From Flavobacterium sp. J372 (GTDB taxonomy: Bacteria > Bacteroidota > Bacteroidia > Flavobacteriales > Flavobacteriaceae), in assembly GCF_024699965.1 (NCBI RefSeq), contig NZ_JAJOMZ010000004.1, positions 3,259,600-3,323,599 on the forward strand: a stretch of DNA of 64,000 bases, in the 5' to 3' direction. The notes under the pieces are model-generated. The model was not told the origin of the DNA and did no database searches. It was given only the letters and a program-made list of their open reading frames with translations. The position numbers were made by a program, and so were the translations under genes. Shown here one piece after another: positions 1-64,000 of the stretch. Every line of letters begins with the position of its first letter. Within the stretch, counting starts at the first letter, position 1.

Positions 1-190
1 TTATGTGTTTCTACAAAAACATTTCACTTTCTGATTTCTTTCAAATAATCGAAGACAAGCACGGTTCAAAGATTAATGATGACTTCGTATCAAAGTCCGT
101 AAAAGGAAATTAGATCAGTTCGGAGTTAATATTCAAAGGTTCCGTCAATCGTTATATATTTCTGAACTTGTAAGAGAGTGTGCTCACTAA
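1..190 (+). CDS. C-terminal end of an unrecognised gene, cut by the window edge
   Basis: A reading frame enters from the left edge and, after restoring one A in the run at about 110-113 (an otherwise in-frame TAG follows), continues to TAA at 188-190. The repaired tail reads sensibly (…SDFFQIIEDKHGSK…, …LDQFGVNIQRFRQS…) and ends ELVRECAH. I do not recognise the family. The upstream part is outside the window, so length and function cannot be judged. The one-base gap is of the same homopolymer kind as others in this sequence. Confidence 0.4.
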
Positions 191-199
191 AATCGGCGG

Positions 200-350
200 T
201 TTACTAATAATTTTTGATTTGCTCTGTTTTTTGCGGGCCTGGATTAAGTAGGTTTCGTATTTTGCTTTCGCGACAGGGATCGCAGCGGCATCCTTTTGCC
301 AAAAGATTTAGCGTAGAGCGCGGCAGTCGCCATACAAAACAATAAACCGT
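200..350. repeat. Intergenic palindromic sequence of a flavobacterial type
   Basis: This non-coding stretch contains short inverted pieces, GGGAT…ATCC around 276-293 and TTTTG…CAAAA around 294-306. Its wording (gcgacagggat…gcggcatcctttt…agcgtagagcgcggc) resembles a recurrent intergenic sequence that I recall from Flavobacterium and Chryseobacterium genomes. The function is unknown. The recognition is from memory, not from a search. Confidence 0.3.
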
Positions 351-363
351 TTAATAACAATTC

Positions 364-1281
364 ATGGACAAATACGAAGCATTTGAAAAGCTTAAAGAAT
401 TTTCACAAGATCTATCAGATGTATCTTATGATGAAATAGTCGATCTATTAAAAAATGGAATAAAATTCATTCCGGTCCCTTTGGCAAAAGTTCAGAAAAA
501 TGCACATATCGACAGAGTCCGACCTAATAAGGGTTCCGTACTATACGAGCACATTGATAATTTAGGATATATTAAAGAGCAGGAAGTCATTGACAAGCAT
601 CTCTTATCATTTGGAAGAGCAAACTGTCCGCATCAGGTAATGTTTTACGGTGCGTTGGAAAGCACATTAATTGACAAGCAAAGACTTACTGCAATTGCTG
701 AAACCTCTGATTTGTTCCGGGAAAATAAAGATTGTCCTGACGGAAAATATTATACTGTTAGTAGATGGAAAACCAATGATGAGTTTCTGGTTGTTGAAGT
801 TGTTTTCTCTGAATATGCGTTGGAGAATAATCCGGATATCAGAGCATCCTTTGAGAAACAAAAGAGATTTCTTCTGGATAAAGGACTGGAAGAAAAGGAA
901 ATACGTTTTCATTTGGATTTTTTAAAGTTTATAAGTGAAGAGTTTTCAAAAAAAGTGACTAATGCGGACGATTACAAAATTAGCGCCGCATACACTAATA
1001 TAATTTTACTGCACCCAGAAACAAGTGGCATAACATATCCGAGTGTCCAAACTCAATATTTTGGAGTAAATATAGTTCTGACTCCTGAAGCAGTTGACAA
1101 ATATTTGATGCCCCTTGTCTGTAGTACACAAATCGTTTATAAAAATGGCGAAAAAACCGTAATTGCTAATGGCGGGCATTTTTGCGATAATATTGATATT
1201 ACAAACAAAATTGAGTGGAAAGAACAGGACGAATCGCTTTTGACAAATAAAGATGAAATTTTAAAGCATCTCTATTCATAG
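364..1281 (+). CDS. RES-domain-like protein
   Basis: An intact 305-residue protein. It carries the three landmarks that name the RES domain, in order and with plausible spacing: an Arg in a GRAN segment (about residue 85), a Glu in IAETS (about 111) and a Ser in YPSV (about 224). The last is followed by a hydrophobic NIVLTP strand, typical of the C-terminal half of the domain. RES-domain proteins include NAD-degrading toxins of toxin-antitoxin pairs. No obvious small antitoxin gene is adjacent, so I do not claim toxin function. A housekeeping or stress relative of the fold is equally possible. It starts shortly after the palindromic stretch and is the first complete gene of the cargo region. 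Confidence 0.5.
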   Translation: MDKYEAFEKLKEFSQDLSDVSYDEIVDLLKNGIKFIPVPLAKVQKNAHIDRVRPNKGSVLYEHIDNLGYIKEQEVIDKHLLSFGRANCPHQVMFYGALESTLIDKQRLTAIAETSDLFRENKDCPDGKYYTVSRWKTNDEFLVVEVVFSEYALENNPDIRASFEKQKRFLLDKGLEEKEIRFHLDFLKFISEEFSKKVTNADDYKISAAYTNIILLHPETSGITYPSVQTQYFGVNIVLTPEAVDKYLMPLVCSTQIVYKNGEKTVIANGGHFCDNIDITNKIEWKEQDESLLTNKDEILKHLYS

Positions 1282-1318
1282 TTACGGAGTTAATGGACTT
1301 TAACCTTATAAAACGAAC

Positions 1319-2268
1319 ATGCAGCGAAATTTAGAAAACGTAATAAGTCTTAGCGCTCGATTTTTGTTATTAAAACAACAAGATACTGTATATGACAAAG
1401 CGAGGGCCAAAGTCCTTAAAGAGTTACCGCTTCATATTTACCTGATCTGCCGGTCCCCAAAGATAATGCTCGATGTTGGTAAATCAACAATCACCCCGAC
1501 CCAAATTACCCTGACATTCTTTACTAATGTCCAAGGCGTACGCAAAGACATCGTAGTAAAACCATCAATAGAAAGCACCAGCCAATAGAAAGCATTGAGT
1601 GCGATTACCCGAATAATTTTTATAAGGCTTACGGTCCAAAGAAATCTTTCCACTCTGAAGGTAAAACCAATTTACTTTTTAAATATCTCACTGCACAGAA
1701 TGGAAAATATTATAACGAATCCAATCTTGAGGTACTGTATGTGGGACAAGCCTTTAGCAAGAAAGGAAAGCGGATTACTGTGGATCGTTTGGAGAAACAT
1801 GAAAAAGCTCAGAAAATTTATTTCGATACTCAAAATAGATTTCCTGATTACGAAGTCTGGTTTTTGAGTTTGACATTTGAACCAAGCTTGATGACGGTTT
1901 TTGACCCAAAGACCTTTTATAATCCAAGTCAATTTGAAGATGATTTGGAACATCTGAATAAAGTCGAATCTACTCCTATTTCCTTCGACCAACAGATTAC
2001 CATTCTTGAAGCAGCAATGATTAGCTATTTTGGAACCGCGGAATTTAATAAAGAATACCTGGATTTTCCATCGAGCAAACATACATCATACAGCGAACTG
2101 TACGATTTAGATTTTAATTCTGTAGGTTTTGAGCTTACGACAGTTTCAATTCATTCACAGCTCTTCAGTAAAACCGTACCGGCAAATTTTACTCATTATA
2201 AAACTTTCTTTCTTCACAATCAGACTCAGCGGAAAGAAGTACTCTATTGGCTTAAAGGGGATGAATGA
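1319..2268 (+). pseudogene. Unrecognised protein, reading frame broken several times
   Basis: The 3' half is a clean frame from about 1588 to 2268. It includes a LYVGQAF segment followed by a basic R…RLEKHEKAQKIY helix, then a second conserved-looking block with AAMISYF and EFNKEYLDFPS. The first block recalls the opening of GIY-YIG-type nuclease folds, but I cannot show the catalytic set, so this is only a suggestion. The 5' half (1319-1590) makes sense only by switching frames at least twice, for example …NNHPDPNYPDILY… in one frame and …NVQGVRKDIVVKP… in another. Either several indel errors or true decay would explain this. Confidence 0.4.
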
Positions 2269-2424
2269 CACAGTTCGCTGACGTTATGCGGAACGGTAAC
2301 TTTTCATTGTAACTATCTACTTTATCCTAAGAAAATTCTAATTTCGCATCAAGACCAATTAACATATTTACGGCAGAACTTGAAGCAGCCTTAAATACCT
2401 CTATAACCAATAACATTTAGACAC
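2269..2424. other. Gene-free spacer
   Basis: Between the broken gene and the P-loop gene I see no convincing frame, repeat or terminator. The stretch is AT-rich and probably contains the promoter of the downstream gene, but no clear TAnnTTTG box is placed well enough to call. Confidence 0.3.
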
Positions 2425-2898
2425 ATGGATTGCTTATTAATCGGCGGAGCTCAATCTGTCGGAAAAAGTGAAACTATTTATCGCCTTACCGAAAATTTAA
2501 TAGCTGCTGGGTACCTGGTTACAGCCGGAACGTTTCCGGCGACCTTTACAGATTTCAGGGTAGTGCTACAGGGACCAAACAGGTTTGGTAAAACCGTCAA
2601 TATAATTATAAATTCACCTACAGATACCGTCGACATTATCAACGATTTTAAATCATTTTTCGATGCTAACGGTACTTATGATATACTGATCTCTTCAATA
2701 AGAGATGTCAACTTCTGGCCTCGCGGTGACTTTTTCAGAATTATGGGAATCACAAGTCCCAAGGATTTTATCTTGGAAATACCTCTCGCAAAAATAACAC
2801 GGCGGGATACAAATTTCCCAATTGCTTTAAACTGGTATCAAAGACAAATGGACAATTTGATGAACCATCTTTTGGTAAACACTCCATTTAATCTTTAG
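2425..2898 (+). CDS. Small P-loop NTPase-like protein
   Basis: An intact 157-residue protein that opens with a textbook Walker A motif (GGAQSVGKSETI, residues about 7-18) directly after the first strand. This is the arrangement of small P-loop kinases and GTPase-like domains. A hydrophobic strand (YDILISSIRD, about residues 89-98) could precede a Walker B aspartate. It is short for an AAA protein, with no extra domain. The substrate is unknown. It sits among other unrecognised short cargo genes on the same strand and may be co-transcribed with the gene at 2985, although 86 bases separate them. Confidence 0.5.
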   Translation: MDCLLIGGAQSVGKSETIYRLTENLIAAGYLVTAGTFPATFTDFRVVLQGPNRFGKTVNIIINSPTDTVDIINDFKSFFDANGTYDILISSIRDVNFWPRGDFFRIMGITSPKDFILEIPLAKITRRDTNFPIALNWYQRQMDNLMNHLLVNTPFNL

Positions 2899-2984
2899 CT
2901 TTGCACAGCTAAACGACCGCTCTTAGCTTACCATAAAATTCCGTTTTTAATTGAGTGACTAATTAGCTCAAAATCTAATAAACT

Positions 2985-3422
2985 ATGATTGATATAAGAG
3001 TTGAAGAAGACATCGTTAATTTTTATAAGGACGGCAGAAGTAAGCCTATCTATTTTATTGAGAGAGCAAAATTATATTTAACTCGGGAAGATAAAGGTAT
3101 TTTGGTGTCTGAGTGGATTGAGCACTTAATCTTAAAATCTTGGATTGAGGCCGAAGCTTTATATGAACTGGCAAGACTTATACAAAAGGAATTTCCCGAT
3201 AATAAAATCAATTGGTATGAAACATTTTTTCCAGTTGAGAAATGGCAGTACTTGCAACATGTAAAACATACTACAAAATTAATCTCTGGTACAAATTCAG
3301 AAGTAAATTTCAAAAGTTTAATGGACGGAATTCAGGCGGGAATCGATGAGCAGCGTTCGGATGTAAATGCAGAAATAAATAAAATTGTGGAGATGAATTT
3401 ACGTCAGTTCAATCTACTTTAG
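2985..3422 (+). CDS. Hypothetical protein, 145 residues
   Basis: An intact frame for a charged, mostly helical soluble protein with no signal peptide and no membrane segment. I recognise no family. Aromatic and acidic patches (INWYETFFPVEKWQYL, about residues 74-89) sit in the middle and the C-terminus is amphipathic. The next small gene starts 12 bases after its stop, so the two are probably one transcript. Confidence 0.45.
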   Translation: MIDIRVEEDIVNFYKDGRSKPIYFIERAKLYLTREDKGILVSEWIEHLILKSWIEAEALYELARLIQKEFPDNKINWYETFFPVEKWQYLQHVKHTTKLISGTNSEVNFKSLMDGIQAGIDEQRSDVNAEINKIVEMNLRQFNLL

Positions 3423-3434
3423 CGACAACAAATT

Positions 3435-3609
3435 ATGGGACTTTTTTGGAGCAATAATAATAAGAAAGTAAGGTCAGACCTGAAGAACTTATTTACAGAT
3501 AAACGCTATAAAAGGAATGGGAGTAAACTTCGAGGCAATAACCAAATATCAAAACTCTTTGCCGATTTATGGAATGCTTACATTAAGAAATGATATTGAG
3601 GCGGTGTAA
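3435..3609 (+). pseudogene. Short unrecognised gene with one frame slip
   Basis: ATG at 3435 opens MGLFWSNNNKKVRSDLKN. Removing one A from the AAAA run near 3511-3514 joins it to a sensible tail (GVNFEAITKYQNSL, PIYGMLTLRNDIEAV) that ends at TAA 3607-3609. That gives about 57 residues. Without the correction the frame ends at 3593 with a poor-looking sequence. It follows the 2985 gene by 12 bases and converges on the AraC-type regulator gene. No function can be proposed. Confidence 0.35.
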
Positions 3610-3621
3610 AGAATACTAACT

Positions 3622-5303
3622 TTAGGTATTGGCCTGTTGGTCCTTCTTAAGTTCTTCGATAAAGTCTCTTGGAGATATTCCAGTTTGGGTTTCAAAAGCA
3701 TTTACAAATCTCCGTGTGCTGCTAAAGCCGGCTTCCTCTCCCAAAGCTTTATCGGTGTAATTCTGTAACATCCTCTCGTTCCTGATTTTTTCGGCAATGT
3801 AATCCACTTTCAAACCATTGAGATAATTATTGAAACTTTTTTGCCTATACTTCAAAATTATTTCAGAAAGATATTTGGGATTCGTATTAAAGAATCCTGC
3901 CAATTTTGTCAGGTTTAAATCCCTCTCACGAATTTTCTTACTGTCTTCAAATTTTTCGACTTGTGAAAGAACCATAGCCTCCGCATCTTTACTCATAGAC
4001 AATCCATTGTTTTCGCTTGTAGCAGATTTTACTTTTTTAGAGGCTTCGAGCTTCTGGACCAGCTCTTCATATTTCCTTCTAATTTCTTTTTTACTTTTCA
4101 GATATCTTGTGATAATTGCAATTACAAACACGCAAAGGGCAACTATTACAGATATGAATATCCTATCGTTGTATTTGCGCCTGTTCAGCGATTTCTCTAT
4201 ATCATTTTTCTGCTGTTTCAGTTTTTTAGTATCATATTCCTTATGTATTTTACCTTGTAGATAGGCGTATGTTTTATGCAACATCCGGTCTGCCCGTAGA
4301 AGTTTTTTAATGTAATACAGTTGAACATCTTGCAACCCAATGCTCTCATAATACGAAATCATTAGTTCGTAACCTTCCCTCATATCTGGCCTTAAATAGT
4401 CTTTCCGCTCATAGATTTGATCTACTTTTTTAAAATAAGTTATTGCGAGCTCTTTATTCCCCAATGCCCAATAGGATTTTCCAAGATAGAAGTGCCCTAT
4501 TGACTCATTAGCGAAGTCACCAGCTTTGCTTATTGCCGGCAGGGCGGACTTAATTTTTTCAATGGCAAGAGCATAATTATGGATTAGGCATTGATTGACA
4601 CCTTCTGAGTGTACAAAATATGGCTCCATGTCAGTATTTTCCAATCTGCGACCTTCCTCAATACCTCTTTTATTGATTTCTGAACACAGACCATGGTTTC
4701 CTACCATGTTATAACAAACTCCCAGCATATGCAGCGAATTTAAGTAGCCCCGTGTGTCGTCTCTTTTAAAGAAGCCAATACATTCCTCAAACAAAGCTAT
4801 TGCCTCACCGTAAAATCCGAGATAAAATTTAATAAGCCCGATATTATATTTAGCCTTATAAATCTGATATTCATTGGCGGTCTTGATAATATAACTATCT
4901 GCAATAAGATAAAAATCAAGCGCTTCGGCAAGTCTTTTTTGCCTGTAATAGGCTATACCCTTTGAAAGATAAGCTGCACCTATCATCTCATTGTCTTTTG
5001 ATCGCTTAGCTGCCCCGACCATGCTATCAGCGTAAATCAGCTTTAGGGTGTCTGGCGCATAGTGAACATAGTTCTTATAGGCATTGGAAAGCTCTTCCCA
5101 ATTTTTTCGGATTTGGCTTTAATTAAGAATGATTGAAGGTAGGTTGATCTTTGGCTATCGTTGATCTTCTCATCTTCTATCCGGTTAAAAATATAGTCGT
5201 AATCCTTTTTGCGGATCGAGTCAGGAATTTTAGAAATAATTCCTTGGGCATCCATGTACATACAATTGCACAGGGACAATATCAAGATATATTTTCCCAT
5301 CAT
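3622..5303 (-). pseudogene. TPR-containing AraC-family regulator (single-base frame break)
   Basis: The repaired protein is about 560 residues. It has an N-terminal hydrophobic start (MMGKYILILSLCNCMYM), a long array of TPR-type helices (for example AKYNIGLIKFYLGFYGEAI), one transmembrane helix (ISVIVALCVFVIAIITRYL), a coiled linker, and a C-terminal AraC helix-turn-helix (…ALGEEAGFSSTRRFVNAF…GISPRDF). This layout is typical of Bacteroidota membrane-tethered TPR/AraC regulators that sense something outside the cytoplasm. The frame breaks near 5106-5111, where a run of six T (A on the coding strand) should be seven; adding one base joins KAKSE to KNWEELSNAYKNYVHYAPDT. It is divergent from the lipoprotein gene at 5656, a plausible target. 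Confidence 0.7.
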
Positions 5304-5655
5304 CGGTTAAGTTTTAGTCGTTTCCCTTTCTGCAATAAGCATGCTGGTCAGTCATCGCAGGCCAAGCTATAAGTAGGGGATTTCTCTTAACAGTAAGGTT
5401 ATCAAATATACTTAAAAATCAAGGGACATCCTACAAAAGTAGTGCAAAAATCAGGGTAGCGATTTTCGGAAAATTGATAGTCGAAATGCGGCAAACCGCC
5501 AGATACAGGCTTGCTTCGGGCCCTAGCTGCCTATAGCTTTGCCTGTGAATTCAAAAGCAACCGCTTGGCAATTGTCAGGCAAAAGTTCTGCTTTCCCCGG
5601 GTGAAAAATGAACTGACGAAAAAAAGTAATCAGTCACATTTAACACAACGACATC
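5304..5655. other. Divergent intergenic region between regulator and lipoprotein genes
   Basis: About 350 bases without a credible gene separate two divergently read genes, so promoters in both directions are expected. On the minus strand a TACTTTTG box (5434-5441) fits the Bacteroidota -7 consensus, but no TTG lies at the right upstream distance. I therefore do not call a promoter. Confidence 0.3.
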
Positions 5656-6359
5656 ATGAAAAGTTTAAAAGTATGGCTAGTAACACTGCCATTGTTCACC
5701 ATTGCATGTACAAATGATTTTAACGACATAGAAGATGATAAAATGCCCACAGCTGTGAACGCTAAAAAATCGCTAATCACTCCCGGCAATATCTTAAATC
5801 CGTACGATTATACGGGAAGGATACATAATGACATCCTCGAAACACTTGACAGCTTAAATATTGATTCTACATCAGTCGAAGAAATTGGTTTCATAATAGA
5901 TTCCATAGCCGCTACTTATCCGGAAGCCCCTGCTACAATCGATTCTCTCGCGGGATTAACCAGTGAAATTATCTGGATTGCCAGCGACAACACGGCAATT
6001 GATGACGTTCTTGCCGATTCATCCCTGAGCGGCACTGCGCAACTCAGCTTGTCAGGCTTCATCACATCACTGCTTTTGGCCAGTGAGGATCCCTACGATG
6101 ACCTTTACGATTTGATAGTACTGTACGAATCCTCGGTTCTTTCCAGCCTAGCTTTTACCTCGGCAGAAAAGCGTACCATTCTTACAACAACTTCAATTGC
6201 GAGATACTCCCTGTATCGCAAAAAAGAAAGGATAAGGACTGGGAGACATCAGTTGGAAGTTATGCCGCGACCGTATATGGTGCCGAAGCAAATGGATTCC
6301 TAGGGCTTAGGATGGCTGCCGCTGTCGGAGTTTACCAAAATTTCTCTCTAAACCAGTGA
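5656..6359 (+). pseudogene. Predicted lipoprotein, unknown function (one-base frame break)
   Basis: It begins with a lipoprotein signal peptide ending in FTIAC (lipid-attached Cys at residue 18), followed by an acidic, Asp/Ser-rich, helical exported domain. The frame breaks in a run of six A near 6221-6226. Adding one A joins YRKK to a natural ending (DWETSVGSYAATVYGAEANG, FLGLRMAAAVGVYQNFSLNQ) that stops at TGA 6357-6359, giving about 234 residues. Uncorrected, the frame ends at 6303 with unnatural sequence. It overlaps the start of the following small membrane protein, which suggests translational coupling. It faces the TPR/AraC regulator and may be controlled by it. Confidence 0.55.
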
Positions 6360-6616
6360 TATTGTTTCAGCATTTTTTAATGCGTAATGAGGGCAGGATT
6401 GTAAAGCTTGCTTGCATTGTCCTCATTGCGCTTAACCTAATAAGCGTGTTCTTCATTTTAGACCTCTTAGCTTGTGATGAAATTGTGAAGTATCTGGATG
6501 ATGGCGGTATTAAAAGCTCCAGTCCCAGACATTACTCATTCGCATTACTGTTAACCAGTATGCTCAATATAGTTTTCGTGCTGACCGCACTGCTGGCAAG
6601 GTATCTTCCGAAATAG
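6356..6616 (+). CDS. Small two-helix membrane protein
   Basis: Starts at GTG 6356, overlapping the stop of the lipoprotein gene, or at the in-frame ATG near 6380. It has two hydrophobic segments (LACIVLIALNLISVFFILDL and ALLLTSMLNIVFVLTALLA) separated by a short polar loop, and ends in a basic tail. No family is recognised. The overlap with the lipoprotein gene suggests the two products work together in the envelope. Confidence 0.45.
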   Translation: MILFQHFLMRNEGRIVKLACIVLIALNLISVFFILDLLACDEIVKYLDDGGIKSSSPRHYSFALLLTSMLNIVFVLTALLARYLPK

Positions 6617-6644
6617 CTTATATACAATTTTCTTAAAATTAAAT

Positions 6645-7523
6645 ATGATGGAAATACAAAATTCTGCATCCTGGATACGGGAACTGGATGTCCATTGCCT
6701 TAAAGAAATAAAGTCGGTCCATCGTTTGAATTTGCTTTTAAAAACAACCAGGTTTTCAATGCTTCTCGTTGATTCCGGTACGATAGAATTTGTGGTAGAA
6801 CAAAAACACGTTAGCGTGTCCACCGGTCAATTTTATGTTATTCCTTACACGGCAAGAGCAGAATCAATTACAGGTAAATTACGAATTTGCGTTGTAACCT
6901 GTTCCACGGCATTTGCATATAATAGCGCAATTTCAAAGTTCGGAAGCGGGTACATAGACTTCGTCCTTATACATCGCGGTACTTTGCTAAATTTGGAAGC
7001 AGCGCAGCAAAAGCAAATGCTCTTAATTATTGAATTGCTGAAGCAAAAAGTTAGTTTTCAAAATCGCACGGCTATGCATGATGAAATTGTCGTGCTCTGC
7101 TTCAATCTTCTGTTATATGAATTTGGATTGTTACAGTACCAACTTGAAGGGGGCTACCCAATTCATCGCAGCAGGAAAGAAATACTTGTCATAAATTTCA
7201 TTGGTGTACTAAGGCAGCATTGTAGTTTGCAACATAGTGTAAAGTTCTATGCCGATCTGTTGTTTGTAAGCGCAGGTTACCTGAGTAAAGCGATCAGGGA
7301 GGTAACCGGTATGTCTGCTAAGCACTTTATTGAAATCGCGATTTTATCAGAAGCATATCTGCTTCTGGCCAATGATAACCTAACCATTTCTGAAATCAGC
7401 ACCGCGCTCAACTTCAACGATTCTTCAACTTTCAGTAACTTTTTCAAAAGATACGGCAAAATGTCCCCAACGCACTACCGGCTAACGTTACGGAACTTTG
7501 TGCAACTGCATCCAGGAAAATAG
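6645..7523 (+). CDS. AraC-family transcriptional regulator
   Basis: An intact protein of about 292 residues. The N-terminal part resembles a cupin-like sensing domain (SGTIEFVVEQKHVSVSTGQFYVIP…). The C-terminal ~100 residues form the two helix-turn-helix motifs of AraC proteins: one at YADLLFVSAGYLSKAIREVTG, and the second at TISEISTALNFNDSSTFSNFFKRYGKMSPTHYR, with the classic F-F-K-x-x-G-x-S-P ending. It directly precedes rteC, and the pair probably controls the ICE. It starts at ATG 6645, with a second ATG three bases later. Confidence 0.8.
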   Translation: MMEIQNSASWIRELDVHCLKEIKSVHRLNLLLKTTRFSMLLVDSGTIEFVVEQKHVSVSTGQFYVIPYTARAESITGKLRICVVTCSTAFAYNSAISKFGSGYIDFVLIHRGTLLNLEAAQQKQMLLIIELLKQKVSFQNRTAMHDEIVVLCFNLLLYEFGLLQYQLEGGYPIHRSRKEILVINFIGVLRQHCSLQHSVKFYADLLFVSAGYLSKAIREVTGMSAKHFIEIAILSEAYLLLANDNLTISEISTALNFNDSSTFSNFFKRYGKMSPTHYRLTLRNFVQLHPGK

Positions 7524-7595
7524 GATCTTCCCCAAATCTGCGACAATTTTATTGTAAGCCGGACACAAATTTAAAACCTATCTAAAATTTCCGCT

Positions 7596-8441
7596 ATGAA
7601 ATATTCTATAAACACAATCGTCTCAGAAATCAGAAGGAAGGAGGACAAACTGTCACTTGAAACAGAACAGCTCCTTGAAGAAGCGTACCAGATGATACAA
7701 TATCTGAAAGAACTTTTGCATTCGACCAGGGAACATATTATAAAAGAAGGCTTCACTGATAAAACGGAGGAAATTGATTTCTTCCGAAATATCAAGCCAT
7801 ACATTTTAGGCAAGCTGATTTACTACAATAAGATTTTCAGGATAGAAACTATTTGCCCTGTTCGTCGGGGAAAGATGTATCATAAGTTCTTTCTGGGCCA
7901 GTTACAGGACCTTAAACAGGAATTTAAGGAACACATTTGTGGCTCATACTTCTACAGGTATTATCGTTCGGGGCGCTGCGATCGTGATGAAGAATATTTC
8001 ACAAGAGGAAATATAAATTATCGCGATGGCCTTAATAGCTATGTATTTGAGATTGACCATCAGTTCTCCACCTATTACGATTCCAAGGCGTCGCGTATTG
8101 TTGCCAATGAATTATTATACACGTATCTGGTGACAAAAATAAATCCTGATGATACACCTGCAAACTTGTTCCAAAATCCTGACTCAACTAAAGATATCTT
8201 TTGGACAGACTCAAAAAATGCGCTTATCGAATTGATTTATGCGCTGCACGCTTCAGGGGTAATTTCGCACGGTAAAATTGGCATTCGGAAAATAACCTTT
8301 GTATTTCAAGTACTTTTTCGCGTACAGTTGGGTGATATACATCACGCCTTCCATCGTATGAAAGAGCGCACAGGCACTAAAACATCGTTTCTCGACCAAT
8401 TGAAATACTCTTTGGAACATTACATGAAAAAAGGAATATAG
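7596..8441 (+). CDS. rteC: RteC-family ICE regulator
   Basis: An intact 281-residue soluble protein that matches the RteC family: an N-terminal helical half rich in Glu/Lys, then the conserved region with FFRNIKPYILGKLIYYNKIF and …YYRSGRCDRDEEYFTRG…. In CTnDOT of Bacteroides, RteC activates excision and indirectly transfer gene expression. Here it lies between an AraC regulator and a helix-turn-helix protein at the front of the conjugation genes, which fits that role. A strong terminator follows 20 bases after the stop, so it is transcribed separately from the transfer genes. Confidence 0.8.
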   Translation: MKYSINTIVSEIRRKEDKLSLETEQLLEEAYQMIQYLKELLHSTREHIIKEGFTDKTEEIDFFRNIKPYILGKLIYYNKIFRIETICPVRRGKMYHKFFLGQLQDLKQEFKEHICGSYFYRYYRSGRCDRDEEYFTRGNINYRDGLNSYVFEIDHQFSTYYDSKASRIVANELLYTYLVTKINPDDTPANLFQNPDSTKDIFWTDSKNALIELIYALHASGVISHGKIGIRKITFVFQVLFRVQLGDIHHAFHRMKERTGTKTSFLDQLKYSLEHYMKKGI

Positions 8442-8460
8442 CATGTGCTATTCTGTTTCA

Positions 8461-8489
8461 GGCAGTCCAGTATGGGCTGCTTTTTTTTT
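8461..8489 (+). terminator. Rho-independent terminator after rteC
   Basis: The hairpin GCAGTCC / GGGCTGC (one G·T pair) with a four-base loop is followed by nine T residues. It lies 20 bases downstream of the rteC stop. Confidence 0.75.
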
Positions 8490-8629
8490 ACCAATGCATG
8501 CCCATTGGCAAATGGTAGTTTCAGAAAACTATTGGATGCGAATTTTTAGTTTAAGTCCTTATTTCTTAATAGTTCCATGATGTACAGTTGATAATGTTAA
8601 ATGTGCAATGTCAATGGGCAAACCTTGGC

Positions 8630-8659
8630 TTTGATACCGCTTAAGGCTTAGCAACTTTG
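8630..8659 (+). promoter_or_regulatory. Candidate Bacteroidota promoter for the HTH/DUF3945 genes
   Basis: TTTG at 8630-8633, an 18-base spacer and CAACTTTG at 8652-8659 approximate the TTTG-N19-TAnnTTTG consensus; the first base of the -7 box is C instead of T. It lies 28 bases before the ATG at 8688 and after the rteC terminator, where a promoter is needed. Confidence 0.4.
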
Positions 8660-8687
8660 TGATGTTAAACTGATAAACGAGTTAGCT

Positions 8688-8984
8688 ATGAATATAGATA
8701 GGACAGAATTTCTTGCATGGATGCAAAAAATCATGGAACGCTTTGACATCGTGATGGAGCTCGTAGGAAACAAAAAGCAATTATCTACAGCTATTGATGG
8801 TGAAGAGCTATTGGATAATCAGGATGTACTGCAAATACTAAAAATCAGTTCTCGCTCATTACAGCGTTACCGCTCATCGGGGAGACTGCCTTATTACACT
8901 ATAAGTGGCAAGCTATATTATAAGCTGTCAGATGTAGAGCAGTTCATCAGGGAAAGTTTTAATAATAAATGGCAAAAACAGTAA
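8688..8984 (+). CDS. Helix-turn-helix protein, excisionase-like
   Basis: An intact 98-residue protein. The C-terminal half is a MerR/excisionase-type winged helix (LLDNQDVLQILKISSRSLQRYRSSGRLPYY…KLYYKLSDVEQFI), a family that commonly accompanies Bacteroidota conjugative elements. Such proteins act as excisionases or as local repressors. Position between rteC and the transfer block fits either. No integrase is present beside it in this window. Confidence 0.7.
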   Translation: MNIDRTEFLAWMQKIMERFDIVMELVGNKKQLSTAIDGEELLDNQDVLQILKISSRSLQRYRSSGRLPYYTISGKLYYKLSDVEQFIRESFNNKWQKQ

Positions 8985-9075
8985 GCCAGCGAATGAAAAC
9001 CGACGATGTAGAATGCCAATTTGGATTGAACAGGTGTCCAATACAATACTTTCGGCCGTATAAAACACTGAAGCT

Positions 9076-10524
9076 ATGAATGAGGTAATAAGTGAGCAGA
9101 TAAAAGTACAGGAGCAGCAACCAGAGATTTTGCTCGTACACGACAAAACTCAAAAGAAAGTAAATGCAGTAAAAGGCATCGGTAAAGACGGAACTCTGGA
9201 AACCATTGATCCGGACAGGAAGAATCAGAATCAGTTCATGCGTGTAGACAAACATGGTGACATATTCTCAAACTTCTTCTCCAACTTCCAGAGCCAACTT
9301 AAAAACCCTACGCAATTTTCTTTCTTCAAAATTCCGGTTGAAAAGGTTGAGGAATTGGCCAGGAAGATAGAAGAATACCTACGTAACCTGACAGAGGAAG
9401 GTAAAGCTTTTTTGGAAAAGTTTATGGTAAATGGCCAGCAAGAAGATAAACAAGAAAATCAGAATATTATGGAAACTACGCAGACAAAGACCGAAACCGG
9501 GGATTATAAATTCTCTCCGGAACAGATTAATTGGGAATTTATGTCAAATTTAGGATTAAGCAAAGAGAAGCTTGAGGCGAAGAACCTTTTGGAACCATTA
9601 TTAAAAGGTTATAAAACGAACGAGTTGGTGCCTGTAAATATAAATCTTGGCTCAGCCAAAGCCTATATAGAAGCCCGTTTAGCCTTGCAAAGCAATAAGG
9701 AAGGCGAGGTTGTACTAAATATGTACCCCGTTCACAAAGAGCCGAAGGTACAATTTCCTTTCTGGGGGCATGAATTTACAAAAGAGGACAAGGAAAATTT
9801 ACTTTCTAAGGGAAATATGGGACGAGTAGTTGATTTGACGTACCCTAATAATCCTGACTTAAAAATCCCTTCGGTAATTAGTGTTGACAGATTAACCAAC
9901 GAACTTGTCGCCTTTCGCACTGAGTGGATGAAAATTCCCGAAGAAATTAAAGGCGTTAAGCTTAATGATGAACAGAAGCAAACCTTAGCTGAAGGGAAGC
10001 CACTTTTTATTGAAGGCATGACTTCAAAGAAAGGCGAGTCGTTCGACGCTTCAGTCCAATTCAATGCAGATAAAGGCCATATAGAATTTCTCTTTGACAG
10101 GAATAATGATCTTAGCCAAAAGCAAAGTAATCAGGAAGGGCAACAGGAAGCTCCTCGTGAATTCAGAGACAAAGTGCTTGACGACAAGCAATATGAAAAG
10201 TTCAAAGAAGGGCAGACCGTTTATATCGACGGGCTGGTTGATAAAAAAGGGCAAAGCTACCAAGGCTATATCACCTTTGACAAGGAGACCGGCAAGACAG
10301 ATTTTTCATTTAACAATCCTGATAAACTGAGGGAAAAAGTCCAGCCAAAAGAGGAAAACAAAACGCAGGTGGCCGTCAATTCGGAAGGTAAAACCAACGA
10401 AGCCACCAAGCATAGCAATGAACCATTGAAATCAGGCCAACAGGATCCTGACAGCAAAATTCAGCAAGAGCAAGCCCAGCAACAGGAGGATAAACCCTCC
10501 AAATCAAAAGGAAGGAAGATATAA
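9076..10524 (+). CDS. DUF3945/DUF4099-type ICE protein with internal repeats
   Basis: An intact 482-residue soluble protein of the type found next to topoisomerase III in Bacteroidota conjugative elements. Two ~50-residue units are clearly related: about residues 291-340 (GVKLNDEQKQTLAEGKPLFI…GMTSKKGESFDASVQF) and about 360-412 (KVLDDKQYEKFKEGQTVYI…GLVDKKGQSYQGYITF). These are the DUF3945 repeats. An N-terminal domain precedes them, and the C-terminal ~60 residues are a low-complexity Gln/Lys/Glu tail. The biochemical role is unknown. Its conserved company with topB suggests DNA processing of the element. topB begins 20 bases after its stop. Confidence 0.7.
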   Translation: MNEVISEQIKVQEQQPEILLVHDKTQKKVNAVKGIGKDGTLETIDPDRKNQNQFMRVDKHGDIFSNFFSNFQSQLKNPTQFSFFKIPVEKVEELARKIEEYLRNLTEEGKAFLEKFMVNGQQEDKQENQNIMETTQTKTETGDYKFSPEQINWEFMSNLGLSKEKLEAKNLLEPLLKGYKTNELVPVNINLGSAKAYIEARLALQSNKEGEVVLNMYPVHKEPKVQFPFWGHEFTKEDKENLLSKGNMGRVVDLTYPNNPDLKIPSVISVDRLTNELVAFRTEWMKIPEEIKGVKLNDEQKQTLAEGKPLFIEGMTSKKGESFDASVQFNADKGHIEFLFDRNNDLSQKQSNQEGQQEAPREFRDKVLDDKQYEKFKEGQTVYIDGLVDKKGQSYQGYITFDKETGKTDFSFNNPDKLREKVQPKEENKTQVAVNSEGKTNEATKHSNEPLKSGQQDPDSKIQQEQAQQQEDKPSKSKGRKI

Positions 10525-10544
10525 CTATATACACATAAAGGATT

Positions 10545-12637
10545 ATGATAGTAGTGATTGCAGAAAAACCAAGTGTTGCACGCGAAATTGCCCTAGTGCT
10601 TGGTGCCATGGAAAAAAAAGACGGCTACTCGCAGGGAAATGGCTATCAGATAACCTGGGCTTTGGGGCATTTGGTTGCCCTTGGCATGCCGGAAGATTAC
10701 GGCATTAAAGGATTTCTGGCGGAATCCCTGCCAATACTGCCAAATCCCTTCTTATTAACAGGGCGGAAAATACGCAAGGATAAGTCTTATGTTGCCGATC
10801 CGGGTGCTGCAAAACAATTGAAGGTAATCGATCATTTATTCAAGGCTTGCGAAAGTATTATTGTTGCAACAGATGCGGGACGTGAGGGAGAATTGATTTT
10901 CCGGTATATATACGATTACCTTAAATGCCAAAAACCATTTAAGCGCTTGTGGATAAGTTCACTAACTGAAAAAGCGATACGGCAAGGGTTCGCCAACCTG
11001 AAGGGAGGTAGTGAGTTCGACGGGCTTTACTCCGCTGCCCAAGGCAGAAGCAAGGGTGATTGGCTGGTAGGCATCAATTCTTCCCAAGCGCTCAGCATAA
11101 CCGCAGGCAGCGGTGTATATTCCTTGGGAAGAGTACAGACACCCACTCTCGCCATAATCTGCAAAAGGTTTTTGGAAAACAGCACTTTTAAGGCAGAAAC
11201 ATATTGTCAGGTCCAATTGGGACATCAAAAGAACGGCACGGACTTTAAAAGCCTATCATTAATCAACTGGGACGGTAAAAAGGCAGCGGAAGATGTATTG
11301 AGAATGGTGCAACGCATCGGCATAGCAACTGTACTGTCAGCGGATAATAAAACCATTTCTGAACAGCCGCCGCTATTGTTTGACTTAACAGGCCTTCAAA
11401 AGGAAGCAAACAAGCAGCTTGGCCTTTCCGCAGAAGAAACGCTGAATATTGCCCAAGGCCTATATGAAAAAAATTCATCACCTATCCCCGCACTGGCAGC
11501 AAGTACATCCAGGAGGACATGTGGAGTGAAGTACCGAAACTTATAAAAGCTTTGGAAACCAGGCCATCTATTGGATCGGTGATTGGCAAGCTTAAGCTTG
11601 GGAGGCTGAATAAGCGCATAGTCAATGATATAAAAGTGACCGACCATCATGGGCTATTGGTAACCGAGAAAATTCCGATATCCTTATCAGCAATGGAAAA
11701 TTTGATCTATGATATGATTGCCCACAGGCTACTTGAAGCAGTTTCTGAAGCGTGCACTAAAAAGGTAACAGAGGTTATCCTTGAGGTGTCAGGTACTACT
11801 TTCGTCAGCAAGGGAATAGAAGTGCTGATGCCAGGCTGGCGTGCAGTAAAAGGTAGATATGACGATGAAGAAAGTGCCTCATTACAGGTCTTGCCGGAAA
11901 TTGCAGTTGGTGATGAAATCAAGATAAAAAGCACTGAAGTGCTGGAAAAGAAGACAAGTCCTCCAGCACTATATACTGATGCAAGTTTATTGGCTGCCAT
12001 GGAACATGCCGGAAGAGCAATAGAGAATGAACACGAGCGAAAGGCAATCCAGCTCATTGGAATCGGCACTCCGGCTACCCGTGCGGCCATCATCGAAACG
12101 CTTTTATCAAGATCGTACATTCAGAGGACTAAGAAATCGCTTATTCCCACGGAAAAGGGACTTAAAGTTTATGACCTCGTTAAAGATAAAAGTATTTCAG
12201 ATGTGGCTATGACAGCGCAATGGGAGCTTGCTTTAGAGAAAGTTGAAAATGGCCAGCTCAGCCTGGATGTTTTTCAGCGGGAGATGGAGCAGTACGCTAC
12301 GACTATAACCGGTGAATTGCTATCGAGCACAATACATAAAGAAAAACATCCTGATCTCACCTGCCCAAAATGTAAAAAGCACAAACTTCAGTTCAGGGAT
12401 AAGTTAGTCAAATGCCCTTCAGCTGACTGCAATTGGGTACAGTATCTAAAGGTCTGTGGTGTCCATTTAAACTATGCAGAAATAGAACAGTTGGTACAGG
12501 CAGGGAGAACCCACCTTATAAAAGGAATGGTTAGCAAATCCCAAAAAAATTCAATGCCTTTATCGTTCTCGGCGAGAATGCCACGACCTATTTTGAATTT
12601 GAAAAACCAGCCGGAAGAAAGGCATAAAAAAATCTAA
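10545..12637 (+). pseudogene. topB: DNA topoisomerase III (one-base frame break)
   Basis: A type IA topoisomerase of about 697 residues after repair, able to decatenate and relax DNA during ICE transfer. Visible features are the Toprim opening (VIAEKPSVAREIA), the Toprim acidic motif (DAGREGELIFRY) and the signature SLGRVQTPTL. The active-site block FITYPRTGS falls exactly at the frame break near 11468-11474: a run of seven A should be eight, which restores YEKKFITYPRTGSKYI and joins the two halves. A C-terminal zinc-finger-like CPKCKKH…CPSADC segment is present. Breakage at a homopolymer within the catalytic core argues for a sequencing error. DUF1896 starts one base after its stop. Confidence 0.85.
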
Positions 12638-12638
12638 T

Positions 12639-13073
12639 ATGAAAACAGATCAACGAGACCTCTCTTATTTCAAACTGAGGTTAGAGGAATTGCTCAGGGC
12701 CAGTTTTCCGGAACTCGCCTGGAATACGACATTTATAAATCAGCGCGCCCAACGCGCTGCAAGCGCATACGAAGGTGCTTTTGGTTCAGGGAACTCCTAT
12801 ATGCAATGTGACGAGATCGCCAATTACATCTTATTTGAAGGACTGCATTTTTCCCGCTTCGGTAGTGTTTTCAAGGTAGTATGTAATGAATTTGACACCA
12901 TTATGGCAGACGAGGAACTCTATCCGTTTGCCATGCAGATGCTGCCAGTTTGCGATCCTGTATTCATGCGGTATGAGCTGACCGATGATTTTGAAGGTAA
13001 AACTGAATGTGACCTTCTCTACACAGAATTGACAGGAACGATACAACTCTGGATTGAAGAGAATGGCCTTTAA
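12639..13073 (+). CDS. DUF1896 family protein
   Basis: An intact 144-residue soluble protein, recognisable as DUF1896 by its N-terminal helix (YFKLRLEELLRASFPELA) and the ISQRA/YEGA-type block (INQRAQRAASAYEGAF). DUF1896 is nearly always placed between topB and the large methylase-helicase in Bacteroidota conjugative elements, exactly as here. The function is unknown. It starts one base after the topB stop, and its last codons overlap the start of the helicase gene, so the three are one transcription unit. Confidence 0.75.
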   Translation: MKTDQRDLSYFKLRLEELLRASFPELAWNTTFINQRAQRAASAYEGAFGSGNSYMQCDEIANYILFEGLHFSRFGSVFKVVCNEFDTIMADEELYPFAMQMLPVCDPVFMRYELTDDFEGKTECDLLYTELTGTIQLWIEENGL

Positions 13074-16000
13074 TAAAAGGGATCATCTAAAACAGAATAT
13101 TGAGGCGTTACGTTTAGTTTTCTTTTTAGAGCACGAGAAACGCCAGGCTACCGAAACCGAGCGGCTACAGCTTTTGCAGTTTAGGGGTTTTGGTGGCCTA
13201 AAATTCGTTCTGAATCCCTTTGACGACCCCAATGCACTTTCACAATGGGCAAAATCCGAACAGAATCTTTTCTCGCTTACCCAGGAATTACATCAGCTTC
13301 TGAGGGAAAATTCCATTGATGATAAGCAATACCGCCGACTCACAGAGAGCATGCGGAGTTCGGTACTTACAGCCTTTTACACTCCACCGGCTGTGATTAA
13401 AGCATTAGCGGAATCTTTCGCTGAAAAAAACATCGGCTTTAATACTATTTTAGAGCCATCAGCAGGCATTGGTTCCTTTATCGAATCTTTTGCCAAATCC
13501 GGTAATAATTCGCAAAACTTCACGGCTTACGAGAAAGATCTTCTTACCGGAAAAGTCCTTGCACAGCTTTATCCCCAAAACAATATCCGGATTGCCGGTT
13601 TTGAAGAAATTCCCGACAAGGAAAGAGGCACTTATGACTTGGTGACTAGTAATATTCCCTTCGGTGATACGTCGGTATTTGACCTTGGATTTTCACGCAG
13701 CAATGATGTCGCGCGTAAACAAGGAGCCCGAAGCATCCACAATTATTTTTTTCTTAAGGGCGGTGATATGCTACGTGACGGAGGTGTTTTAGCCTACATT
13801 ACCTCACAAGGTGTGCTTGACAGCCCCAAAAATAAACCTATCAGGGAAGCTTTGATGCGGGATCATAATCTGGTATCTGCTATCCGCCTGCCTAACAATT
13901 TATTTAGCGAATATGCGGGAACTGAGGTAGGGAGCGACCTTATCATACTACAGAAAAATAGTAACAAACAGGAACTTTCAGATAAAGAAATCCAGTTTTT
14001 AGGGACTTACCAAGCCAATGACGGAAGCCACTATAATAAGCTTTTCGCCACTATGGAATCCATTATCCATACTTCGGCCTATAAAGATACCGACATGTAT
14101 GGTAAACCTGCCTGGATATACGAGCATGAAGGCGGTGTAGAAGGTATCGCCGGAGATCTTAGAAAGTTGCTTTCCATTGATTTCACAAATAATCTTACTG
14201 TCAAAAGACCAGAAATTATAGACCCCCAGATAATAAGACCGGACCCCTGAAAAACAACTCCCTGAAGAGCCCAGGCAAAAAGTTACGGAAACGGAAAATA
14301 CTTCCAACTCACAAAACCCCCTCTTTTCAGATACTCCTTCTTACGAACAGCAGTTAAGCCTGTTCGATCTTTTCGAGAGCACGCCGCAAAAACCTCCGTC
14401 TGTACAGGCTAAAACCTTACCGAAAAGGAATAATAAGAGAAGCAAGACTAAGCATCCAGGGCTCTTTGACCATTTTGCTTCCCAGCCGGATAAAGCCGCA
14501 CCTGATTTCAAAATGCAAAACAGTGAGTTGCAGTATGGAAACTTATTCTCTCAGGATAGCCCGAGTGACAACACCCCGTCAGCAAATTTTCCAATTATAA
14601 AAAATACCTTTCCTGATCCCGGTCCCTTTACCGGCGAACTACACAACTTTCATCGAGAGGACTGCCTGGTAGCTGAGAAGGGTTTTGTAGGATATCTAAA
14701 AAATGTAGATATCTATAGTAAATCTGCAATCTTTCAACCTCTGAATTTGCCGCCGACACAAAGGTTGCGTGCTATAGCTTACGTAGAGCTCCGCGATTCG
14801 TACCACCTGCTTTACCATCGGGAAGCAGAACTAATGGTAGAGCATACTGTTGAGCGCGCTTCGTTGAACAAGCAATACGATGCTTATATCACAAGGTATG
14901 GTACACTAAACAGTGCAGAGAATATTAAACTTATAAAAACGGATACCGCAGGTAAAGAAATACCATATCTCGAACGAATGGTTGGAAACGTTGTACATAA
15001 AGCTGATATTTTTCATCAGCCTGTCAGCTTTTCTATTACAAAATTAGCTACTAACAATCCTGACGAGGCGTTGGCAGCCTCCTTAAATAAGTACGGTACT
15101 GTCCGGCTGGAATACATGTCTTCTGTTAGCACTATGGATGAAACCGATCTGAAAGCAGCGCTGCATGGCCGTATTAATTATAATCCGCTTGACACAGGAT
15201 ACGAGATTTCTGAGAGGTGGATCTCGGGAAATGTTGTCGATAAAGCTGCGCAAGTCAGGCAATACCTAGAGACCAACCCTCGCGATAAGGAGGCCCGCGA
15301 GAGCTTAAAGGTGCTTGAGGAAGCGCGTCCGAATCGGATTGAATTTGACGAGCTTGATTTTAATTTGGGGGAGCGCTGGATTCCTTTAGGGATATACAAT
15401 CATTTCGCTTCCAATCTATTTGATACAGATGTTAGAATATATTATACAGAGAATACGGATGATTTTTCAATAGCGTGCGACAAAAAGAATGTACTTATCT
15501 GGGATAAATATGCTCTCAAAACCCAAAGCCGTACATATGACGGGATAGCATTGCTGAAACATGCCCTTGTCAACACCACACCGGATATCACTAAAAAAGT
15601 AATGATTGCCGGAAATGAAGTGAAGGTTCGGGATATGGAAGCCATCCAGATGGCCAACACCAAGATTGACGAAATACGCAAGGCATTTACAGATTGGCTA
15701 TATACGCAAAATGATGAATTTAAGGAGCGCCTGACCGATAAATATAATGACACATTCAATTGCTTTGTGCGCCCGCAATATAATGGAAGCCACCAGGATT
15801 TTCCGGGACTGGATCGTAAAGCGTTAGGCATAGATGATCTGTATCCCAGCCAGAAAGATGCTGTGTGGATGATAAAGCTCAATGGCGGAGCCATTTGCGA
15901 CCATGAGGTCGGGGCGGGAAAGACGCTAATAATGTGTGTAGCTTCTCAAGAGATGAAACGGTTGGGATTAGTCCATAAACCAATGATTATAGGGTTGAAA

Positions 16001-18419
16001 GCTAATGTCCACGAAATTGCGGAAACGTATCGCAAGGCATATCCGCATGCAAAAATCCTCTATCCCGGTAAGGAAGATTTTACCCCTCAAAAGCGTCTGC
16101 GCATTTTTGGAGATATTAAAAATAACGAATGGGATTGTGTTATCCTCACCCATGACCAGTTTGGCATGATTCCACAGTCACCTGAACTCCAAAAAGAAAT
16201 ACTGCAGGCTGAGCTCGACAGCGTAGAGGAAAACCTGGAAGTCCTTAAATCACAGGGCGGCGAAGTGTCGCGTGCTATGCTCAAAGGTGTAATCATACGC
16301 AAACAAAATCTGGAAGTTAAGCTTAAGACGTTGGAACACGACATTGATAACCGCAAAGACGATGTTGTCGATTTTAAAATGATGGGCATTGATCACATTT
16401 TTGTTGATGAAAGCCACCAATTCAAAAACCTGATGTTTAATACCCGCCATGAGCGCGTAGCCGGCCTTGGGAATATGCAGGGAAGCCAGAAAGCGCTGAA
16501 CCTTCTTTTTGCCATAAGGACAATACAGGAGAGAAATGGCAAGGATTTGGGGGCAACTTTCTTATCAGGCACTACCATAAGCAATTCACTGACGGAACTG
16601 TACCTGTTATTTAAATATTTGCGCCCCCAAGCTCTGGAAAAGCAGGGCATAACCTGCTTTGATGCGTGGGCTGCAATTTATGCCCGTAAAACCGTTGATT
16701 ATGAATTCTCGGTAGCCAACAACATCGTATCAAAAGAACGATTCCGTTTCTTTATAAAAGTTCCGGAGCTGGCGCAGTTCTATTCAGAAATAACTGATTA
16801 TCGTACGGCTAAAGATATTGGCATCGACCGTCCCGAAAAGACAGAGATTCTTCATCATATTCCTCCTACACCTGAGCAGGAGGTATTCATAAAGAAATTA
16901 ATGCAGTTTGCCAAATCAGGTGATGCTACGCTATTGGGAAGGCCAAAGCTATCCCAAAGTGAGGAGAAGGCTAAAATGCTGATTGCAACTGATTATGCCC
17001 GTAAGATGTCTCTTGATATGAGAATGATAAGCCCAACATACAGTGACCATCCTGATAATAAGGCCTCCCATTGCGCTGCACAAATTGCCATGTATTACCA
17101 AAAATTTTATGCACAGAAAGGGACGCAGTTTGTCTTTTCCGACTTAGGTACGTATAAGCCCGATGAATGGAACCCCTATTCTGAAATCAAGCGGAAACTG
17201 GTTGAAGAACATGGCATTCCCTCGCACGAGATACGGTTTATACAGGAGGCAAAAAACGACAAAATGCGAAAAGAGTTTATAGGTGCGATGAACGACGGAA
17301 AAATTCGCGTGCTATTCGGTTCTACAAGTATGCTTGGAACAGGCATTAATGCGCAGAAACGGGCGGTTGCTGTTCACCATCTTGATACACCCTGGCGCCC
17401 AAGTGACCTGGCTCAAAGAGATGGCAGGGCGATACGTAAAGGCAACGAGATTGCTAAATTCTTTTCCGGAAATAATGTGGATGTGATAATCTATGCGGTC
17501 GAAAAGTCCTTAGATAGCTATAAGTTTAACCTTCTGTACAATAAACAGGTTTTCATTGACCAGCTTAAGAATAATAGCTTGGGGAAACGGACCCATCGAC
17601 GAAGGTGGTCTGGATGAAAAATCAGGGATGAATTTCTCAGAGTATGTCGCTATACTTTCGGGTAATACGGACTTGCTGGAAAAAGCCAAACTTGAAAAAC
17701 AGATCGCAGGCCTTGAAAGCGAAAGGCAATCTTTCATTCGTTCCAAATACTCTTCCAGATATAAGCTTGATGATATTAAAGCAACGCTTGATGCTGCAGG
17801 CTCGCGTTTGGAGCGTATGGAAACTGATTGGGTTAATCTGCAAAAACGTGTACAAAAAGCGCAGGACGGGACTATCCTTAATCTGATACAGCTTACAGGC
17901 CTGCCTGCAAACGCAGACATAAAGCAGATAGGAACCAAACTCAATCAGCTTTCGGAAAAACCCAGGACGGCGGGCCAGTACGAAGAAATTGGAACTTTAT
18001 ATGGTTTTACCTTATTGGTAAAAACAGAACTGTCCGAAAAAGACACTTTTGAAAAAGACAACAGGTTTTTTATTCAAGGGGAAGGAAATATTAAATATAC
18101 TTACAATAATGGGATCATGGCAAGAGATGCAAAGCTTGCTTCTATGAATTTCCTGAATGCCCTTGAGAAAATTCCCGGGCTTATTGAGCAGGAAGAAAAG
18201 AAAATATCAGGGCTAAAGAAGGATTTGCCAATTCTTGAAGAAGTTGTTAATGGTGTATGGTCAAAGGAAAGTGTATTGGCAGAATTAAAAGCGTCGCTAT
18301 CTTCATTAGAAAGAAAAATCCAGGTATCAATCGTTCCCGATAAAGATGGTGTCGCAGAATATCCTAATGATGTTAGCACTGATAAAAACAACAAAAGTTC
18401 TGTGCTGCGTGTTGGATAA
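13063..18419 (+). pseudogene. N6-methylase/SNF2-type helicase giant protein (two frame breaks)
   Basis: About 1,780 residues when repaired. The N-terminal domain is methylase-like: SAM-binding ILEPSAGIGSFIESF and a catalytic-type SNIPFG motif. The C-terminal part is a superfamily 2 helicase: Walker [16 protein letters not shown] box IFVDESHQF, and motif [13 protein letters not shown]. It is the standard 'DEAD/DEAH helicase' of Bacteroidota ICEs, probably guarding or processing the element's DNA. The frame breaks at 14244-14247 (CCCC should be [12 protein letters not shown] follows) and at 17593-17595 (CCC should be [15 protein letters not shown] follows). ATG at 13063 overlaps the DUF1896 gene. 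Confidence 0.8.
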
Positions 18420-18460
18420 TAGCTTTGCTTTAAGACGTGCTTTTGCATTGACTAAAATTA

Positions 18461-18595
18461 GCGTGTTTACGTTTGCTAATATTAACGCATTTACGTTTAC
18501 TAATTTTAGCGCATTTACGTTTACTAATTTTAGCGCATTTATGTTTGCTAATTTTAGTACATTTGTATTTGCTAAGATTAGTACATTCTAAATTA
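18461..18595 (+). repeat. Five tandem 24-bp repeats plus a partial unit
   Basis: Units start at 18461, 18485, 18509, 18533 and 18557, each 24 bases, followed by a partial unit at 18581. The core is GCATTTACGTTTACTAATTT with a few substitutions per copy, and a decayed piece precedes the first unit. The array fills the gap between the helicase stop and the Fic start. There are no unique spacers, so it is not CRISPR. Iteron-like protein binding or expression control of the fic gene are both possible. Confidence 0.8.
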
Positions 18596-18602
18596 CAAAG
18601 AA

Positions 18603-20162
18603 ATGGCAACACCAAAAGAAAGATTTGTCGAAGCGCTTACCGTCCTGAAAGAGTTGCAGGATAGCGGAAAAGTTGGTATATACACAGATGATATTCCCAA
18701 TCCAAGACACAGGCAATTGCTTGTTAAGAATGGCTTTATAAAAGAAGTTGCTAAAGGTTGGTATATAGCATCCAACCCGTCCGAAAAAGACGGAGAAACT
18801 ACTGCATGGTATAGTTCTTACTGGGATTTTGTTACCCAATTCATAACAAAAAAGTATGGAGATAATTGGTGCCTTTCCGCAGACCAGTCACTATTGCTTC
18901 ATGCGGGCAACTGGTCGGTGCCGCAACAGCTTATTGTCAGGTCACCGGACGCGAATAATAAACCGACACCATTACCGCACAATACTTCCCTCTTTAACCT
19001 GAAAACGGAACTGCCGGAAAAAGAATATGCAGAAATTCGCAGTAATGGCCTTCGGGTTTATAACTTACAGACCGCCCTTATTTATTGTACTGCTGCTGTT
19101 TATACCCACAATGCAATTGATGCCCGCACAATCCTGTCAATGATTCGCGACGCATCTGAGGTGTTGCCTGTCCTGCTTGAAAATGGACATACCAAGCTCG
19201 CCGGCAGGTTAGCCGGTGCCTTTAGGAATATCGGCAGGGACAGGATTGCCGACCAGATCATCGAAACTTTCAAGCAGGCGGATTATGTTATAAGGGAAGA
19301 GGATCCTTTTGAAGAAAAAATTGCCATTAAGTTACCTGCCAGGGAACGTTCACCCTATGCTAATCGTATAAGGTTAATGTGGATGCAGATGCGTGAAATA
19401 GTAGTAAAGCACTTTCCTCCCGCACCGGGAATTCCTGAAGATCATGAAGCATTCATGAAAAATGTAGACGATATTTACATTACTGATGCTTACCACTCCC
19501 TTTCCATCGAACGTTATAGGGTAACACCCGAATTAATTGAAAAGGTAAGTTCAGGAAAATGGGACATCAAGGAGAATGAAGCTGACAGGCAGCAGCGCGA
19601 TGCTATGGCCGCAAGGGGTTATTATCAGGCCTTCCAATCAGTAAAAGAAACCATAAAAGCAATTCTTGAAGGCAACACTGCAGGCACTGCCGTGGATAAA
19701 GACCACTCTAAGTGGTACAGGCAGCTGTTTGATCCCAGTGTGGTAGCAGGCCTCCTTAAACCTGCTGATTTGGCAGGCTATAGAAACCATCAGGTGTATA
19801 TTGGCAATTCCAAACATGTACCATTAGGTGTTGAAGCCATGCGCGATGCAATGCCAGTTTTATTTGAGCTTCTCGAAGAAGAGCCGGAAGCCTCGGTAAG
19901 GGCAACATTAGGTCATTTTATATTTGTGTTTATACATCCCTATATGGATGGCAATGGCAGAATGGGAAGATTTCTAATGAATGCAATGCTGGCTTCCGGC
20001 GGTTATCCCTGGACGGTTATTCCGGTTGAAAAGCGCGATGACTATATGCAGGCCCTGGAACATGCCAGTGTTGGACAAAATATTGAGCCTTTCGCACGCT
20101 TCCTCGCTTTTTTAGCAAGTGAAGGATTAAAAGGGCATACGGTAGCTGAGCTGCCGCACTAG
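18603..20162 (+). CDS. Fic-domain protein with AbiEi-like N-terminal region
   Basis: An intact 519-residue protein. The C-terminal Fic domain has the catalytic motif HPYMDGNGR (residues 445-453, with active-site His445), so AMP or another nucleotide is probably transferred to a protein target. A sequence around DAYHSLSIERYRVT resembles the S-x-x-x-E inhibitory helix of self-inhibited Fic enzymes, with Arg in place of the usual Gly/Asn after the Glu. The N-terminal ~200 residues (HTH-like start, then GWYIASNP…WCLSADQSLLLHAGNWSVP) resemble AbiEi-type antitoxin or transcriptional-regulator modules. It sits between the helicase and the mob genes, preceded by the tandem repeats. Confidence 0.75.
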   Translation: MATPKERFVEALTVLKELQDSGKVGIYTDDIPNPRHRQLLVKNGFIKEVAKGWYIASNPSEKDGETTAWYSSYWDFVTQFITKKYGDNWCLSADQSLLLHAGNWSVPQQLIVRSPDANNKPTPLPHNTSLFNLKTELPEKEYAEIRSNGLRVYNLQTALIYCTAAVYTHNAIDARTILSMIRDASEVLPVLLENGHTKLAGRLAGAFRNIGRDRIADQIIETFKQADYVIREEDPFEEKIAIKLPARERSPYANRIRLMWMQMREIVVKHFPPAPGIPEDHEAFMKNVDDIYITDAYHSLSIERYRVTPELIEKVSSGKWDIKENEADRQQRDAMAARGYYQAFQSVKETIKAILEGNTAGTAVDKDHSKWYRQLFDPSVVAGLLKPADLAGYRNHQVYIGNSKHVPLGVEAMRDAMPVLFELLEEEPEASVRATLGHFIFVFIHPYMDGNGRMGRFLMNAMLASGGYPWTVIPVEKRDDYMQALEHASVGQNIEPFARFLAFLASEGLKGHTVAELPH

Positions 20163-20192
20163 CAAGTAAGGGGTATTATAATCGATATCCCT

Positions 20193-22196
20193 TTATTTTT
20201 TCTGCTGAACCAGATGTTGCAGATCAGGATCATTTTGGATGCGTTGCAATTCAGTCTCAATAACATGGACTATATCCAATTTTACCTGTCGGTAATTAGC
20301 TTCAATATCCTCTTTCATTTTGTCAGAACCATTATCGTCTATGAATGAAAGGATTTCAGGAATCTTTTGATAACTCTTCGTTTCAGCTGACACCTTCTCG
20401 TTATCCACAACAATCTCGGCATGGAAAATCTTTTGTTCTATACGCTCGTCAAAGTTATCGGACACAGCCCCGACGAACATGCCCTGGGTGAGGGTAGAAA
20501 TTTTAGATGCCGGTATGAGACTGTCCATTTGCGTCGAAATTGAGGTTGATTTATCATTACGGTTTATGGTCATACTCTGCCGCTTCTGTAGCACTTTACC
20601 AAAGCGTTCTGAGAGGTTTTTGGCGGTTTCTCCCACGACCTGGCCACTGAATATATTACCGACCGTATTTTGAATGACTTTACTTTCTTTGTCACCATAA
20701 TCCCGTGTTAATTGAGAATAGTCCTGAAAGCCTAAGCAAACGGCTACCTTGTTGCTTCGAGCTGTGGCAATAAGATTATCCAGTCCCCTGAAATAAATGG
20801 TGGGAAGTTCGTCTATGATAACTGAACTTTTAAGCTGCCCCTTCTTGTTGATAAGCTTTACAATTCTCGAATTATAAAGTCCCAGTGCAGCCGAATATAT
20901 GTTCTGGCGGTCGGGGTTATTCCCGACACATAAAATTTTGGGTTCATTCGGATTATTAATATCGAGTGAAAAATCATCTCCTGTCATCACCCAATAAAGT
21001 TGTGGCGAAATCATGCGCGAGAGTGGGATTTTTGCTGAGGCAATCTGTCCCTGAAGCTGATCCTGCGCACCTCCCTGCCAGGCATCCATAAATGGAGAAA
21101 GATAATTCTCCAGTTCAGGATACGAAGTTAATATGGTAAAGACATCAGCGTATTTTTTATTCAGCAATTCTATAGCATGGGGGAAAGTACAGTACTTCCC
21201 ATTGTCATAGATTTTCAGGAACCAAATTATAGCAGCCAGCAATATAATTGGCGATTCTACAAAGAAATCACCCTGTTTCTGTATCCAGCTTCTATTCAGG
21301 TTTAGCATGATGGTATAAGCAGATTCATAGGCGTCTGATATGTCTGTCATAAAATCGGGATTTATGGGATTGCAGCGATGGCTCCTACGGGGGTCGTCAA
21401 AATTTATAACATAGAATTTGGGCTTGACCTTATATTTATCGGTGTGTTTCAAAAGATGGTTATATGCGATGGTGGACAGGTCATCAAACTTGAAGTCATA
21501 GATATACATCGAGAAACCCTTCTCAATATGCTGCTTGATGTAGTTATTAACGATGGCGTACGATTTACCGGAGCCGGGCGTTCCTAAAACTATAGTCGCC
21601 CTGAAGGGATTCACCACATTGATCCAGCCATTATTCCATTTTCCTTTGTAGTAGAATTTTGTAGGCAGGTTGACCGAATATTCATTTTGCATCAGTAGGA
21701 TTTCCTGTTGGAAACTTTCGTTTTCATTATTGAAAACATCATCCATAAGATTGTTACGCAATAAGCGGCTCATCCATACACCGGCAACCATTAGGCTTAT
21801 ATAGCCTGCCGATGTAGTAAGAATATAAAGGTAAGTGGCTACCGTAGCCGTGAGTTTTAACAGGGGCCAATTAAATAAGAACAGTATAAATCCAATGCAT
21901 AATCCGCTATATATTTTTGGCCATGTAATCTTTTCGTCTTTTACACCCTTGGTTCCCAAACAACTGAGAGCAAGCAACACAAGGGCAAACAACTTCGTGT
22001 AGAGGGTGTTTGAAAATAGTCCTGCCGTCCGGTGAAAGTTCCCCAACACTTTATTTACAATTTCGAGTGTCCAGCCACGATCCAAAAAGAATCCGTAACA
22101 AAACCAGTAAAAATGCATCAGCACTAAAATTATACTTACTGCACGCATAAACGCCATAATTTTGGCTAACCCCCTAAGATCGTCTTCCCCTTGCAT
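20193..22196 (-). CDS. Type IV coupling protein (TraG/MobC, YWFCY family)
   Basis: An intact 667-residue membrane ATPase that hands the relaxase-DNA complex to the transfer channel. N-terminal membrane helices include the family hallmark HFYWFCYGFF. They are followed by a VirD4-type ATPase domain with Walker A LGTPGSGKSYAIV (about residues 206-218), Walker B-like VIIDELPTI and a C-terminal helical region. It is the last gene of the leftward mob block, 101 bases after the relaxase gene. Its stop faces the fic stop, so the two units converge. Length is usual for this Bacteroidota family. Confidence 0.85.
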   Translation of the reverse strand: MQGEDDLRGLAKIMAFMRAVSIILVLMHFYWFCYGFFLDRGWTLEIVNKVLGNFHRTAGLFSNTLYTKLFALVLLALSCLGTKGVKDEKITWPKIYSGLCIGFILFLFNWPLLKLTATVATYLYILTTSAGYISLMVAGVWMSRLLRNNLMDDVFNNENESFQQEILLMQNEYSVNLPTKFYYKGKWNNGWINVVNPFRATIVLGTPGSGKSYAIVNNYIKQHIEKGFSMYIYDFKFDDLSTIAYNHLLKHTDKYKVKPKFYVINFDDPRRSHRCNPINPDFMTDISDAYESAYTIMLNLNRSWIQKQGDFFVESPIILLAAIIWFLKIYDNGKYCTFPHAIELLNKKYADVFTILTSYPELENYLSPFMDAWQGGAQDQLQGQIASAKIPLSRMISPQLYWVMTGDDFSLDINNPNEPKILCVGNNPDRQNIYSAALGLYNSRIVKLINKKGQLKSSVIIDELPTIYFRGLDNLIATARSNKVAVCLGFQDYSQLTRDYGDKESKVIQNTVGNIFSGQVVGETAKNLSERFGKVLQKRQSMTINRNDKSTSISTQMDSLIPASKISTLTQGMFVGAVSDNFDERIEQKIFHAEIVVDNEKVSAETKSYQKIPEILSFIDDNGSDKMKEDIEANYRQVKLDIVHVIETELQRIQNDPDLQHLVQQKK

Positions 22197-22297
22197 ACTT
22201 TGTAATTTTTAAAAGCTGAATTTAGAAACTGCCACGGCACCCATCGATGAATGGCTTTATATGTCCAGTAATGGCTTAGTTTGGCGTTATTATTAAA

Positions 22298-23575
22298 TTA
22301 TGCCCTGTTTGATCCTGGTTTTCTTTTTCTTTTTTTCATACGGTTTTCAAAAGCAAGTTCCTCGTAATCTTCGCCCTGAGATTCGGGAAGTAGGCTTGAA
22401 AATTCATTGTTCGCTTCATCATTGCGGTTATCGGTATTTGCGAAGTCAAATAGATGGTGTGGCTGTTGTTCAGGCTCATGTAGCGGTGCTTTAGTTTCCT
22501 CTTGTGAAAGACTGGCGGATGTGTTTTTTTGCTCCATTTTCCACCAATCATTAAACATATTGGCTGAAAGGTTTTTGCTTAATTGGGAACCGTTCCAGAC
22601 CGAACGGCTCTCATGGTCAATAAAGGTCATGCCGTAAATCCGTCCTTCCGCGTTGCGACGAATCACTACGTTAATGCCTTGCTCGTTAAGCTGCTGTTTG
22701 AAAGCGGCCTCATTACCTGCACTATGCATGGCGATCTCGATTGTGTTTTTTAGAATAGGCCTGACTTTGCTGCCATTCATCCTTTCCTTAGAATGTTCAA
22801 AATGGCTTTGGAGCTGTGCCAGTCCTGCATTTTTCCCGAACAGTGACGCTTTGAACGGGTGGCTTGCTTTTTCTCCGTTTTCGTTCAGTACAAAATATAC
22901 AAGGCCATGGCGGGGTTGTCCACCCAATTCCCCTTTTACCTCTTCAGCAGTAATATTGAAAAGTGACAGCAAAGCATTATAAGCGCCAAAGCTTTGGTAA
23001 CTGTAATACTTTGGTAGGTGACGTATAACAGAAGCAATATTGGCCTTAACATTGCCGCGTGCGTATTCCACGGGTTTGAACAATCGTTCATTTTGCGATT
23101 CCTTTGTTTCAAGGGCGGGCTTAAGGCCGTACTGCTCTTCCAGCTTTCTGCAAATAGCCATGGAACGTGGATGGTCGTAACTGTCAGGGATCTTTTTTCC
23201 GTCCAATTCAACACACGTAGTCACAATATGTATATGGGTGCGCTCAATGTCAGTATGCTTATATACAATATAGGGCTGGTTACCGTAACCCATCTCCTTC
23301 ATATACTGCGATGCCATATCCCTAAACTTGTCGTCAGTAACCTTGTCCTCGGGATCAGGGTTGAGCGAAATATGCCGGACAGGCTTTTCCGTTTTATTGT
23401 TAGCTAGCAGGTAGGGCTCAAAATAGCGACATATTGTAGCTACCGAATAGCGATTATCCAACGTGTCAGGTATCTTGTGAGTGAGCAATACCTTCCCATT
23501 TTCCTTATCCACTTTGTGCTGGTTGTAAGAAAGCGCACCAAGTATATTCTCGCCTTTCCCTATTTTTGCAATCAT
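22298..23575 (-). CDS. mobB: Relaxase / mobilization nuclease (MobB)
   Basis: An intact 425-residue relaxase that nicks the transfer origin and stays attached to the cut strand. The N-terminal domain matches the relaxase/mobilization nuclease family. The metal-binding histidine motif is HTDIERTHIHIVTT (HIH about residues 113-115), preceded by a conserved VRHISLNPDPEDKV block. The C-terminal third is charged and probably disordered, ending in a basic KKRKRKPG tail. The gene overlaps mobA by four bases (coupled translation) and reads away from the hairpin-rich region at 24.1 kb, the best oriT candidate. Confidence 0.85.
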   Translation of the reverse strand: MIAKIGKGENILGALSYNQHKVDKENGKVLLTHKIPDTLDNRYSVATICRYFEPYLLANNKTEKPVRHISLNPDPEDKVTDDKFRDMASQYMKEMGYGNQPYIVYKHTDIERTHIHIVTTCVELDGKKIPDSYDHPRSMAICRKLEEQYGLKPALETKESQNERLFKPVEYARGNVKANIASVIRHLPKYYSYQSFGAYNALLSLFNITAEEVKGELGGQPRHGLVYFVLNENGEKASHPFKASLFGKNAGLAQLQSHFEHSKERMNGSKVRPILKNTIEIAMHSAGNEAAFKQQLNEQGINVVIRRNAEGRIYGMTFIDHESRSVWNGSQLSKNLSANMFNDWWKMEQKNTSASLSQEETKAPLHEPEQQPHHLFDFANTDNRNDEANNEFSSLLPESQGEDYEELAFENRMKKRKRKPGSNRA

Positions 23576-24039
23576 TTTTCAGGTCTTTTACCAAGATATT
23601 TGCTTTCAAATTCCTGGGTTAATTCGATTATCTGCCGGCACAATGAAGCCATCTCGACAGTCTGTTTTTCCAGCTTAAACAGATAAGCTGCGGCTTTCTT
23701 CTCAGAGAAATTACGGTAAAGTATCTTGACAATCTGGTTGTAGTTTACACCAACAGCGCGAAATTGCCCAAACAATTTTGTCAATTGTGTATGGTAATCC
23801 ATCGCAGGCACATCCACTTTGACCATCCGGATCTCACGCTGGAAGAGAAGCGAAATGATAAATTTGGCCCTATTATTCATGCCCGAGGCTTCATACAGGG
23901 ATAAAAACCGAACATTTTCCTGATCTGTCAGCCGAAACACATATCGGTGGCAGCTTCGGTTAAGCTTTGGCTTACGGCCGCCTTTGTTATGTTTTTTGTT
24001 GTCATCACTCATCATAAATCCATTTTCAATAATTAACAA
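23572..24039 (-). CDS. mobA: Mobilization accessory protein (MobA)
   Basis: A small basic DNA-binding accessory protein of the relaxosome. The likely start is ATG at 24015, giving MMSDDNKKHNKGGRKPK. A ribbon-helix-helix-like region follows (HRYVFRLTDQENVRFLSLYEASGMNNRAKFI), then the conserved segment FGQFRAVGVNYNQIVKILY, the signature of Bacteroidota MobA/MbpC-type proteins. It overlaps mobB by four bases. It is the first gene of the mob operon and its upstream region holds the predicted oriT. Confidence 0.75.
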   Translation of the reverse strand: MLIIENGFMMSDDNKKHNKGGRKPKLNRSCHRYVFRLTDQENVRFLSLYEASGMNNRAKFIISLLFQREIRMVKVDVPAMDYHTQLTKLFGQFRAVGVNYNQIVKILYRNFSEKKAAAYLFKLEKQTVEMASLCRQIIELTQEFESKYLGKRPEK

Positions 24040-24079
24040 AACCCCGACTTCGGAGGGCGTTTTCCAGCCCCCTGCAAGG

Positions 24080-24173
24080 GCAAGTTGTTTTGAGGCACCC
24101 TTCCTGTTTCGGGTGCCTCAAAACATAACTTGCTCTGTTCTGTAGAACAGAAAATCCACCCTTCGGGATGGAT
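24080..24173. other. Hairpin cluster, candidate oriT
   Basis: Three inverted repeats lie back to back in the mobA-traA gap. The first is a long hairpin at 24080-24133 with core TTTTGAGGCACCC / GGGTGCCTCAAAA, extended on both sides by GCAAGTT / AACTTGC. The second is CTGTTC-TGTA-GAACAG at 24135-24150. The third is ATCCACCC-TTCG-GGATGGAT with one mismatch at 24154-24173. Position directly upstream of mobA/mobB and between the divergent mob and tra operons is where CTnDOT-type elements carry oriT. The nick site cannot be assigned from sequence alone. Confidence 0.5.
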
Positions 24174-24360
24174 TGGAGTAAGCAGGATAAATGGCCTAAA
24201 AGCCATTAACGGTTACGGTTCAACCCTGTCGGGAGGCAAGAGTCATAGTGCTGGTATACCGCCAATACAAAGTAAAGGCGGGAAGTGGAAAGCATTGCAC
24301 AATGCAACAACGCCGAGTATTGCCATCAGTGGACAAACAAAACCATTACTGAGAAAGTAA

Positions 24361-24650
24361 GTACCCATCTGCATTCCTTTGTCCATATATAACACCATAG
24401 CAAGATATGTACGTACCAACCTGCATATGTAAGCACAGATGTGCAAGCTGCTCTACCGCAGCACATACTTATATAATTTATCATATGCCTATGTGAATAA
24501 TTAAGTGCGTATGAAGATGTGCATGCAGCTGATTAGGTAACCACATACATCTTTATTTACGGTTGCCACTGCATATGCACCTATGCAGGTTGTAGCCAAC
24601 ATACCTATCTACGGATGTAGTGCCGCATGTGAGTATGGTAAACTTCTAAA
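24361..24650. repeat. Region dense in CATA/TATG/GATGT words upstream of traA
   Basis: About 290 bases contain many short related words (catatg, cacatac, gatgtgca, tgcatgcag, gtatg) in both orientations, including the inverted repeat CTGCATA-tgcacc-TATGCAG at 24569-24588. There is no reading frame of note. Because the next gene is ParA-like, these could be binding sites for partition or transfer proteins, or part of the origin of transfer. That role is inferred. Confidence 0.45.
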
Positions 24651-24661
24651 ATCATTTATAT

Positions 24662-25429
24662 ATGGAAACAAATCATAAAACAGTATTTATCGCCTTTTCT
24701 TCACAAAAGGGAGGCGTTGGCAAAAGTACATTTACAACCCTTGCCGCAAGTGTGATGCACTACCGTCTGGGCTATAATGTCGCCGTCTTCGATGCAGATT
24801 TTCCCCAACACAGCCTTGTCAAAATGAAATCCAGGGATTTGGCAATGGTCATGGAAAACGAGGTTTTGAAAAAAATGGCATTCCGGCAATTCAGCACAAT
24901 CAATAAAAAGGCCTATCCCATTATACAAAGCAGGGCGGAAGAAGTATTGGAGTCCGCGATTAATTTTATAGAAACTTCTCCGGTGGCCATCGACGCGCTT
25001 TTCTTTGATCTGCCGGGGACGGTCAATACCCCGGGTATCCTGAAGGCCCTAGCCGGCATGAACCATATTTTTACCCCAATTATGGCAGACCGCCTGGTAA
25101 TGGAAAGTACGCTCATCTTTACACAGCTGCTTCAGGAAGTGATTATGAAAAAAGGTGAAACCTCGATTGAGTCCATCAACCTGTTCTGGAATCAGGTCGA
25201 TGGCAGGGAAAGCACACCTTTGTATGATGTTTACAATAAGCTCATAGCGGAACTGGGATTAAGCCTTATGCGAAGCCGGATTAAAAACAGCACCCGCTTT
25301 CGAAAAGAGAGCGAAATGGATAGCAAAGCCATTTTTCGCTCAACGGTAATGCCGGCAGATGAACGTTTGATGAAATCCACCCAGTTGGACCAATTCATGG
25401 AGGAATTTTTAAGGATTATAAAGTTGTAG
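24662..25429 (+). CDS. traA: ParA-family ATPase TraA
   Basis: An intact 255-residue ParA/MinD-type ATPase, the usual first gene of the Bacteroides-type tra operon. A deviant Walker A motif (KGGVGKST, residues 16-23) follows the first strand. FDADFPQHS supplies the Walker A' aspartate, and FFDLPGTVNTPG is the Walker B/DxPG-type segment. Its role in transfer is not settled. ParA relatives position DNA or membrane complexes. The DUF3408 gene starts five bases after its stop. Confidence 0.8.
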   Translation: METNHKTVFIAFSSQKGGVGKSTFTTLAASVMHYRLGYNVAVFDADFPQHSLVKMKSRDLAMVMENEVLKKMAFRQFSTINKKAYPIIQSRAEEVLESAINFIETSPVAIDALFFDLPGTVNTPGILKALAGMNHIFTPIMADRLVMESTLIFTQLLQEVIMKKGETSIESINLFWNQVDGRESTPLYDVYNKLIAELGLSLMRSRIKNSTRFRKESEMDSKAIFRSTVMPADERLMKSTQLDQFMEEFLRIIKL

Positions 25430-25433
25430 TGCT

Positions 25434-25859
25434 ATGGACCAAAATAATAAAAGAAAAGCCGGTTCCGATATCGATGAAGAAGCAATGATGAACCTCATGG
25501 TCGATGGCGTAAAGAAGGAAGGCCTTACATTACCTGGGCAACCGGCAGACCTTGCCAAAGAAAATCGAATCGGTCCGCCCCGGGCACAACCTGTCAGGGA
25601 AAAAGACAGGACAAAGAACAAATCGCAAGGGAACTACGAAAGCATTTTCTTTAAAAAGGCTGAAACTAATGCCCGTGATGGCAAGACGGTGTACATCAGG
25701 CCGGATTTCCATGAAAAACTTTCAAGGATAGTGCAGGTGATCGGAGAAGACAAAATTACCATTTATGCCTATTTGGATAATCTGTTGGATTATCATTTTC
25801 AGGAATTTGGGGAACAGATAACCAAAAGCTTTAATGAAAAATATAAACCAATTTTATAG
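25434..25859 (+). CDS. traB: DUF3408 protein TraB
   Basis: An intact 141-residue protein. The N-terminal half is low-complexity and charged. The C-terminal half is the conserved DUF3408 ribbon-helix-helix-like region (KTVYIRPDFHEKLSRIVQVI…ITIYAYLDNLLDYHF…). DUF3408 proteins follow the ParA-type TraA in Bacteroidota conjugative elements and may be its DNA-binding partner, in the manner of ParA/ParB-like pairs; this is inferred. It is tightly spaced with its neighbours on both sides (4 and 2 bases). Confidence 0.75.
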   Translation: MDQNNKRKAGSDIDEEAMMNLMVDGVKKEGLTLPGQPADLAKENRIGPPRAQPVREKDRTKNKSQGNYESIFFKKAETNARDGKTVYIRPDFHEKLSRIVQVIGEDKITIYAYLDNLLDYHFQEFGEQITKSFNEKYKPIL

Positions 25860-25861
25860 AT

Positions 25862-26491
25862 ATGGAAGCAATTATAATTCTATGCCTGCTGGCTGTAATT
25901 GGATTACTGTTACAGGATAAAATAGTTATAAGATGGAAACGCGACAAGAATGAATCATCGGAATCCACAAAAATTGAGCATGAAATAATGGGTAGCCCGA
26001 AACCATTGGAAAGACACTCTGTGACGATTGCCGCCCGTGAAGGCCAAAAAGAAAAGCAGGTGGCCCAACCTCATAATTTTGCTATGGAAACCAAGGAAGA
26101 AGGTTTTAGTGCAATTCCGCAGGAAGAGCTGGATGAAGTTTTTGACAAAGGGCCAGACCTGTATGAAGAAGAAGATGAGGAATGGAGCAGCTACGGGCCG
26201 CCAAATGACGAAGATGGTTTTGCCACAGGGGTTACCTTCGATGAACTGAGCGCTACGCAAGCGTTGCTTCAACAAGAAACGTTGGAGCCCGCCTTGGAAA
26301 GACAAGTAGTGGATATTGTTCAAAAGATTCAGGGAACCGATCTTTTCAGTCTTTTGGAACAAGCGATGCCGGACGCTTCGCAGAGAATCGCGAAGCTGCT
26401 GGAAAAAAGCCTGGGGTCGGAAATGGGATCCGGTTCTTCCGTTTTGCGGAATAATTATTTAGAGAATTTTGACATAGGCGATTTTGCCTGA
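25862..26491 (+). CDS. traD: Conjugal transfer protein TraD-like
   Basis: An intact 209-residue protein with one N-terminal transmembrane helix (AIIILCLLAVIGLLL), a charged, very acidic cytoplasmic middle (YEEEDEEWSSYGPP) and a C-terminal helical region. It fits, by place and layout, the poorly conserved membrane-anchored protein that follows the DUF3408 gene in these operons (TraC/TraD in various annotations). The exact letter is uncertain. A strong terminator follows its stop. Confidence 0.55.
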   Translation: MEAIIILCLLAVIGLLLQDKIVIRWKRDKNESSESTKIEHEIMGSPKPLERHSVTIAAREGQKEKQVAQPHNFAMETKEEGFSAIPQEELDEVFDKGPDLYEEEDEEWSSYGPPNDEDGFATGVTFDELSATQALLQQETLEPALERQVVDIVQKIQGTDLFSLLEQAMPDASQRIAKLLEKSLGSEMGSGSSVLRNNYLENFDIGDFA

Positions 26492-26506
26492 CAAGTGCCA
26501 AAGCAA

Positions 26507-26541
26507 AAAAGGATTGATTATAGTTTGTAATCAATCCTTTT
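26507..26541 (+). terminator. Terminator after traA-traB-traD
   Basis: A perfect 14-bp hairpin (AAAAGGATTGATTA / TAATCAATCCTTTT) with a seven-base loop, ending in a T run, 16 bases after the stop of the TraD-like gene. Its symmetric A/T flanks mean it could work in both directions. Confidence 0.75.
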
Positions 26542-26597
26542 ATCTTTTTACCAACGTATTGATAGAAACACCCTGCTTTTAATCTAAAACAATTCAT

Positions 26598-27420
26598 ATG
26601 GAAAGCGAACTGCCGATTTATACCATTGAAGGAACTGATTTTTATGTGGACGTAAATAGCTTCCGGCTTACCGAAGTTGGTAACCCGGAGAATGTAATCG
26701 CCTGCACGGATATGGCTGACTTTTGGGATGGCTACCGTTTTGACTACAATAAGGAAAGAAAGAATATACCGGGCTTTTATCAGAGAACGGATGCAGTTAT
26801 AGCGTTGCCCGGATTCACTGTCCTGGATCCGGAAGGGATGGCGAAACGTTTCTGTATAAGTATTGACCAGGTTAAGGCCACTACAGATTTTGACCTGTTG
26901 GTCGATCCTGTCTCTTTTGATTTAAGGGTAAATAAAGGGGTATTGCCGACCCTGACAATAAGTGGCCATATTTTCTATGTGGATATCCGTATGGATATGT
27001 TGCGCCCCAAAGATGATTTCCTTTCCAGGGGAATTAAATTTTCCGATTGAGAATTACTATGATGAAGATAAAAGGACATATACCATTCCATACAATCCCA
27101 AAACCCACGAGTTCCAGGAACCGGACTACCGCAATATCAAAGGCCTGCCAAAGGACATTATTACCGTAGAGTTCCCTTCGGAAAGGTTACTGGACCGTAT
27201 CGGCTGGAACCGGAAGTATGGCTTCGACATGAAGCATGGGCTTCGGATAAATGGACTGGCAATGCAATTCGAGGCCAGGCATGTGCCGTGGAAAGAAACT
27301 TTTTTGGTTGATCTCATTAAAAGCAACCGTTCTATAGAGCGGAAACGGGAAGAGCAAAGAAAAGGATTGCAACAAATGAAGGAACCGCAGCAACCCGGGA
27401 ACAAGGGTCGAAGGATGTGA
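26598..27420 (+). pseudogene. Hypothetical ICE protein (one-base frame break)
   Basis: The repaired protein is about 273 residues, soluble, with no signal peptide. It seems to contain two related halves: YTIEGTDFYVDVNSFRLTEV near the start and LTISGHIFYVDIRMDMLRPK about 115 residues later, suggesting an internal duplication. A conserved-looking block PSERLLDRIGWNRKYGFDM and a charged tail follow. The frame breaks at about 27029-27032, where GGGG should be GGG, giving LSRGELNFPIENYYDEDK. It has its own unit, bracketed by terminators on both sides. I recognise the context (before traE in flavobacterial elements) but not a function. Confidence 0.5.
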
Positions 27421-27439
27421 CAATAGCAAACGTATGATA

Positions 27440-27472
27440 AAGCATCGGAGAGTAATCCCGATGCTTTTTTTT
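27440..27472 (+). terminator. Terminator before the traE operon
   Basis: Hairpin AAGCATCGG / CCCGATGCTT followed by eight T residues, 20 bases after the stop of the preceding hypothetical gene. Confidence 0.75.
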
Positions 27473-27614
27473 AATAGATCCATCACAAGAGCGCCTCCCG
27501 ATGCCAATCATTTCCTTACGGCGAAACTTTGCTTTCGTGCTTCTATTTCTATCACACCTTTGTCCCGAAGCTCGCGGTAAGCGGGATAAGTATAATTTCT
27601 AAATGTGATTAATC

Positions 27615-27920
27615 ATGCTAAAAGAAAGAAAAAAAGTATTGCTGACAGGTTTGCTGTTCCTATCGGCATTCGCAGTGTTTGCTCAGGGCGACGGGTCGGC
27701 CGGTATCAATGAAGCAACACAGATGGTTACGTCCTATTTTGACCCGGCTACACAATTGATCTATGCCATAGGCGCTGTGGTTGGCCTTATAGGAGGCGTA
27801 AAGGTTTACAATAAGTTCAGTAGTGGAGATCCGGATACCAGCAAAACGGCTGCGAGCTGGTTTGGTGCCTGTATTTTCCTGATTGTTGCTGCTACGATAC
27901 TGCGCTCATTCTTCCTGTAA
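27615..27920 (+). CDS. traE: TraE (DUF4134), pilin-like membrane protein
   Basis: An intact 101-residue protein with an N-terminal signal-like segment (VLLTGLLFLSAFAVFAQG), a short exported loop and two hydrophobic helices (LIYAIGAVVGLIGGVKVY, and ACIFLIVAATILRSFFL). This is the DUF4134 layout of TraE, the VirB2-like (pilin/channel) component of Bacteroidota conjugation machines. It opens the main machine operon, with traF starting 10 bases after its stop. Confidence 0.85.
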   Translation: MLKERKKVLLTGLLFLSAFAVFAQGDGSAGINEATQMVTSYFDPATQLIYAIGAVVGLIGGVKVYNKFSSGDPDTSKTAASWFGACIFLIVAATILRSFFL

Positions 27921-27930
27921 CCCGGCGTCT

Positions 27931-28263
27931 ATGAATAATTATAATATAAACAAAGGGATTGGCAGGACAGTGGAGTTTAAGGGCCTGAAAGCCCAATACC
28001 TGTTCATATTCGCTGGTGGCTTACTTGGAATACTGGTATTGGTCATGGTGCTGTATATCGGAGGGATAAGCTCTTACATCTGTCTTGGGATCGGAGCCGG
28101 TGGGGCATCATTCATTGTGTGGCAAACGTTCGCCCTTAATAAAAAATACGGCGAGCATGGCCTGATGAAAATTGCTGCCCGAAAGAGGCACCCACGCTAC
28201 ATCATCTGCCGAAGGGCAATACCGCGCTATCTAAAAACAACTCCTAAAGCAGCTTCACTATGA
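27931..28263 (+). CDS. traF: TraF (DUF4133), VirB3-like
   Basis: I choose ATG 27931 (MNNYNINKGIGRTVEFKGLKAQYLF) over an in-frame upstream start because it gives the usual DUF4133 beginning and does not overlap traE. The protein is about 110 residues with two adjacent membrane helices (LFIFAGGLLGILVLVMVLYI and …CLGIGAGGASFIVWQTF) and a basic tail. Its place between the TraE-like pilin and the VirB4-type ATPase matches VirB3. The stop overlaps the traG start (ATGA). Confidence 0.85.
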   Translation: MNNYNINKGIGRTVEFKGLKAQYLFIFAGGLLGILVLVMVLYIGGISSYICLGIGAGGASFIVWQTFALNKKYGEHGLMKIAARKRHPRYIICRRAIPRYLKTTPKAASL

Positions 28264-30755
28264 AAAATATTTCCAAATCTGCCACATTGGAATATAAGTT
28301 TCCACTTTTAGCCGTCGAGAATAATTGCATCGTCTCTAAAGAGGCTGACGTCACTGCCTGCTTCAGGGTGCATTTGCCTGAGCTCTTTACGGTAGCATCC
28401 GCTGAATATGAAGCAATTCATTCGGCCTGGTATAAAGCGATTAAGACATTGCCCGACTACACTGTGATCCATAAACAGGACTGGTATATAAAAGAGAACT
28501 ACGCTCCAAACATTGCGGAAGACGGCCTGAGTTTTTTAGGCAAATCGTATCAGCAGCATTTTAACGAACGGCCGTTCCTGAACCACTACTGTTATGTATT
28601 CATTACCAAAACTACCAAGGACCGCATGAGAATGCAGAGCAATTTTTCGACCCTTTGCAAAGGAGCTCTCGTCCCGAAGGAAATGCAGGACAAGGAGGCC
28701 ATGCACCGCTTTATGGAGGCTGTGGCCCAATTCGAGCGGATTATCAATGATAGTGGTTTTGTAAAGCTTGAACGGCTGACTGAAGAGGAGATTGCCGGTA
28801 CTGATGATGTCCAGGGATTGCTGGAACAGTATTTCACCCTGTCCAGAGAGGCAGGCACCCCGATGCAGGACATAGCCCTGGGCGCTGAAGAAGTGAGAAT
28901 CGGGAACAACAGGCTATGCCTGCACACTTTATCCGATACCGGTGACCTTCCCGGTACAGTTGCGGCAGATACGCGCTATGAAAAGCTTTCCACTGACCGA
29001 AGTGATTGCCGCTTGTCTTTCGCGGCACCAGTGGGGTTGCTGCTCAGCTGCAACCATATTTACAACCAGTATATCTTTTTGGATAATAGTGAGGAGAACC
29101 TCAGGAAATTTGAAAAGTCAGCGCGAAACATGCATTCGCTCGCGCGTTACAGCCGAAGCAACCAGATCAACAAGGAATGGATCGAACGCTATCTCAATGA
29201 AGCGCACTCTTTCGGGCTTTCTTCTATCCGGGCACATTTTAATGTAATGTCATGGTCTGATGACCCCATTGAGTTTAAGCAGCTTAAAAACGATACAGGC
29301 AGTGCATTGGCACTTATGGAATGCAAACCCAGGCACAATACCGCAGATGTTGCGACACTGTACTGGGCGGGTATTCCGGGGAATTCGGGTGATTTCCCGA
29401 GTGAGGAAAGTTTTTATACATTCATCGAGCCCGCCTTATGCTTTTTCACAGAGGAAACTAATTACCAGAATTCTGCATCGCCGTTTGGAATAAAGATGGC
29501 TGACCGCCTCACCGGAAAGCCTATCCATCTTGACATATCGGATCTTCCTATGAAGCGTGGTATAATCACCAACAGGAATAAGTTTATCCTGGGCCCGTCA
29601 GGATCGGGAAAATCTTTCTTTACCAACCACATGGTACGTCAGTATTATGAGCAGGGCGCGCATGTGCTGCTTGTGGACACGGGGAACAGTTATCAGGGTT
29701 TGTGTGAGCTGATAAAAGGCAAGACAAAAGGAGACGACGGTGTGTATTTCACCTACACTGAGGACAATCCCATAGCTTTCAACCCCTTTTACACCGATGA
29801 TGGGGTATTTGACATCGAGAAACGCGAAAGTATCAAAACGCTTATACTAACCCTATGGAAACGAGACGATGAGCCGCCGACACGTTCTGAGGAGGTGGCA
29901 CTCTCCAATGCCGTGAGCGGTTATATAGAAAAGATAAAAAATGGTTCTGAGCGGCCATCCTTCAATGGTTTTTATGATTATGTGCAATCAGATTACCGTA
30001 AGGTACTGGAAGAAAAGCATGTTAGGGAAAAAGACTTCGACCTTGCCAATTTCCTTAACGTACTGGAGCCATATTATAAGGGCGGTGAATACGACTACCT
30101 GCTAAATTCTGACAAGCAGCTCGACCTGCTTTCCAAACGCTTTATCGTTTTTGAAATCGATGCCATCAAAGACCACAAGATACTTTTCCCTATCGTGACC
30201 ATCATCATTATGGAAGTTTTCATCAATAAGATGCGAAGGCTAAAAGGTATCCGGAAGCTGATCCTTATTGAAGAAGCATGGAAAGCCATAGCGAAAGAAG
30301 GTATGGCTGAGTACATAAAGTACCTTTTCAAGACTGTCCGCAAATTCTTCGGTGAAGCGATTGTGGTAACCCAGGAAGTGGATGATATCATCCAGTCACC
30401 AATTGTAAAGGAAAGCATCATCAATAATTCCGACTGCAAGATCCTCCTTGACCAGCGGAAGTACATGAATAAATTCGATGACATACAAGCGATGCTTGGT
30501 TTGACCGACAAGGAAAAGGCACAGGTACTTTCCATAAACATGAACAATGATGCAACCCGTCTTTACAAGGAAGTCTGGATTGGCCTTGGCGGGACACATT
30601 CGGCGGTATATGCGACTGAGGTAAGCCTTGAAGAATACTTGGCTTACACTACCGAAGAGACTGAAAAACTGGAAATCATGCAATTGGCCGCAGAACTTGG
30701 AGGCAATGTTGAACTGGCAATAAAGCGGATCGCAGGAGAAAGAAGGGATAAATAA
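28260..30755 (+). CDS. traG: TraG, VirB4-family conjugation ATPase
   Basis: An intact 831-residue ATPase that powers assembly of and transfer through the conjugation channel. The N-terminal half is the VirB4-specific domain. The C-terminal half is the RecA-like ATPase with Walker A LGPSGSGKSFFTNHM (about residues 443-457) and Walker B LILIEEAWKAIAKEG (about 667-681). Length and motifs are those of the Bacteroides-type TraG. It overlaps traF by four bases (coupled translation) and traI follows after 32 bases. Confidence 0.92.
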   Translation: MKNISKSATLEYKFPLLAVENNCIVSKEADVTACFRVHLPELFTVASAEYEAIHSAWYKAIKTLPDYTVIHKQDWYIKENYAPNIAEDGLSFLGKSYQQHFNERPFLNHYCYVFITKTTKDRMRMQSNFSTLCKGALVPKEMQDKEAMHRFMEAVAQFERIINDSGFVKLERLTEEEIAGTDDVQGLLEQYFTLSREAGTPMQDIALGAEEVRIGNNRLCLHTLSDTGDLPGTVAADTRYEKLSTDRSDCRLSFAAPVGLLLSCNHIYNQYIFLDNSEENLRKFEKSARNMHSLARYSRSNQINKEWIERYLNEAHSFGLSSIRAHFNVMSWSDDPIEFKQLKNDTGSALALMECKPRHNTADVATLYWAGIPGNSGDFPSEESFYTFIEPALCFFTEETNYQNSASPFGIKMADRLTGKPIHLDISDLPMKRGIITNRNKFILGPSGSGKSFFTNHMVRQYYEQGAHVLLVDTGNSYQGLCELIKGKTKGDDGVYFTYTEDNPIAFNPFYTDDGVFDIEKRESIKTLILTLWKRDDEPPTRSEEVALSNAVSGYIEKIKNGSERPSFNGFYDYVQSDYRKVLEEKHVREKDFDLANFLNVLEPYYKGGEYDYLLNSDKQLDLLSKRFIVFEIDAIKDHKILFPIVTIIIMEVFINKMRRLKGIRKLILIEEAWKAIAKEGMAEYIKYLFKTVRKFFGEAIVVTQEVDDIIQSPIVKESIINNSDCKILLDQRKYMNKFDDIQAMLGLTDKEKAQVLSINMNNDATRLYKEVWIGLGGTHSAVYATEVSLEEYLAYTTEETEKLEIMQLAAELGGNVELAIKRIAGERRDK

Positions 30756-30787
30756 TAAGTGTACAAATAATTTAAAAATCAAATACA

Positions 30788-31417
30788 ATGAGAAAATTTT
30801 TGTTTATGGTGCTGGGTGCAACGCTGTTTGCCACCGCACCGATGAGGGCGCAATGGGTGGTTTCCGACCCGACGAACCTGGCTCAGGGAATTGTCAACAC
30901 CGCTCAGGAGATTGTGCAGACATCCGCCACTGCTGCCAATACTTTGGACAGCTTCAAGGAAGTGCAAAAGGTCTATCAGCAGGGTAAAGAATACTACGAC
31001 GCACTTAAGGCAGTGAACAATCTGGTGAAGGATGCCCGTAAAGTGCAGCTGACAGTTCTTATGGTTGGTGACATTTCTGAGATTTATGTTGTGAATTTCG
31101 GAAAAATGATGAACGATCCAAATTTTAATGCGCAGGAACTCAATGCAATTGGCTTCGGTTATTCCAAACTGCTCAACGAGAGCGCCGAGCTCCTGAAGGA
31201 ACTCAAGCAGATTATCACTGCGTCGAGCTTATCCCTGAACGATAAAGAGCGTATGGATATTATCGACAAAGTTTATGGTGAAGTAAAGCAGTATCATAGC
31301 CTGGTACGCTACTATACCAATAAGAATATTTCAGTAAGCCTTATCCGTGCAAAGAAAGCAAACGATACAAAGAGGGTATTGGAATTGTACGGCAGGCCAA
31401 ATGAAAAATACTGGTAA
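30788..31417 (+). CDS. traI: TraI (DUF4141), periplasmic conjugation protein
   Basis: An intact 209-residue protein with a clear signal peptide (MRKFLFMVLGATLFATAPMRAQ) and a long helical, coiled-coil-prone body (TAQEIVQTSATAANTLDSFK…). This is the DUF4141 family, TraI of the Bacteroidota machinery. It is sometimes compared with VirB5, but that equivalence is only by position and layout. traJ starts 12 bases after its stop. Confidence 0.85.
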   Translation: MRKFLFMVLGATLFATAPMRAQWVVSDPTNLAQGIVNTAQEIVQTSATAANTLDSFKEVQKVYQQGKEYYDALKAVNNLVKDARKVQLTVLMVGDISEIYVVNFGKMMNDPNFNAQELNAIGFGYSKLLNESAELLKELKQIITASSLSLNDKERMDIIDKVYGEVKQYHSLVRYYTNKNISVSLIRAKKANDTKRVLELYGRPNEKYW

Positions 31418-31428
31418 TTAATAAGGTT

Positions 31429-32424
31429 ATGGAATTCGAAAATCTTCACCAGGTACTGCGGTCACTCTATGATGAAATGGTACCGCTTTCGGCAGAGATG
31501 GCGACAATTGCCAAAGGGCTTGCCGGTTTGGGAGCGCTGTTTTATGTAGCCCTTAAGGTGTGGCAGGCCCTGAGCCGTGCTGAGCCCATAGATGTTTTCC
31601 CACTTCTTAGGCCATTCGCTCTAGGCCTTTGCATTATGTTCTTTCCTACTATGGTGCTTGGAACTATCAATGCAGTGCTAAGCCCTGTAGTGACCGGAAC
31701 GCATGGGATATTGGAAGGCCAGGTGTTTGACCTTAATACACTACAGCAGCAGAAAGATCAACTGGAACGTGAAGCAATGATGCGAAATCCTGAGACCGCT
31801 TATTTGGTTTCAGACGAAGAATTTGATAAGAAGCTCGAAGAATTGGGATGGTCGCCCGGAGACCTTATGACAATGTCAGGGATGTATTTGGAGCGCGAAA
31901 TGTATAATCTTGAAAAAAGCATTAAGGACGGGTTCAGGGAGTTTATTGAGATACTTTTCAAAGCTGCCGCTCTGGTTATTGATACTATCCGTACATTTTT
32001 CCTCATTGTGCTTTCGATACTGGGGCCAATAGCTTTTGCCATATCGGTTTGGGAAGGTTTTCAGTCCACGTTGACGCAATGGCTGATGCGGTACATCAGC
32101 GTGTATCTGTGGCTGCCTGTTGCAGACCTCTTCAGCGCTATGCTTGCAAAGATTCAGACACTGATCCTTCAGAAAGATATAGAGAGCCTTTCCGATCCCA
32201 ACTACATTCCTGACAGCTCATCTACGGTTTATATCATATTTATGATTATCGGCATCATCGGATATTTTACCATCCCGACGGTTACAGGCTGGATCATTCA
32301 GGCTGGCGGCGCAGGAAATTATACCCGAAATGTTAACCAGGCTGCGCAAAAAACAGGGAACGTTGCGGGTGCAGTCTCAGGGGCGGGTGCCGGGAATATC
32401 AGCGGAAGGCTAATGAACAAATAA
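31429..32424 (+). CDS. traJ: TraJ, VirB6-like inner-membrane protein
   Basis: An intact 331-residue polytopic membrane protein: helices around residues 28-48, 60-80, 185-210, 215-245 and 270-295, and a Gly/Ala-rich C-terminal tail (AGAVSGAGAGNISGRL). This is the layout of Bacteroidota TraJ, the channel protein related in role to VirB6/TrbL. It is one of the most conserved genes of these operons. Spacing to both neighbours is 11 bases. Confidence 0.88.
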   Translation: MEFENLHQVLRSLYDEMVPLSAEMATIAKGLAGLGALFYVALKVWQALSRAEPIDVFPLLRPFALGLCIMFFPTMVLGTINAVLSPVVTGTHGILEGQVFDLNTLQQQKDQLEREAMMRNPETAYLVSDEEFDKKLEELGWSPGDLMTMSGMYLEREMYNLEKSIKDGFREFIEILFKAAALVIDTIRTFFLIVLSILGPIAFAISVWEGFQSTLTQWLMRYISVYLWLPVADLFSAMLAKIQTLILQKDIESLSDPNYIPDSSSTVYIIFMIIGIIGYFTIPTVTGWIIQAGGAGNYTRNVNQAAQKTGNVAGAVSGAGAGNISGRLMNK

Positions 32425-32435
32425 TAATAGAAAAG

Positions 32436-33059
32436 ATGGAATTTAAAATTTTAAGGAACATAGAAAACAGCTTCAGGCAAATCAGGCTGTACGCCATAAT
32501 CTTTGCAGCTCTTTGCATTCTTGTAGCAGGATTTGCAGTCTGGCAATCGTATCAGTTTGCACAGGAACAAAGACAGAAAATTTATGTCCTTGATAATGGC
32601 AAGTCTCTGATGCTGGCCCTATCACAGGACGCGTCAATCAACAGGCCGGTAGAAGCTCGCGAGCACGTAAGACGTTTTCATGAGCTGTTCTTTACCCTTG
32701 CGCCGGAAAAAAATGCCATAGAAAGCAACATGAAACGGGCTTTCAACCTGGCAGATAAAAGTGCCTTTGATTATTATAAAGACCTTTCTGAGAAAGGATA
32801 TTACAACAGGATCATTTCCGGGAATATACAGCAAAGGATAGAAGTTGATAGTGTTGTCTGCAATTTTGATAAGTATCCATACGCTGTAACGACCTATGCG
32901 AGGCAAAGCATTATCCGCAGCAGCAATGTGACCAACCGGAGCCTGATAACTTCATGCAGCCTTGTTAACTCGGTTCGTTCCGACAGCAACCCGCAAGGTT
33001 TCACTATTGAGAAATTCAGTGTCCTTCAGAACAACGACATTGAAACCATAGAACGCTAA
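32436..33059 (+). CDS. traK: TraK, conjugation membrane-anchored protein
   Basis: An intact 207-residue protein with a short cytoplasmic start, one N-terminal membrane helix (AIIFAALCILVAGFAVWQSY) and a periplasmic domain containing the TraK-type stretch …AIESNMKRAFNLADKSAFDYYKDL…. It resembles VirB8 in layout (single anchor plus periplasmic domain). traL starts 10 bases later. Confidence 0.88.
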   Translation: MEFKILRNIENSFRQIRLYAIIFAALCILVAGFAVWQSYQFAQEQRQKIYVLDNGKSLMLALSQDASINRPVEAREHVRRFHELFFTLAPEKNAIESNMKRAFNLADKSAFDYYKDLSEKGYYNRIISGNIQQRIEVDSVVCNFDKYPYAVTTYARQSIIRSSNVTNRSLITSCSLVNSVRSDSNPQGFTIEKFSVLQNNDIETIER

Positions 33060-33069
33060 GATTTTAACG

Positions 33070-33333
33070 ATGAAAATGAGGGATTCAATCAGCCGGTGGA
33101 TGGAAAAGCAGGAAGCCCGCTGGCAGGCGCTGCCTCGTGACAGGCAACGCAAATTTACTGTTTTGCTTTTTGCCGCTTATCTGGCTATCAGCGTTGGTGT
33201 TTACATTGGATACTTATACGATGTCAGCTCGCCCGGTAAGGTGATGGAGTACAGGCATATTGAAAATCCGGTGCTTAATTCTAAATCTTCACATAAAATG
33301 AAGGACACAATTTTACATACCTATAAACGATAA
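33070..33333 (+). CDS. traL: TraL (DUF3989)
   Basis: An intact 87-residue protein: a basic amphipathic start (RDSISRWMEKQEARWQALPR), one transmembrane helix (FTVLLFAAYLAISVGVYIGYL) and a short periplasmic tail. Gene order and size match TraL/DUF3989. traM begins three bases after its stop. Confidence 0.8.
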   Translation: MKMRDSISRWMEKQEARWQALPRDRQRKFTVLLFAAYLAISVGVYIGYLYDVSSPGKVMEYRHIENPVLNSKSSHKMKDTILHTYKR

Positions 33334-33336
33334 ATT

Positions 33337-34624
33337 ATGAAAGAGACTGAAAAAAGAAGCAGGTCGTAAGGGTTACAGAAGGGAACCCTGGAAAGGAAGC
33401 TGCACAGCTTCCGGATGGGAACATAAATAAAGCAGAACGCCTTAGGAAGCCGCTAATATTCGCGCTGATGGGCGCAGTATTCCTCGGCTGCATGTACCTG
33501 ATATTTTCGCCATCGGGCGAAAATGAAAACCCTTTGGAAAAGGTGGGGATAAATGATGCTGTACCACAGGCCACCGATGCAGGATTGCAATCCGATAAGC
33601 AAAAAGCCTATGAGCAGGAACTGCTGGAAAAAAGGGATCAGGAAAAAAGAAAATCGCTTCAGACACTGTCTGATTATTGGAGCTCCGATTCTACAAAACA
33701 GGAGGTGGTGCCGGAACCCGAAGTCATGGAGCAGCCGGATCCGCAGAATGGCGGCAATGCATTAAGCAGTTATCGCAATGTACAAAGCACCCTTGGCTCG
33801 TTTTATCAAAATAATGATGAGAATGAGGCATTGCGAAAGGAGCTTGAAGCGATGAAGGCAGAACTCTCCCAAAAGAAAGCCGTTCAGGATCCGATGCAGA
33901 ACCAGCTTGCCCTTATGGAAAAGTCCTATGAGATGGCAGCAAAATATTTTCCGGGCGGTACAGGCCCGGCCACAAAAAAGATTCTGCGGCGCCTACCGCA
34001 AAAGAATCGTTTGTAGCGTTCCGACAGGAAAGGAAAAATGTCGTTTCCGCATTACCGCAGGAAGCGGTTATAAATTTTTCCTCCCCGCGCAACCAAGCCG
34101 GAAACCAAACGGTATTTCGCAGTGCGGTCAAGCAGCAGCAGACACCTCAAATCAGGAACGGTATCCGTGCCTGTGTACACGAAAGCCAAACCATTGCAGG
34201 GGAGGGAAACGTAAAGCTGAGGCTGCTCGAAACCGCGCATGCTGCAAGCATGACAATCCCTCAGGGAGCCTTGTTGACGGCCTCGGCTAAATTTCAGGGA
34301 GGTCGCCTTCAATTAAAAATTTCTTCAATTGAGCATCAGGGCAACATTATACCGGTAGAAATACTGGTGTATGATATAGACGGGCAACTTGGGCTAAATG
34401 TTCCAATAACGCCTGAAGTCGGTGCAGCCAGCGAAATGGCAGCTAATATGAGCCAAACAGCAGGCACTAATATGATGCTCACACGCTCGGCAGGACAGCA
34501 GATTGCTGCCGATCTTAGCAGGGGTGTCGTCCAGGGTGTCTCCGGTTACTTTTCAAAAAAAGTAAGGGTCCAAAAAGTCGCCCTTAAGGCGGGTCACCAA
34601 GTCTTCCTTGTTTCCAAAAAATAA
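33337..34624 (+). pseudogene. traM: TraM, VirB10-like (two one-base frame breaks)
   Basis: The true start is ATG 33337 (MKETEKK…). A run of six A at about 33348-33353 should be seven; this restores KKQVVRVTEGNPGKEAA and leads into the transmembrane helix (LIFALMGAVFLGCMYLIF). A second loss in an A run near 33972-33977 (six should be seven) joins PATKK to DSAAPTAKESFVAF and then to the conserved C-terminal VirB10-type domain (IRACVHESQTIAGEG…MTIPQGALLTASAKF…). The repaired protein is about 430 residues, the usual TraM length. TraM spans the envelope and connects inner and outer parts of the channel. Both breaks look like sequencing errors. Confidence 0.85.
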
Positions 34625-34649
34625 CGTTTAAACTAAATTTTTTTAAAAG

Positions 34650-35554
34650 ATGAAATCACTATTCAAAAAGTAGTGGCAATATTCGCTATTGCCTTAACCA
34701 GCCTTACGGCTATGCAGGGATTTGCACAAAATCCCAACCTTCTTGAAATCGGAAAAATCGAACCGTATGAAATGGAGGTCACCTTCGATAAGACCAGCCA
34801 TCTGATCTTTCCTTCTGCCATCCGTTACATTGATTTGGGCAGTGATTACCTTGTCGCGGGGAAGGCAGAGGATGCTGACAATGTGCTCCGTGTAAAGGCG
34901 GCAGTTCGGGACTTCGAGGAAGAAACGAATTTCTCGGTCATTACTGAGGACGGATGTTTCTACAGCTTCAACGTGTACTACAGCCCGTATCCTTATGTAC
35001 TGAGTTACGACCTTTTGAAAATGGGCAGGACATTGCAAAGAAACTCCAGTAACGACGTGCTTTTTGAAGAGCTTGGGAGTAGTTCCCCATCAGTGGCCGG
35101 GCTGCTGCTGGAGACAATATACCAAAAGGACAAACGCCTGATACGGCATATAGGGTCTAAAAGTTACGGCATTCAGTTCCTCCTTAAGGGAATATACATT
35201 CACCGTGGCAGCTTTTATTTTCATACGGAGTTGCGCAACAATACAAATGTCCCATTCCGTATTGACTTCGTGAACTTCAAAGTGGTTGACAAAAAGGTGG
35301 CGAAACGTACCGTTGCACAGGAAAGAAACCTCACGGCTCTGCGTATGTACAAGCCGCTTATGCCCATCACGTCGCAAAGCAGGGAGCAGAATGTTTTCCT
35401 TTTGGACCAGTTTACAATCGACGATGATAAAGTGCTGCTGATAGAGATTTTTGAGAAAAGCGGTGGCAGGCACCAGGTTTTGGAAGTTTACAATTCAGAC
35501 CTTGTCAGCGCCAGGCGCATTGAGGACATGCAGCTGAAGATTAAGCAACGATAA
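34650..35554 (+). pseudogene. traN: TraN (DUF4138), VirB9-like, start region frame-broken
   Basis: ATG 34650 gives MKSLFKK and then an in-frame TAG. Restoring one A in the AAAAA run at 34665-34669 yields MKSLFKKVVAIFAIALTSLT, a signal peptide ending near GFAQNPN. The remaining ~290 residues are intact (…GKIEPYEMEVTFDKTSHLIF… and …FVNFKVVDKKVAKRTVAQER…), as in the DUF4138/TraN family, the outer-part partner of TraM and comparable to VirB9. Without the repair the protein would lack its secretion signal, which supports an error rather than biology. traO begins 11 bases later. Confidence 0.85.
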
Positions 35555-35565
35555 AGCAAGCTGAT

Positions 35566-36124
35566 ATGAAAAAGTTAATTTTTACAGTTTTGGTTTTATG
35601 GCTGGTCACTTCAGGCTATGCACAGCGCATGCTTCCCGGCCAGATGGGATTGGAGGTGTCGGCTGGAACCTTCTCAGCAGACAGTCCTCACAAGAATTAC
35701 TTTGTCGGAGTAGCCCTGGCAGCTATGACCAAGAGAGGCAATTACCAATTGTATGGAGCCGAGTATTCCCATCGCTATGCCTCCTATAAAGGCACAAATA
35801 TACCCTTGGAAACGTTCTTAGGGGAAGCCGGGTATAGTTTCAGCCTTCTGGCAGACAGGAAAAAAGCTGTGGCATTCTACGCAGCTATAACCGGTGTCGG
35901 TGGTTATGAAACTATAAATCGCGGAAATGATATGTTATTTGATAGGGCTAAAATTCTGAACGATGAGGGCTTTGTCTATGGGGCCGGCGGGAGGTTGTCT
36001 TGTGAAGTTTATTTGTTCGACAGCATGGTATTGATACTGCAGGGTCGCGCCAGGATGTTATGGGGGGACTTCATTAGAACAATTTCGACCGTCCCTTGGC
36101 GCAGGATTACGATTTAATTTCTAA
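35566..36124 (+). pseudogene. traO: TraO, outer-membrane-type conjugation protein (C-terminal frame slip)
   Basis: An N-terminal signal peptide (LIFTVLVLWLVTSGYAQ) is followed by a short beta-rich body typical of TraO (small porin-like fold). Near 36061-36067 a run of six G should be five. The corrected ending LWGTSLEQFRPSLGAGLRFNF stops at 36122-36124 and shows the terminal aromatic of outer-membrane beta proteins. As given, the frame ends at 36117 with an unlikely sequence. Eleven bases separate it from traQ. Confidence 0.8.
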
Positions 36125-36135
36125 TATTTAAGCAG

Positions 36136-36570
36136 ATGAGAAACATTTTAAACACAGGTAAACAAATATTGGTACTCTTAATGGTAACAGCAGGATGTTT
36201 TTTAAATTCTTCCTGTGAAGAAGAGGAACTTAATATACAGGACAACTTCCCTTTTGGGGTTTCTGTTATGCCGGTTCCGGATGAGATTGCCGACGAACAG
36301 ACGGTAGAGTTACGGTTTACCATCCAGCCCACAGGAAATTACAGCAATACCCGTTATTTTATTCGCTATTTCCAGTTTGAAGGACAGGGCACTTTGCAGT
36401 ATTTTGACGATCCGCCCTACCTGCCGAATGACCTCTATGAATTGCCTGATTTGCAATTCAGGCTTTATTATACATCTGCATCTGTTGTGTCGCAGTCATT
36501 TGATGTATGGATATCCGATAATTTTGGAAATGAAAGGCAGGTCAGTTTTCAGTTTAATAGCAGCGATTAG
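36136..36570 (+). CDS. traQ: TraQ (DUF3872), lipoprotein-like
   Basis: An intact 144-residue exported protein with a lipobox-like end of the signal peptide (LMVTAGCF) followed by SSCEEEELN, and the DUF3872 core (…FPFGVSVMPVPDEIADEQTV…ELRFTIQPTGNYSNT). It closes the tra operon before a strong terminator. The primase-like TraP and the lysozyme gene that often follow in related elements are not seen here. Confidence 0.85.
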   Translation: MRNILNTGKQILVLLMVTAGCFLNSSCEEEELNIQDNFPFGVSVMPVPDEIADEQTVELRFTIQPTGNYSNTRYFIRYFQFEGQGTLQYFDDPPYLPNDLYELPDLQFRLYYTSASVVSQSFDVWISDNFGNERQVSFQFNSSD

Positions 36571-36580
36571 GTTGAGCATA

Positions 36581-36608
36581 TACCCCGAAATACTTTTCGG
36601 GGTATTTT
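36581..36608 (+). terminator. Terminator of the tra operon
   Basis: Ten-base-pair hairpin TACCCCGAAA / TTTCGGGGTA with a short loop and following T run, 10 bases after the traQ stop. Confidence 0.85.
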
Positions 36609-36637
36609 GTTTAATAACCTTTTCTTTAACAGAAACA

Positions 36638-36668
36638 TTGGATAAAATCAAAGACGTCACTATGTTTG
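36638..36668 (+). promoter_or_regulatory. Bacteroidota-type promoter after the tra operon
   Basis: TTG at 36638-36640, a 20-base spacer and TATGTTTG at 36661-36668 match TTG-N(17-23)-TAnnTTTG. Transcription would start near 36675, just past the tra terminator, and run into the structured region and the response-regulator gene. Confidence 0.55.
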
Positions 36669-36674
36669 TGTAAA

Positions 36675-37028
36675 ATATAGAAAACTCTTAAAGTGTTTTT
36701 GCTTTAAGTCTCGACATTGAAAACTGGTAATTTTTAAAGACCGCGAGACAATAAGTAGGAACGCTCATGCCATTGGCGTGGGCGCTCGCTTATTCGTGGT
36801 CGGGCATACCAGTGCCTCAATGCCGGTAAGTGTTGTGGCCTGCGCCATACTTTTTTATGGCATCCCATCTAATTAGTCCGAAGGGACAAGGCATCCTCCA
36901 AAACCCGGCATGGCATTTTGATTCGTACAGAGTCACAAACTTTCAACACTATTGAATGCTGTTGGCCGAACTACCTGTATAATCCTGAAGTCTGTTCATC
37001 CGGCACTATTCGCCAAATATGCAAGGAA
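36675..37028 (+). ncRNA. Candidate structured leader or small RNA downstream of tra
   Basis: No credible gene lies in this ~350-base stretch, but it is full of hairpins. The largest spans 36739-36801: GACCGCG/CGTGGTC, AATAAG/CTTATT, AACGCT/GGCGCT and CATGCC/GGCGTG nested around an ATT loop, with a few mismatches or G·T pairs. Others are GCCATA/TATGGC at 36844-36861 and GTCC-GAAG-GGAC at 36876-36887. With the promoter in front it could be a long regulatory 5' leader of the response-regulator gene or a separate small RNA. In CTnDOT the small RNA RteR is encoded at the end of the tra genes, so the position is suggestive. Confidence 0.45.
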
Positions 37029-37484
37029 ATGAAAAACGATAGCCCAATTATGATTGCCTTAATTGACGACCATGCCAAGCTTCGCAATGCTGTAGCAAAT
37101 TATCTTGAAAGCTTTAATTACACGGTTATTTTACAGGCAGCAGACGGAAAAGAAGGACTTGAAGCAATAGCGCTTCTGCCTGAGAAGCCAAAGCTATGTA
37201 TCGTGGACATCAATATGCCTGTAATGGATGGATTCGCCACTGCGCGGCAATTAACCCAGTCCTATCCCACGGTCAAAATATTGGCCTTCAGTGTACATGG
37301 TGATGAGGAGAATGTCGTAAAGATGGTGGCGGCAGGCGCAAAAGGATACCTTCAAAAGGGTTGTGATCCCGAGGAGATTAAGCGAGCGGCTGACCAATTA
37401 GTAGCAGGGAAATATTATTTTAGTGAAGCAGTTAAAGATGTGGCAATCAAATATTTATTTTCTGAAGGTAAGTTGTTGCAATAA
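37029..37484 (+). CDS. Receiver-only response regulator
   Basis: I place the start at ATG 37029 (MKNDSPIMIALIDDH), since an upstream in-frame ATG would add an unnatural 37-residue leader. The 151-residue product is a single receiver (CheY-like) domain: acidic pair in LIDDH, phospho-acceptor Asp in CIVDINMPVMDG, conserved Lys in GYLQKG. It continues with the linker typical of NarL-type regulators (EEIKRAADQLVAGKYYFSEAV) but ends without the LuxR DNA-binding domain. No sensor kinase is in the window. The next two genes encode transcription-machinery-like proteins, so the output may go through them. Confidence 0.75.
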   Translation: MKNDSPIMIALIDDHAKLRNAVANYLESFNYTVILQAADGKEGLEAIALLPEKPKLCIVDINMPVMDGFATARQLTQSYPTVKILAFSVHGDEENVVKMVAAGAKGYLQKGCDPEEIKRAADQLVAGKYYFSEAVKDVAIKYLFSEGKLLQ

Positions 37485-37540
37485 TCCCTTCAGTTTTAAA
37501 CTATAGCCTAAAGATGTAAGTATAGTAACGCTATAAGCTC

Positions 37541-37833
37541 ATGAAACAATTTGACGATCGTATTATCGACCGAACCAATAAATTTTACCTCGAAATGTCA
37601 AGAAAGGTTCTGACAGTTCGGGAGTATGAAATTATGCATAAGTTGTTGATCGAAAAAAGACGAGTAATGAGGTGTCTGAACTTTATGGGTTGACCAACGA
37701 GAGGATCAGGCAGATTTATCAAGATACTTTTAGAAAAGTAAAAAATGTGACCGGCGTACTTGATGATATTGACCATTACAAAAAAGTCCTTACGGAGCTG
37801 AAAAAAAGTGCAGCGAGGCTGAGGGTGGAATAA
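37541..37833 (+). pseudogene. Sigma-factor region 4-like protein (one-base frame break)
   Basis: About 98 residues when a run of six A near 37652-37657 is restored to seven (LLIEKKTSNEVSELYGL). The C-terminal two thirds match sigma-70 region 4: LTVREYEIMHKLLI, then SNEVSELYGLTNERIRQIYQ with the ERIRQI recognition-helix core, then a basic helix. There is no region 2, so it cannot be a complete sigma factor. It is more likely a DNA-binding or anti-sigma-like adaptor. Its stop overlaps the start of the next gene (TAATG), so the two are translated together. Confidence 0.6.
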
Positions 37834-38093
37834 TGGGGAAACATGATAATGCCACTGTCCCGGATTTGGAAAAGCTACTGAACGAGTGCAATTTTCCCTT
37901 TAGCAAAAGAATGTACAGTTTTTTCGAGCTATTGGAGGTAAATACCATAGGTGAGCTGTCGGTTATAACATTAAAAGAATTTAACTGTCTCAGGGGGTTT
38001 AAGAGCCAGCTGAAAAAAGAGCTTATCGCATTTATAGAATTTGAGAATATTGAGAACCTGTTCGACGGATTCCAGGAATGGAAGGATAATTAA
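37833..38093 (+). CDS. RNA polymerase alpha-CTD-like helix-hairpin-helix protein
   Basis: An intact 86-residue protein whose core follows the pattern of the RNA polymerase alpha C-terminal domain: SKRMYSFFELLEVNTIGELS then TLKEFNCLRGFKSQLKKELI, aligning with the S-x-R-x-x-x-x-L…I-x-T-I-G-x-L…N-x-G-x-K-S-x-x-E-I framework. The alpha CTD binds UP-element DNA and activators. A free-standing copy beside a sigma-4-like protein suggests a mobile-element device acting on host RNA polymerase. It overlaps the sigma-4-like gene by one base. Confidence 0.55.
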   Translation: MGKHDNATVPDLEKLLNECNFPFSKRMYSFFELLEVNTIGELSVITLKEFNCLRGFKSQLKKELIAFIEFENIENLFDGFQEWKDN

Positions 38094-38132
38094 TAGATGA
38101 CCATCAACCGTGCGACATTCTTTTGCTTCTCC

Positions 38133-38187
38133 TATGTTTGTATAATATAATCTAAGTGAAGAAGGGCGAGAGCAGATTTTGCTTTAA
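38133..38187 (+). promoter_or_regulatory. Second copy of the TATGTTTG / TTTTGCTTTAA pair
   Basis: CTATGTTTGTATAATATA starting at 38132 closely matches CTATGTTTGTGTAAAATATA at 36660, and TTTTGCTTTAA (38177-38187) matches 36697-36707. No TTG lies at the -33 spacing here, so this may be a protein-binding or weak promoter site. Together the two copies bracket the response regulator/sigma-4/alpha-CTD genes. Confidence 0.4.
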
Positions 38188-38189
38188 AT

Positions 38190-38316
38190 AGCCTTATGGT
38201 ATATTCAAGAAAAGAGACTGCCTCCTCTTCTTTAACCTTTTAGAATCTGAACAGAATGTAAGGAACTCAATCATAATTATGGGTTGCGTAGCCAGTATAT
38301 CTAGTCAGGAGAAAAG
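38190..38316 (+). other. Possible IS110 5' non-coding region (bridge-RNA candidate)
   Basis: About 130 bases without a gene precede the transposase. IS110 elements encode a structured guide ('bridge') RNA in the non-coding DNA next to the transposase gene, usually on the 5' side. I see short pairings only (for example AGAGACTGCC nearby TCTTCTTT) and cannot draw a confident fold, so this is a placement by knowledge of the family. Confidence 0.25.
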
Positions 38317-39391
38317 ATGAAAAAAGGTTATCACTTACCTAAACCAGATAAGATGAAGGTATTATTAAAGCAGACAGTAGGAATTGATGTTGCTCAAAAA
38401 GAATTAGTTGTATCGCTTGGTCGAATGGATGAGCAGATCAGCATAGAAGTTTATGCCTACAAAGTATTTCCCAATACTAAAAAGGTTTTTAAGCCTTGTA
38501 TCATGGGTAAATAAGCAGACGTCAACTGCGACAGAAGTGCGGTACATAATGGAAGCAACTGGAGTTTATCATGAATCCTTAGCCTATTATCTATGCAGTA
38601 CTCAAAAACAAATTAGTATCGTTTTACCTAACAAGATCAGTAATTATGCGAGAACACTTGACATAAAGACTATTACTGACAAGAGCGCTTCACAAGCCAT
38701 AGCGAGATTTGGATTGGAAAGGCAGTTGGAAATATGGCAGCCTCCTTCAAAAATATTCAATGATTTAAGACAGCTTTGCCGGGAACGTGAGCAGCTAGTG
38801 CAGGAACGCACAATGTTGAAGAATCAACTTCATGCAGAACGTACTTCTGCAACAACAAGTGAAAAATCAGTAAAACGAACTAATAAAAGAATAGCTTTGA
38901 TTAATGCACAGGAAAAGGAGATACAGAAGGAAATTACTAAGCTTATCAATGGAGATAGAGTTTTAGTAGAAAAGATGAAGATAATATCTTCTATACCGGG
39001 AATTGGAAATCTAACGGCTGTAACCATTATCGCGGAAACCAATGGATTTGAGTTAATAACGAATAAAAAACAACTGGTCAGTTATGCCGGATTAGATGTA
39101 AAAGAAAAGACATCTGGAACCTCAGTGAAATCCAAACCAAGAATATCCAAGCGGGGCAATCGGAATTTAAGGAAGGTAATGCACTTTCCTGCATTGGCTG
39201 CAATAAGAACTGATGAAAGGTTCAGATATATTTTCTTAAGATTAGTTTCAAGGCATGGTATTAAAATGAAGGCTATTGTTGCCATCCAAAGAAAATTACT
39301 GGAATTGACTTTTATCTTATGGAAGAATAATTCTTATTATAATCCAGGACACGAATATCAAATTATTCCGTTCCAGGAAGCAGCGGTATAA
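38317..39391 (+). pseudogene. IS110-family transposase (one-base frame break)
   Basis: The repaired product is about 355 residues: an N-terminal DEDD-type (RuvC-like) domain beginning VGIDVAQKELVVS, with MEATGVYHESLAYYL and TITDKSASQAIARFG, and a C-terminal transposase-20 domain with SIPGIGNLTAVTIIAE…LVSYAGLD and the RISKRGNRNLRKVM motif. The frame slips near 38479-38486: one base too many in the AAAAA/GG/TTTTT tract; removal gives NTKKVLSLVSWVNKQ or a near variant. IS110 elements lack inverted repeats, so I cannot set the ends of the element. It lies between the ICE regulatory tail and the mercury genes. Confidence 0.85.
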
Positions 39392-39392
39392 A

Positions 39393-39422
39393 AAAAGGGA
39401 AACTATAAGTCATTTCCCTTTG
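39393..39422 (+). terminator. Hairpin after the IS110 transposase
   Basis: AAAGGGAAA / TTTCCCTTT with a nine-base loop directly after the transposase stop. The T run on the right is short (TTTG), so termination strength is uncertain. Confidence 0.5.
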
Positions 39423-39553
39423 TAATCAATTTAAGAGGTTTAGTTTCTGGCTATGCCCTCTAACTCTTTATTTCTATTATTTAATTGATAGTAATTCTTT
39501 TTAAAGCATAAAAAAACCGTTTAAATTGCCATAAAAAATGCCTGTTTTGGTAC
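39423..39553. other. Spacer between IS110 and the mercury genes
   Basis: AT-rich, no gene. It contains A-rich and T-rich stretches and a T-rich tract (39494-39501) that may help end the leftward mercury transcript. The right end of the IS110 element probably lies here, but no feature marks it. Confidence 0.3.
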
Positions 39554-39760
39554 TCAACAGCATTTTTTATTTTCTTGAATTGGCGGGCACTTTACAGAAC
39601 CGAAACTACAATAGACACAACAGTCACCTTCCAGAGGTTTTAACATTGTTTTGCACTTTTCGCATTCGTAAAAATATTGACAAGCATTTGTTGGCATTGT
39701 CTCCTCTTTTTTGTGACCACAGTTTGGACAAGTTATTATTGATTGTAACTTTATTTCCAT
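39554..39760 (-). CDS. Small Cys-rich protein of the mercury cluster (GDCCVYCS family)
   Basis: An intact 68-residue protein with nine cysteines, including a zinc-ribbon-like CPNCGHKK…CEKCKTM pair and the distinctive GDCCVYCSFGSVKCPPIQ segment, followed by a CC ending. This small protein recurs next to merT/merTP in Bacteroidota. Metal binding is obvious from the cysteines; a role in mercury handling is inferred from company. Its start overlaps the merTP stop by one base. Confidence 0.65.
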   Translation of the reverse strand: MEIKLQSIITCPNCGHKKEETMPTNACQYFYECEKCKTMLKPLEGDCCVYCSFGSVKCPPIQENKKCC

Positions 39761-40362
39761 TATGATATAGTTTTACTTTTTAGTGATTTATAGCCTGTCG
39801 AATTGATAGCTTTTTCGATTTCTTCTATACTTGTTTGTTTGATGTCAAACCTTACAATAGCGTTTCCTTTCTCATAAGAAACTACAACTTCGACAATTCC
39901 TTTTAGTTTGCTAATCTCTGTTTTAACGTGATGTTCGCAGCCTGAACAAGTCATTCCTTTAATTGTAAACTCAACTTTCTGAATTTTGGAAGTTTGGGTA
40001 ATAATTGCTTTACTTTCAGTCTTTGGAAAAAAGATGTGTGCATAAATTGGAAATGATAAAAGTAAAACCGCCATGACGGTAATAATTCCTAAAAATGATT
40101 TTGTCTGCATAAAATTTGGTTTTTCAGTTATTTCACAATTACAGTCAATTCTCTTTTGTGGTTTCAACTTTTGATACCATGCAAAACCAAGCACTAAAAT
40201 TGTTAAACCGATAAAATATGGCCGGAAAGGTTCGAGCCAGGAAAAAGCTGAAGCAAGTCCGCTTGTTCCTGCGATGATAGCCAAAACGGGTGTAATGCAG
40301 CACAATGAAGCTGCAATTGCTGTCAAAAGTCCGGTCCCGATTAGTTTCTTATCCGTTTTCAT
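39760..40362 (-). CDS. merTP: MerTP mercuric transport fusion protein
   Basis: An intact 200-residue protein that joins a MerT-like membrane part to a MerP-like heavy-metal domain. The first helix carries the Cys pair (AIAASLCCITPVLAIIAG), and two further membrane helices follow (FIGLTILVLGFAW and IITVMAVLLLSFPIYAHI). The C-terminal domain has the metal motif GMTCSGCEHHV. MerTP brings Hg(II) into the cell for reduction. No mercuric reductase (merA) gene is in the window, so the operon is incomplete or the reductase is elsewhere. It overlaps the regulator gene by four bases. Confidence 0.85.
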   Translation of the reverse strand: MKTDKKLIGTGLLTAIAASLCCITPVLAIIAGTSGLASAFSWLEPFRPYFIGLTILVLGFAWYQKLKPQKRIDCNCEITEKPNFMQTKSFLGIITVMAVLLLSFPIYAHIFFPKTESKAIITQTSKIQKVEFTIKGMTCSGCEHHVKTEISKLKGIVEVVVSYEKGNAIVRFDIKQTSIEEIEKAINSTGYKSLKSKTIS

Positions 40363-40733
40363 ATTGCTTCTACAATTTTGTTATCGTCGAGTATTTTAAA
40401 AAATGGGTTCAGCATATTTTCATACTCTTTTGTCAATGAGTAAAAAATGGTTTGTGCCTCTCTTTCGGTTACAATGAGCTTTCGGTCTTTAAGTTTTCGC
40501 AAGTGCTGGGAAACTGCTGAAATTGTCATACCAAGAATATCACTTAAATCACAAACACAAAGTCGTTTTTCTTCATAAAGTAGAAACAAAATTCTCAGCC
40601 TTACATTATTCCCTGCCAATTCAAGTCCATTCGATAAATAGTCAAAGGAGTCATGGAGTTCTGAAACTCGATTTTTACAGCGATTGATTTGTTTAATGTC
40701 AGCCTGTTGTCTTATACACGAAATATTATCCAT
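40359..40733 (-). CDS. ArsR-family metal-responsive repressor
   Basis: I choose ATG 40733 (MDNISCIRQQADIKQINR) over a longer start because it follows the AT-rich promoter region properly. The ~124-residue winged helix matches ArsR/SmtB: ELAGNNVRLRILFLLYEEKRL, then the metal site CVCDL, then the recognition helix MTISAVSQHLRKLKDRKLI. It probably represses this three-gene mercury operon until Hg(II) binds the cysteines. It is the first gene of the operon and overlaps merTP (ATGA). Confidence 0.8.
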   Translation of the reverse strand: MDNISCIRQQADIKQINRCKNRVSELHDSFDYLSNGLELAGNNVRLRILFLLYEEKRLCVCDLSDILGMTISAVSQHLRKLKDRKLIVTEREAQTIFYSLTKEYENMLNPFFKILDDNKIVEAI

Positions 40734-40967
40734 AGTGCAAATATAGCTAACTTTATTATTTAAGCAAATTCTAAAATACAAATTAAAATATTTTTTTATA
40801 ATTTTTTGGATTGTAACACAGAATCTTTTCTTGGCCGCAATTGGAAGAAAAGAAGTCCGCTAAAATGCAGCATGGGATAATGAATATCCCACGAAACAAG
40901 ACCGCAACTTTTTTGATTAAAACCGCACGGTGGATTTGATCAAATAGGTTGCATTCATTGCATGAGC
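40734..40967. other. Operator/promoter region of the mercury operon
   Basis: The ~230 bases hold very AT-rich DNA (40738-40805) next to the repressor start, where its operator should be. No gene is seen. I could not identify a clean inverted operator. Confidence 0.35.
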
Positions 40968-41004
40968 AAAAAGACTGTCCTGATCTTTCAGGGGCTGTCT
41001 TTTT
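40968..41004 (-). terminator. Terminator at the end of the PRTRC operon
   Basis: AAAAAGACTG … GGCTGTCTTTTT forms a hairpin with A/T flanks, 18 bases past the stop of the leftward ThiF gene. The symmetric flanks may stop transcription from both sides. Confidence 0.65.
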
Positions 41005-41021
41005 GCCGCCGGATTTTGCAA

Positions 41022-41828
41022 TCAGGCTATTTTTAAAGGGTTTGTGGTAAAATCCTTCAGGTTATGGAAAAAGCCCCTGTAGGGTGTCAACCCATTGCGG
41101 AACATGCCCCACAGCAGGGAGCAACCCATCTGTACCAAGGACGAATTGATATATAAATCCTGTTTTGCGAGTGCCTCGGCTAAACTGCAACTTGGCGTAT
41201 CATCCGACTGTTCCGACGCTTTCAGCAAATCGCCAAATTCCTCTGTAACAAATGGCAGGCTTGCCACTGTCTCGTATTTCTCCGAATTGGGCTGACGTAC
41301 AGCTCCTATTGTAGATAGTATTACCTGCCCTGTGTTCTGGCTGTTTCCGAAATCAAGCCAGTAAAGCGGGCGGTTTGAATAGGCATTGCCTTTGCTTGCC
41401 TTCTGAATTATTTCAGCAATAGTAAAACGGGCTTGTACGGTATCTACGCAGGAAATATAAATAGTTGCCCTTGCATGGTCAGGCAGCTTGTCAAAACTTG
41501 CTATTTCAAACTTGGATGTTTCCGCTTTCCAATTAGTACCTGCCCATCGGTTCGCACGGTTAATGATAGCTACGGATTTGTGTAATCCTACCTCACATTC
41601 TGCAAATCGTTGCCTTCCCAAATTGGCATGGGTTATCGTGTCATCATCCCATAATCTGACCAATAGACCTGCATGGCCCAATTCAATCAGGCTATGGTTC
41701 ATTTCCAGCAGTGCGATAATTACTTTTGAACCTGTGCCTCCCGCACCAATGACGTTTACCGTTACTGGATTAGTCGGGTTTAAAAGGCTGTTGTCCGTAA
41801 AATGGACTTTCATTTTCTCAGTATTCAT
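41022..41828 (-). CDS. PRTRC system ThiF-family protein
   Basis: An intact 268-residue E1/ThiF-like protein with a nucleotide-binding Rossmann start (VNVIGAGGTGSKVIIALLEM, about residues 23-42) and an acidic strand end LWDDDTITHANLGRQRF typical of ThiF/MoeB/E1 enzymes. Such folds adenylate the C-terminus of ubiquitin-like partners. In the PRTRC cassette (ParB-related, ThiF-related) the substrate is unknown. It is the last gene of the leftward operon and overlaps protein B by four bases (ATGA). Confidence 0.85.
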   Translation of the reverse strand: MNTEKMKVHFTDNSLLNPTNPVTVNVIGAGGTGSKVIIALLEMNHSLIELGHAGLLVRLWDDDTITHANLGRQRFAECEVGLHKSVAIINRANRWAGTNWKAETSKFEIASFDKLPDHARATIYISCVDTVQARFTIAEIIQKASKGNAYSNRPLYWLDFGNSQNTGQVILSTIGAVRQPNSEKYETVASLPFVTEEFGDLLKASEQSDDTPSCSLAEALAKQDLYINSSLVQMGCSLLWGMFRNGLTPYRGFFHNLKDFTTNPLKIA

Positions 41829-42541
41829 GGCAGTATATTTTTTATTGTCCTGTTGGTTTTTTTCAATACTTCATTGGGGAAGGCTTTCCCTGTGGCGATA
41901 AGTTCTTTCCATAGGCTTACACAATTCCCGATAACAGGATTGTGCTCATTTACTAAATGGCTGAAATAGCTGTTAAAAAAGTAGCTTTCCCAAGCAGATG
42001 TAAATTCATCAACTGAAGCGGAGTTTTTAATATTTATGTTTACCGTACCCATACAGACGTTGCCGCTTTCGTACACATTGAAAAAGGGTGCGTGGTATAA
42101 TGCTGTTTTCCCGTTCGGTCTTCGGTTCGTCGCAAGGGCGAAAAGCGTCAGGCTGTGTTTGTTGGCATACCAAAGCAAAGCGGGTACTTCCGCAGTACCA
42201 TTTGCCATATCAAGTTTATCTGCAAAAAACAACTTTGTTTTCCTTGACTTGGTAAACCACATTACCGCACCCTTATCGGTAGGATTGATATACAAAACAT
42301 TGGTGGGTAATATTCCTTCGGACTTAAGGAAAGCCTTGCTTTTTTCCTTTTCGGTATTGAGCGCTTTTGCAAGTGCTTTTGCTTCCCTTTCCGTAAGCGG
42401 ATGGGCATTTATTGGATTACCGTTCCTGTCCATGTCAAAATGCTCAACATAGGTAGCCCTGTTGGTTCCTTTGGTTTGGTAGATGACCAATGCGGACACG
42501 GGATGGTAAAGCGTTCCGAAATTTTGCGTTATATCTTCCAT
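41825..42541 (-). CDS. PRTRC system protein B
   Basis: An intact 238-residue protein that matches PRTRC protein B: HPVSALVIYQ near the start and the C-terminal AWESYFFNSYFSHLVNEHNP region. The function is unknown beyond its fixed place in the cassette. It overlaps the ThiF gene by four bases and lies 10 bases after the preceding gene. Confidence 0.8.
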   Translation of the reverse strand: MEDITQNFGTLYHPVSALVIYQTKGTNRATYVEHFDMDRNGNPINAHPLTEREAKALAKALNTEKEKSKAFLKSEGILPTNVLYINPTDKGAVMWFTKSRKTKLFFADKLDMANGTAEVPALLWYANKHSLTLFALATNRRPNGKTALYHAPFFNVYESGNVCMGTVNINIKNSASVDEFTSAWESYFFNSYFSHLVNEHNPVIGNCVSLWKELIATGKAFPNEVLKKTNRTIKNILP

Positions 42542-42551
42542 GACAAATTAA

Positions 42552-43706
42552 TTAAAAGCTGTTCAGTATATAAATTAGTTCTTCAATAAGCGAAAACAGA
42601 CGGTTCTCAAAATCAAGCGTATCGCAGGTAACAGTTGCACCATCAAACCGTTTTTCTATCACAGGCTCTTGCATCTGCCCGTATTCCTGCAATTCATTAT
42701 TCACGCTGTCAAAAAGCGTTTGGAACAATAATCCCTTAGCCTCAGCACAAAAGGAAACATACTTATCCATTGAAACGATGTTTTCAAAATCGTCTTCCTC
42801 TGCAACGGTATTAGGTTGCGCATTTCGGTAAAAGGCAATATCTGGGTACTGCTCGTAAAGGGCGAAGGCTTCGGATGCGAGCATAAAGCAATCATGTTCA
42901 AAGCTGTCTTCGCTTTTGAATTTATCCAAGCGTTCTTTAAACCTGCTTAAATTTTGATGGTTGAAAATTTTACGCTCCATAGTATCGCCAATCCATTGTG
43001 CTTGCGTAATCTCTTCCAAGTAAGTCGGTGTATCCTCGTTTTCATCATCACAGGTGACCCACTCCGTTACCATTTCATACATCCAAAACAGGTAACTGTT
43101 TTCCTGTCGGTAATAAGGTACATCGGCAATGTGGTACAGATAAGCGCATACCGATTGCAGGAGTTCGGTAACCTGTTTGCGTTTTGGGTTCTTGGATAAT
43201 CGGTATAGCGGTAGGATAGGTATATAGTACAGGGTTGAACCTGTATTATAACGTTCCTCGCTTACAAAATAGGTTTTAGCGCTATCCTGTATAAGATGTA
43301 TCTGCTCCCAATCCCTGACACTATTGCGCAATTGCAGTTCAATATCATCCAATGCCAATGCAATATTATAAGGATAGCCGTATTGCCGTGATGGCATTGG
43401 CTCTATACCGTAGTGTTGCGCCAGTTGGGATAACGACTTATAAAAATCACATTCCATTTTTGCGGATTTCCTGTCAGCCTGTACAGCTTCTGCCTGTTGC
43501 AGTTTCGGCAGGAAGGCAGATTTTAGAAAACCATCGGTAGCATCGCTATCGGCACGGCTCTCAACCTGTCTTTTTGTATTTCGTTGGCATCCTTCGGCCT
43601 CTGCATCCAATCTGTAAACCCTCCTAATTGCTGGTGCAGTTGGATTTGCGTGGTTTGCTGACGGGCTTGGATAATGCCCGATATGATGTTGCGTTGCATA
43701 GTTCAT
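42552..43706 (-). CDS. PRTRC-cluster hypothetical protein
   Basis: An intact 384-residue soluble protein. The first ~75 residues look low-complexity. The rest is helical and acidic (…YGYPYNIALALDDIELQLRN…). In Bacteroidota the PRTRC cassette regularly has such a gene between proteins C and B (it may correspond to PRTRC protein F). I do not recognise a catalytic motif. The spacing to both neighbours (10 and 16 bases) shows it belongs to the operon. Confidence 0.6.
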   Translation of the reverse strand: MNYATQHHIGHYPSPSANHANPTAPAIRRVYRLDAEAEGCQRNTKRQVESRADSDATDGFLKSAFLPKLQQAEAVQADRKSAKMECDFYKSLSQLAQHYGIEPMPSRQYGYPYNIALALDDIELQLRNSVRDWEQIHLIQDSAKTYFVSEERYNTGSTLYYIPILPLYRLSKNPKRKQVTELLQSVCAYLYHIADVPYYRQENSYLFWMYEMVTEWVTCDDENEDTPTYLEEITQAQWIGDTMERKIFNHQNLSRFKERLDKFKSEDSFEHDCFMLASEAFALYEQYPDIAFYRNAQPNTVAEEDDFENIVSMDKYVSFCAEAKGLLFQTLFDSVNNELQEYGQMQEPVIEKRFDGATVTCDTLDFENRLFSLIEELIYILNSF

Positions 43707-43722
43707 AGGATTAAATTGAAGG

Positions 43723-43941
43723 TTAACCTTTCGTTCCCATTACACTTTCAAAACGGTACTGTACCGTATCATCCTTGATCTGCGGTGCAGATACCTTTGC
43801 GGTCGTCAATATCGGATAGGTAGTGGCGTAAAAATTCATTACCGCTTCTACACTCCATTTTGGTTCAGGGTCGGATAGCCTGACTTCCTGCCCTTTATCA
43901 TTAAGTATAAATACTCGTTCTAATTGCGTGGCTAATAACAT
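43723..43941 (-). CDS. PRTRC system protein C
   Basis: An intact 72-residue protein matching PRTRC protein C: RVFILNDKGQEVRLSDPEPK and FYATTYPILTTAKVSAPQI. Its beta-rich pattern is ubiquitin-like in style and it is encoded with an E1-like ThiF protein. A modifier role has been speculated for such pairs, but nothing here proves it. It follows protein E after 17 bases once the latter's frame is repaired. Confidence 0.8.
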   Translation of the reverse strand: MLLATQLERVFILNDKGQEVRLSDPEPKWSVEAVMNFYATTYPILTTAKVSAPQIKDDTVQYRFESVMGTKG

Positions 43942-43958
43942 GATGTTGAAGTTTACGG

Positions 43959-44497
43959 TTATACAGTTTCTTGATCGGTTCCGAAAAGGCTCGGGCCTGA
44001 AAATTTATCTGAAAGTTCTTTTTGCGCTTACGGATGGTTTCTGCCTGTTCGGGATAGTCGGCAGGGTTAGGCACTTTTGACCATGCCTCACGAAATTTTC
44101 CTTCTTTTTCAAGCTCGTCAGCTTTCGCCATTGCTTCTCTGAATTTCTTTTCCTTTTCTTCTTTAACTTTCTTTTCCCTATCTGCTTTTTCTTTTTCCAT
44201 TGCGGAGTTCTTTTTGGCTTCTTCCAGTTGCTTCATAAAGCCTTCCATATCCACCATCAAGCCCGATGCGGTTTCGATGGGTACGGTAATCTTCTCAAAG
44301 AAACCTTCGTCAAGTTCTTGGGAAGTTCCACGGAGATTAAGGGGCGGAATGCTATTCTTCGCCTTATCCCCGCAGGTATCGTTTTGAAGCATTACCGCTA
44401 CAATTAAATTACCTTCTGCCCCTTTTGAAATGGTCAGGTGTAAATCGCCTGTGATTTCCATCTGTGCTATCTGATTAAAAAAATTAGTTGTTGCCAT
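43959..44497 (-). pseudogene. PRTRC system protein E (C-terminal frame slip)
   Basis: The N-terminal domain (FNQIAQMEITGDLHLTISKG…GNLIVAVMLQNDTCGDKA) is PRTRC protein E, followed by a long Lys/Glu coiled segment. A run of five T at about 44016-44020 (A on the coding strand) should be six. The repaired ending ELSDKFSGPSLFGTDQETV stops at 43959-43961 and no longer overlaps protein C. As written the frame runs on to 43901 into C with an unnatural tail. The repaired length is about 179 residues. Confidence 0.75.
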
Positions 44498-44504
44498 GAT
44501 ATTT

Positions 44505-44711
44505 TTATTTACTATTATTTTGGATACCTACCAGTTTCTCATATAAATCCTGCCAATAGGCTCGCCTTCGCTTATCAAAGTCAGAGTAAATGCAGTCTTC
44601 GTATCAGTATTCCTTATATTGGAAGCATTGACTTATCGCTTCAGTAAGGTCAGTCACCTCGATTGGGCAACCGTGCAAATCTGTTACTGTCATTGCGGTA
44701 CCTTTCATCAT
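44505..44711 (-). pseudogene. Small PRTRC-operon gene with an in-frame TGA
   Basis: The frame starts at ATG 44711, overlapping the stop of the preceding gene (ATGA). It reads MMKGTAMTVTDLHGCPIEVT…QCFQYKEY, then TGA, then continues in the same frame YEDCIYSDFDKRRRAYWQDL to TAA at 44505-44507, 68 codons in all. Because the sequence on both sides is protein-like and in one frame, this is a substitution rather than a length error: either a real nonsense mutation or a base-call error. The function is unknown. Confidence 0.5.
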
Positions 44712-45185
44712 TTGTGCTTATTAATCCTTCGCTCAAGCAAGGTTTCTAAAATCTCGCAATCGCTTTCATAAGTTTCGCCCTCAAAATGATACGTGTCGGT
44801 GTCCTCGTCAAATTGATACGTGTCAAAATCTTCGTTTTCCAAATAGATGTCGGTAAGTTCCCCTCCTTCGTAGGTTGCCCTGCCATAGACAAGATTGCCA
44901 CTTTCTTCGTAGTCCACTACAAAATTGACTTTATAGTGGTCGGCAATCTGTTCCAATATTTCAAGGTTTGGCGACCACCTTGTTTGATACTGGAATTCGC
45001 CTGTATCGCCCTCATTCCAATAGATATCAAAGAAGTATCCCGTATCAATCGTAGTAAAGTCGGGAAGCTGTCCCATCTGTTCCTTATCCTCCTTTTCAGC
45101 CATCCTTTCAAATAGCTTTTGTATTTTTTTTGATTGTTTCAGGTTTCCCCTGAAAAGCAACCGTATTACTGCACATATTTGCCAT
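44708..45185 (-). pseudogene. YubB/DUF1281-type ferredoxin-like protein (N-terminal frame slip)
   Basis: I place the start at ATG 45185 because it gives MANMCSNTVAFQGKPETIKK, the usual opening of this family. A run of eight T near 45124-45131 (A on the coding strand) should be seven to join it to KIQKLFERMAEKEDKEQMGQ. The body has LPDFTTIDTGYFFDIYWNEG…TRWSPNLEILEQIADHYKV and a very acidic C-terminal tail. These plasmid/ICE proteins have an uncertain role. The gene is 53 bases after DUF932 and overlaps the next small gene. Confidence 0.65.
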
Positions 45186-45238
45186 AACTTTTGATTTAAA
45201 GGCAACCGCCCGTTACAGGCGGTCGCCTGTGGTTACCC

Positions 45239-46312
45239 TTAATTGAAATTGAATACGTCCGTCCCGATTTTTTGGAATGAGGTACAGAGTTCAAAAGCCT
45301 TTTGCGATTTCATCTGCGCAGTACCGCCCATCACAATGGATTGCAGTTTGGCTTCATCACTTTTGTAGCTTCTCACGTTCTGATAGTAGCCCGTCACGGC
45401 ATTGTATGCCCCAAACAATGTTCCTTTGGTAGTGTCCATTTGTTGGGTGTCGCTCATCATAGCGTAGGCAAAAGCATCTTCTACCGTGTTTTTAAAGACA
45501 GTCGAAAGTTCATCTTCAGCCCCTTTTTTGAGCAGGTCAAATGTTTCCGAATTAGGGCAAAGCGCAAGCTGTATCAGTTTTTTCACTTCGCTGTCCGATA
45601 CTTTTACTTTTGTCCAGTTGTTGAAAATGTCCTGCAATTGGTCGCTCAGGTTGTTCGCCAAACCCATGACTTTGTGGGCGTTCTCCAAACGTTGCTTAGC
45701 CCCTGAAGTGTGCTTGATGCGTACTACATTGCTCATACTGCGGAGCGATGCGTTCAGGGTATTTTGGCATACAATCCTAATGGGTGTAAATGCAGCTGTT
45801 ATACTTCCGCTGCCATCGTGCGAGGTGGTCAGGAAGATGTATTTTTCAGTAACGTCTTCGCCTTTTCCTACTCGGATATAGTCTGGAAATTTAGCGGTTA
45901 TAAAAATGCGCTCTCCATTTCCCAAAGCTCCTGCAGTCTCGTACAGAATGCCATCGCCACCGCCTACAATCGCATCAAAAAATGCGAAGGCATCACGGTT
46001 CTGGACGATGTGATAGTCTTTTCCCACTACGCCCAACACGGCGTTGTTGTCTCCTCGGATGTTAGCAAAATAGTTTGGCACTATGATTTCCTTATCCCTG
46101 ATTTCCATAGTATCTTCAGTTTCGATAATACCCGTTCCTGTGGTGTACAGCGGTGCTTTAATTACTTCGTAATCCAGTCCTGCGTGCCTGATGGCTTCCT
46201 CGCTTGTCGGATATTCCTGAACGGTTTGCCCCAATCCGTGCCATGCTTTTTCCTGTACGCTAAAAAAGCTGTACTTTCCTGTCCTCTCGTTGAAATTCAA
46301 ATTATGTCCCAT
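45239..46312 (-). CDS. DUF932 (phage/plasmid-like) protein
   Basis: An intact 357-residue protein of the DUF932 family: start MGHNLNFNERTGKYSFFSVQ and motif KAWHGLGQTVQEYPTSEEAI, then …RIVCQNTLNASLRS…. DUF932 proteins are widespread on plasmids, phages and ICEs. Links to DNA repair or anti-restriction have been suggested, without a fixed biochemical role. It lies between ssb and the YubB-like gene. Confidence 0.85.
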   Translation of the reverse strand: MGHNLNFNERTGKYSFFSVQEKAWHGLGQTVQEYPTSEEAIRHAGLDYEVIKAPLYTTGTGIIETEDTMEIRDKEIIVPNYFANIRGDNNAVLGVVGKDYHIVQNRDAFAFFDAIVGGGDGILYETAGALGNGERIFITAKFPDYIRVGKGEDVTEKYIFLTTSHDGSGSITAAFTPIRIVCQNTLNASLRSMSNVVRIKHTSGAKQRLENAHKVMGLANNLSDQLQDIFNNWTKVKVSDSEVKKLIQLALCPNSETFDLLKKGAEDELSTVFKNTVEDAFAYAMMSDTQQMDTTKGTLFGAYNAVTGYYQNVRSYKSDEAKLQSIVMGGTAQMKSQKAFELCTSFQKIGTDVFNFN

Positions 46313-46340
46313 GATATTGAAATTTTAATGTTGATGAATG

Positions 46341-46742
46341 TTAGAATGGTAGGTCATCGTTACCGCTTACGGTTTCGTAGGTTGCGACTTCGATATTTTC
46401 CGCTTCGCGTTCAGGCTCTGCCGTTTCGGCTTTCTTTACCCCGAGATGCAGTTTTATTCGGGCTGTATTAAAATTAAGCCCTGCGTGAGCCTCACCATTT
46501 TTGCCTATCCAAGACTTGGCGCTTACCCTGCCTGTCAGTTCCACGAGCGTGCCTTTTGTGAGTATCTTGGCAACCTTCGCACTTAGCCAATAGGCGCAGT
46601 CGAAGTAGGTGGTTTGCTCTACACGTTCGCCCTGTTTGTTGCGGTAGCTCTCGTTTGTCGCTATTGAAAAATTTACTACCTCTTTGCTGTTTGACAGTGT
46701 ACGCACCTGCGCATCTGCTGTCAGTCTTCCGATGATGTTCAT
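46341..46742 (-). CDS. ssb: Single-stranded DNA-binding protein
   Basis: An intact 133-residue SSB with the OB-fold landmarks: NIIGRLTADAQVRTLSNSKE at the start, VVNFSIATNESY and FDCAYWLSAKVAKILTKG. The C-terminus ends NDDLPF, close to the acidic DDIPF tip that recruits partner enzymes. Element-encoded SSB coats the transferred strand. It is the first gene of the leftward PRTRC/DUF932 operon, so its promoter must lie in the gap to its right. Confidence 0.88.
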   Translation of the reverse strand: MNIIGRLTADAQVRTLSNSKEVVNFSIATNESYRNKQGERVEQTTYFDCAYWLSAKVAKILTKGTLVELTGRVSAKSWIGKNGEAHAGLNFNTARIKLHLGVKKAETAEPEREAENIEVATYETVSGNDDLPF

Positions 46743-47162
46743 GATTTCTGAAATTTTGAAGTTTTACTTTTTTTAAATTTTTATTTATTCGGCAATGAGA
46801 GGAGGAGCTGTTTTGTTTCACTCTGTTGCCGGTTGTAATACTATTGATCTTCATTTCTGACATTTTTTTTATTCGTTTAAAGAGCCGGAGTATGCTATGT
46901 TTCGTTTCATGAGCATAAAAAGGTGAGTGTTTAGCAGGCGCGGGGTTTTGCCATAAAATACTACCCGAAGGGCTGGAGATTTTTTGACAAACCGAAGGCT
47001 TGACCTTGCGCATGCGTTAAGGACACGGAGTTACCTTTGCTCCTGAAATGAGACAGAAGCATACAGGCATTTAAGGCTGGGTGAAAAGGGAAGTAACGAA
47101 AGCTGTATTGAAAAGCGCAACTGTAAAAAGTACTGATCACAATTCTTCAATGTAAGGTTAAC
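46743..47162. other. Gene-free region upstream of ssb
   Basis: About 420 bases without a convincing gene. It contains an inverted repeat CCTTG-CGCATGCG-TTAAGG at 47004-47022 and a Bacteroidota-style AT-rich block next to ssb. It probably carries the leftward promoter and regulatory sites of the ssb operon. The minus-strand reading frames here have no family-like content. Confidence 0.4.
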
Positions 47163-47192
47163 TTGATTACTGAATATATTTTTGTACCTTTG
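47163..47192 (+). promoter_or_regulatory. Promoter-like box facing the element end
   Basis: TTG at 47163-47165, a 19-base spacer and TACCTTTG at 47185-47192 give an exact TTG-N19-TAnnTTTG match. It points right, into the conserved end region at 47211-47381. At the second end a TATATTTG box (58295-58302) has nearly the same place, but without a clear TTG upstream. Confidence 0.5.
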
Positions 47193-47210
47193 TAATCAGT
47201 TCATTAGAAT

Positions 47211-47381
47211 TGTGTACTATAAAGAGGTCGCTATCTTGTGGATAACGATTTAGATACTATTAGGAATAGAAGGATAATACTAAATTTGTGGCGCATTCAT
47301 GGCGCAGCAAGTTTAGTATACATAAAAGCTTAGCAAAAATTGCGAGTTTAAGATGGCAAGTTTCAATCCCTTCCCCTCTGC
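47211..47381 (+). repeat. Element right end 1: arm-like repeats and tRNA-like core
   Basis: Starts with TGTGTACTAT and CTATCTTGTGG. A pair TGGCGCA (47289-47295) and TGGCGCA (47300-47306) follows, 11 bases apart, as in integrase arm sites. The end is TTTCAATCCCTTCCCCTCTGC (47361-47381), which looks like the T-loop and 3' acceptor strand of a tRNA gene. The copy at 58318-58486 has the same parts at nearly the same spacing (72 bases from TGTGTAC to the arm block in both; 170 and 168 bases to the end). Confidence 0.65.
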
Positions 47382-47429
47382 TATCTTTTCAGGGCAAAAC
47401 TCTTTCAATTATAATGAAATTTTTAAAGC

Positions 47430-48594
47430 TTAAATTACATTATTTATTTGGTCGTATTCTTCGATGGTCTTATAACCTAAAAAAGAATGCCTCCGTTTTT
47501 TATTGTACCAATTTTCAATGTATTCATATACTTCCGCTCTTAACTGGTTTCTGGTCAATAGCGTACTTCCATTAAGTAATTCCAACTTAAAAGACCTGAA
47601 AAAACTTTCGCAGACCGCATTATCATTATGGTTTTGTTTGCGGCTCATACTCTGCCTGACAAACTTGTGAGCATTTAAAGCCTTACAGAAAATCTTATTT
47701 GCATATTGAACCCCTTTATCGGAATGAAAAATCAAATCCTTCGTGATTTTTCTGTTTTTAACCGCCATTTCCCAAGCAGGCAAAGTAGTTTCTTTAGTTG
47801 TCATTCCATTACTTAGATTCCATCCAATAATTTTTCTATCAAACAAGTCCATAATAATAGTTAGATATACGAAACCTCTTACCGTTTGGATATATGTGAT
47901 GTCTGAAACCCATGCCTTGGCGGGCGCATCAACTGTAAATTGCCTGTTTAGAACATTAGGAAATGTATAATGGTTGTGATTTGAATCGGTGGTCGGCTTA
48001 TACTTCCTCTTGGTTTTACAACGTAGGCCAAGCATTCTCATATAACTGGTAACCTGCGCACTCTGTATCTTAAATCCCCGCTTGTGAAGCTCTTTTGTAA
48101 TTTTTCTGCATCCATAAGTTTGCTTATGTTCATTAAATATGGAGACAATCTCTTGTTTGAGTAAAATTATTCGGGATTCTGTATCCGATAATTCCTGTTT
48201 CTTCCTGCGGTAATAGGTAGTTCTCGACACGCCCAATACCGCACACATTTTTAAAATTGAAAATTTACCTTTATTTTCTTCAATGAATTGTTTGGTTGCT
48301 ATTTTTCCCTGAGTAACAGATCCGGTGCCTCGCTTTAAAATTTCCAGAGCAACTTCTGAGTCTTTAATTTTATTTTCGAGTTCAGTAATTACAGATTGGT
48401 TGGGTGTTAATTTTAAATAACCTGTCCCGCAGAAACTTCCTGCCCCATATTTTTCAAAATCCTGCCGCCATCTGTTCAGGCAACTCGGTGTAATTCCGAG
48501 TTCTCGTTCAATAACGACAATTTGTCCCTTGCCTCGTTCATAACTTAATTTAACAGCATGCTCCTTAAAAGCACGGTCATATTTTTTTTATCAT
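47430..48594 (-). pseudogene. IS3-family transposase, copy 1 (start region frame-broken, catalytic residues intact)
   Basis: One continuous frame encodes an N-terminal HTH part (YDRAFKEHAVKLSYERGKGQ…SCLNRWRQDFEKYG) and an integrase-core C-terminal part. After the ATG at 48594 the run of eight A (48582-48589, T on the plus strand) shifts the frame; seven would give MIKKYDRAFKE. The DDE residues are all present: WVSDITYIQT, HSDKGVQYAN and AVCESFFRSF. The repaired product is about 387 residues, with HTH and catalytic parts in one frame rather than the usual two overlapping ones. I could not define inverted repeats. It directly adjoins the truncated copy 2. Confidence 0.8.
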
Positions 48595-48624
48595 CTGAAA
48601 GGTGTTGATTTATACCCTATAAGT

Positions 48625-49723
48625 TTATTTGGAGCAATTTCTGGAGGAGGCTATCAATGCTTCTTCAATTTGTTTTTTTGTCACAGGATCGTCTGATTGT
48701 ACAAGTTCAGACTTAAGGGAGGTAAAAAAGTTCCTTGGTATAGCATTATCTAAATAATTTCCCTTCCGGCTCATACTGCGCTTAATACATTTATATGAGG
48801 CTAGTTTACGGGTAAATGCTTTATTCGCATACTGTGGTCCTCTGTCTGAATGGAATAGTAATTCTTTCTCTATTGTACGACCCTGAACGGCCATTTCCCA
48901 AGCTGGCATCGACGTTTCTTTTATCGTTAGTCTGTCGCTGAGGCTCCATCCAATAATGTTCCGGTCATATAAGTCCATGATAATTGTTAGGAATAAAAGT
49001 CCTGTTACTGTTTGAATGCTCGTTATAGCCGAGACCCAAACCTGATCAGGTTTTTCAGCGTTAAATTGCCGGTTTAGAATGTTAGGAAAAATACAGGGAT
49101 TGTAAGGAATAAATGGTGAACTATACTTGGATTTATTGCTGGTGCTTAGCTTACTCACAAGGCCTAATTTTTTCATGTAAAAAGGTAACCTGAGCCGGTG
49201 ATAATTTAATGCCCCGGCTTTTTAATTCTTCCGAAATTCTTATATTGCCATAGCGCTGTTTGTACTCATAAAATATTGCAGTTACTTCTTGTTCCAATAT
49301 AAGACTCTGTCGTTGCCTTGGAGATTTTGCCTGGCTTTTCCATTTATGATAGGTTCCTGTCAATATTCCTAATGCTTTACACATTTTCCATAATGGGTAC
49401 CTGTCCAGATTGTCCTCAATAAAGTGGAAGATCATAGGTTTCCCCGCAGCGATATGCTCATTTGCGTTCTTAAAAATTTCAATTTGAAGTTTCAATTCTT
49501 CCAGTTTTTTTTTAAGGTCGAAAATTCTTTTTTGTTCGGGGTTTTTAAAATAACCACTTCCGCAAAAACTTCCCGTTCCAAATTCTTGGAGTTCCTTTTG
49601 CCAGCTGTATATATTTGAAGATGGTATACCTAACTCTTTTGAAACTTTATGGAGACCTCTTTCAACCCCTAATTTGACGGCGTTAAATTTAAAATTACGG
49701 TCGTACGTTTTACGTTTTTTCAT
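48625..49723 (-). pseudogene. IS3-family transposase, copy 2 (inactive remnant)
   Basis: Begins at ATG 49723 with MKKRKTYDRNFKFNAVKLGV and an HTH domain, then an integrase core. A run of five T at the QVTF(Y)MKKLG junction (about 49183-49187 region, minus strand) should be four. Two catalytic acids are replaced: the first Asp is Ala (WVSAITSIQT, compare WVSDITYIQT in copy 1) and the final Glu is Arg (AIPRNFF against AVCESFF). The C-terminus is cut after KKQIEEAL and replaced by a foreign tail next to copy 1. This is a dead, partly overwritten element. Confidence 0.75.
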
Positions 49724-49837
49724 TTATAGAGACGTGGATTGGCAGTTGAATATTAAGCCCAGATTTTTTAAATGTATTGAATTGTTTACTAAAAACTTGT
49801 CTTGCAAGACGAAATTTTATATATACCAATGGAATTT

Positions 49838-49932
49838 AAATATGTGGTGCATTTATGATGCTGTAACAATCGAATTTGAAAGGCTATTTAAGGTGCATTA
49901 AATAAATGCAGGTTCGAATATTTTCCCATTCT
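49838..49932 (+). repeat. Possible third, decayed element end
   Basis: TGGTGCA (49845-49851) and TGATGCT (49856-49862) have the same 11-base period as the arm pairs at 47.29 and 58.40 kb. TTCGAAT follows at 49913-49919, 68 bases from the arm start against 72 and 70 at the other ends. The sequence after TTCGAAT (attttcccattc) matches the core poorly. It lies at the left border of the SIS-to-PfkB cassette. Confidence 0.4.
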
Positions 49933-50015
49933 AAGCAACTCTGAATATGAAATTATTCACTTTGTTTTCTAAAAAGTTATAGATTTGGGTTTATATAAAA
50001 TCTAACACAATACTT

Positions 50016-50483
50016 ATGGATATTCGGAGGCCGTATCTACAGGAAGGTAGATTAGCTGATATAATTGCTTTGATTCAAGTTTTGGCACTAGACAAAAGGG
50101 GGCATCGAGGAGAAAATGGTTTGAGAGAAGAGCTGAATGGCAAACCAAAATCTGCTGAATCATGGACTAACATCGCAATCTCTCACCCAGAATTTTTTAG
50201 AGCAGATCAGACTGTCGAATATGGGATTTCGCTGATAGCGAGGCATGTTATTGATAGAAATGAAAAGGGAGTACGTGATGTCCCACTAGAATTAATAAAA
50301 AAACTGATTGAAATTGCAATAGAATTACATGACCGTCAAAAGGAGCGGGCTGATCGTTGGAAAATTTGGCTGCCGGTAATTGTCGTAATAGTTGCGGGCC
50401 TAATAAACGTCATAGTAACTATTTCAACATCTGACAACAGGGCCGATAAAAAAGATTCCTGTAAGATAGAAGCCTCCGAATAA
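50016..50483 (+). CDS. Small protein with C-terminal membrane anchor, unknown
   Basis: An intact 155-residue protein. The N-terminal ~110 residues are soluble and helical (RRPYLQEGRLADIIALIQVL…LREELNGKPKSAESWTNIAI…) and look like a helix-turn-helix or adaptor module. One strong transmembrane helix (WLPVIVVIVAGLINVIVTI, about residues 122-140) and a short polar tail follow. A TAGATTTG promoter box stands at 49980-49987. Its stop abuts the stop of the convergent PfkB gene with no gap. It could be a membrane effector or anchor of the adjacent system, but strand and promoter are separate, so this is only a suggestion. Confidence 0.5.
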   Translation: MDIRRPYLQEGRLADIIALIQVLALDKRGHRGENGLREELNGKPKSAESWTNIAISHPEFFRADQTVEYGISLIARHVIDRNEKGVRDVPLELIKKLIEIAIELHDRQKERADRWKIWLPVIVVIVAGLINVIVTISTSDNRADKKDSCKIEASE

Positions 50484-51533
50484 CTATAAAATGGATTCGA
50501 AACAGAAGTCATTGATAGTTAGAATATCAATATGCGAGCTATGGATATTGGTCTTGTAAGAAATATTATGCAATATGCAATCTACCATAGTAGTAACAGA
50601 CTTCAGATCCAGATTGTACATGGCACCCCGAGCACCATCATATAGACAATTAATAGCACCTAAAATTTGTCCGATTTTTAGAGATTGTTGAATTTCTTCC
50701 GTACTTGCATTATAAAACGAATTCGCACCATCAAATGCTAGTTCGTTTATAATTCCTGCGGTACACCAGTCTCCGGCTCCTGCACTATCGGTCCAATTAT
50801 CTAACTTATATGCTGGATTATACATCCATTTATTATTGTTTCTATTCTTAATTCTAAATCTCAGCCCATCTTCACCTAATGTTTCAATTTCCAAAGGAGC
50901 ATTTGGTTCGGGATATAAGGTTTCGTAGTTTGAAATCCTGTCTTTGGAAAATTTTACAATGTCTGAAATCGACAGGCATTCCTTAAATTGCTTATTATCG
51001 ACAATCGAAGAGGGTTCAAATACAATGACAGCGCCTAAACCTTTATAATATTTAGCTAACTCAATGGATGATCTGTTGACTCTGTCGAAGTAAAACGCAT
51101 TGCATGATCTCTTTTTAGAAATTATGTCTTTCACGGACGATGCTAACACTGGCTTGTAAGACGGTAGCCATATGTTGGTTTGAGGTATTTTAAATTCAAA
51201 TTTATGCTTTGGTTTTCCATCTCCATCTTTGAGAATCCTATGGATAATAATAGGTGTAACTCCATCATCAGTCATAGAAATCAACTCTGTATTGATTGAA
51301 AAATTAGCGAAATCATATAGAAGTTTTTCAGCGGCAGAGTTGTCGTTCAACCTCGCAATCGGGTTTGAAGACCAGCCTAAGAATGATAGGATTGCTAAGA
51401 CATTACCGCATGAGCCACCTGCACATAATTTCGCAGGAGTAGATGGGCTACCATTAACGATGACGTCAAGGGCAACTAGACCTGCTCCTACAGCGATAGA
51501 TTTGTTTTGTGTGCTTTTTCTTATACTATTCAT
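50484..51533 (-). CDS. PfkB-family carbohydrate/nucleoside kinase
   Basis: An intact 349-residue ribokinase-like kinase. N-terminal landmark: AGGSCGNVLAILSFLGW (about residues 38-54), the GG-N-A-L-LG pattern. C-terminal landmark: WTDSAGAGDWCTAGI (about 248-262), the DTxGAGD signature that holds the catalytic Asp and anion hole. The substrate cannot be read from sequence; sugars and nucleosides are both typical. It is the last gene of the leftward six-gene operon, and its start overlaps the preceding gene by eight bases. Confidence 0.8.
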   Translation of the reverse strand: MNSIRKSTQNKSIAVGAGLVALDVIVNGSPSTPAKLCAGGSCGNVLAILSFLGWSSNPIARLNDNSAAEKLLYDFANFSINTELISMTDDGVTPIIIHRILKDGDGKPKHKFEFKIPQTNIWLPSYKPVLASSVKDIISKKRSCNAFYFDRVNRSSIELAKYYKGLGAVIVFEPSSIVDNKQFKECLSISDIVKFSKDRISNYETLYPEPNAPLEIETLGEDGLRFRIKNRNNNKWMYNPAYKLDNWTDSAGAGDWCTAGIINELAFDGANSFYNASTEEIQQSLKIGQILGAINCLYDGARGAMYNLDLKSVTTMVDCILHNISYKTNIHSSHIDILTINDFCFESIL

Positions 51534-52672
51534 GGTATGGCTCTCCAGTGAGCCAAATTACAAAAAGTTCGCTATTTTGTGCACTTTCCTCTAAAGAATT
51601 TAAATCTAAAATTTCATAATCCGGCGAATCCACATTGACAACACCCACACCAATTTTAGGTTCGTTGTTAATGGGATGATTTAAATCATAAGCAGCTAAT
51701 AAAGCTCCAATGGATAATAGCTTACTTGAAAAAGTGCTAATTGCCGCTCTGCAGTCACCTAGTGATTGCATTGACTCCTTATATCTGGCAATGGTAGAGC
51801 ATATTTTTCTGTATGTATCAAATGGATTTTGTTCCGAAACATACATTATATTTTTGAGGTTCGACCAAAAGCTCTTCGAACAGCAATTTGTGATATTCGA
51901 TAATCATATTGTCACCACGACGCGGGTTCTTAGACGGGAAAGGTAATATGGGACATAATTCATCTGGGTCGATAAAGCGAAAAGCCTTGTCGATGTGTGC
52001 ATTTTTATTTTCTCCTAAAATTGGCAGCCAAATGACTGGAGAATCGTGCGACAGATCCAAGCCGCCACCAAATCCTCGGCTGTAGTCTAAATCGGTTTCA
52101 ACCTCTTTACCCTGAATGTTACCATCAAGCGCCGAATTCTCTGCAACGATTATTATAAAGTTTTTCTTAAGCTCATTTTCATCCCTATCGATAAGAAACA
52201 TTATCTTGCCTATGAGTGAAAAGTAAATACTTCTGGGTATTGAGCTTATATCAACTATTACAGTTGGATAATCTTTTATATCTTCAAATGTGGAAATAAT
52301 GTTATCTGATGCCTGTCTCGAGGCAATTTTGCGTTTATTTCTCCCTTTACCTTCCCACATCTTTATAGTTTTTGTGGTAAGCTTGTTATCTCCCAAAACA
52401 CTTTTTAAAAGGTCAAGATTTGTTTCCACCAACTGTTTATAGTTGGTCGCGGACGACGTCCTGCCTTGGTCATATTCAACGAGCAAACAGTCGATTTTAG
52501 TATCAACTTGAAGTTCTTGAATTTTTTTTATAGCGAGATTCATGCGGCTATCAAAACCTTTACCCATGATGTAAAGCGCCTGGTTCGCTTTGGGCAGGTG
52601 CTGTGAAAAAAAAGAATCAAATTCATTATTTTTAATCATCACATAGGGATCCCAGCGTAGCTTTCTTTCCAT
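51526..52672 (-). pseudogene. Unrecognised conserved-looking protein of the operon (one-base frame break)
   Basis: The repaired product is about 381 residues. Removing one A from the run of five near 51850-51854 (T on the plus strand) changes …VEPQKYNV to …VEPQNIMYVSEQNPFDTYRK and joins the two pieces into one protein that ends WLTGEPYHE. The N-terminal part has alternating hydrophobic strands and helices (ALYIMGKGFDSRMNLAIKKI, then KIDCLLVEYDQGRTS, and YPTVIVDISSIPRSIYFSLI), which suggests a Rossmann-like sensor or enzyme fold. I cannot name the family. The spacing is tight: six bases after the ATPase gene, eight-base overlap with the kinase gene. Confidence 0.55.
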
Positions 52673-52677
52673 TTACC

Positions 52678-54574
52678 TTAAATTATTATTTTTAATAAAT
52701 CGTCTGGCGTTCTGGGACGCCAGCCGCCATAGGTGTAGGGTAGGTTATATTTATTACATAACCACCTATTCAAATACATTACCATCCACTTATCTCCTTT
52801 TTTACCTTGATTTACATCCGTCTCAATTTCTATTAAATTATAGGCTACGCAAGAAGATAATACATTTCTGAGCAAATCAAACCTTTGGTTTGTAATCCAG
52901 GGCTCTTCGTCTATAAGACTGGGTGTTTTATTAAGTTTAATACCAATACCTGTAACTCCGGGAGCGTAGGGCGCGTTCATCTTATATGTCTCTTTATGAG
53001 CCATCTCCCCGAAAGCTATTAAAAACTTTATGACAGATTTACTAAATGGAACAATCTTGCTAATTTCTGTCCATTTTTCATCTGTAAGTTTCTTAATGAT
53101 TTCTTCTTGCCTTTGTGCTTTTATGATCAACTCTTCGCCCACAACATTTCTGGAAAGTATCTCTTCGAACAAGCCCGCAGCAAAATTTATAAATTGTTCA
53201 ATATTTGCAGAAGACAACTTTACCATCTTATCAATACCATAATAATAGGGGATACTATAATCTTTAGCTACAAATAATTCAGCTGCACTATTAATGGTAG
53301 AGTTGATTTTATCCTTAATATCAGCGACTGAAAGTGGAAAATCGAATGTTAATTGTGATTTGTTAGAATCTCTAGAGATAATTATTTGAATTGCCTTTAA
53401 TTTTTGAGACATTTCATATGGTGTGCCTGTAATATCATCTGCATAACTAATCCAGTCATCATAACGATTTGTTATGGAGGTGATTTTGGATAGGTATTCC
53501 CTTGAATCACTAATAGATTTTAAAAAGTTGGCTTCATATTCATTTTCGTCAAGATCTGTCTGTATGTAATCTTGGAAGGAATCGATCTGGACCTCATTAG
53601 ATAATTTTGATCTTTTATCTGCAATATTTAGCAGAATGTTTTTCAAATTTTTTAGGATTGTCTCTCCAAAATTGTTCGAGGTTAATTTCTTTAAAATCTC
53701 TGCCTTGGAAAGCTCCCAGTGGCAAATTTTCGTCCGGTTCTAAAGCCTCTAGGCGCTCAGCTATCCAAACATTAGCGGAACTCCTTGCCTCGATAAGATA
53801 TTCTTTAATTATTTTTCTTTGCGAAGGTGACAGTTTATGAGCATCGTCAAGCATAAAAAGAATTTTTTCGCATGCAGCTTCACCTGAATATTGCAGGTTT
53901 TCAGGACTTAAGACCAAGATAGAAAATAGTTCGCTATGCCCTTTGGGCTGGATTTCGGATAAAGGGGCAAAACTATCTAGTGCTTCATAAACTTTTTCTT
54001 CTATTTTTCTGGCCCATTCGAATAAGACATCTCCAGTGCAAGGGAGTTGCAAATCCAAAAAGTAATTTTGTTCGTTGTTATGTGTAAAACTAATGTCTTT
54101 CAGATTTTCCGGAAATTGCGCTTTTTTTAAAGCTATTATTCCCCGTAATGTGGACATAATAATTCGTGCATTCAACAACGCAAAGAACAGTCGTCTCTTT
54201 TGAGAGCTTTCAGCGTTAATGTCTTCCAAAACTGAATAGTTCCTTGCGCAGGTTAAAAACACGCCAAGTAGTGGTATTGCATCGTCAGTTACAACCTTTA
54301 TTTTTTTTAATGAGTTAAATAGATCTTTGTATGTCTTATTCGACCTGTGATTTAATAAAGTTAGCAAAGTGTTAGGCTGAAATATCCTAAGCAGCGAGGT
54401 CTTACCACCTCCTGGAGAGCTGTGTATAAAGTAAATATTCTCCCAAAGTTCATTTTTTTGTTCCTTTTCAATTAGCGTATCAATGACAATGGAACTGTAT
54501 AACCTCAGAAAACTTGAATCAGATTCAATTTTTTCGGAGGCGCGCATTCGAAATGGATTTCTGTAATTACTCAT
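52678..54574 (-). pseudogene. ORC/CDC6-like AAA+ ATPase (one-base frame break)
   Basis: About 632 residues after removing one A from the run of six near 53645-53650 (T on the plus strand), which turns NPKKFEKHSA into NPKNLKNILLNIADKRSKL and fuses two pieces. The N-terminal AAA+ domain has Walker A HSSPGGGKTSLLR (residues 51-63) and Walker B ILFMLDDAHKLS (about 233-244), with a sensor-like NVWIAERLEAL strand. The C-terminal ~300 residues are helical and end in a compact domain (YLNRWLCNKYNLPYTYGGWR). I recall a family of this size, labelled ORC-CDC6-like, next to phosphoribosyltransferase-like genes in predicted conflict systems. It is coupled to the gene before it (ATGA). Confidence 0.65.
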
Positions 54575-55671
54575 TGTTTATGTCTTGATACTCGTGGGAA
54601 TAGTCCTCTATATTTTTTATCATCAGGTAGCCACAAGATTGGCAGTGAATTATTGGGTGCGTTATGCGAGAGCACCAAAGGTAAAGAACATTCGTTGAAT
54701 CCTAAATATGGATGTTCATGTCTCCCCATTTTAAAATGCCTATCTATCACCGTATCATCAAAATATTTCTTTAAAATATTTAAAAACCCATCTTTTTCTA
54801 TAATGTTCCTTTTAATGTCACCACTGATCAATTGCACTGCCTGCACAGTGATATCAACAGTTAGATTATTTTCGGTTTTCCATTGACTGGTAGCTTCTTT
54901 TAATAATTGTATTGACTCTTCGGTAGCTATATAAAAAAGTATATGAATTTCTAAACCGTTCAGGTCTAGGATTGATTTAAGATTTTTTTCTTTTTCAGTT
55001 TCATCTTCCGGATTTCCATATATAGATTTTAAAAATTTATAAATCTTTCCCTTTTTCTCATTCGCCCTAAAATAACTGATGCCACTTGCCGTAAAGTCAT
55101 CAATAAGGAAGATGGAATTGAATTTATTGTTCTCTGGGCTGTCCTTATTTAACTCTCCCAACATATCTTGTGCCTTTTCGTAATTTATCTGGTAGGTGCT
55201 CGAGACCTGCTCATTATTTATATTGCAGGCCCTTCTAAATTGATCGATCTTGCTTCCATCACTTAGTCCGATATAGAGCGTTTGTTTGCTCACCTTCTTG
55301 TATTCGGGACTACCTACGATCTTCTTTATATGATAACTGTCAATATTAGCCTGCTTAGCAGCCTTTTTAATTAAAATAGGATTAATTATATCTGGAAAGG
55401 ATATACTTAATAAATGAAAAACTTCTGAATTGGAGATGAAAATTAACTCTTCGAGGAAAAACTTATAAGCTATTCTTTTTTCTTCATTGCTTTCAAATTG
55501 TTTTAACCATAGTACTAAACTTTCAACGAAACGAATACCAGGTGAAAATTGTTGATACTCGTTATATTTAAAGTTCGCCAAAGATTGCAATAGCGGTCTC
55601 TCCGTGGAGACTTCATCTAAGGTCCAACCCATAATTTGTATTAGCAATTTCTCAGCGAGAGCAGTTCTCAT
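54571..55671 (-). CDS. Phosphoribosyltransferase-like protein (conflict-associated type)
   Basis: An intact 366-residue protein. The central motif IFLIDDFTASGISYFR (about residues 184-199) is the PRPP-binding loop of type I phosphoribosyltransferases (hydrophobic strand, DD, then T-x-S/T-G). An N-terminal helical domain of ~120 residues precedes it, and LYIGLSDGSKIDQFRR (about 129-144) may be the preceding strand/loop. The C-terminus contains a hydrophobic strand and an Asn/His-rich segment. It is larger than purine salvage enzymes, and I recall such proteins as 'PRTase-CE'. It overlaps its neighbours by four bases on both sides. Confidence 0.65.
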   Translation of the reverse strand: MRTALAEKLLIQIMGWTLDEVSTERPLLQSLANFKYNEYQQFSPGIRFVESLVLWLKQFESNEEKRIAYKFFLEELIFISNSEVFHLLSISFPDIINPILIKKAAKQANIDSYHIKKIVGSPEYKKVSKQTLYIGLSDGSKIDQFRRACNINNEQVSSTYQINYEKAQDMLGELNKDSPENNKFNSIFLIDDFTASGISYFRANEKKGKIYKFLKSIYGNPEDETEKEKNLKSILDLNGLEIHILFYIATEESIQLLKEATSQWKTENNLTVDITVQAVQLISGDIKRNIIEKDGFLNILKKYFDDTVIDRHFKMGRHEHPYLGFNECSLPLVLSHNAPNNSLPILWLPDDKKYRGLFPRVSRHKQ

Positions 55672-56510
55672 AGTGAAAATTTTATTTTGAAGAAATTATC
55701 TTTGAACTCAATAGCATTAAAGTACTCTAAGGTTGCTTCTACGCAGTTAACTCCTTTTGACGCTAAATTCCAGCAGGTATATGGATCGGCAGATACCTCA
55801 TTGACACTTAGGGAAAATTCATTAGATAGTAGTTGATAGTCGTTCCCTGGGTATTTGCCCATGTCGCCGATGCACAAGAAATTTCCGATTTCTTTTTGAT
55901 CTGCGAACATATTACGGAAATGTTCAATTGCGTTGTTCTTACTTGTTTTAGCAGAGATGATATCAATAGAATGGCTCGACTCTAAAACCTGAACTTTGAA
56001 CCTGAATTTGTTTTTAGTATAGTCCATCAAAATTCTCTTAATTATATTGGTATTGCCCTTATCGATAATCGAGACTGTTAGTTGTCCGCTTCGTAAATCA
56101 AGTTTACAGAATTTTTGAATAATAGGATTATTGCTCAATGCGCTGGATATTTCCTGAAATAGTTCGTCTTCATTTTCTTTAAGGGGGAGTTGTGAGTCGG
56201 TCAAAAGTCCAATTTGTGAACCGTTATAATAGCCGATAGTTACATGGTTCCAAAATTCTTCAGGGAGGACAGATTGCAGGCTTTCACGAACTGATTTTCC
56301 ACGTCCAGTAATCACACCAAGGTAAATACCTCTCTCAATAAATTGAATTAATTTGTCAGTGACTTCTTTACGTGGAGCGGTAAAGCGCTCTTCTGATGAA
56401 CATAAAGTACCGTCATAGTCCAATAGTAGTCCATGAAATTTCGCTTTCCGTATCTTGGTCACGAACTCTTCATATGATTGGAAGAGTAAGGTATTAATTC
56501 CATCCGTCAA
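55668..56510 (-). CDS. HAD-superfamily phosphatase (Cof/trehalose-phosphatase-like)
   Basis: An intact 280-residue HAD hydrolase. Motif I is LLLDYDGTLCSS (DxDGT at residues 31-35, with nucleophile Asp31), motif II lies in GVITGRG, and the C-terminal motif is FLCIGDMGKYPGNDYQLL (GD…ND). A cap of the HAD-IIB type sits between them. It should remove phosphate from a sugar- or nucleotide-like substrate. The gene overlaps the phosphoribosyltransferase-like gene by four bases and follows the SIS gene by 86. Confidence 0.75.
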   Translation of the reverse strand: MTDGINTLLFQSYEEFVTKIRKAKFHGLLLDYDGTLCSSEERFTAPRKEVTDKLIQFIERGIYLGVITGRGKSVRESLQSVLPEEFWNHVTIGYYNGSQIGLLTDSQLPLKENEDELFQEISSALSNNPIIQKFCKLDLRSGQLTVSIIDKGNTNIIKRILMDYTKNKFRFKVQVLESSHSIDIISAKTSKNNAIEHFRNMFADQKEIGNFLCIGDMGKYPGNDYQLLSNEFSLSVNEVSADPYTCWNLASKGVNCVEATLEYFNAIEFKDNFFKIKFSL

Positions 56511-56596
56511 TGAGTGATTTATTTTACCAAACTTCCTTTGTAGCGCTAATTCGGCCTTATAACTAGTAGTTGTAGATGAATTTATCTTACCAGATT

Positions 56597-57568
56597 TTAA
56601 ATGGTAAAGTTTGCTTCCATAGGATGGAACTCCCGGTCTTCCGGGATCAATTTTTTTCTTTGGCCAATGGCTTCAACCAGATAGAATGATTTAGCTAACA
56701 GATCAATACTCCCATCTGATAAGTTATATTCTGTACTTAAATGAAATACAGGTATGTCATTTGGAATTAAGGCTAAGGTTTTGTCTGCCAGATTTTTTTC
56801 ATCAGGGGTTGTTATGCTTATAATTGCTGTTTGACTTTTCTTCTTATCGATCCAGTTATGTCTTCCATGACCAAAATTTCTATAGTCAGCGACCAGCACA
56901 TTTCCTAATCCCGCTTCTGAAAATTTTGATTCAAGATCTATTGCTACCGGCTTACCCCAGCCGGCATACAAAACTAAAAGGGTAAAATCAGGATAGAGCT
57001 GGGAAACGAAATTGCCGACCTTAGCAAGAAAATCCTGGTTGGGAATTAAATTTCTAATTTCAGGCTTGATGTGGAATATCCTGGAGATTATTACAAAGTA
57101 AGCAATCAAAGAGTTCGTAGCCAGGAATCCATCCTTACCCGCTATGTTTTCAACTTCCAATATTCTGGTCACAGAAAATGCCTTACTTTTCCTTGCAAGG
57201 GGAGAGTCTATCGTGAGGCATAAGGAAAGGATTTTTCTAGGCTCGTTTGAAATTAGCGTGTCAAATGCTGCAAGAATATCTGAATTTCTGCCCCCAGCAC
57301 TAATCAACACGGTCACAGTTTTACTATCAATAGCGTTCTTAATATATTGTAGTTCGAGGGGAGTAATATTCCTAGCTATGGAACCCAGATTTTGTTGATG
57401 TAAAGCAAATAATTCACAAGCCGATGACGAACCTCCACTTCCTATGACATACGTGGGATGCTCAAGCAGGTCTTGTAGCATATCATCAAGATTTGGAATA
57501 GTCGTATTTAAAGCCCACCTGTAAGTATCATTTAATTTCTCTAATTCTTTATGGAATGGTTTGCCCAT
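56597..57568 (-). CDS. SIS-domain sugar isomerase-like protein
   Basis: An intact 323-residue protein with two SIS-type halves. The first has the phosphosugar loop TYVIGSGGSSSACELFALHQ (about residues 39-58) and a second loop VLISAGGRNSDILAAF (about 86-101). The C-terminal half has LVADYRNFGHGRHNWI, recalling the E-x-x-H-G segment of GlmS/AgaS-type isomerases. It is the first gene of the leftward operon. Isomerisation or binding of a phosphosugar is the expected activity; the sugar is unknown. Confidence 0.7.
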   Translation of the reverse strand: MGKPFHKELEKLNDTYRWALNTTIPNLDDMLQDLLEHPTYVIGSGGSSSACELFALHQQNLGSIARNITPLELQYIKNAIDSKTVTVLISAGGRNSDILAAFDTLISNEPRKILSLCLTIDSPLARKSKAFSVTRILEVENIAGKDGFLATNSLIAYFVIISRIFHIKPEIRNLIPNQDFLAKVGNFVSQLYPDFTLLVLYAGWGKPVAIDLESKFSEAGLGNVLVADYRNFGHGRHNWIDKKKSQTAIISITTPDEKNLADKTLALIPNDIPVFHLSTEYNLSDGSIDLLAKSFYLVEAIGQRKKLIPEDREFHPMEANFTI

Positions 57569-58260
57569 ATATTTATCGTGTTTCTTATGTAGTAAATATA
57601 ACTCAAATAGATTTATAACTTATTTCATTTTAAAATTTAAATGGTGTAATGCACGTAACGGTTCAGGCAAAAGATAGAAGATAGACCTAAGTTAGTAAGG
57701 TGTTACTTTTTTTGTCAGAATCTTAAACTTCATGCTGCTGCTTTTCCTAAAGGCAATTACTGCTGAATCCTTGAGACAGATGATTTTATAATCATCGCTT
57801 TGCTTTATAGCAAATTTATGGTGGGAATTCGATATATTTTCGCTGTTAGCATATTACAGTCTTCTTTGAATTTTATATGGAGGATGATCCTCAACGTTCC
57901 TGCAATATAGTAAGGATGTTTTCAACGATAATTGTTAAGAGTATTATCCACATATAATATAGTTACTGGCGCAAATTTTAATTTTGTATAAGAAATTCAA
58001 CTACTGTAGACGAGAAGTAACAAAGCGCAAATATTTCATCGGTAAGTTTGAGCGTCATTCGGTACACATAGAATGAAGATAGATTCTCTTAACCATTTGA
58101 TGTTGTCCACACGGACTTTATAATGTCTGATATTACTACTACAAGAATTATTTTCAGGAAATGTACGGAAAAATATTAGCAACTGAAAAACTCAATTATG
58201 TGTTCAGTCGCTATATTGCTTATTAATTTATAGGTTAAAGATTGTTTAATATATGTATAC
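57569..58260. other. Gene-free region upstream of the operon
   Basis: About 690 bases of AT-rich DNA with no credible gene on either strand. The promoter of the leftward operon must lie near 57580-57660. On the minus strand a TCTATTTG box there is one base off the consensus. I see no repeat or hairpin of note. Confidence 0.35.
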
Positions 58261-58294
58261 TCTTCTTAAATTCTTAAATGAAGAAATTTATTTA

Positions 58295-58486
58295 TATATT
58301 TGATTTAGTTCTTGAACTGTGTACATACTAATAGTCGTAATCTTGTGGTGGCTATTTAAGATATTTGAAGGGAAAGAATAATAGAATCGAATTTGTGGTA
58401 CATTCGTGGTGCAAGCCAAATGAAAGCATGAAAAGCCCAGCGTATAATCGCTATCTAAAGATAAGTTCGAATCCCTTCCTCTCTGC
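58295..58486 (+). repeat. Element right end 2: arm-like repeats and tRNA-like core
   Basis: A TATATTTG box (58295-58302) precedes TGTGTAC (58318) and AATCTTGTGG. The arm-like pair TGGTACA (58396-58402) and TGGTGCA (58407-58413) has an 11-base period. The final TTCGAATCCCTTCCTCTCTGC (58466-58486) reads as a tRNA T-loop plus 3' acceptor strand with G at the discriminator position, as in tRNA-Ser. It is followed by a terminator and ordinary chromosome, so this should be the outer right junction (attR). Confidence 0.7.
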
Positions 58487-58498
58487 AACTATATAAAT

Positions 58499-58525
58499 AA
58501 AAAGGCTGCCTGTTGGCAGCCTTTT
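58499..58525 (+). terminator. Strong terminator beyond the outer junction
   Basis: AAAAAGGCTGCC-TGT-TGGCAGCCTTTT type hairpin (eight or more GC-rich pairs), 12 bases past the tRNA-like end. It probably ended transcription of the tRNA gene before the element inserted. It may also serve the leftward T9SS gene. Confidence 0.8.
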
Positions 58526-58544
58526 ATCATAATCTACATTACAA

Positions 58545-61500
58545 CTATTTTATAACGATTTTTGATGTACCGTAATTCACGTTACCGCTGTCAACGTTAA
58601 AGAAGAACATACCTGAGTTAAGGTGGCTGAAATCAAAGTTAAGCTCATTCCTTCCCTCTTCCAGGTTAACAGCTGCTGTATGTACCAGCTTGCCGGTAAT
58701 GTCATGTACCGTAACTTTAGCAGTTGTTGTAACCTCGCTATAAAGCAAACAGTTGATATTACCTTGAAACGGGTTAGGGAACATTACAAACTGGTTAACC
58801 ATTGAGTTTAGCAACTCCTCATAACCTTCACGGGCTGTCTGGGTAAATTTAACGTCTTCTATTGTCAGGTCAAGGTCATTAGTCCCAGCCTGTACTGGTA
58901 AGAATGTGTACGTAATCATTGTAAGGTCATCAGCAGTCAATTGCTGGTTACTTGCAATCGATTTCATGAAGCTGAATGGTATGTAATAAACTTCTTCTTT
59001 GTTACGCACATTTATCACAGCTTTGTACTGGTGTTTCCATTCTGTAATACCGGCTTTTACCAGGCCAATTTCAAGCAGGCCGCTACCTTTGGCTTTGAAC
59101 GAAAGGAATTTATAATCAGTATAATTAGCGGGCAAATGGCCAGGAAGCAATGATTTGTATAGGGTAAGATAGTCTTGGTTGCTATGCGCCTGCAATTTTA
59201 CATTCCTGTGTATAGCATACTCGTTCTCGTTATATACTCTGTCGAAGTCATTTGATACTGTGTAAGACTTTATTATGGTGTTAGCGCCGTCATAGTCAAG
59301 GCCCCAGTTACCGTCAGCATGATAAAATGCATCCTGGGTAATTCCTTCCACTTTTATAAGCCCATCATACTCATAACCATCTTTGATATCGATACGAAGC
59401 GTCTGCGTCATTTCAGAAGTCAGTGGGTTATATCTCATGGCATAACCATTAGTTTCGCTATATACTTCTTCAGTAACAACCTCAATGTTCTGCCCTGCTT
59501 CAGCACTTTTCAGGTTAATAACCATATCTGTCCCTTCCCTTGACACTTTAGATGCATAGGTCTTCGGCATCCTTTGTACTTCTGTTTGCTGTACCGGGAT
59601 GAAATTTTGAAGGTTGTGCAGTATATCTGTAACGAGTTTCTCTGTGCTTTCAGGATTTGTAGCCCAAACCTGGAAGTTATACATATCATTCATGATTGCA
59701 TAATCCTTCACAAACCAGTTAGACTGCAGTGTATACTTAGTGTCGTTATTATTTTTTGCAACAGCAAATGATATAGCATATTCAACAATACCTGTGCGTT
59801 GTTTTATTGCCTGCATCAGGAAATTATAGCCTTCAATCTGTACTGCTTTTACGGTAAGTATTTCGGCGCCGCGAAGCCTGTCACATGATGCTTTGGTATG
59901 GTTATATACCTTATCTCTCGTTCTTACCCCAAGTACAACAGCTTTAGTTTTGCCGGCTATTTCAAAGTCAACACTTATTACTTCCTGGGCTATAGTGTAG
60001 TCAAGGATATCTGTAGGTGATGTTACGTGCGATGTGTTTCCGGAAGCAAGTTCTGTCGGGAACATTGCAAGCATCGTCTGGCTGTTTACGTTGCGGCCGG
60101 CAGGGTTTGATTTTACAAGCAGCTTAGCTTTGTCATAAAGCATAGCATCGGTCTTTACTAATTCTGTAGGTACACTTTTCATTTTGCGTTGCACATATCT
60201 TTTTGATAAGGCATCACCAAGGCTTTCGCTTTCAAGTCCACCATTATTACCTGTACTTACATCATCAGACGCAATCACTACACCAACAACAGTTGATTTT
60301 TCACATCCGTTAGCAGTAGTTCCTGTAACAATTACTTCATAGTAGCCTTCTACAGTAAATGTAAAATTCACAATCGGCTGGTTGGTGTACAATCCTGTAC
60401 CTGCGCCTGCCATTGACCATGAATAATTAGTAAAATCTGAAGCATTTGTGAGCGTAAACTGCTTTGTGATTGATCCGTTACCTGTTGCAGCTGTTGCCTG
60501 GTTTACAGCAGGAACAACTTCAGGGTACACAGTTAAAAATACTGTTTTTGTATTGCTGCCATAAGTATTTGTTGCGGTAAGCTTTACCATATGCACACCG
60601 GCAGTTGCAAATGTTTTAGTTGGATTCATGGCCGTGCTTGTAGTGCCATCGCCGAAATCCCAAAGGTATGAAAGCGGAGCTTCCGGTTGAACCGCATTTC
60701 CGGTATGAGATGTATTTGTAAACACAAATGCATTACCAAGGCACAGTGCGCCGTTGTTTATGCTAAAATTAGCTGTCGGGGCAACACCTACCGGCTGTGC
60801 ACAACCTGTAACAGATGGTGTGAAAACTGCATAATGCACTTCGCCGCCACTGTGTATGAACGATTTTGCAATAACCTGCCCTTCGAGGTTTGACTGGTTA
60901 CCGCTTTTATCAACGTTTGCAAAAGGAGCGAATACTGTACCTTCAATTGCATTACCTGATACAATGTTTAGCTGTGTGGTATTGTAAAAGTTATATAAAA
61001 TGTACGGACAGTTCTGGAAGCCTATGCCGCCCTGGTTCCATACATTCCAGTTATAAGTACCTGCCGCATCTACATTAATAACCAACACTTTTGAAGCGCT
61101 TGGCGGGTTATTGAAAATGATATTTTGTACAGCATTAAGGTCTGCTCCCGTAATATTAAAATAGTTTATACCATCAGCAAGATTGATTTTGATTTGTCCC
61201 GGCATATTGGTATGAGGTATAGTCGCTCCATTCGCATTTGTAATATTTGCATTGGCAGCACATTGTGAGATTGCCGAAGACTTTGTGCGAAGCGTCTGGA
61301 AAGCTGCACTAAAATCAAGAAGCCCGCCCTGGAAAACAGGATTATTGTTTACACCTACGCCAAGCTGTGGAGAATTTGCCTGAAGCTCAATTCTGGGCGA
61401 ACCGTTGTAACCTCCTGCTGTAGGAGTAACCCTTATTGGAGGTGTGGCATTATTCTGGTCATAGTACCAAACGGTAGAGCCTGTGCTATTACCAATCTTT

Positions 61501-61819
61501 ACGTATGTATTAGACTGTACCTGAACAGCGTTTCCGGATGTGTAATTAACTTTACCATTTACTAACAGGCCGATTTTTACTCCGCCTACAGTAAAGGTAC
61601 CGGAATTATGTATAGCCACCTGGTAGCTGCCTTTAATAGTAAGGTCACCGCCGCAGGCAACAGGGCCTTCAGTTTCATTTGTTATAAGAGTAAGGCCGTT
61701 TTCAGTAAAGATATTGAAACCTTTAGCTGCCTCGGTTGGGCTTTGCGCAGTAGCGAGGTTTGTAAAAACAGAGAGGCCGCCGATAAGGAGCAGATCCTCA
61801 GGAGTACTTTTCTAATCAT
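58545..61819 (-). pseudogene. Large T9SS-secreted surface protein with choice-of-anchor A and PKD domains (start frame-broken)
   Basis: About 1,090 residues after restoring one A in the run of four near the start (minus strand, about 61807-61810), which gives MIRKSTPEDLLLIGGLSVFT, a signal peptide ending near ATAQ. Domains: choice-of-anchor A (GGDLTIKGSYQVAIHNSGTF… to VHYAVFTPS), a PKD domain (LSYLWDFGDGTTSTAMNPTK), a second PKD-like repeat, a ~450-residue unassigned region, and a C-terminal type A T9SS sorting domain (MFPNPFQGNINCLL…FFFNV…KIVIK). It is exported through the type IX system, a hallmark of Bacteroidota. It is the first chromosomal gene beyond the element. Confidence 0.8.
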
Positions 61820-62041
61820 CAATATTAAATTTTAACGTTTGGGGATGGCAAATGTAAGAAAACATTTTTTAATTGACACAACTTCTTAAATAATAAACGC
61901 GCTTATGTTCAATTATTTACGCGATATATTATTCCAAATTTATCGTTCAAGAGTTAAATATTGACTACAAATTAATTGTTAAAAATAATATTTACATAAC
62001 TGTTCTCTATTACTTCTTACTTGCCACTGAAACATCAACCT
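61820..62041. other. Intergenic region
   Basis: AT-rich spacer between two leftward genes, expected to hold the promoter of the large T9SS gene. No repeat, RNA gene or clear terminator is seen. Confidence 0.3.
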
Positions 62042-62638
62042 TTAAAGCAGCACATACCCAGTTTCGAATCCATTGTTCTGATGAATTTTTTCGACCATGG
62101 TAAAATATTTATCATGACCATTGCATAAGCAATCAATATAAAATTCATTTTGTGCGCTTCTTTGCCCTAATCTTTTAAGGCCAATGAAGATTTTACCAGG
62201 ACTTTGAATGTCAAGCCCTGCAAGATATAGTGTAATGCTTCCTTTGTGTTCCTTTTTAACCGTGGCAACCATCACATCATCAATCAGTTTTTCGCCAGGT
62301 GTATTGTCAGGATTTACATTGTATATCACCAATTCAAAATCTGTATCCCGGAAGGTATCAGGCTTTACTTTTTTGAAAAAATACATTTCGTTAAAATGAA
62401 ATGAAACAGAATTTAAGTACCCGGACTTCAAACCGTCAACCAATGTTACAATTTCTGATGCATCAGCCATGTTTTCCGCAGCATAGCAGGGACCACGAAG
62501 CTTTTCGGTACGAATTTTAATTTTTGGCCGGTCACTGCCAATCACAACTTCTTCAAGATGTAGGGTATCTTTTGATATATTTATTTGTGCTAACACCTGG
62601 GTGCAAATCAAGAAAATGAGTCCTGTTATAATTTTCAT
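62042..62638 (-). CDS. Small exported protein, unknown
   Basis: An intact 198-residue protein with a signal peptide (MKIITGLIFLICTQVLAQ) and a beta-rich exported domain. The opening LHLEEVVIGSDRP recalls the linker that precedes plug or carboxypeptidase-like domains in Bacteroidota envelope proteins, but no plug follows. I recognise no enzyme motif. It reads away from aat and stands alone. Confidence 0.5.
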   Translation of the reverse strand: MKIITGLIFLICTQVLAQINISKDTLHLEEVVIGSDRPKIKIRTEKLRGPCYAAENMADASEIVTLVDGLKSGYLNSVSFHFNEMYFFKKVKPDTFRDTDFELVIYNVNPDNTPGEKLIDDVMVATVKKEHKGSITLYLAGLDIQSPGKIFIGLKRLGQRSAQNEFYIDCLCNGHDKYFTMVEKIHQNNGFETGYVLL

Positions 62639-62736
62639 AGATATATTTAAATTTCGAAAGTTACCTATTAAAAAGCATACTATTGTTTAGTTTTACATGT
62701 TATTAGTAATTTTGAAAGCTTTTATCTGAAGATAAT

Positions 62737-63373
62737 ATGTACTTTCTTACACGTGAATTATATTTTCCCAATGTTGAAGAAGCCTCACCTGAAGGCCTGG
62801 TTGCCATTGGCGGCGATTTGAGCCCTGAACGTTTATTATTAGCATATCGTAACGGAATTTTTCCCTGGTTTGAAGATGATGAACCTATATTATGGTGGAG
62901 CCCGCCGGAGAGGATGGTACTCTTCTTCAATGAGCTGAAAATATCAAAAGCATGCGCAACATACTAAACCGGGGGATGTTTACTATTACCTGTAATAAAG
63001 CGTTTCGCGAAGTTATAACAGCCTGCCGCCGTGTTGAGCGTGAAGGCCAGGATGGCACATGGATAACCGATGATATGGTTGATGCCTACTGCAGGCTACA
63101 TGAATTGGGTGTAGCCCGGTCATATGAAGTCTGGTATGAAGATAAACTCGTAGGCGGCTTGTATGGGGTTGATATGGGCCATATCTTTTTGGAGAGAGCA
63201 TGTTTTCACTAATGCCAAATGCCAGCAAAGTGGCCTTTATAAAATTATCACGCGATTTACAAAAGCAAGGTTACAGGTTGCTTGACTGCCAGGTACATAA
63301 TTCGCACCTTGAAAGCCTGGGCGCACGTGAAATACCAAGAAAGGAATTTATACGATACCTACGTTCAATATAA
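62737..63373 (+). pseudogene. aat: Leucyl/phenylalanyl-tRNA-protein transferase (two one-base frame breaks)
   Basis: Transfers Leu or Phe from tRNA to N-terminal Arg/Lys of proteins (N-end rule). The start [12 protein letters not shown] and the family block [26 protein letters not shown]…[12 protein letters not shown] are clear. Two breaks: AAAA near 62947-62950 should be five ([15 protein letters not shown]), and TTTTT near 63184-63189 lacks one T (GHIFFGESMFSLMPNASKVA). Repaired, it is about 212 residues, the normal Aat length, ending …KEFIRYLRSI. Two separate homopolymer losses in one short housekeeping gene are best explained by sequencing error. Confidence 0.88.
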
Positions 63374-63379
63374 CAATAA

Positions 63380-63407
63380 AAAAGAGCCCTGATAAGAGGG
63401 CTCTTTT
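63380..63407. terminator. Terminator between aat and ctaD
   Basis: AAAAGAGCCCT / AGGGCTCTTTT perfect 11-bp hairpin with a six-base loop. The convergent genes on both sides can share it. Confidence 0.85.
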
Positions 63408-63423
63408 AGTATTGAGATGGGTA

Positions 63424-64000
63424 TTAATGGTGTAATACCTCTTCATTTTCTTTCATTGGTACGTTTTGCGGAACAAAAATCGTCATCATGGCCAGGCTTG
63501 CTATAGTCATAAGGCCACCTGTAAACTTCAGGTATCTCGCCAGGCCAGTTACCGTGCATATGCTCAACCGGAGCTGTCCACTCAAGAGTGTTAGACCTCC
63601 AAGGGTTCATTGGTGCACGCTTACCACGGAATATGCTGTAGAAGAAGTTCCAAAGGAATACAAGCTGAAATGCTGCACCTATTATGGCAAACATCGTGAT
63701 GATAACGTTTACGTCAGCAAGGTCGTCAAATAAAGGGAATGCAGTATTGGTATAATAACGCCTTGGCAATCCTGCCATACCTATAAAGTGCATTGGGAAG
63801 AATATACCGTAAGCACAAACCGCAGTTACCCAGAAGTGGATGTAACCAAGGTTTTTGTTCATCATACGGCCGAACATCCTCGGGAACCAATGGTAGATAC
63901 CGGCAAACATACCGTAAAGTGCTGATATACCCATTACAAGGTGGAAGTGAGCTACCACAAAGTAAGTATCATGTACGTTAATGTCAAGCGTACTGTCACC
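63424..64000 (-). pseudogene. ctaD: Cytochrome c oxidase subunit I, C-terminal part (end frame slip; runs off the window)
   Basis: The leftward frame enters from the right edge (…TLDINVHDTYFVVAHFHLVM) and shows subunit I landmarks: the heme a/a3 histidine region VVAHFHLVMGISALYGMFAG, several membrane helices, and the C-terminal PMNPWRSNTLEWTAP block. Near the end a run of five T should be four (on the coding strand, after GHDDDF), giving FVPQNVPMKENEEVLHH and a stop at 63424-63426. As written it ends 19 bases early with an unnatural tail. An essential respiratory gene is not expected to be broken, so this points to error. Typed pseudogene only because of the frame slip. Confidence 0.9.

Follow-up and report, generated by a model that had tools for sequence, protein, structure and literature searches.

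A stretch of DNA of 64,000 nucleotides from Flavobacterium sp. J372 (hereafter the window) contains an operon of five genes, three of them frameshifted. The gene set is a variation on the already predicted ORC-CDC6-like/PRTase-CE conflict systems. In relatives, the operon consists of a SIS-HAD fusion, a PRTase-CE phosphoribosyltransferase (PF24390), an ORC-CDC6-like ATPase (PF24389), a tandem CARF protein, and a PfkB kinase. The set is rare and mobile, is spread across bacteria and archaea, and looks like a cell-protection system; its role in conflict is well supported by context. As to the mode of action, we estimate at about 45% the probability that the ATPase and the CARF protein gate a phosphoribosylating effector, the product of which is reversed or recycled by SIS-HAD and PfkB (and by NADAR where present). 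A description of the five-gene operon was not found in the literature at the level of titles and abstracts; it may have been mentioned earlier in the CARF classification or in work on Ter systems.

All genes of the operon were located on the minus strand. The SIS-HAD gene (55668–57568; Pfam SIS, 3.7e-8, Hydrolase_3, 9.8e-8) is split in two frames, a SIS part at 56597–57568 with the motif GSGGSSSA and a HAD part at 55668–56510 with the motif DYDGT, the open frame of the latter extending upstream to about 56672. It is followed by the open frame of PRTase-CE (54571–55671; PF24390, 1.5e-24; PRPP-loop motif IDDFTASG). The ORC-CDC6-like AAA+/STAND-type ATPase (52678–54574) is split into frames 53615–54574 and 52678–53646 (PF24389, 3.5e-12 and 2.7e-10), and the tandem CARF protein of the CARF6 family (51526–52672; PADLOC PDLC01910) into frames 51818–52672 and 51526–51846. 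The PfkB-family sugar/nucleoside kinase (50484–51533; PF00294, 1.1e-4; motif DSAGAGD) has an open frame. The first-pass annotation had described six minus-strand genes in a tight operon. The coordinates of the frames were reproduced, as were the four-base overlaps HAD/PRTase and PRTase/ATPase and the eight-base overlap into the kinase gene, and all motifs it had listed were found again, including PGGGKTS and LFMLDD; the gap after the ATPase gene, given as six bases, is actually five. The real number of genes is five. In most relatives SIS-HAD is a single protein of about 610–670 aa encoded by one ORF, and the SIS and HAD frames of the window overlap and jointly span its profile (pieces at 194–314 and 309–636 in L001, the whole SIS frame covering 1–314), so they are two frames of one gene. 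A small ORF of 155 aa (50016–50483), recognized as an ORF only and with operon membership not established, lies convergent to the operon on the plus strand; no Pfam family matched it above the cut-off, and none was found in PADLOC or NCBIfam. Examined by eye, it probably has a C-terminal membrane segment.

CARF, ATPase, and SIS-HAD were each found frameshifted. Since these three frames are broken, the window copy is probably not working as deposited, barring sequencing errors, although PRTase and the kinase are open. Sequencing errors in an operon that is intact in the living strain are a substantial possibility, short of even odds. Every break is a clean frameshift near A runs with no residues lost; a split is also seen in topoisomerase III of the neighbouring element, and frame changes in one gene sampled elsewhere in the genome. 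On the other hand, three of the five operon genes carry frameshifts, against 1 of the 28 comparable genes from those parts of the genome that were sampled; in a control genome, 2 of 11 genes were affected, both at one place. Split copies of operon genes were also present in other loci (L053, L068, and L088).

The distribution of the operon was surveyed in 63 loci located via the CARF gene, which is therefore present by construction. All five genes were found in 60 of these loci, and the common gene order and strand in 50; the co-occurrence is far beyond chance. The hosts were Bacteroidota, other bacteria, and archaea. The CARF gene was found on 17 plasmid records. Of 395 genomes from the phylum, 1 had a member of its family; no CARF6 relative was detected in viral contigs or phage records. 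The flanks were variable and rich in defence genes, a qualitative contrast, since the control comprised the family and phylum of the window only and was counted as families, not as members with a match. The commonest flanking cluster was shared by just 5 of 52 loci. Thus, the genes are not rarely together, and the first view of the set as a mobile, non-housekeeping, conflict-type system agrees well with its linkage, its flanks, and its presence on plasmids. An ordinary sugar-catabolism operon lying near mobile DNA by chance is extremely improbable, even though SIS, PfkB, and HAD proteins act mostly on sugars: the sugar genes nearly always accompany the ATPase, CARF, and PRTase-CE in a rare and plasmid-borne set. 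The survey rejects it by the linkage, the rarity of the CARF family, and the lack of a fixed chromosomal place. The heptose (GmhA/HldE/GmhB) and fructoselysine (FrlB/FrlD) pathways employ the same enzyme classes, SIS, PfkB, and HAD; in the window, however, SIS and HAD are fused, HAD is of the Cof/IIB type, and a nucleotidyltransferase is missing.

PRTase-CE matched PF24390 with 87.7 bits (cut-off 27), and the DDF and G residues of its PRPP loop were invariant in an alignment of 28 relatives. The predicted structure of a relative matched type I PRTases; the best hit of the profile among solved structures had an E-value of 0.012 and was unrelated by name. The two ATPase frames, corresponding to profile positions 1–313 and 311–628, matched PF24389 with 46.3 and 40.1 bits (cut-off 27). 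The Walker A motif GxGK was found in all 50 relatives and the Walker B residues DD in at least 96%. The assignment of both proteins made at first pass was confirmed by these Pfam matches. The -CE family names presumably originate from the Aravind group.

The next gene had been listed as encoding an unknown protein; the gene exists, and its family is now recognized as tandem CARF (PADLOC CARF6). Its frames matched PDLC01910 at profile positions 5–278 and 280–380 (E-values of 2.8e-68 and 1.4e-31). The name CARF6 was presumably introduced in the 2020 CARF classification paper; under this name, no relevant description was found in the literature. A modelled intact relative showed a tandem CARF fold with the best match to 6sce (VIA re-ranking), which we take to be Can1. 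Both profile and fold place the protein in the CARF superfamily, an assignment based on PADLOC and VIA re-ranking and not supported by Foldseek's own ranking, where universal stress protein and ion cotransporters came first (TM ≤ 0.28) and no CARF protein was among the top 50. Against solved structures, the sequence profile gave a best E-value of 0.3. CARF proteins of type III CRISPR systems (Csm6, Card1, Csx1, Cam1, 6sce) share the tandem fold, but the window CARF has no nuclease domain. The Cas10 palm gave no match above the cut-off in the host genome, nor in 27 of 31 operon genomes overall (the host and 30 of the 52 locus genomes); the four positive genomes should be read against the controls, where this model also exceeded the cut-off in 5 of 14 genomes, E. 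coli included. CD-NTase (SMODS) was found neither in the host genome nor among the operon frames; it was above the cut-off in 7 of the 31 genomes and not in the other 24. A part of type III CRISPR or CBASS is, therefore, rejected for the host and most of the 31 genomes.

The closest known counterparts are the predicted ORC-CDC6-like systems (L093, L109, L110, L111, and L113; PF24389/PF24390/PF24408), composed of a DNA methyltransferase, an effector, the ATPase, and a further protein. The effector is PRTase-CE (L093 and L109), a calcineurin-type protein, or a kinase. The ATPase family is common to these systems and the window operon; the last protein of L093 is related to CARF6 by profile, and the triad of PRTase-CE, ORC, and CARF-related protein is present in both L093 and the window. 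CARF6 is, however, a distinct and longer family, and the CARF-like protein of L093 had no plasmid match at 1e-5. In these sister systems the PRTase/ATPase/CARF-like core is kept, with a DNA methyltransferase in place of the sugar pair; in contrast, the window operon has SIS-HAD and PfkB, and no DNA methyltransferase was found among its frames by Pfam search. N6_Mtase was present in 3 of 138 flanking ORFs of relatives, among the best 25 of 140 Pfam families. Type III-A retrons, as portrayed in part of PMC12548924, share a PRTase-CE-type effector (PADLOC PRTase_III-A, 1.8e-16), but the window operon has the ATPase and CARF instead of a reverse transcriptase. A retron was rejected, as nine window proteins contained no reverse-transcriptase family at E-values up to 1.

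Of the sugar pair, HAD was of the Cof/IIB type by family search. The PfkB kinase scored 22.1 bits with PF00294, under the Pfam cut-off of 25.8, and a profile built from relatives matched fructokinase (5e-16). Among solved structures, the SIS, HAD, and PfkB profiles found matches at the superfamily level only, and the single SIS-HAD sequence found none. Active-site residues were retained across relatives. In L187, one sugar pair is shared by two PRTase-ATPase-CARF sets; L088 is arranged likewise, one set being cut off by the edge of the stretch.

Sequence or models show the components and how they are linked, the folds of the tandem CARF and of PRTase, and the conserved catalytic residues. In our preferred reading, the locus would represent a conflict system of five components that is mobile and, in this copy, frameshifted. 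The ORC-CDC6/STAND-type ATPase would act as trigger sensor and switch, and the tandem CARF would bind a nucleotide ligand and permit or end the response. PRTase-CE, the putative effector, would transfer phosphoribose from PRPP to a nucleobase or amine target or, alternatively, simply drain PRPP. We infer an antidote role for SIS-HAD (isomerase/deglycase-like and phosphatase) and PfkB, which would shield the host by reversing or recycling the product of phosphoribosylation, probably assisted by the NADAR N-glycosidase in some proteobacterial plasmids. NADAR was found near the operon in eight plasmid records, and this partner points to reversal or recycling by the sugar enzymes; none was seen at the window operon. 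NADAR is a known antitoxin family. As in the DarT-NADAR/YarT-YbiA toxin-antitoxin pairs (PMC11125620), it lies beside a ribosyl-transferring enzyme in the plasmid versions of the operon, although the transferase of those pairs is an ADP-ribosyltransferase and not a PRPP-type PRTase.

Against this reading, NADAR is missing from all 52 genome loci and is thus not essential, PRTase-CE does not always need the sugar pair, being without it in sister systems (retrons, L093, and L109), and the pair could equally make the CARF ligand. In its narrower form, which we advance only tentatively, PRTase-CE phosphoribosylates a nucleobase or amine, SIS-HAD, PfkB, and the plasmid NADAR form a de-ribosylation antidote replacing the DNA methyltransferase of sister systems, and the CARF messenger derives from neither Cas10 nor CD-NTase. 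Somewhat less likely still, SIS-HAD, PfkB, and PRTase build a nucleotide-like or sugar-nucleotide-like messenger read by the tandem CARF, with the ATPase as effector or amplifier. The gene set moves as one operon, and CARF needs a ligand, yet most operon genomes gave no match above the cut-off to Cas10 or to CD-NTase, and the host gave none to either. However, NADAR cleaves N-glycosidic bonds instead of forming them, and L110 and L111 have a protein at the CARF position after the ATPase (its relationship to CARF judged by position and eye only) and a calcineurin-type gene, but neither PRTase nor sugar enzymes; this arrangement indicates that the CARF ligand need not come from these enzymes. 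Many defence systems work by depleting metabolites, and the conserved active sites would also suit a sugar pair acting as a drain on a phosphosugar or NAD-related pool while PRTase depletes PRPP. We regard this as improbable: a phosphatase and a kinase are opposed as simple drains, and one pair serving two sets in L187 and L088 better suits a common service function.

Parts of a 2022 paper (PMC9122126) treat PRTase proteins as probable retron effectors and call their mode of action unknown. In this operon, PRTase-CE is almost constantly accompanied by phosphatase, isomerase/deglycase-type, and kinase components, and sometimes by NADAR, which offers a direct biochemical handle on the PRTase product. 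With CARF in hosts mostly without Cas10 and CD-NTase matches, the ligand and its source become testable. The comparison with sister systems suggests that methylation and metabolite reversal might be interchangeable means of self-protection around one ATPase/CARF core.

The operon frames lie on the minus strand of the window, from 57568 down to 50484, as the first-pass annotation had claimed, and all motifs named there were found. Pfam recognized SIS, HAD hydrolase, PRTase-CE, ORC-CDC6-like (over two frames) and, below threshold, PfkB. The remaining protein, previously left as unknown, occupied two frames that matched no Pfam family in the search of the window proteins; with PADLOC profiles both were assigned to CARF6 (E 2.8e-68 and 1.4e-31), lying consecutively along one profile. 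The overlaps of 4, 4 and 8 bases between genes were confirmed, and the gap reported as six bases measured five. The number of genes was revised from six to five: in most of the 52 loci recovered by scanning the CARF6 alignment against genome contigs, SIS and HAD formed a single protein of ~610–670 aa. Within the host genome, family searches placed PRTase-CE, CARF6 and the ORC-CDC6-like ATPase at this locus only. A convergent ORF of 155 aa (50016–50483), which probably encodes a membrane segment, directly adjoins the kinase gene at its end and matched no family.

The ATPase and the CARF protein were likewise single proteins in most of the 52 loci (~620–660 and ~360–400 aa, respectively), some of these lengths being too high owing to upstream starts. 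The window SIS-HAD, ATPase and CARF genes were each split over two frames with a clean junction on the profile; PRTase and PfkB had open frames. In the parts of the host genome that were sampled, a frameshift affected 1 of 28 comparable genes (2 of 11 in a control genome, both at one place), against three genes of the operon, so that decay of the window copy is likely. The breaks may also be sequencing errors, since they are situated near A-runs and the topoisomerase III gene of the neighbouring element is similarly split (10545–11546 and 11519–12637). Intact copies of the operon were present in many relatives.

The neighbouring element is a conjugative element of the Bacteroidota type (9000–46700) with the Pfam families topoisomerase III, coupling protein, relaxase, TraG, TraM, DUF4138 and DUF932. 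Transposase-like frames, identified by eye, lie between it and the operon at 47.4–49.7 kb. Beyond the operon, Pfam detected ice-binding-like, PKD and secretion-tail domains in one gene at 58.5 kb.

Linkage was surveyed by six-frame profile searches (1e-8) in 63 loci, 52 genomic and 11 from plasmids, all located via the CARF gene. All five components were present in 60 of the 63, with the order SIS-HAD, PRTase, ATPase, CARF, PfkB on one strand in 50, although these counts overstate the number of independent events: selection guaranteed a CARF in every locus, and some of the loci are near-duplicates (L045/L046, L061/L062, several from gut Bacteroidales). Two incomplete loci (L035, L075) are cut by the contig start, and no PfkB was found within the 16 kb fetched for plasmid locus L189. 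In rearranged plasmid versions, PRTase-ATPase-CARF and SIS-HAD/PfkB each shift as blocks. Plasmid L187 carries two PRTase/ATPase/CARF triads with a single SIS-HAD/PfkB pair and a NADAR gene; L088 has the same arrangement, one triad being cut by the stretch.

By record title, the hosts include Bacteroidota, Armatimonadetes, Acidobacteria, Nitrospirae, myxobacteria, other delta groups, Nostoc, Desulfosporosinus and Phycisphaeraceae, as well as the archaeal Cenarchaeum, Heimdallarchaeota and Methanoregulaceae, many of these records being MAGs in which binning errors are possible. The CARF family was found in 1 of 395 sampled genomes of the window's phylum, the window's own (E 1e-8), and in 17 plasmid records, 8 of them typed conjugative. 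Searches of viral contigs and phage records found no CARF relatives. On the L087 plasmid, the operon is flanked by a relaxase/coupling-protein pair on one side and by virB11 on the other.

A NADAR gene lay beside the operon in 6 of the 11 CARF-selected plasmid regions (L088, L091, L187, L188, L189, L191) and in L193, which was selected by its NADAR; four of these seven regions also had a small HTH gene. A NADAR search of plasmid records (1e-20) returned 10 records, 8 of which were among the 17 with CARF. No operon gene was annotated within 6 kb in L192, one of the two NADAR records without a CARF match, and no NADAR was found in the 52 genome loci. NADARs are described as stripping ADP-ribose from guanine and serving as antitoxins (PMC11125620).

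Defence genes were also inserted into the operon. Five loci of gut or rumen Bacteroidales carried an AbiEi/AbiEii pair between CARF and PfkB (Pfam-tested in L076, by clustering in L079, L081, L082 and L084), broken in L079. At the same spot, L077 and L080 had an ATPase, which Pfam assigned to AAA_21 in L077, together with another protein that looked RloB-like by eye. The operon flanks (138 ORFs, 50 loci) matched 225 PADLOC families (1e-10), compared with 3 for a control set of 120 ORFs taken from 20 arbitrary stretches within the window's family and phylum, a contrast that is qualitative because families rather than matching members were counted and the control was not phylum-matched. Among the matches listed for flanking ORFs were type I restriction, type IV restriction, mads_2 and PbeA, with 3 members each. 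A caspase-family gene followed the operon in L091. In two Armatimonadetes loci (L051:6256-6918, L058:6314-6964), a protein of the dCTP deaminase/dUTPase fold that has a hydrophobic stretch at its C-terminus stood between SIS-HAD and PRTase; the fold was tested with Pfam in L051 and assigned by likeness in L058. In the alignment, many PfkB relatives had a CPxCG insertion and a C-terminal CxxC, absent from the window copy, which resemble an added zinc-binding element.

In type III retrons, PRTase proteins are described as the effector (PMC12548924). Loci L094 to L097 resemble type III retron loci: a profile match identified PRTase-CE, and inspection by eye a reverse-transcriptase-like frame. For the ORC-CDC6-like ATPase, ten genomes matched, the host genome included; six were fetched, plus one from another search. 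A DNA methyltransferase (by Pfam) adjoined PRTase-CE in L093 and L109, the L109 PRTase being identified by our own profile, and a calcineurin-type gene in L110 (Pfam). Downstream of these pairs, all three loci had the ATPase and then a protein of 308–328 aa. In L111, which has the calcineurin-type gene, a frame at a distance of 3 kb looked methyltransferase-like by eye. L113 (4885–8504) and L114 (6560–10270) represent another version of this architecture: the ATPase carries a fused protein kinase, tested with Pfam in L113, and the frame next to it looked methyltransferase-like by eye. L112 had neither feature. The last protein of L093 had 192 relatives, and hhalign aligned this family to CARF6 across 258 columns (probability 84, E 7.5e-6), the two sharing motifs such as DISSLP. 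In L109, L110 and L111, the relationship of the last protein to CARF is by position only; the L113 protein gave a weak Csa3_N match (E 0.008). Comparison of L093, L109–L111 and L113 thus suggests the ATPase and, probably, the CARF-like protein as the constant core of these predicted systems, with a variable effector. The window operon differs from the methyltransferase sisters fetched in that the sugar pair (SIS-HAD and PfkB) occupies the place held there by the methyltransferase.

Pfam and PADLOC already contain the PRTase-CE, ORC-CDC6-like and CARF6 families. Neither the five-gene operon nor its NADAR partner was described in the literature searched, the main CARF classification work lying outside that search. 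Sequences and models show the operon's parts, their linkage, their folds and their conserved active sites; we infer what triggers the system, which ligand and target are involved and in which direction the sugar enzymes work. The ATPase would sense an invader, CARF would tune the switch via a nucleotide ligand, PRTase-CE would phosphoribosylate a target, and SIS-HAD, PfkB and, where present, NADAR would remove or recycle the modification. In the main rival reading, the sugar enzymes and PRTase would make the CARF ligand. We assign the roles proposed for the individual components tentatively, at somewhat below even odds, and consider the operon itself a conflict system with a probability of about 85%.
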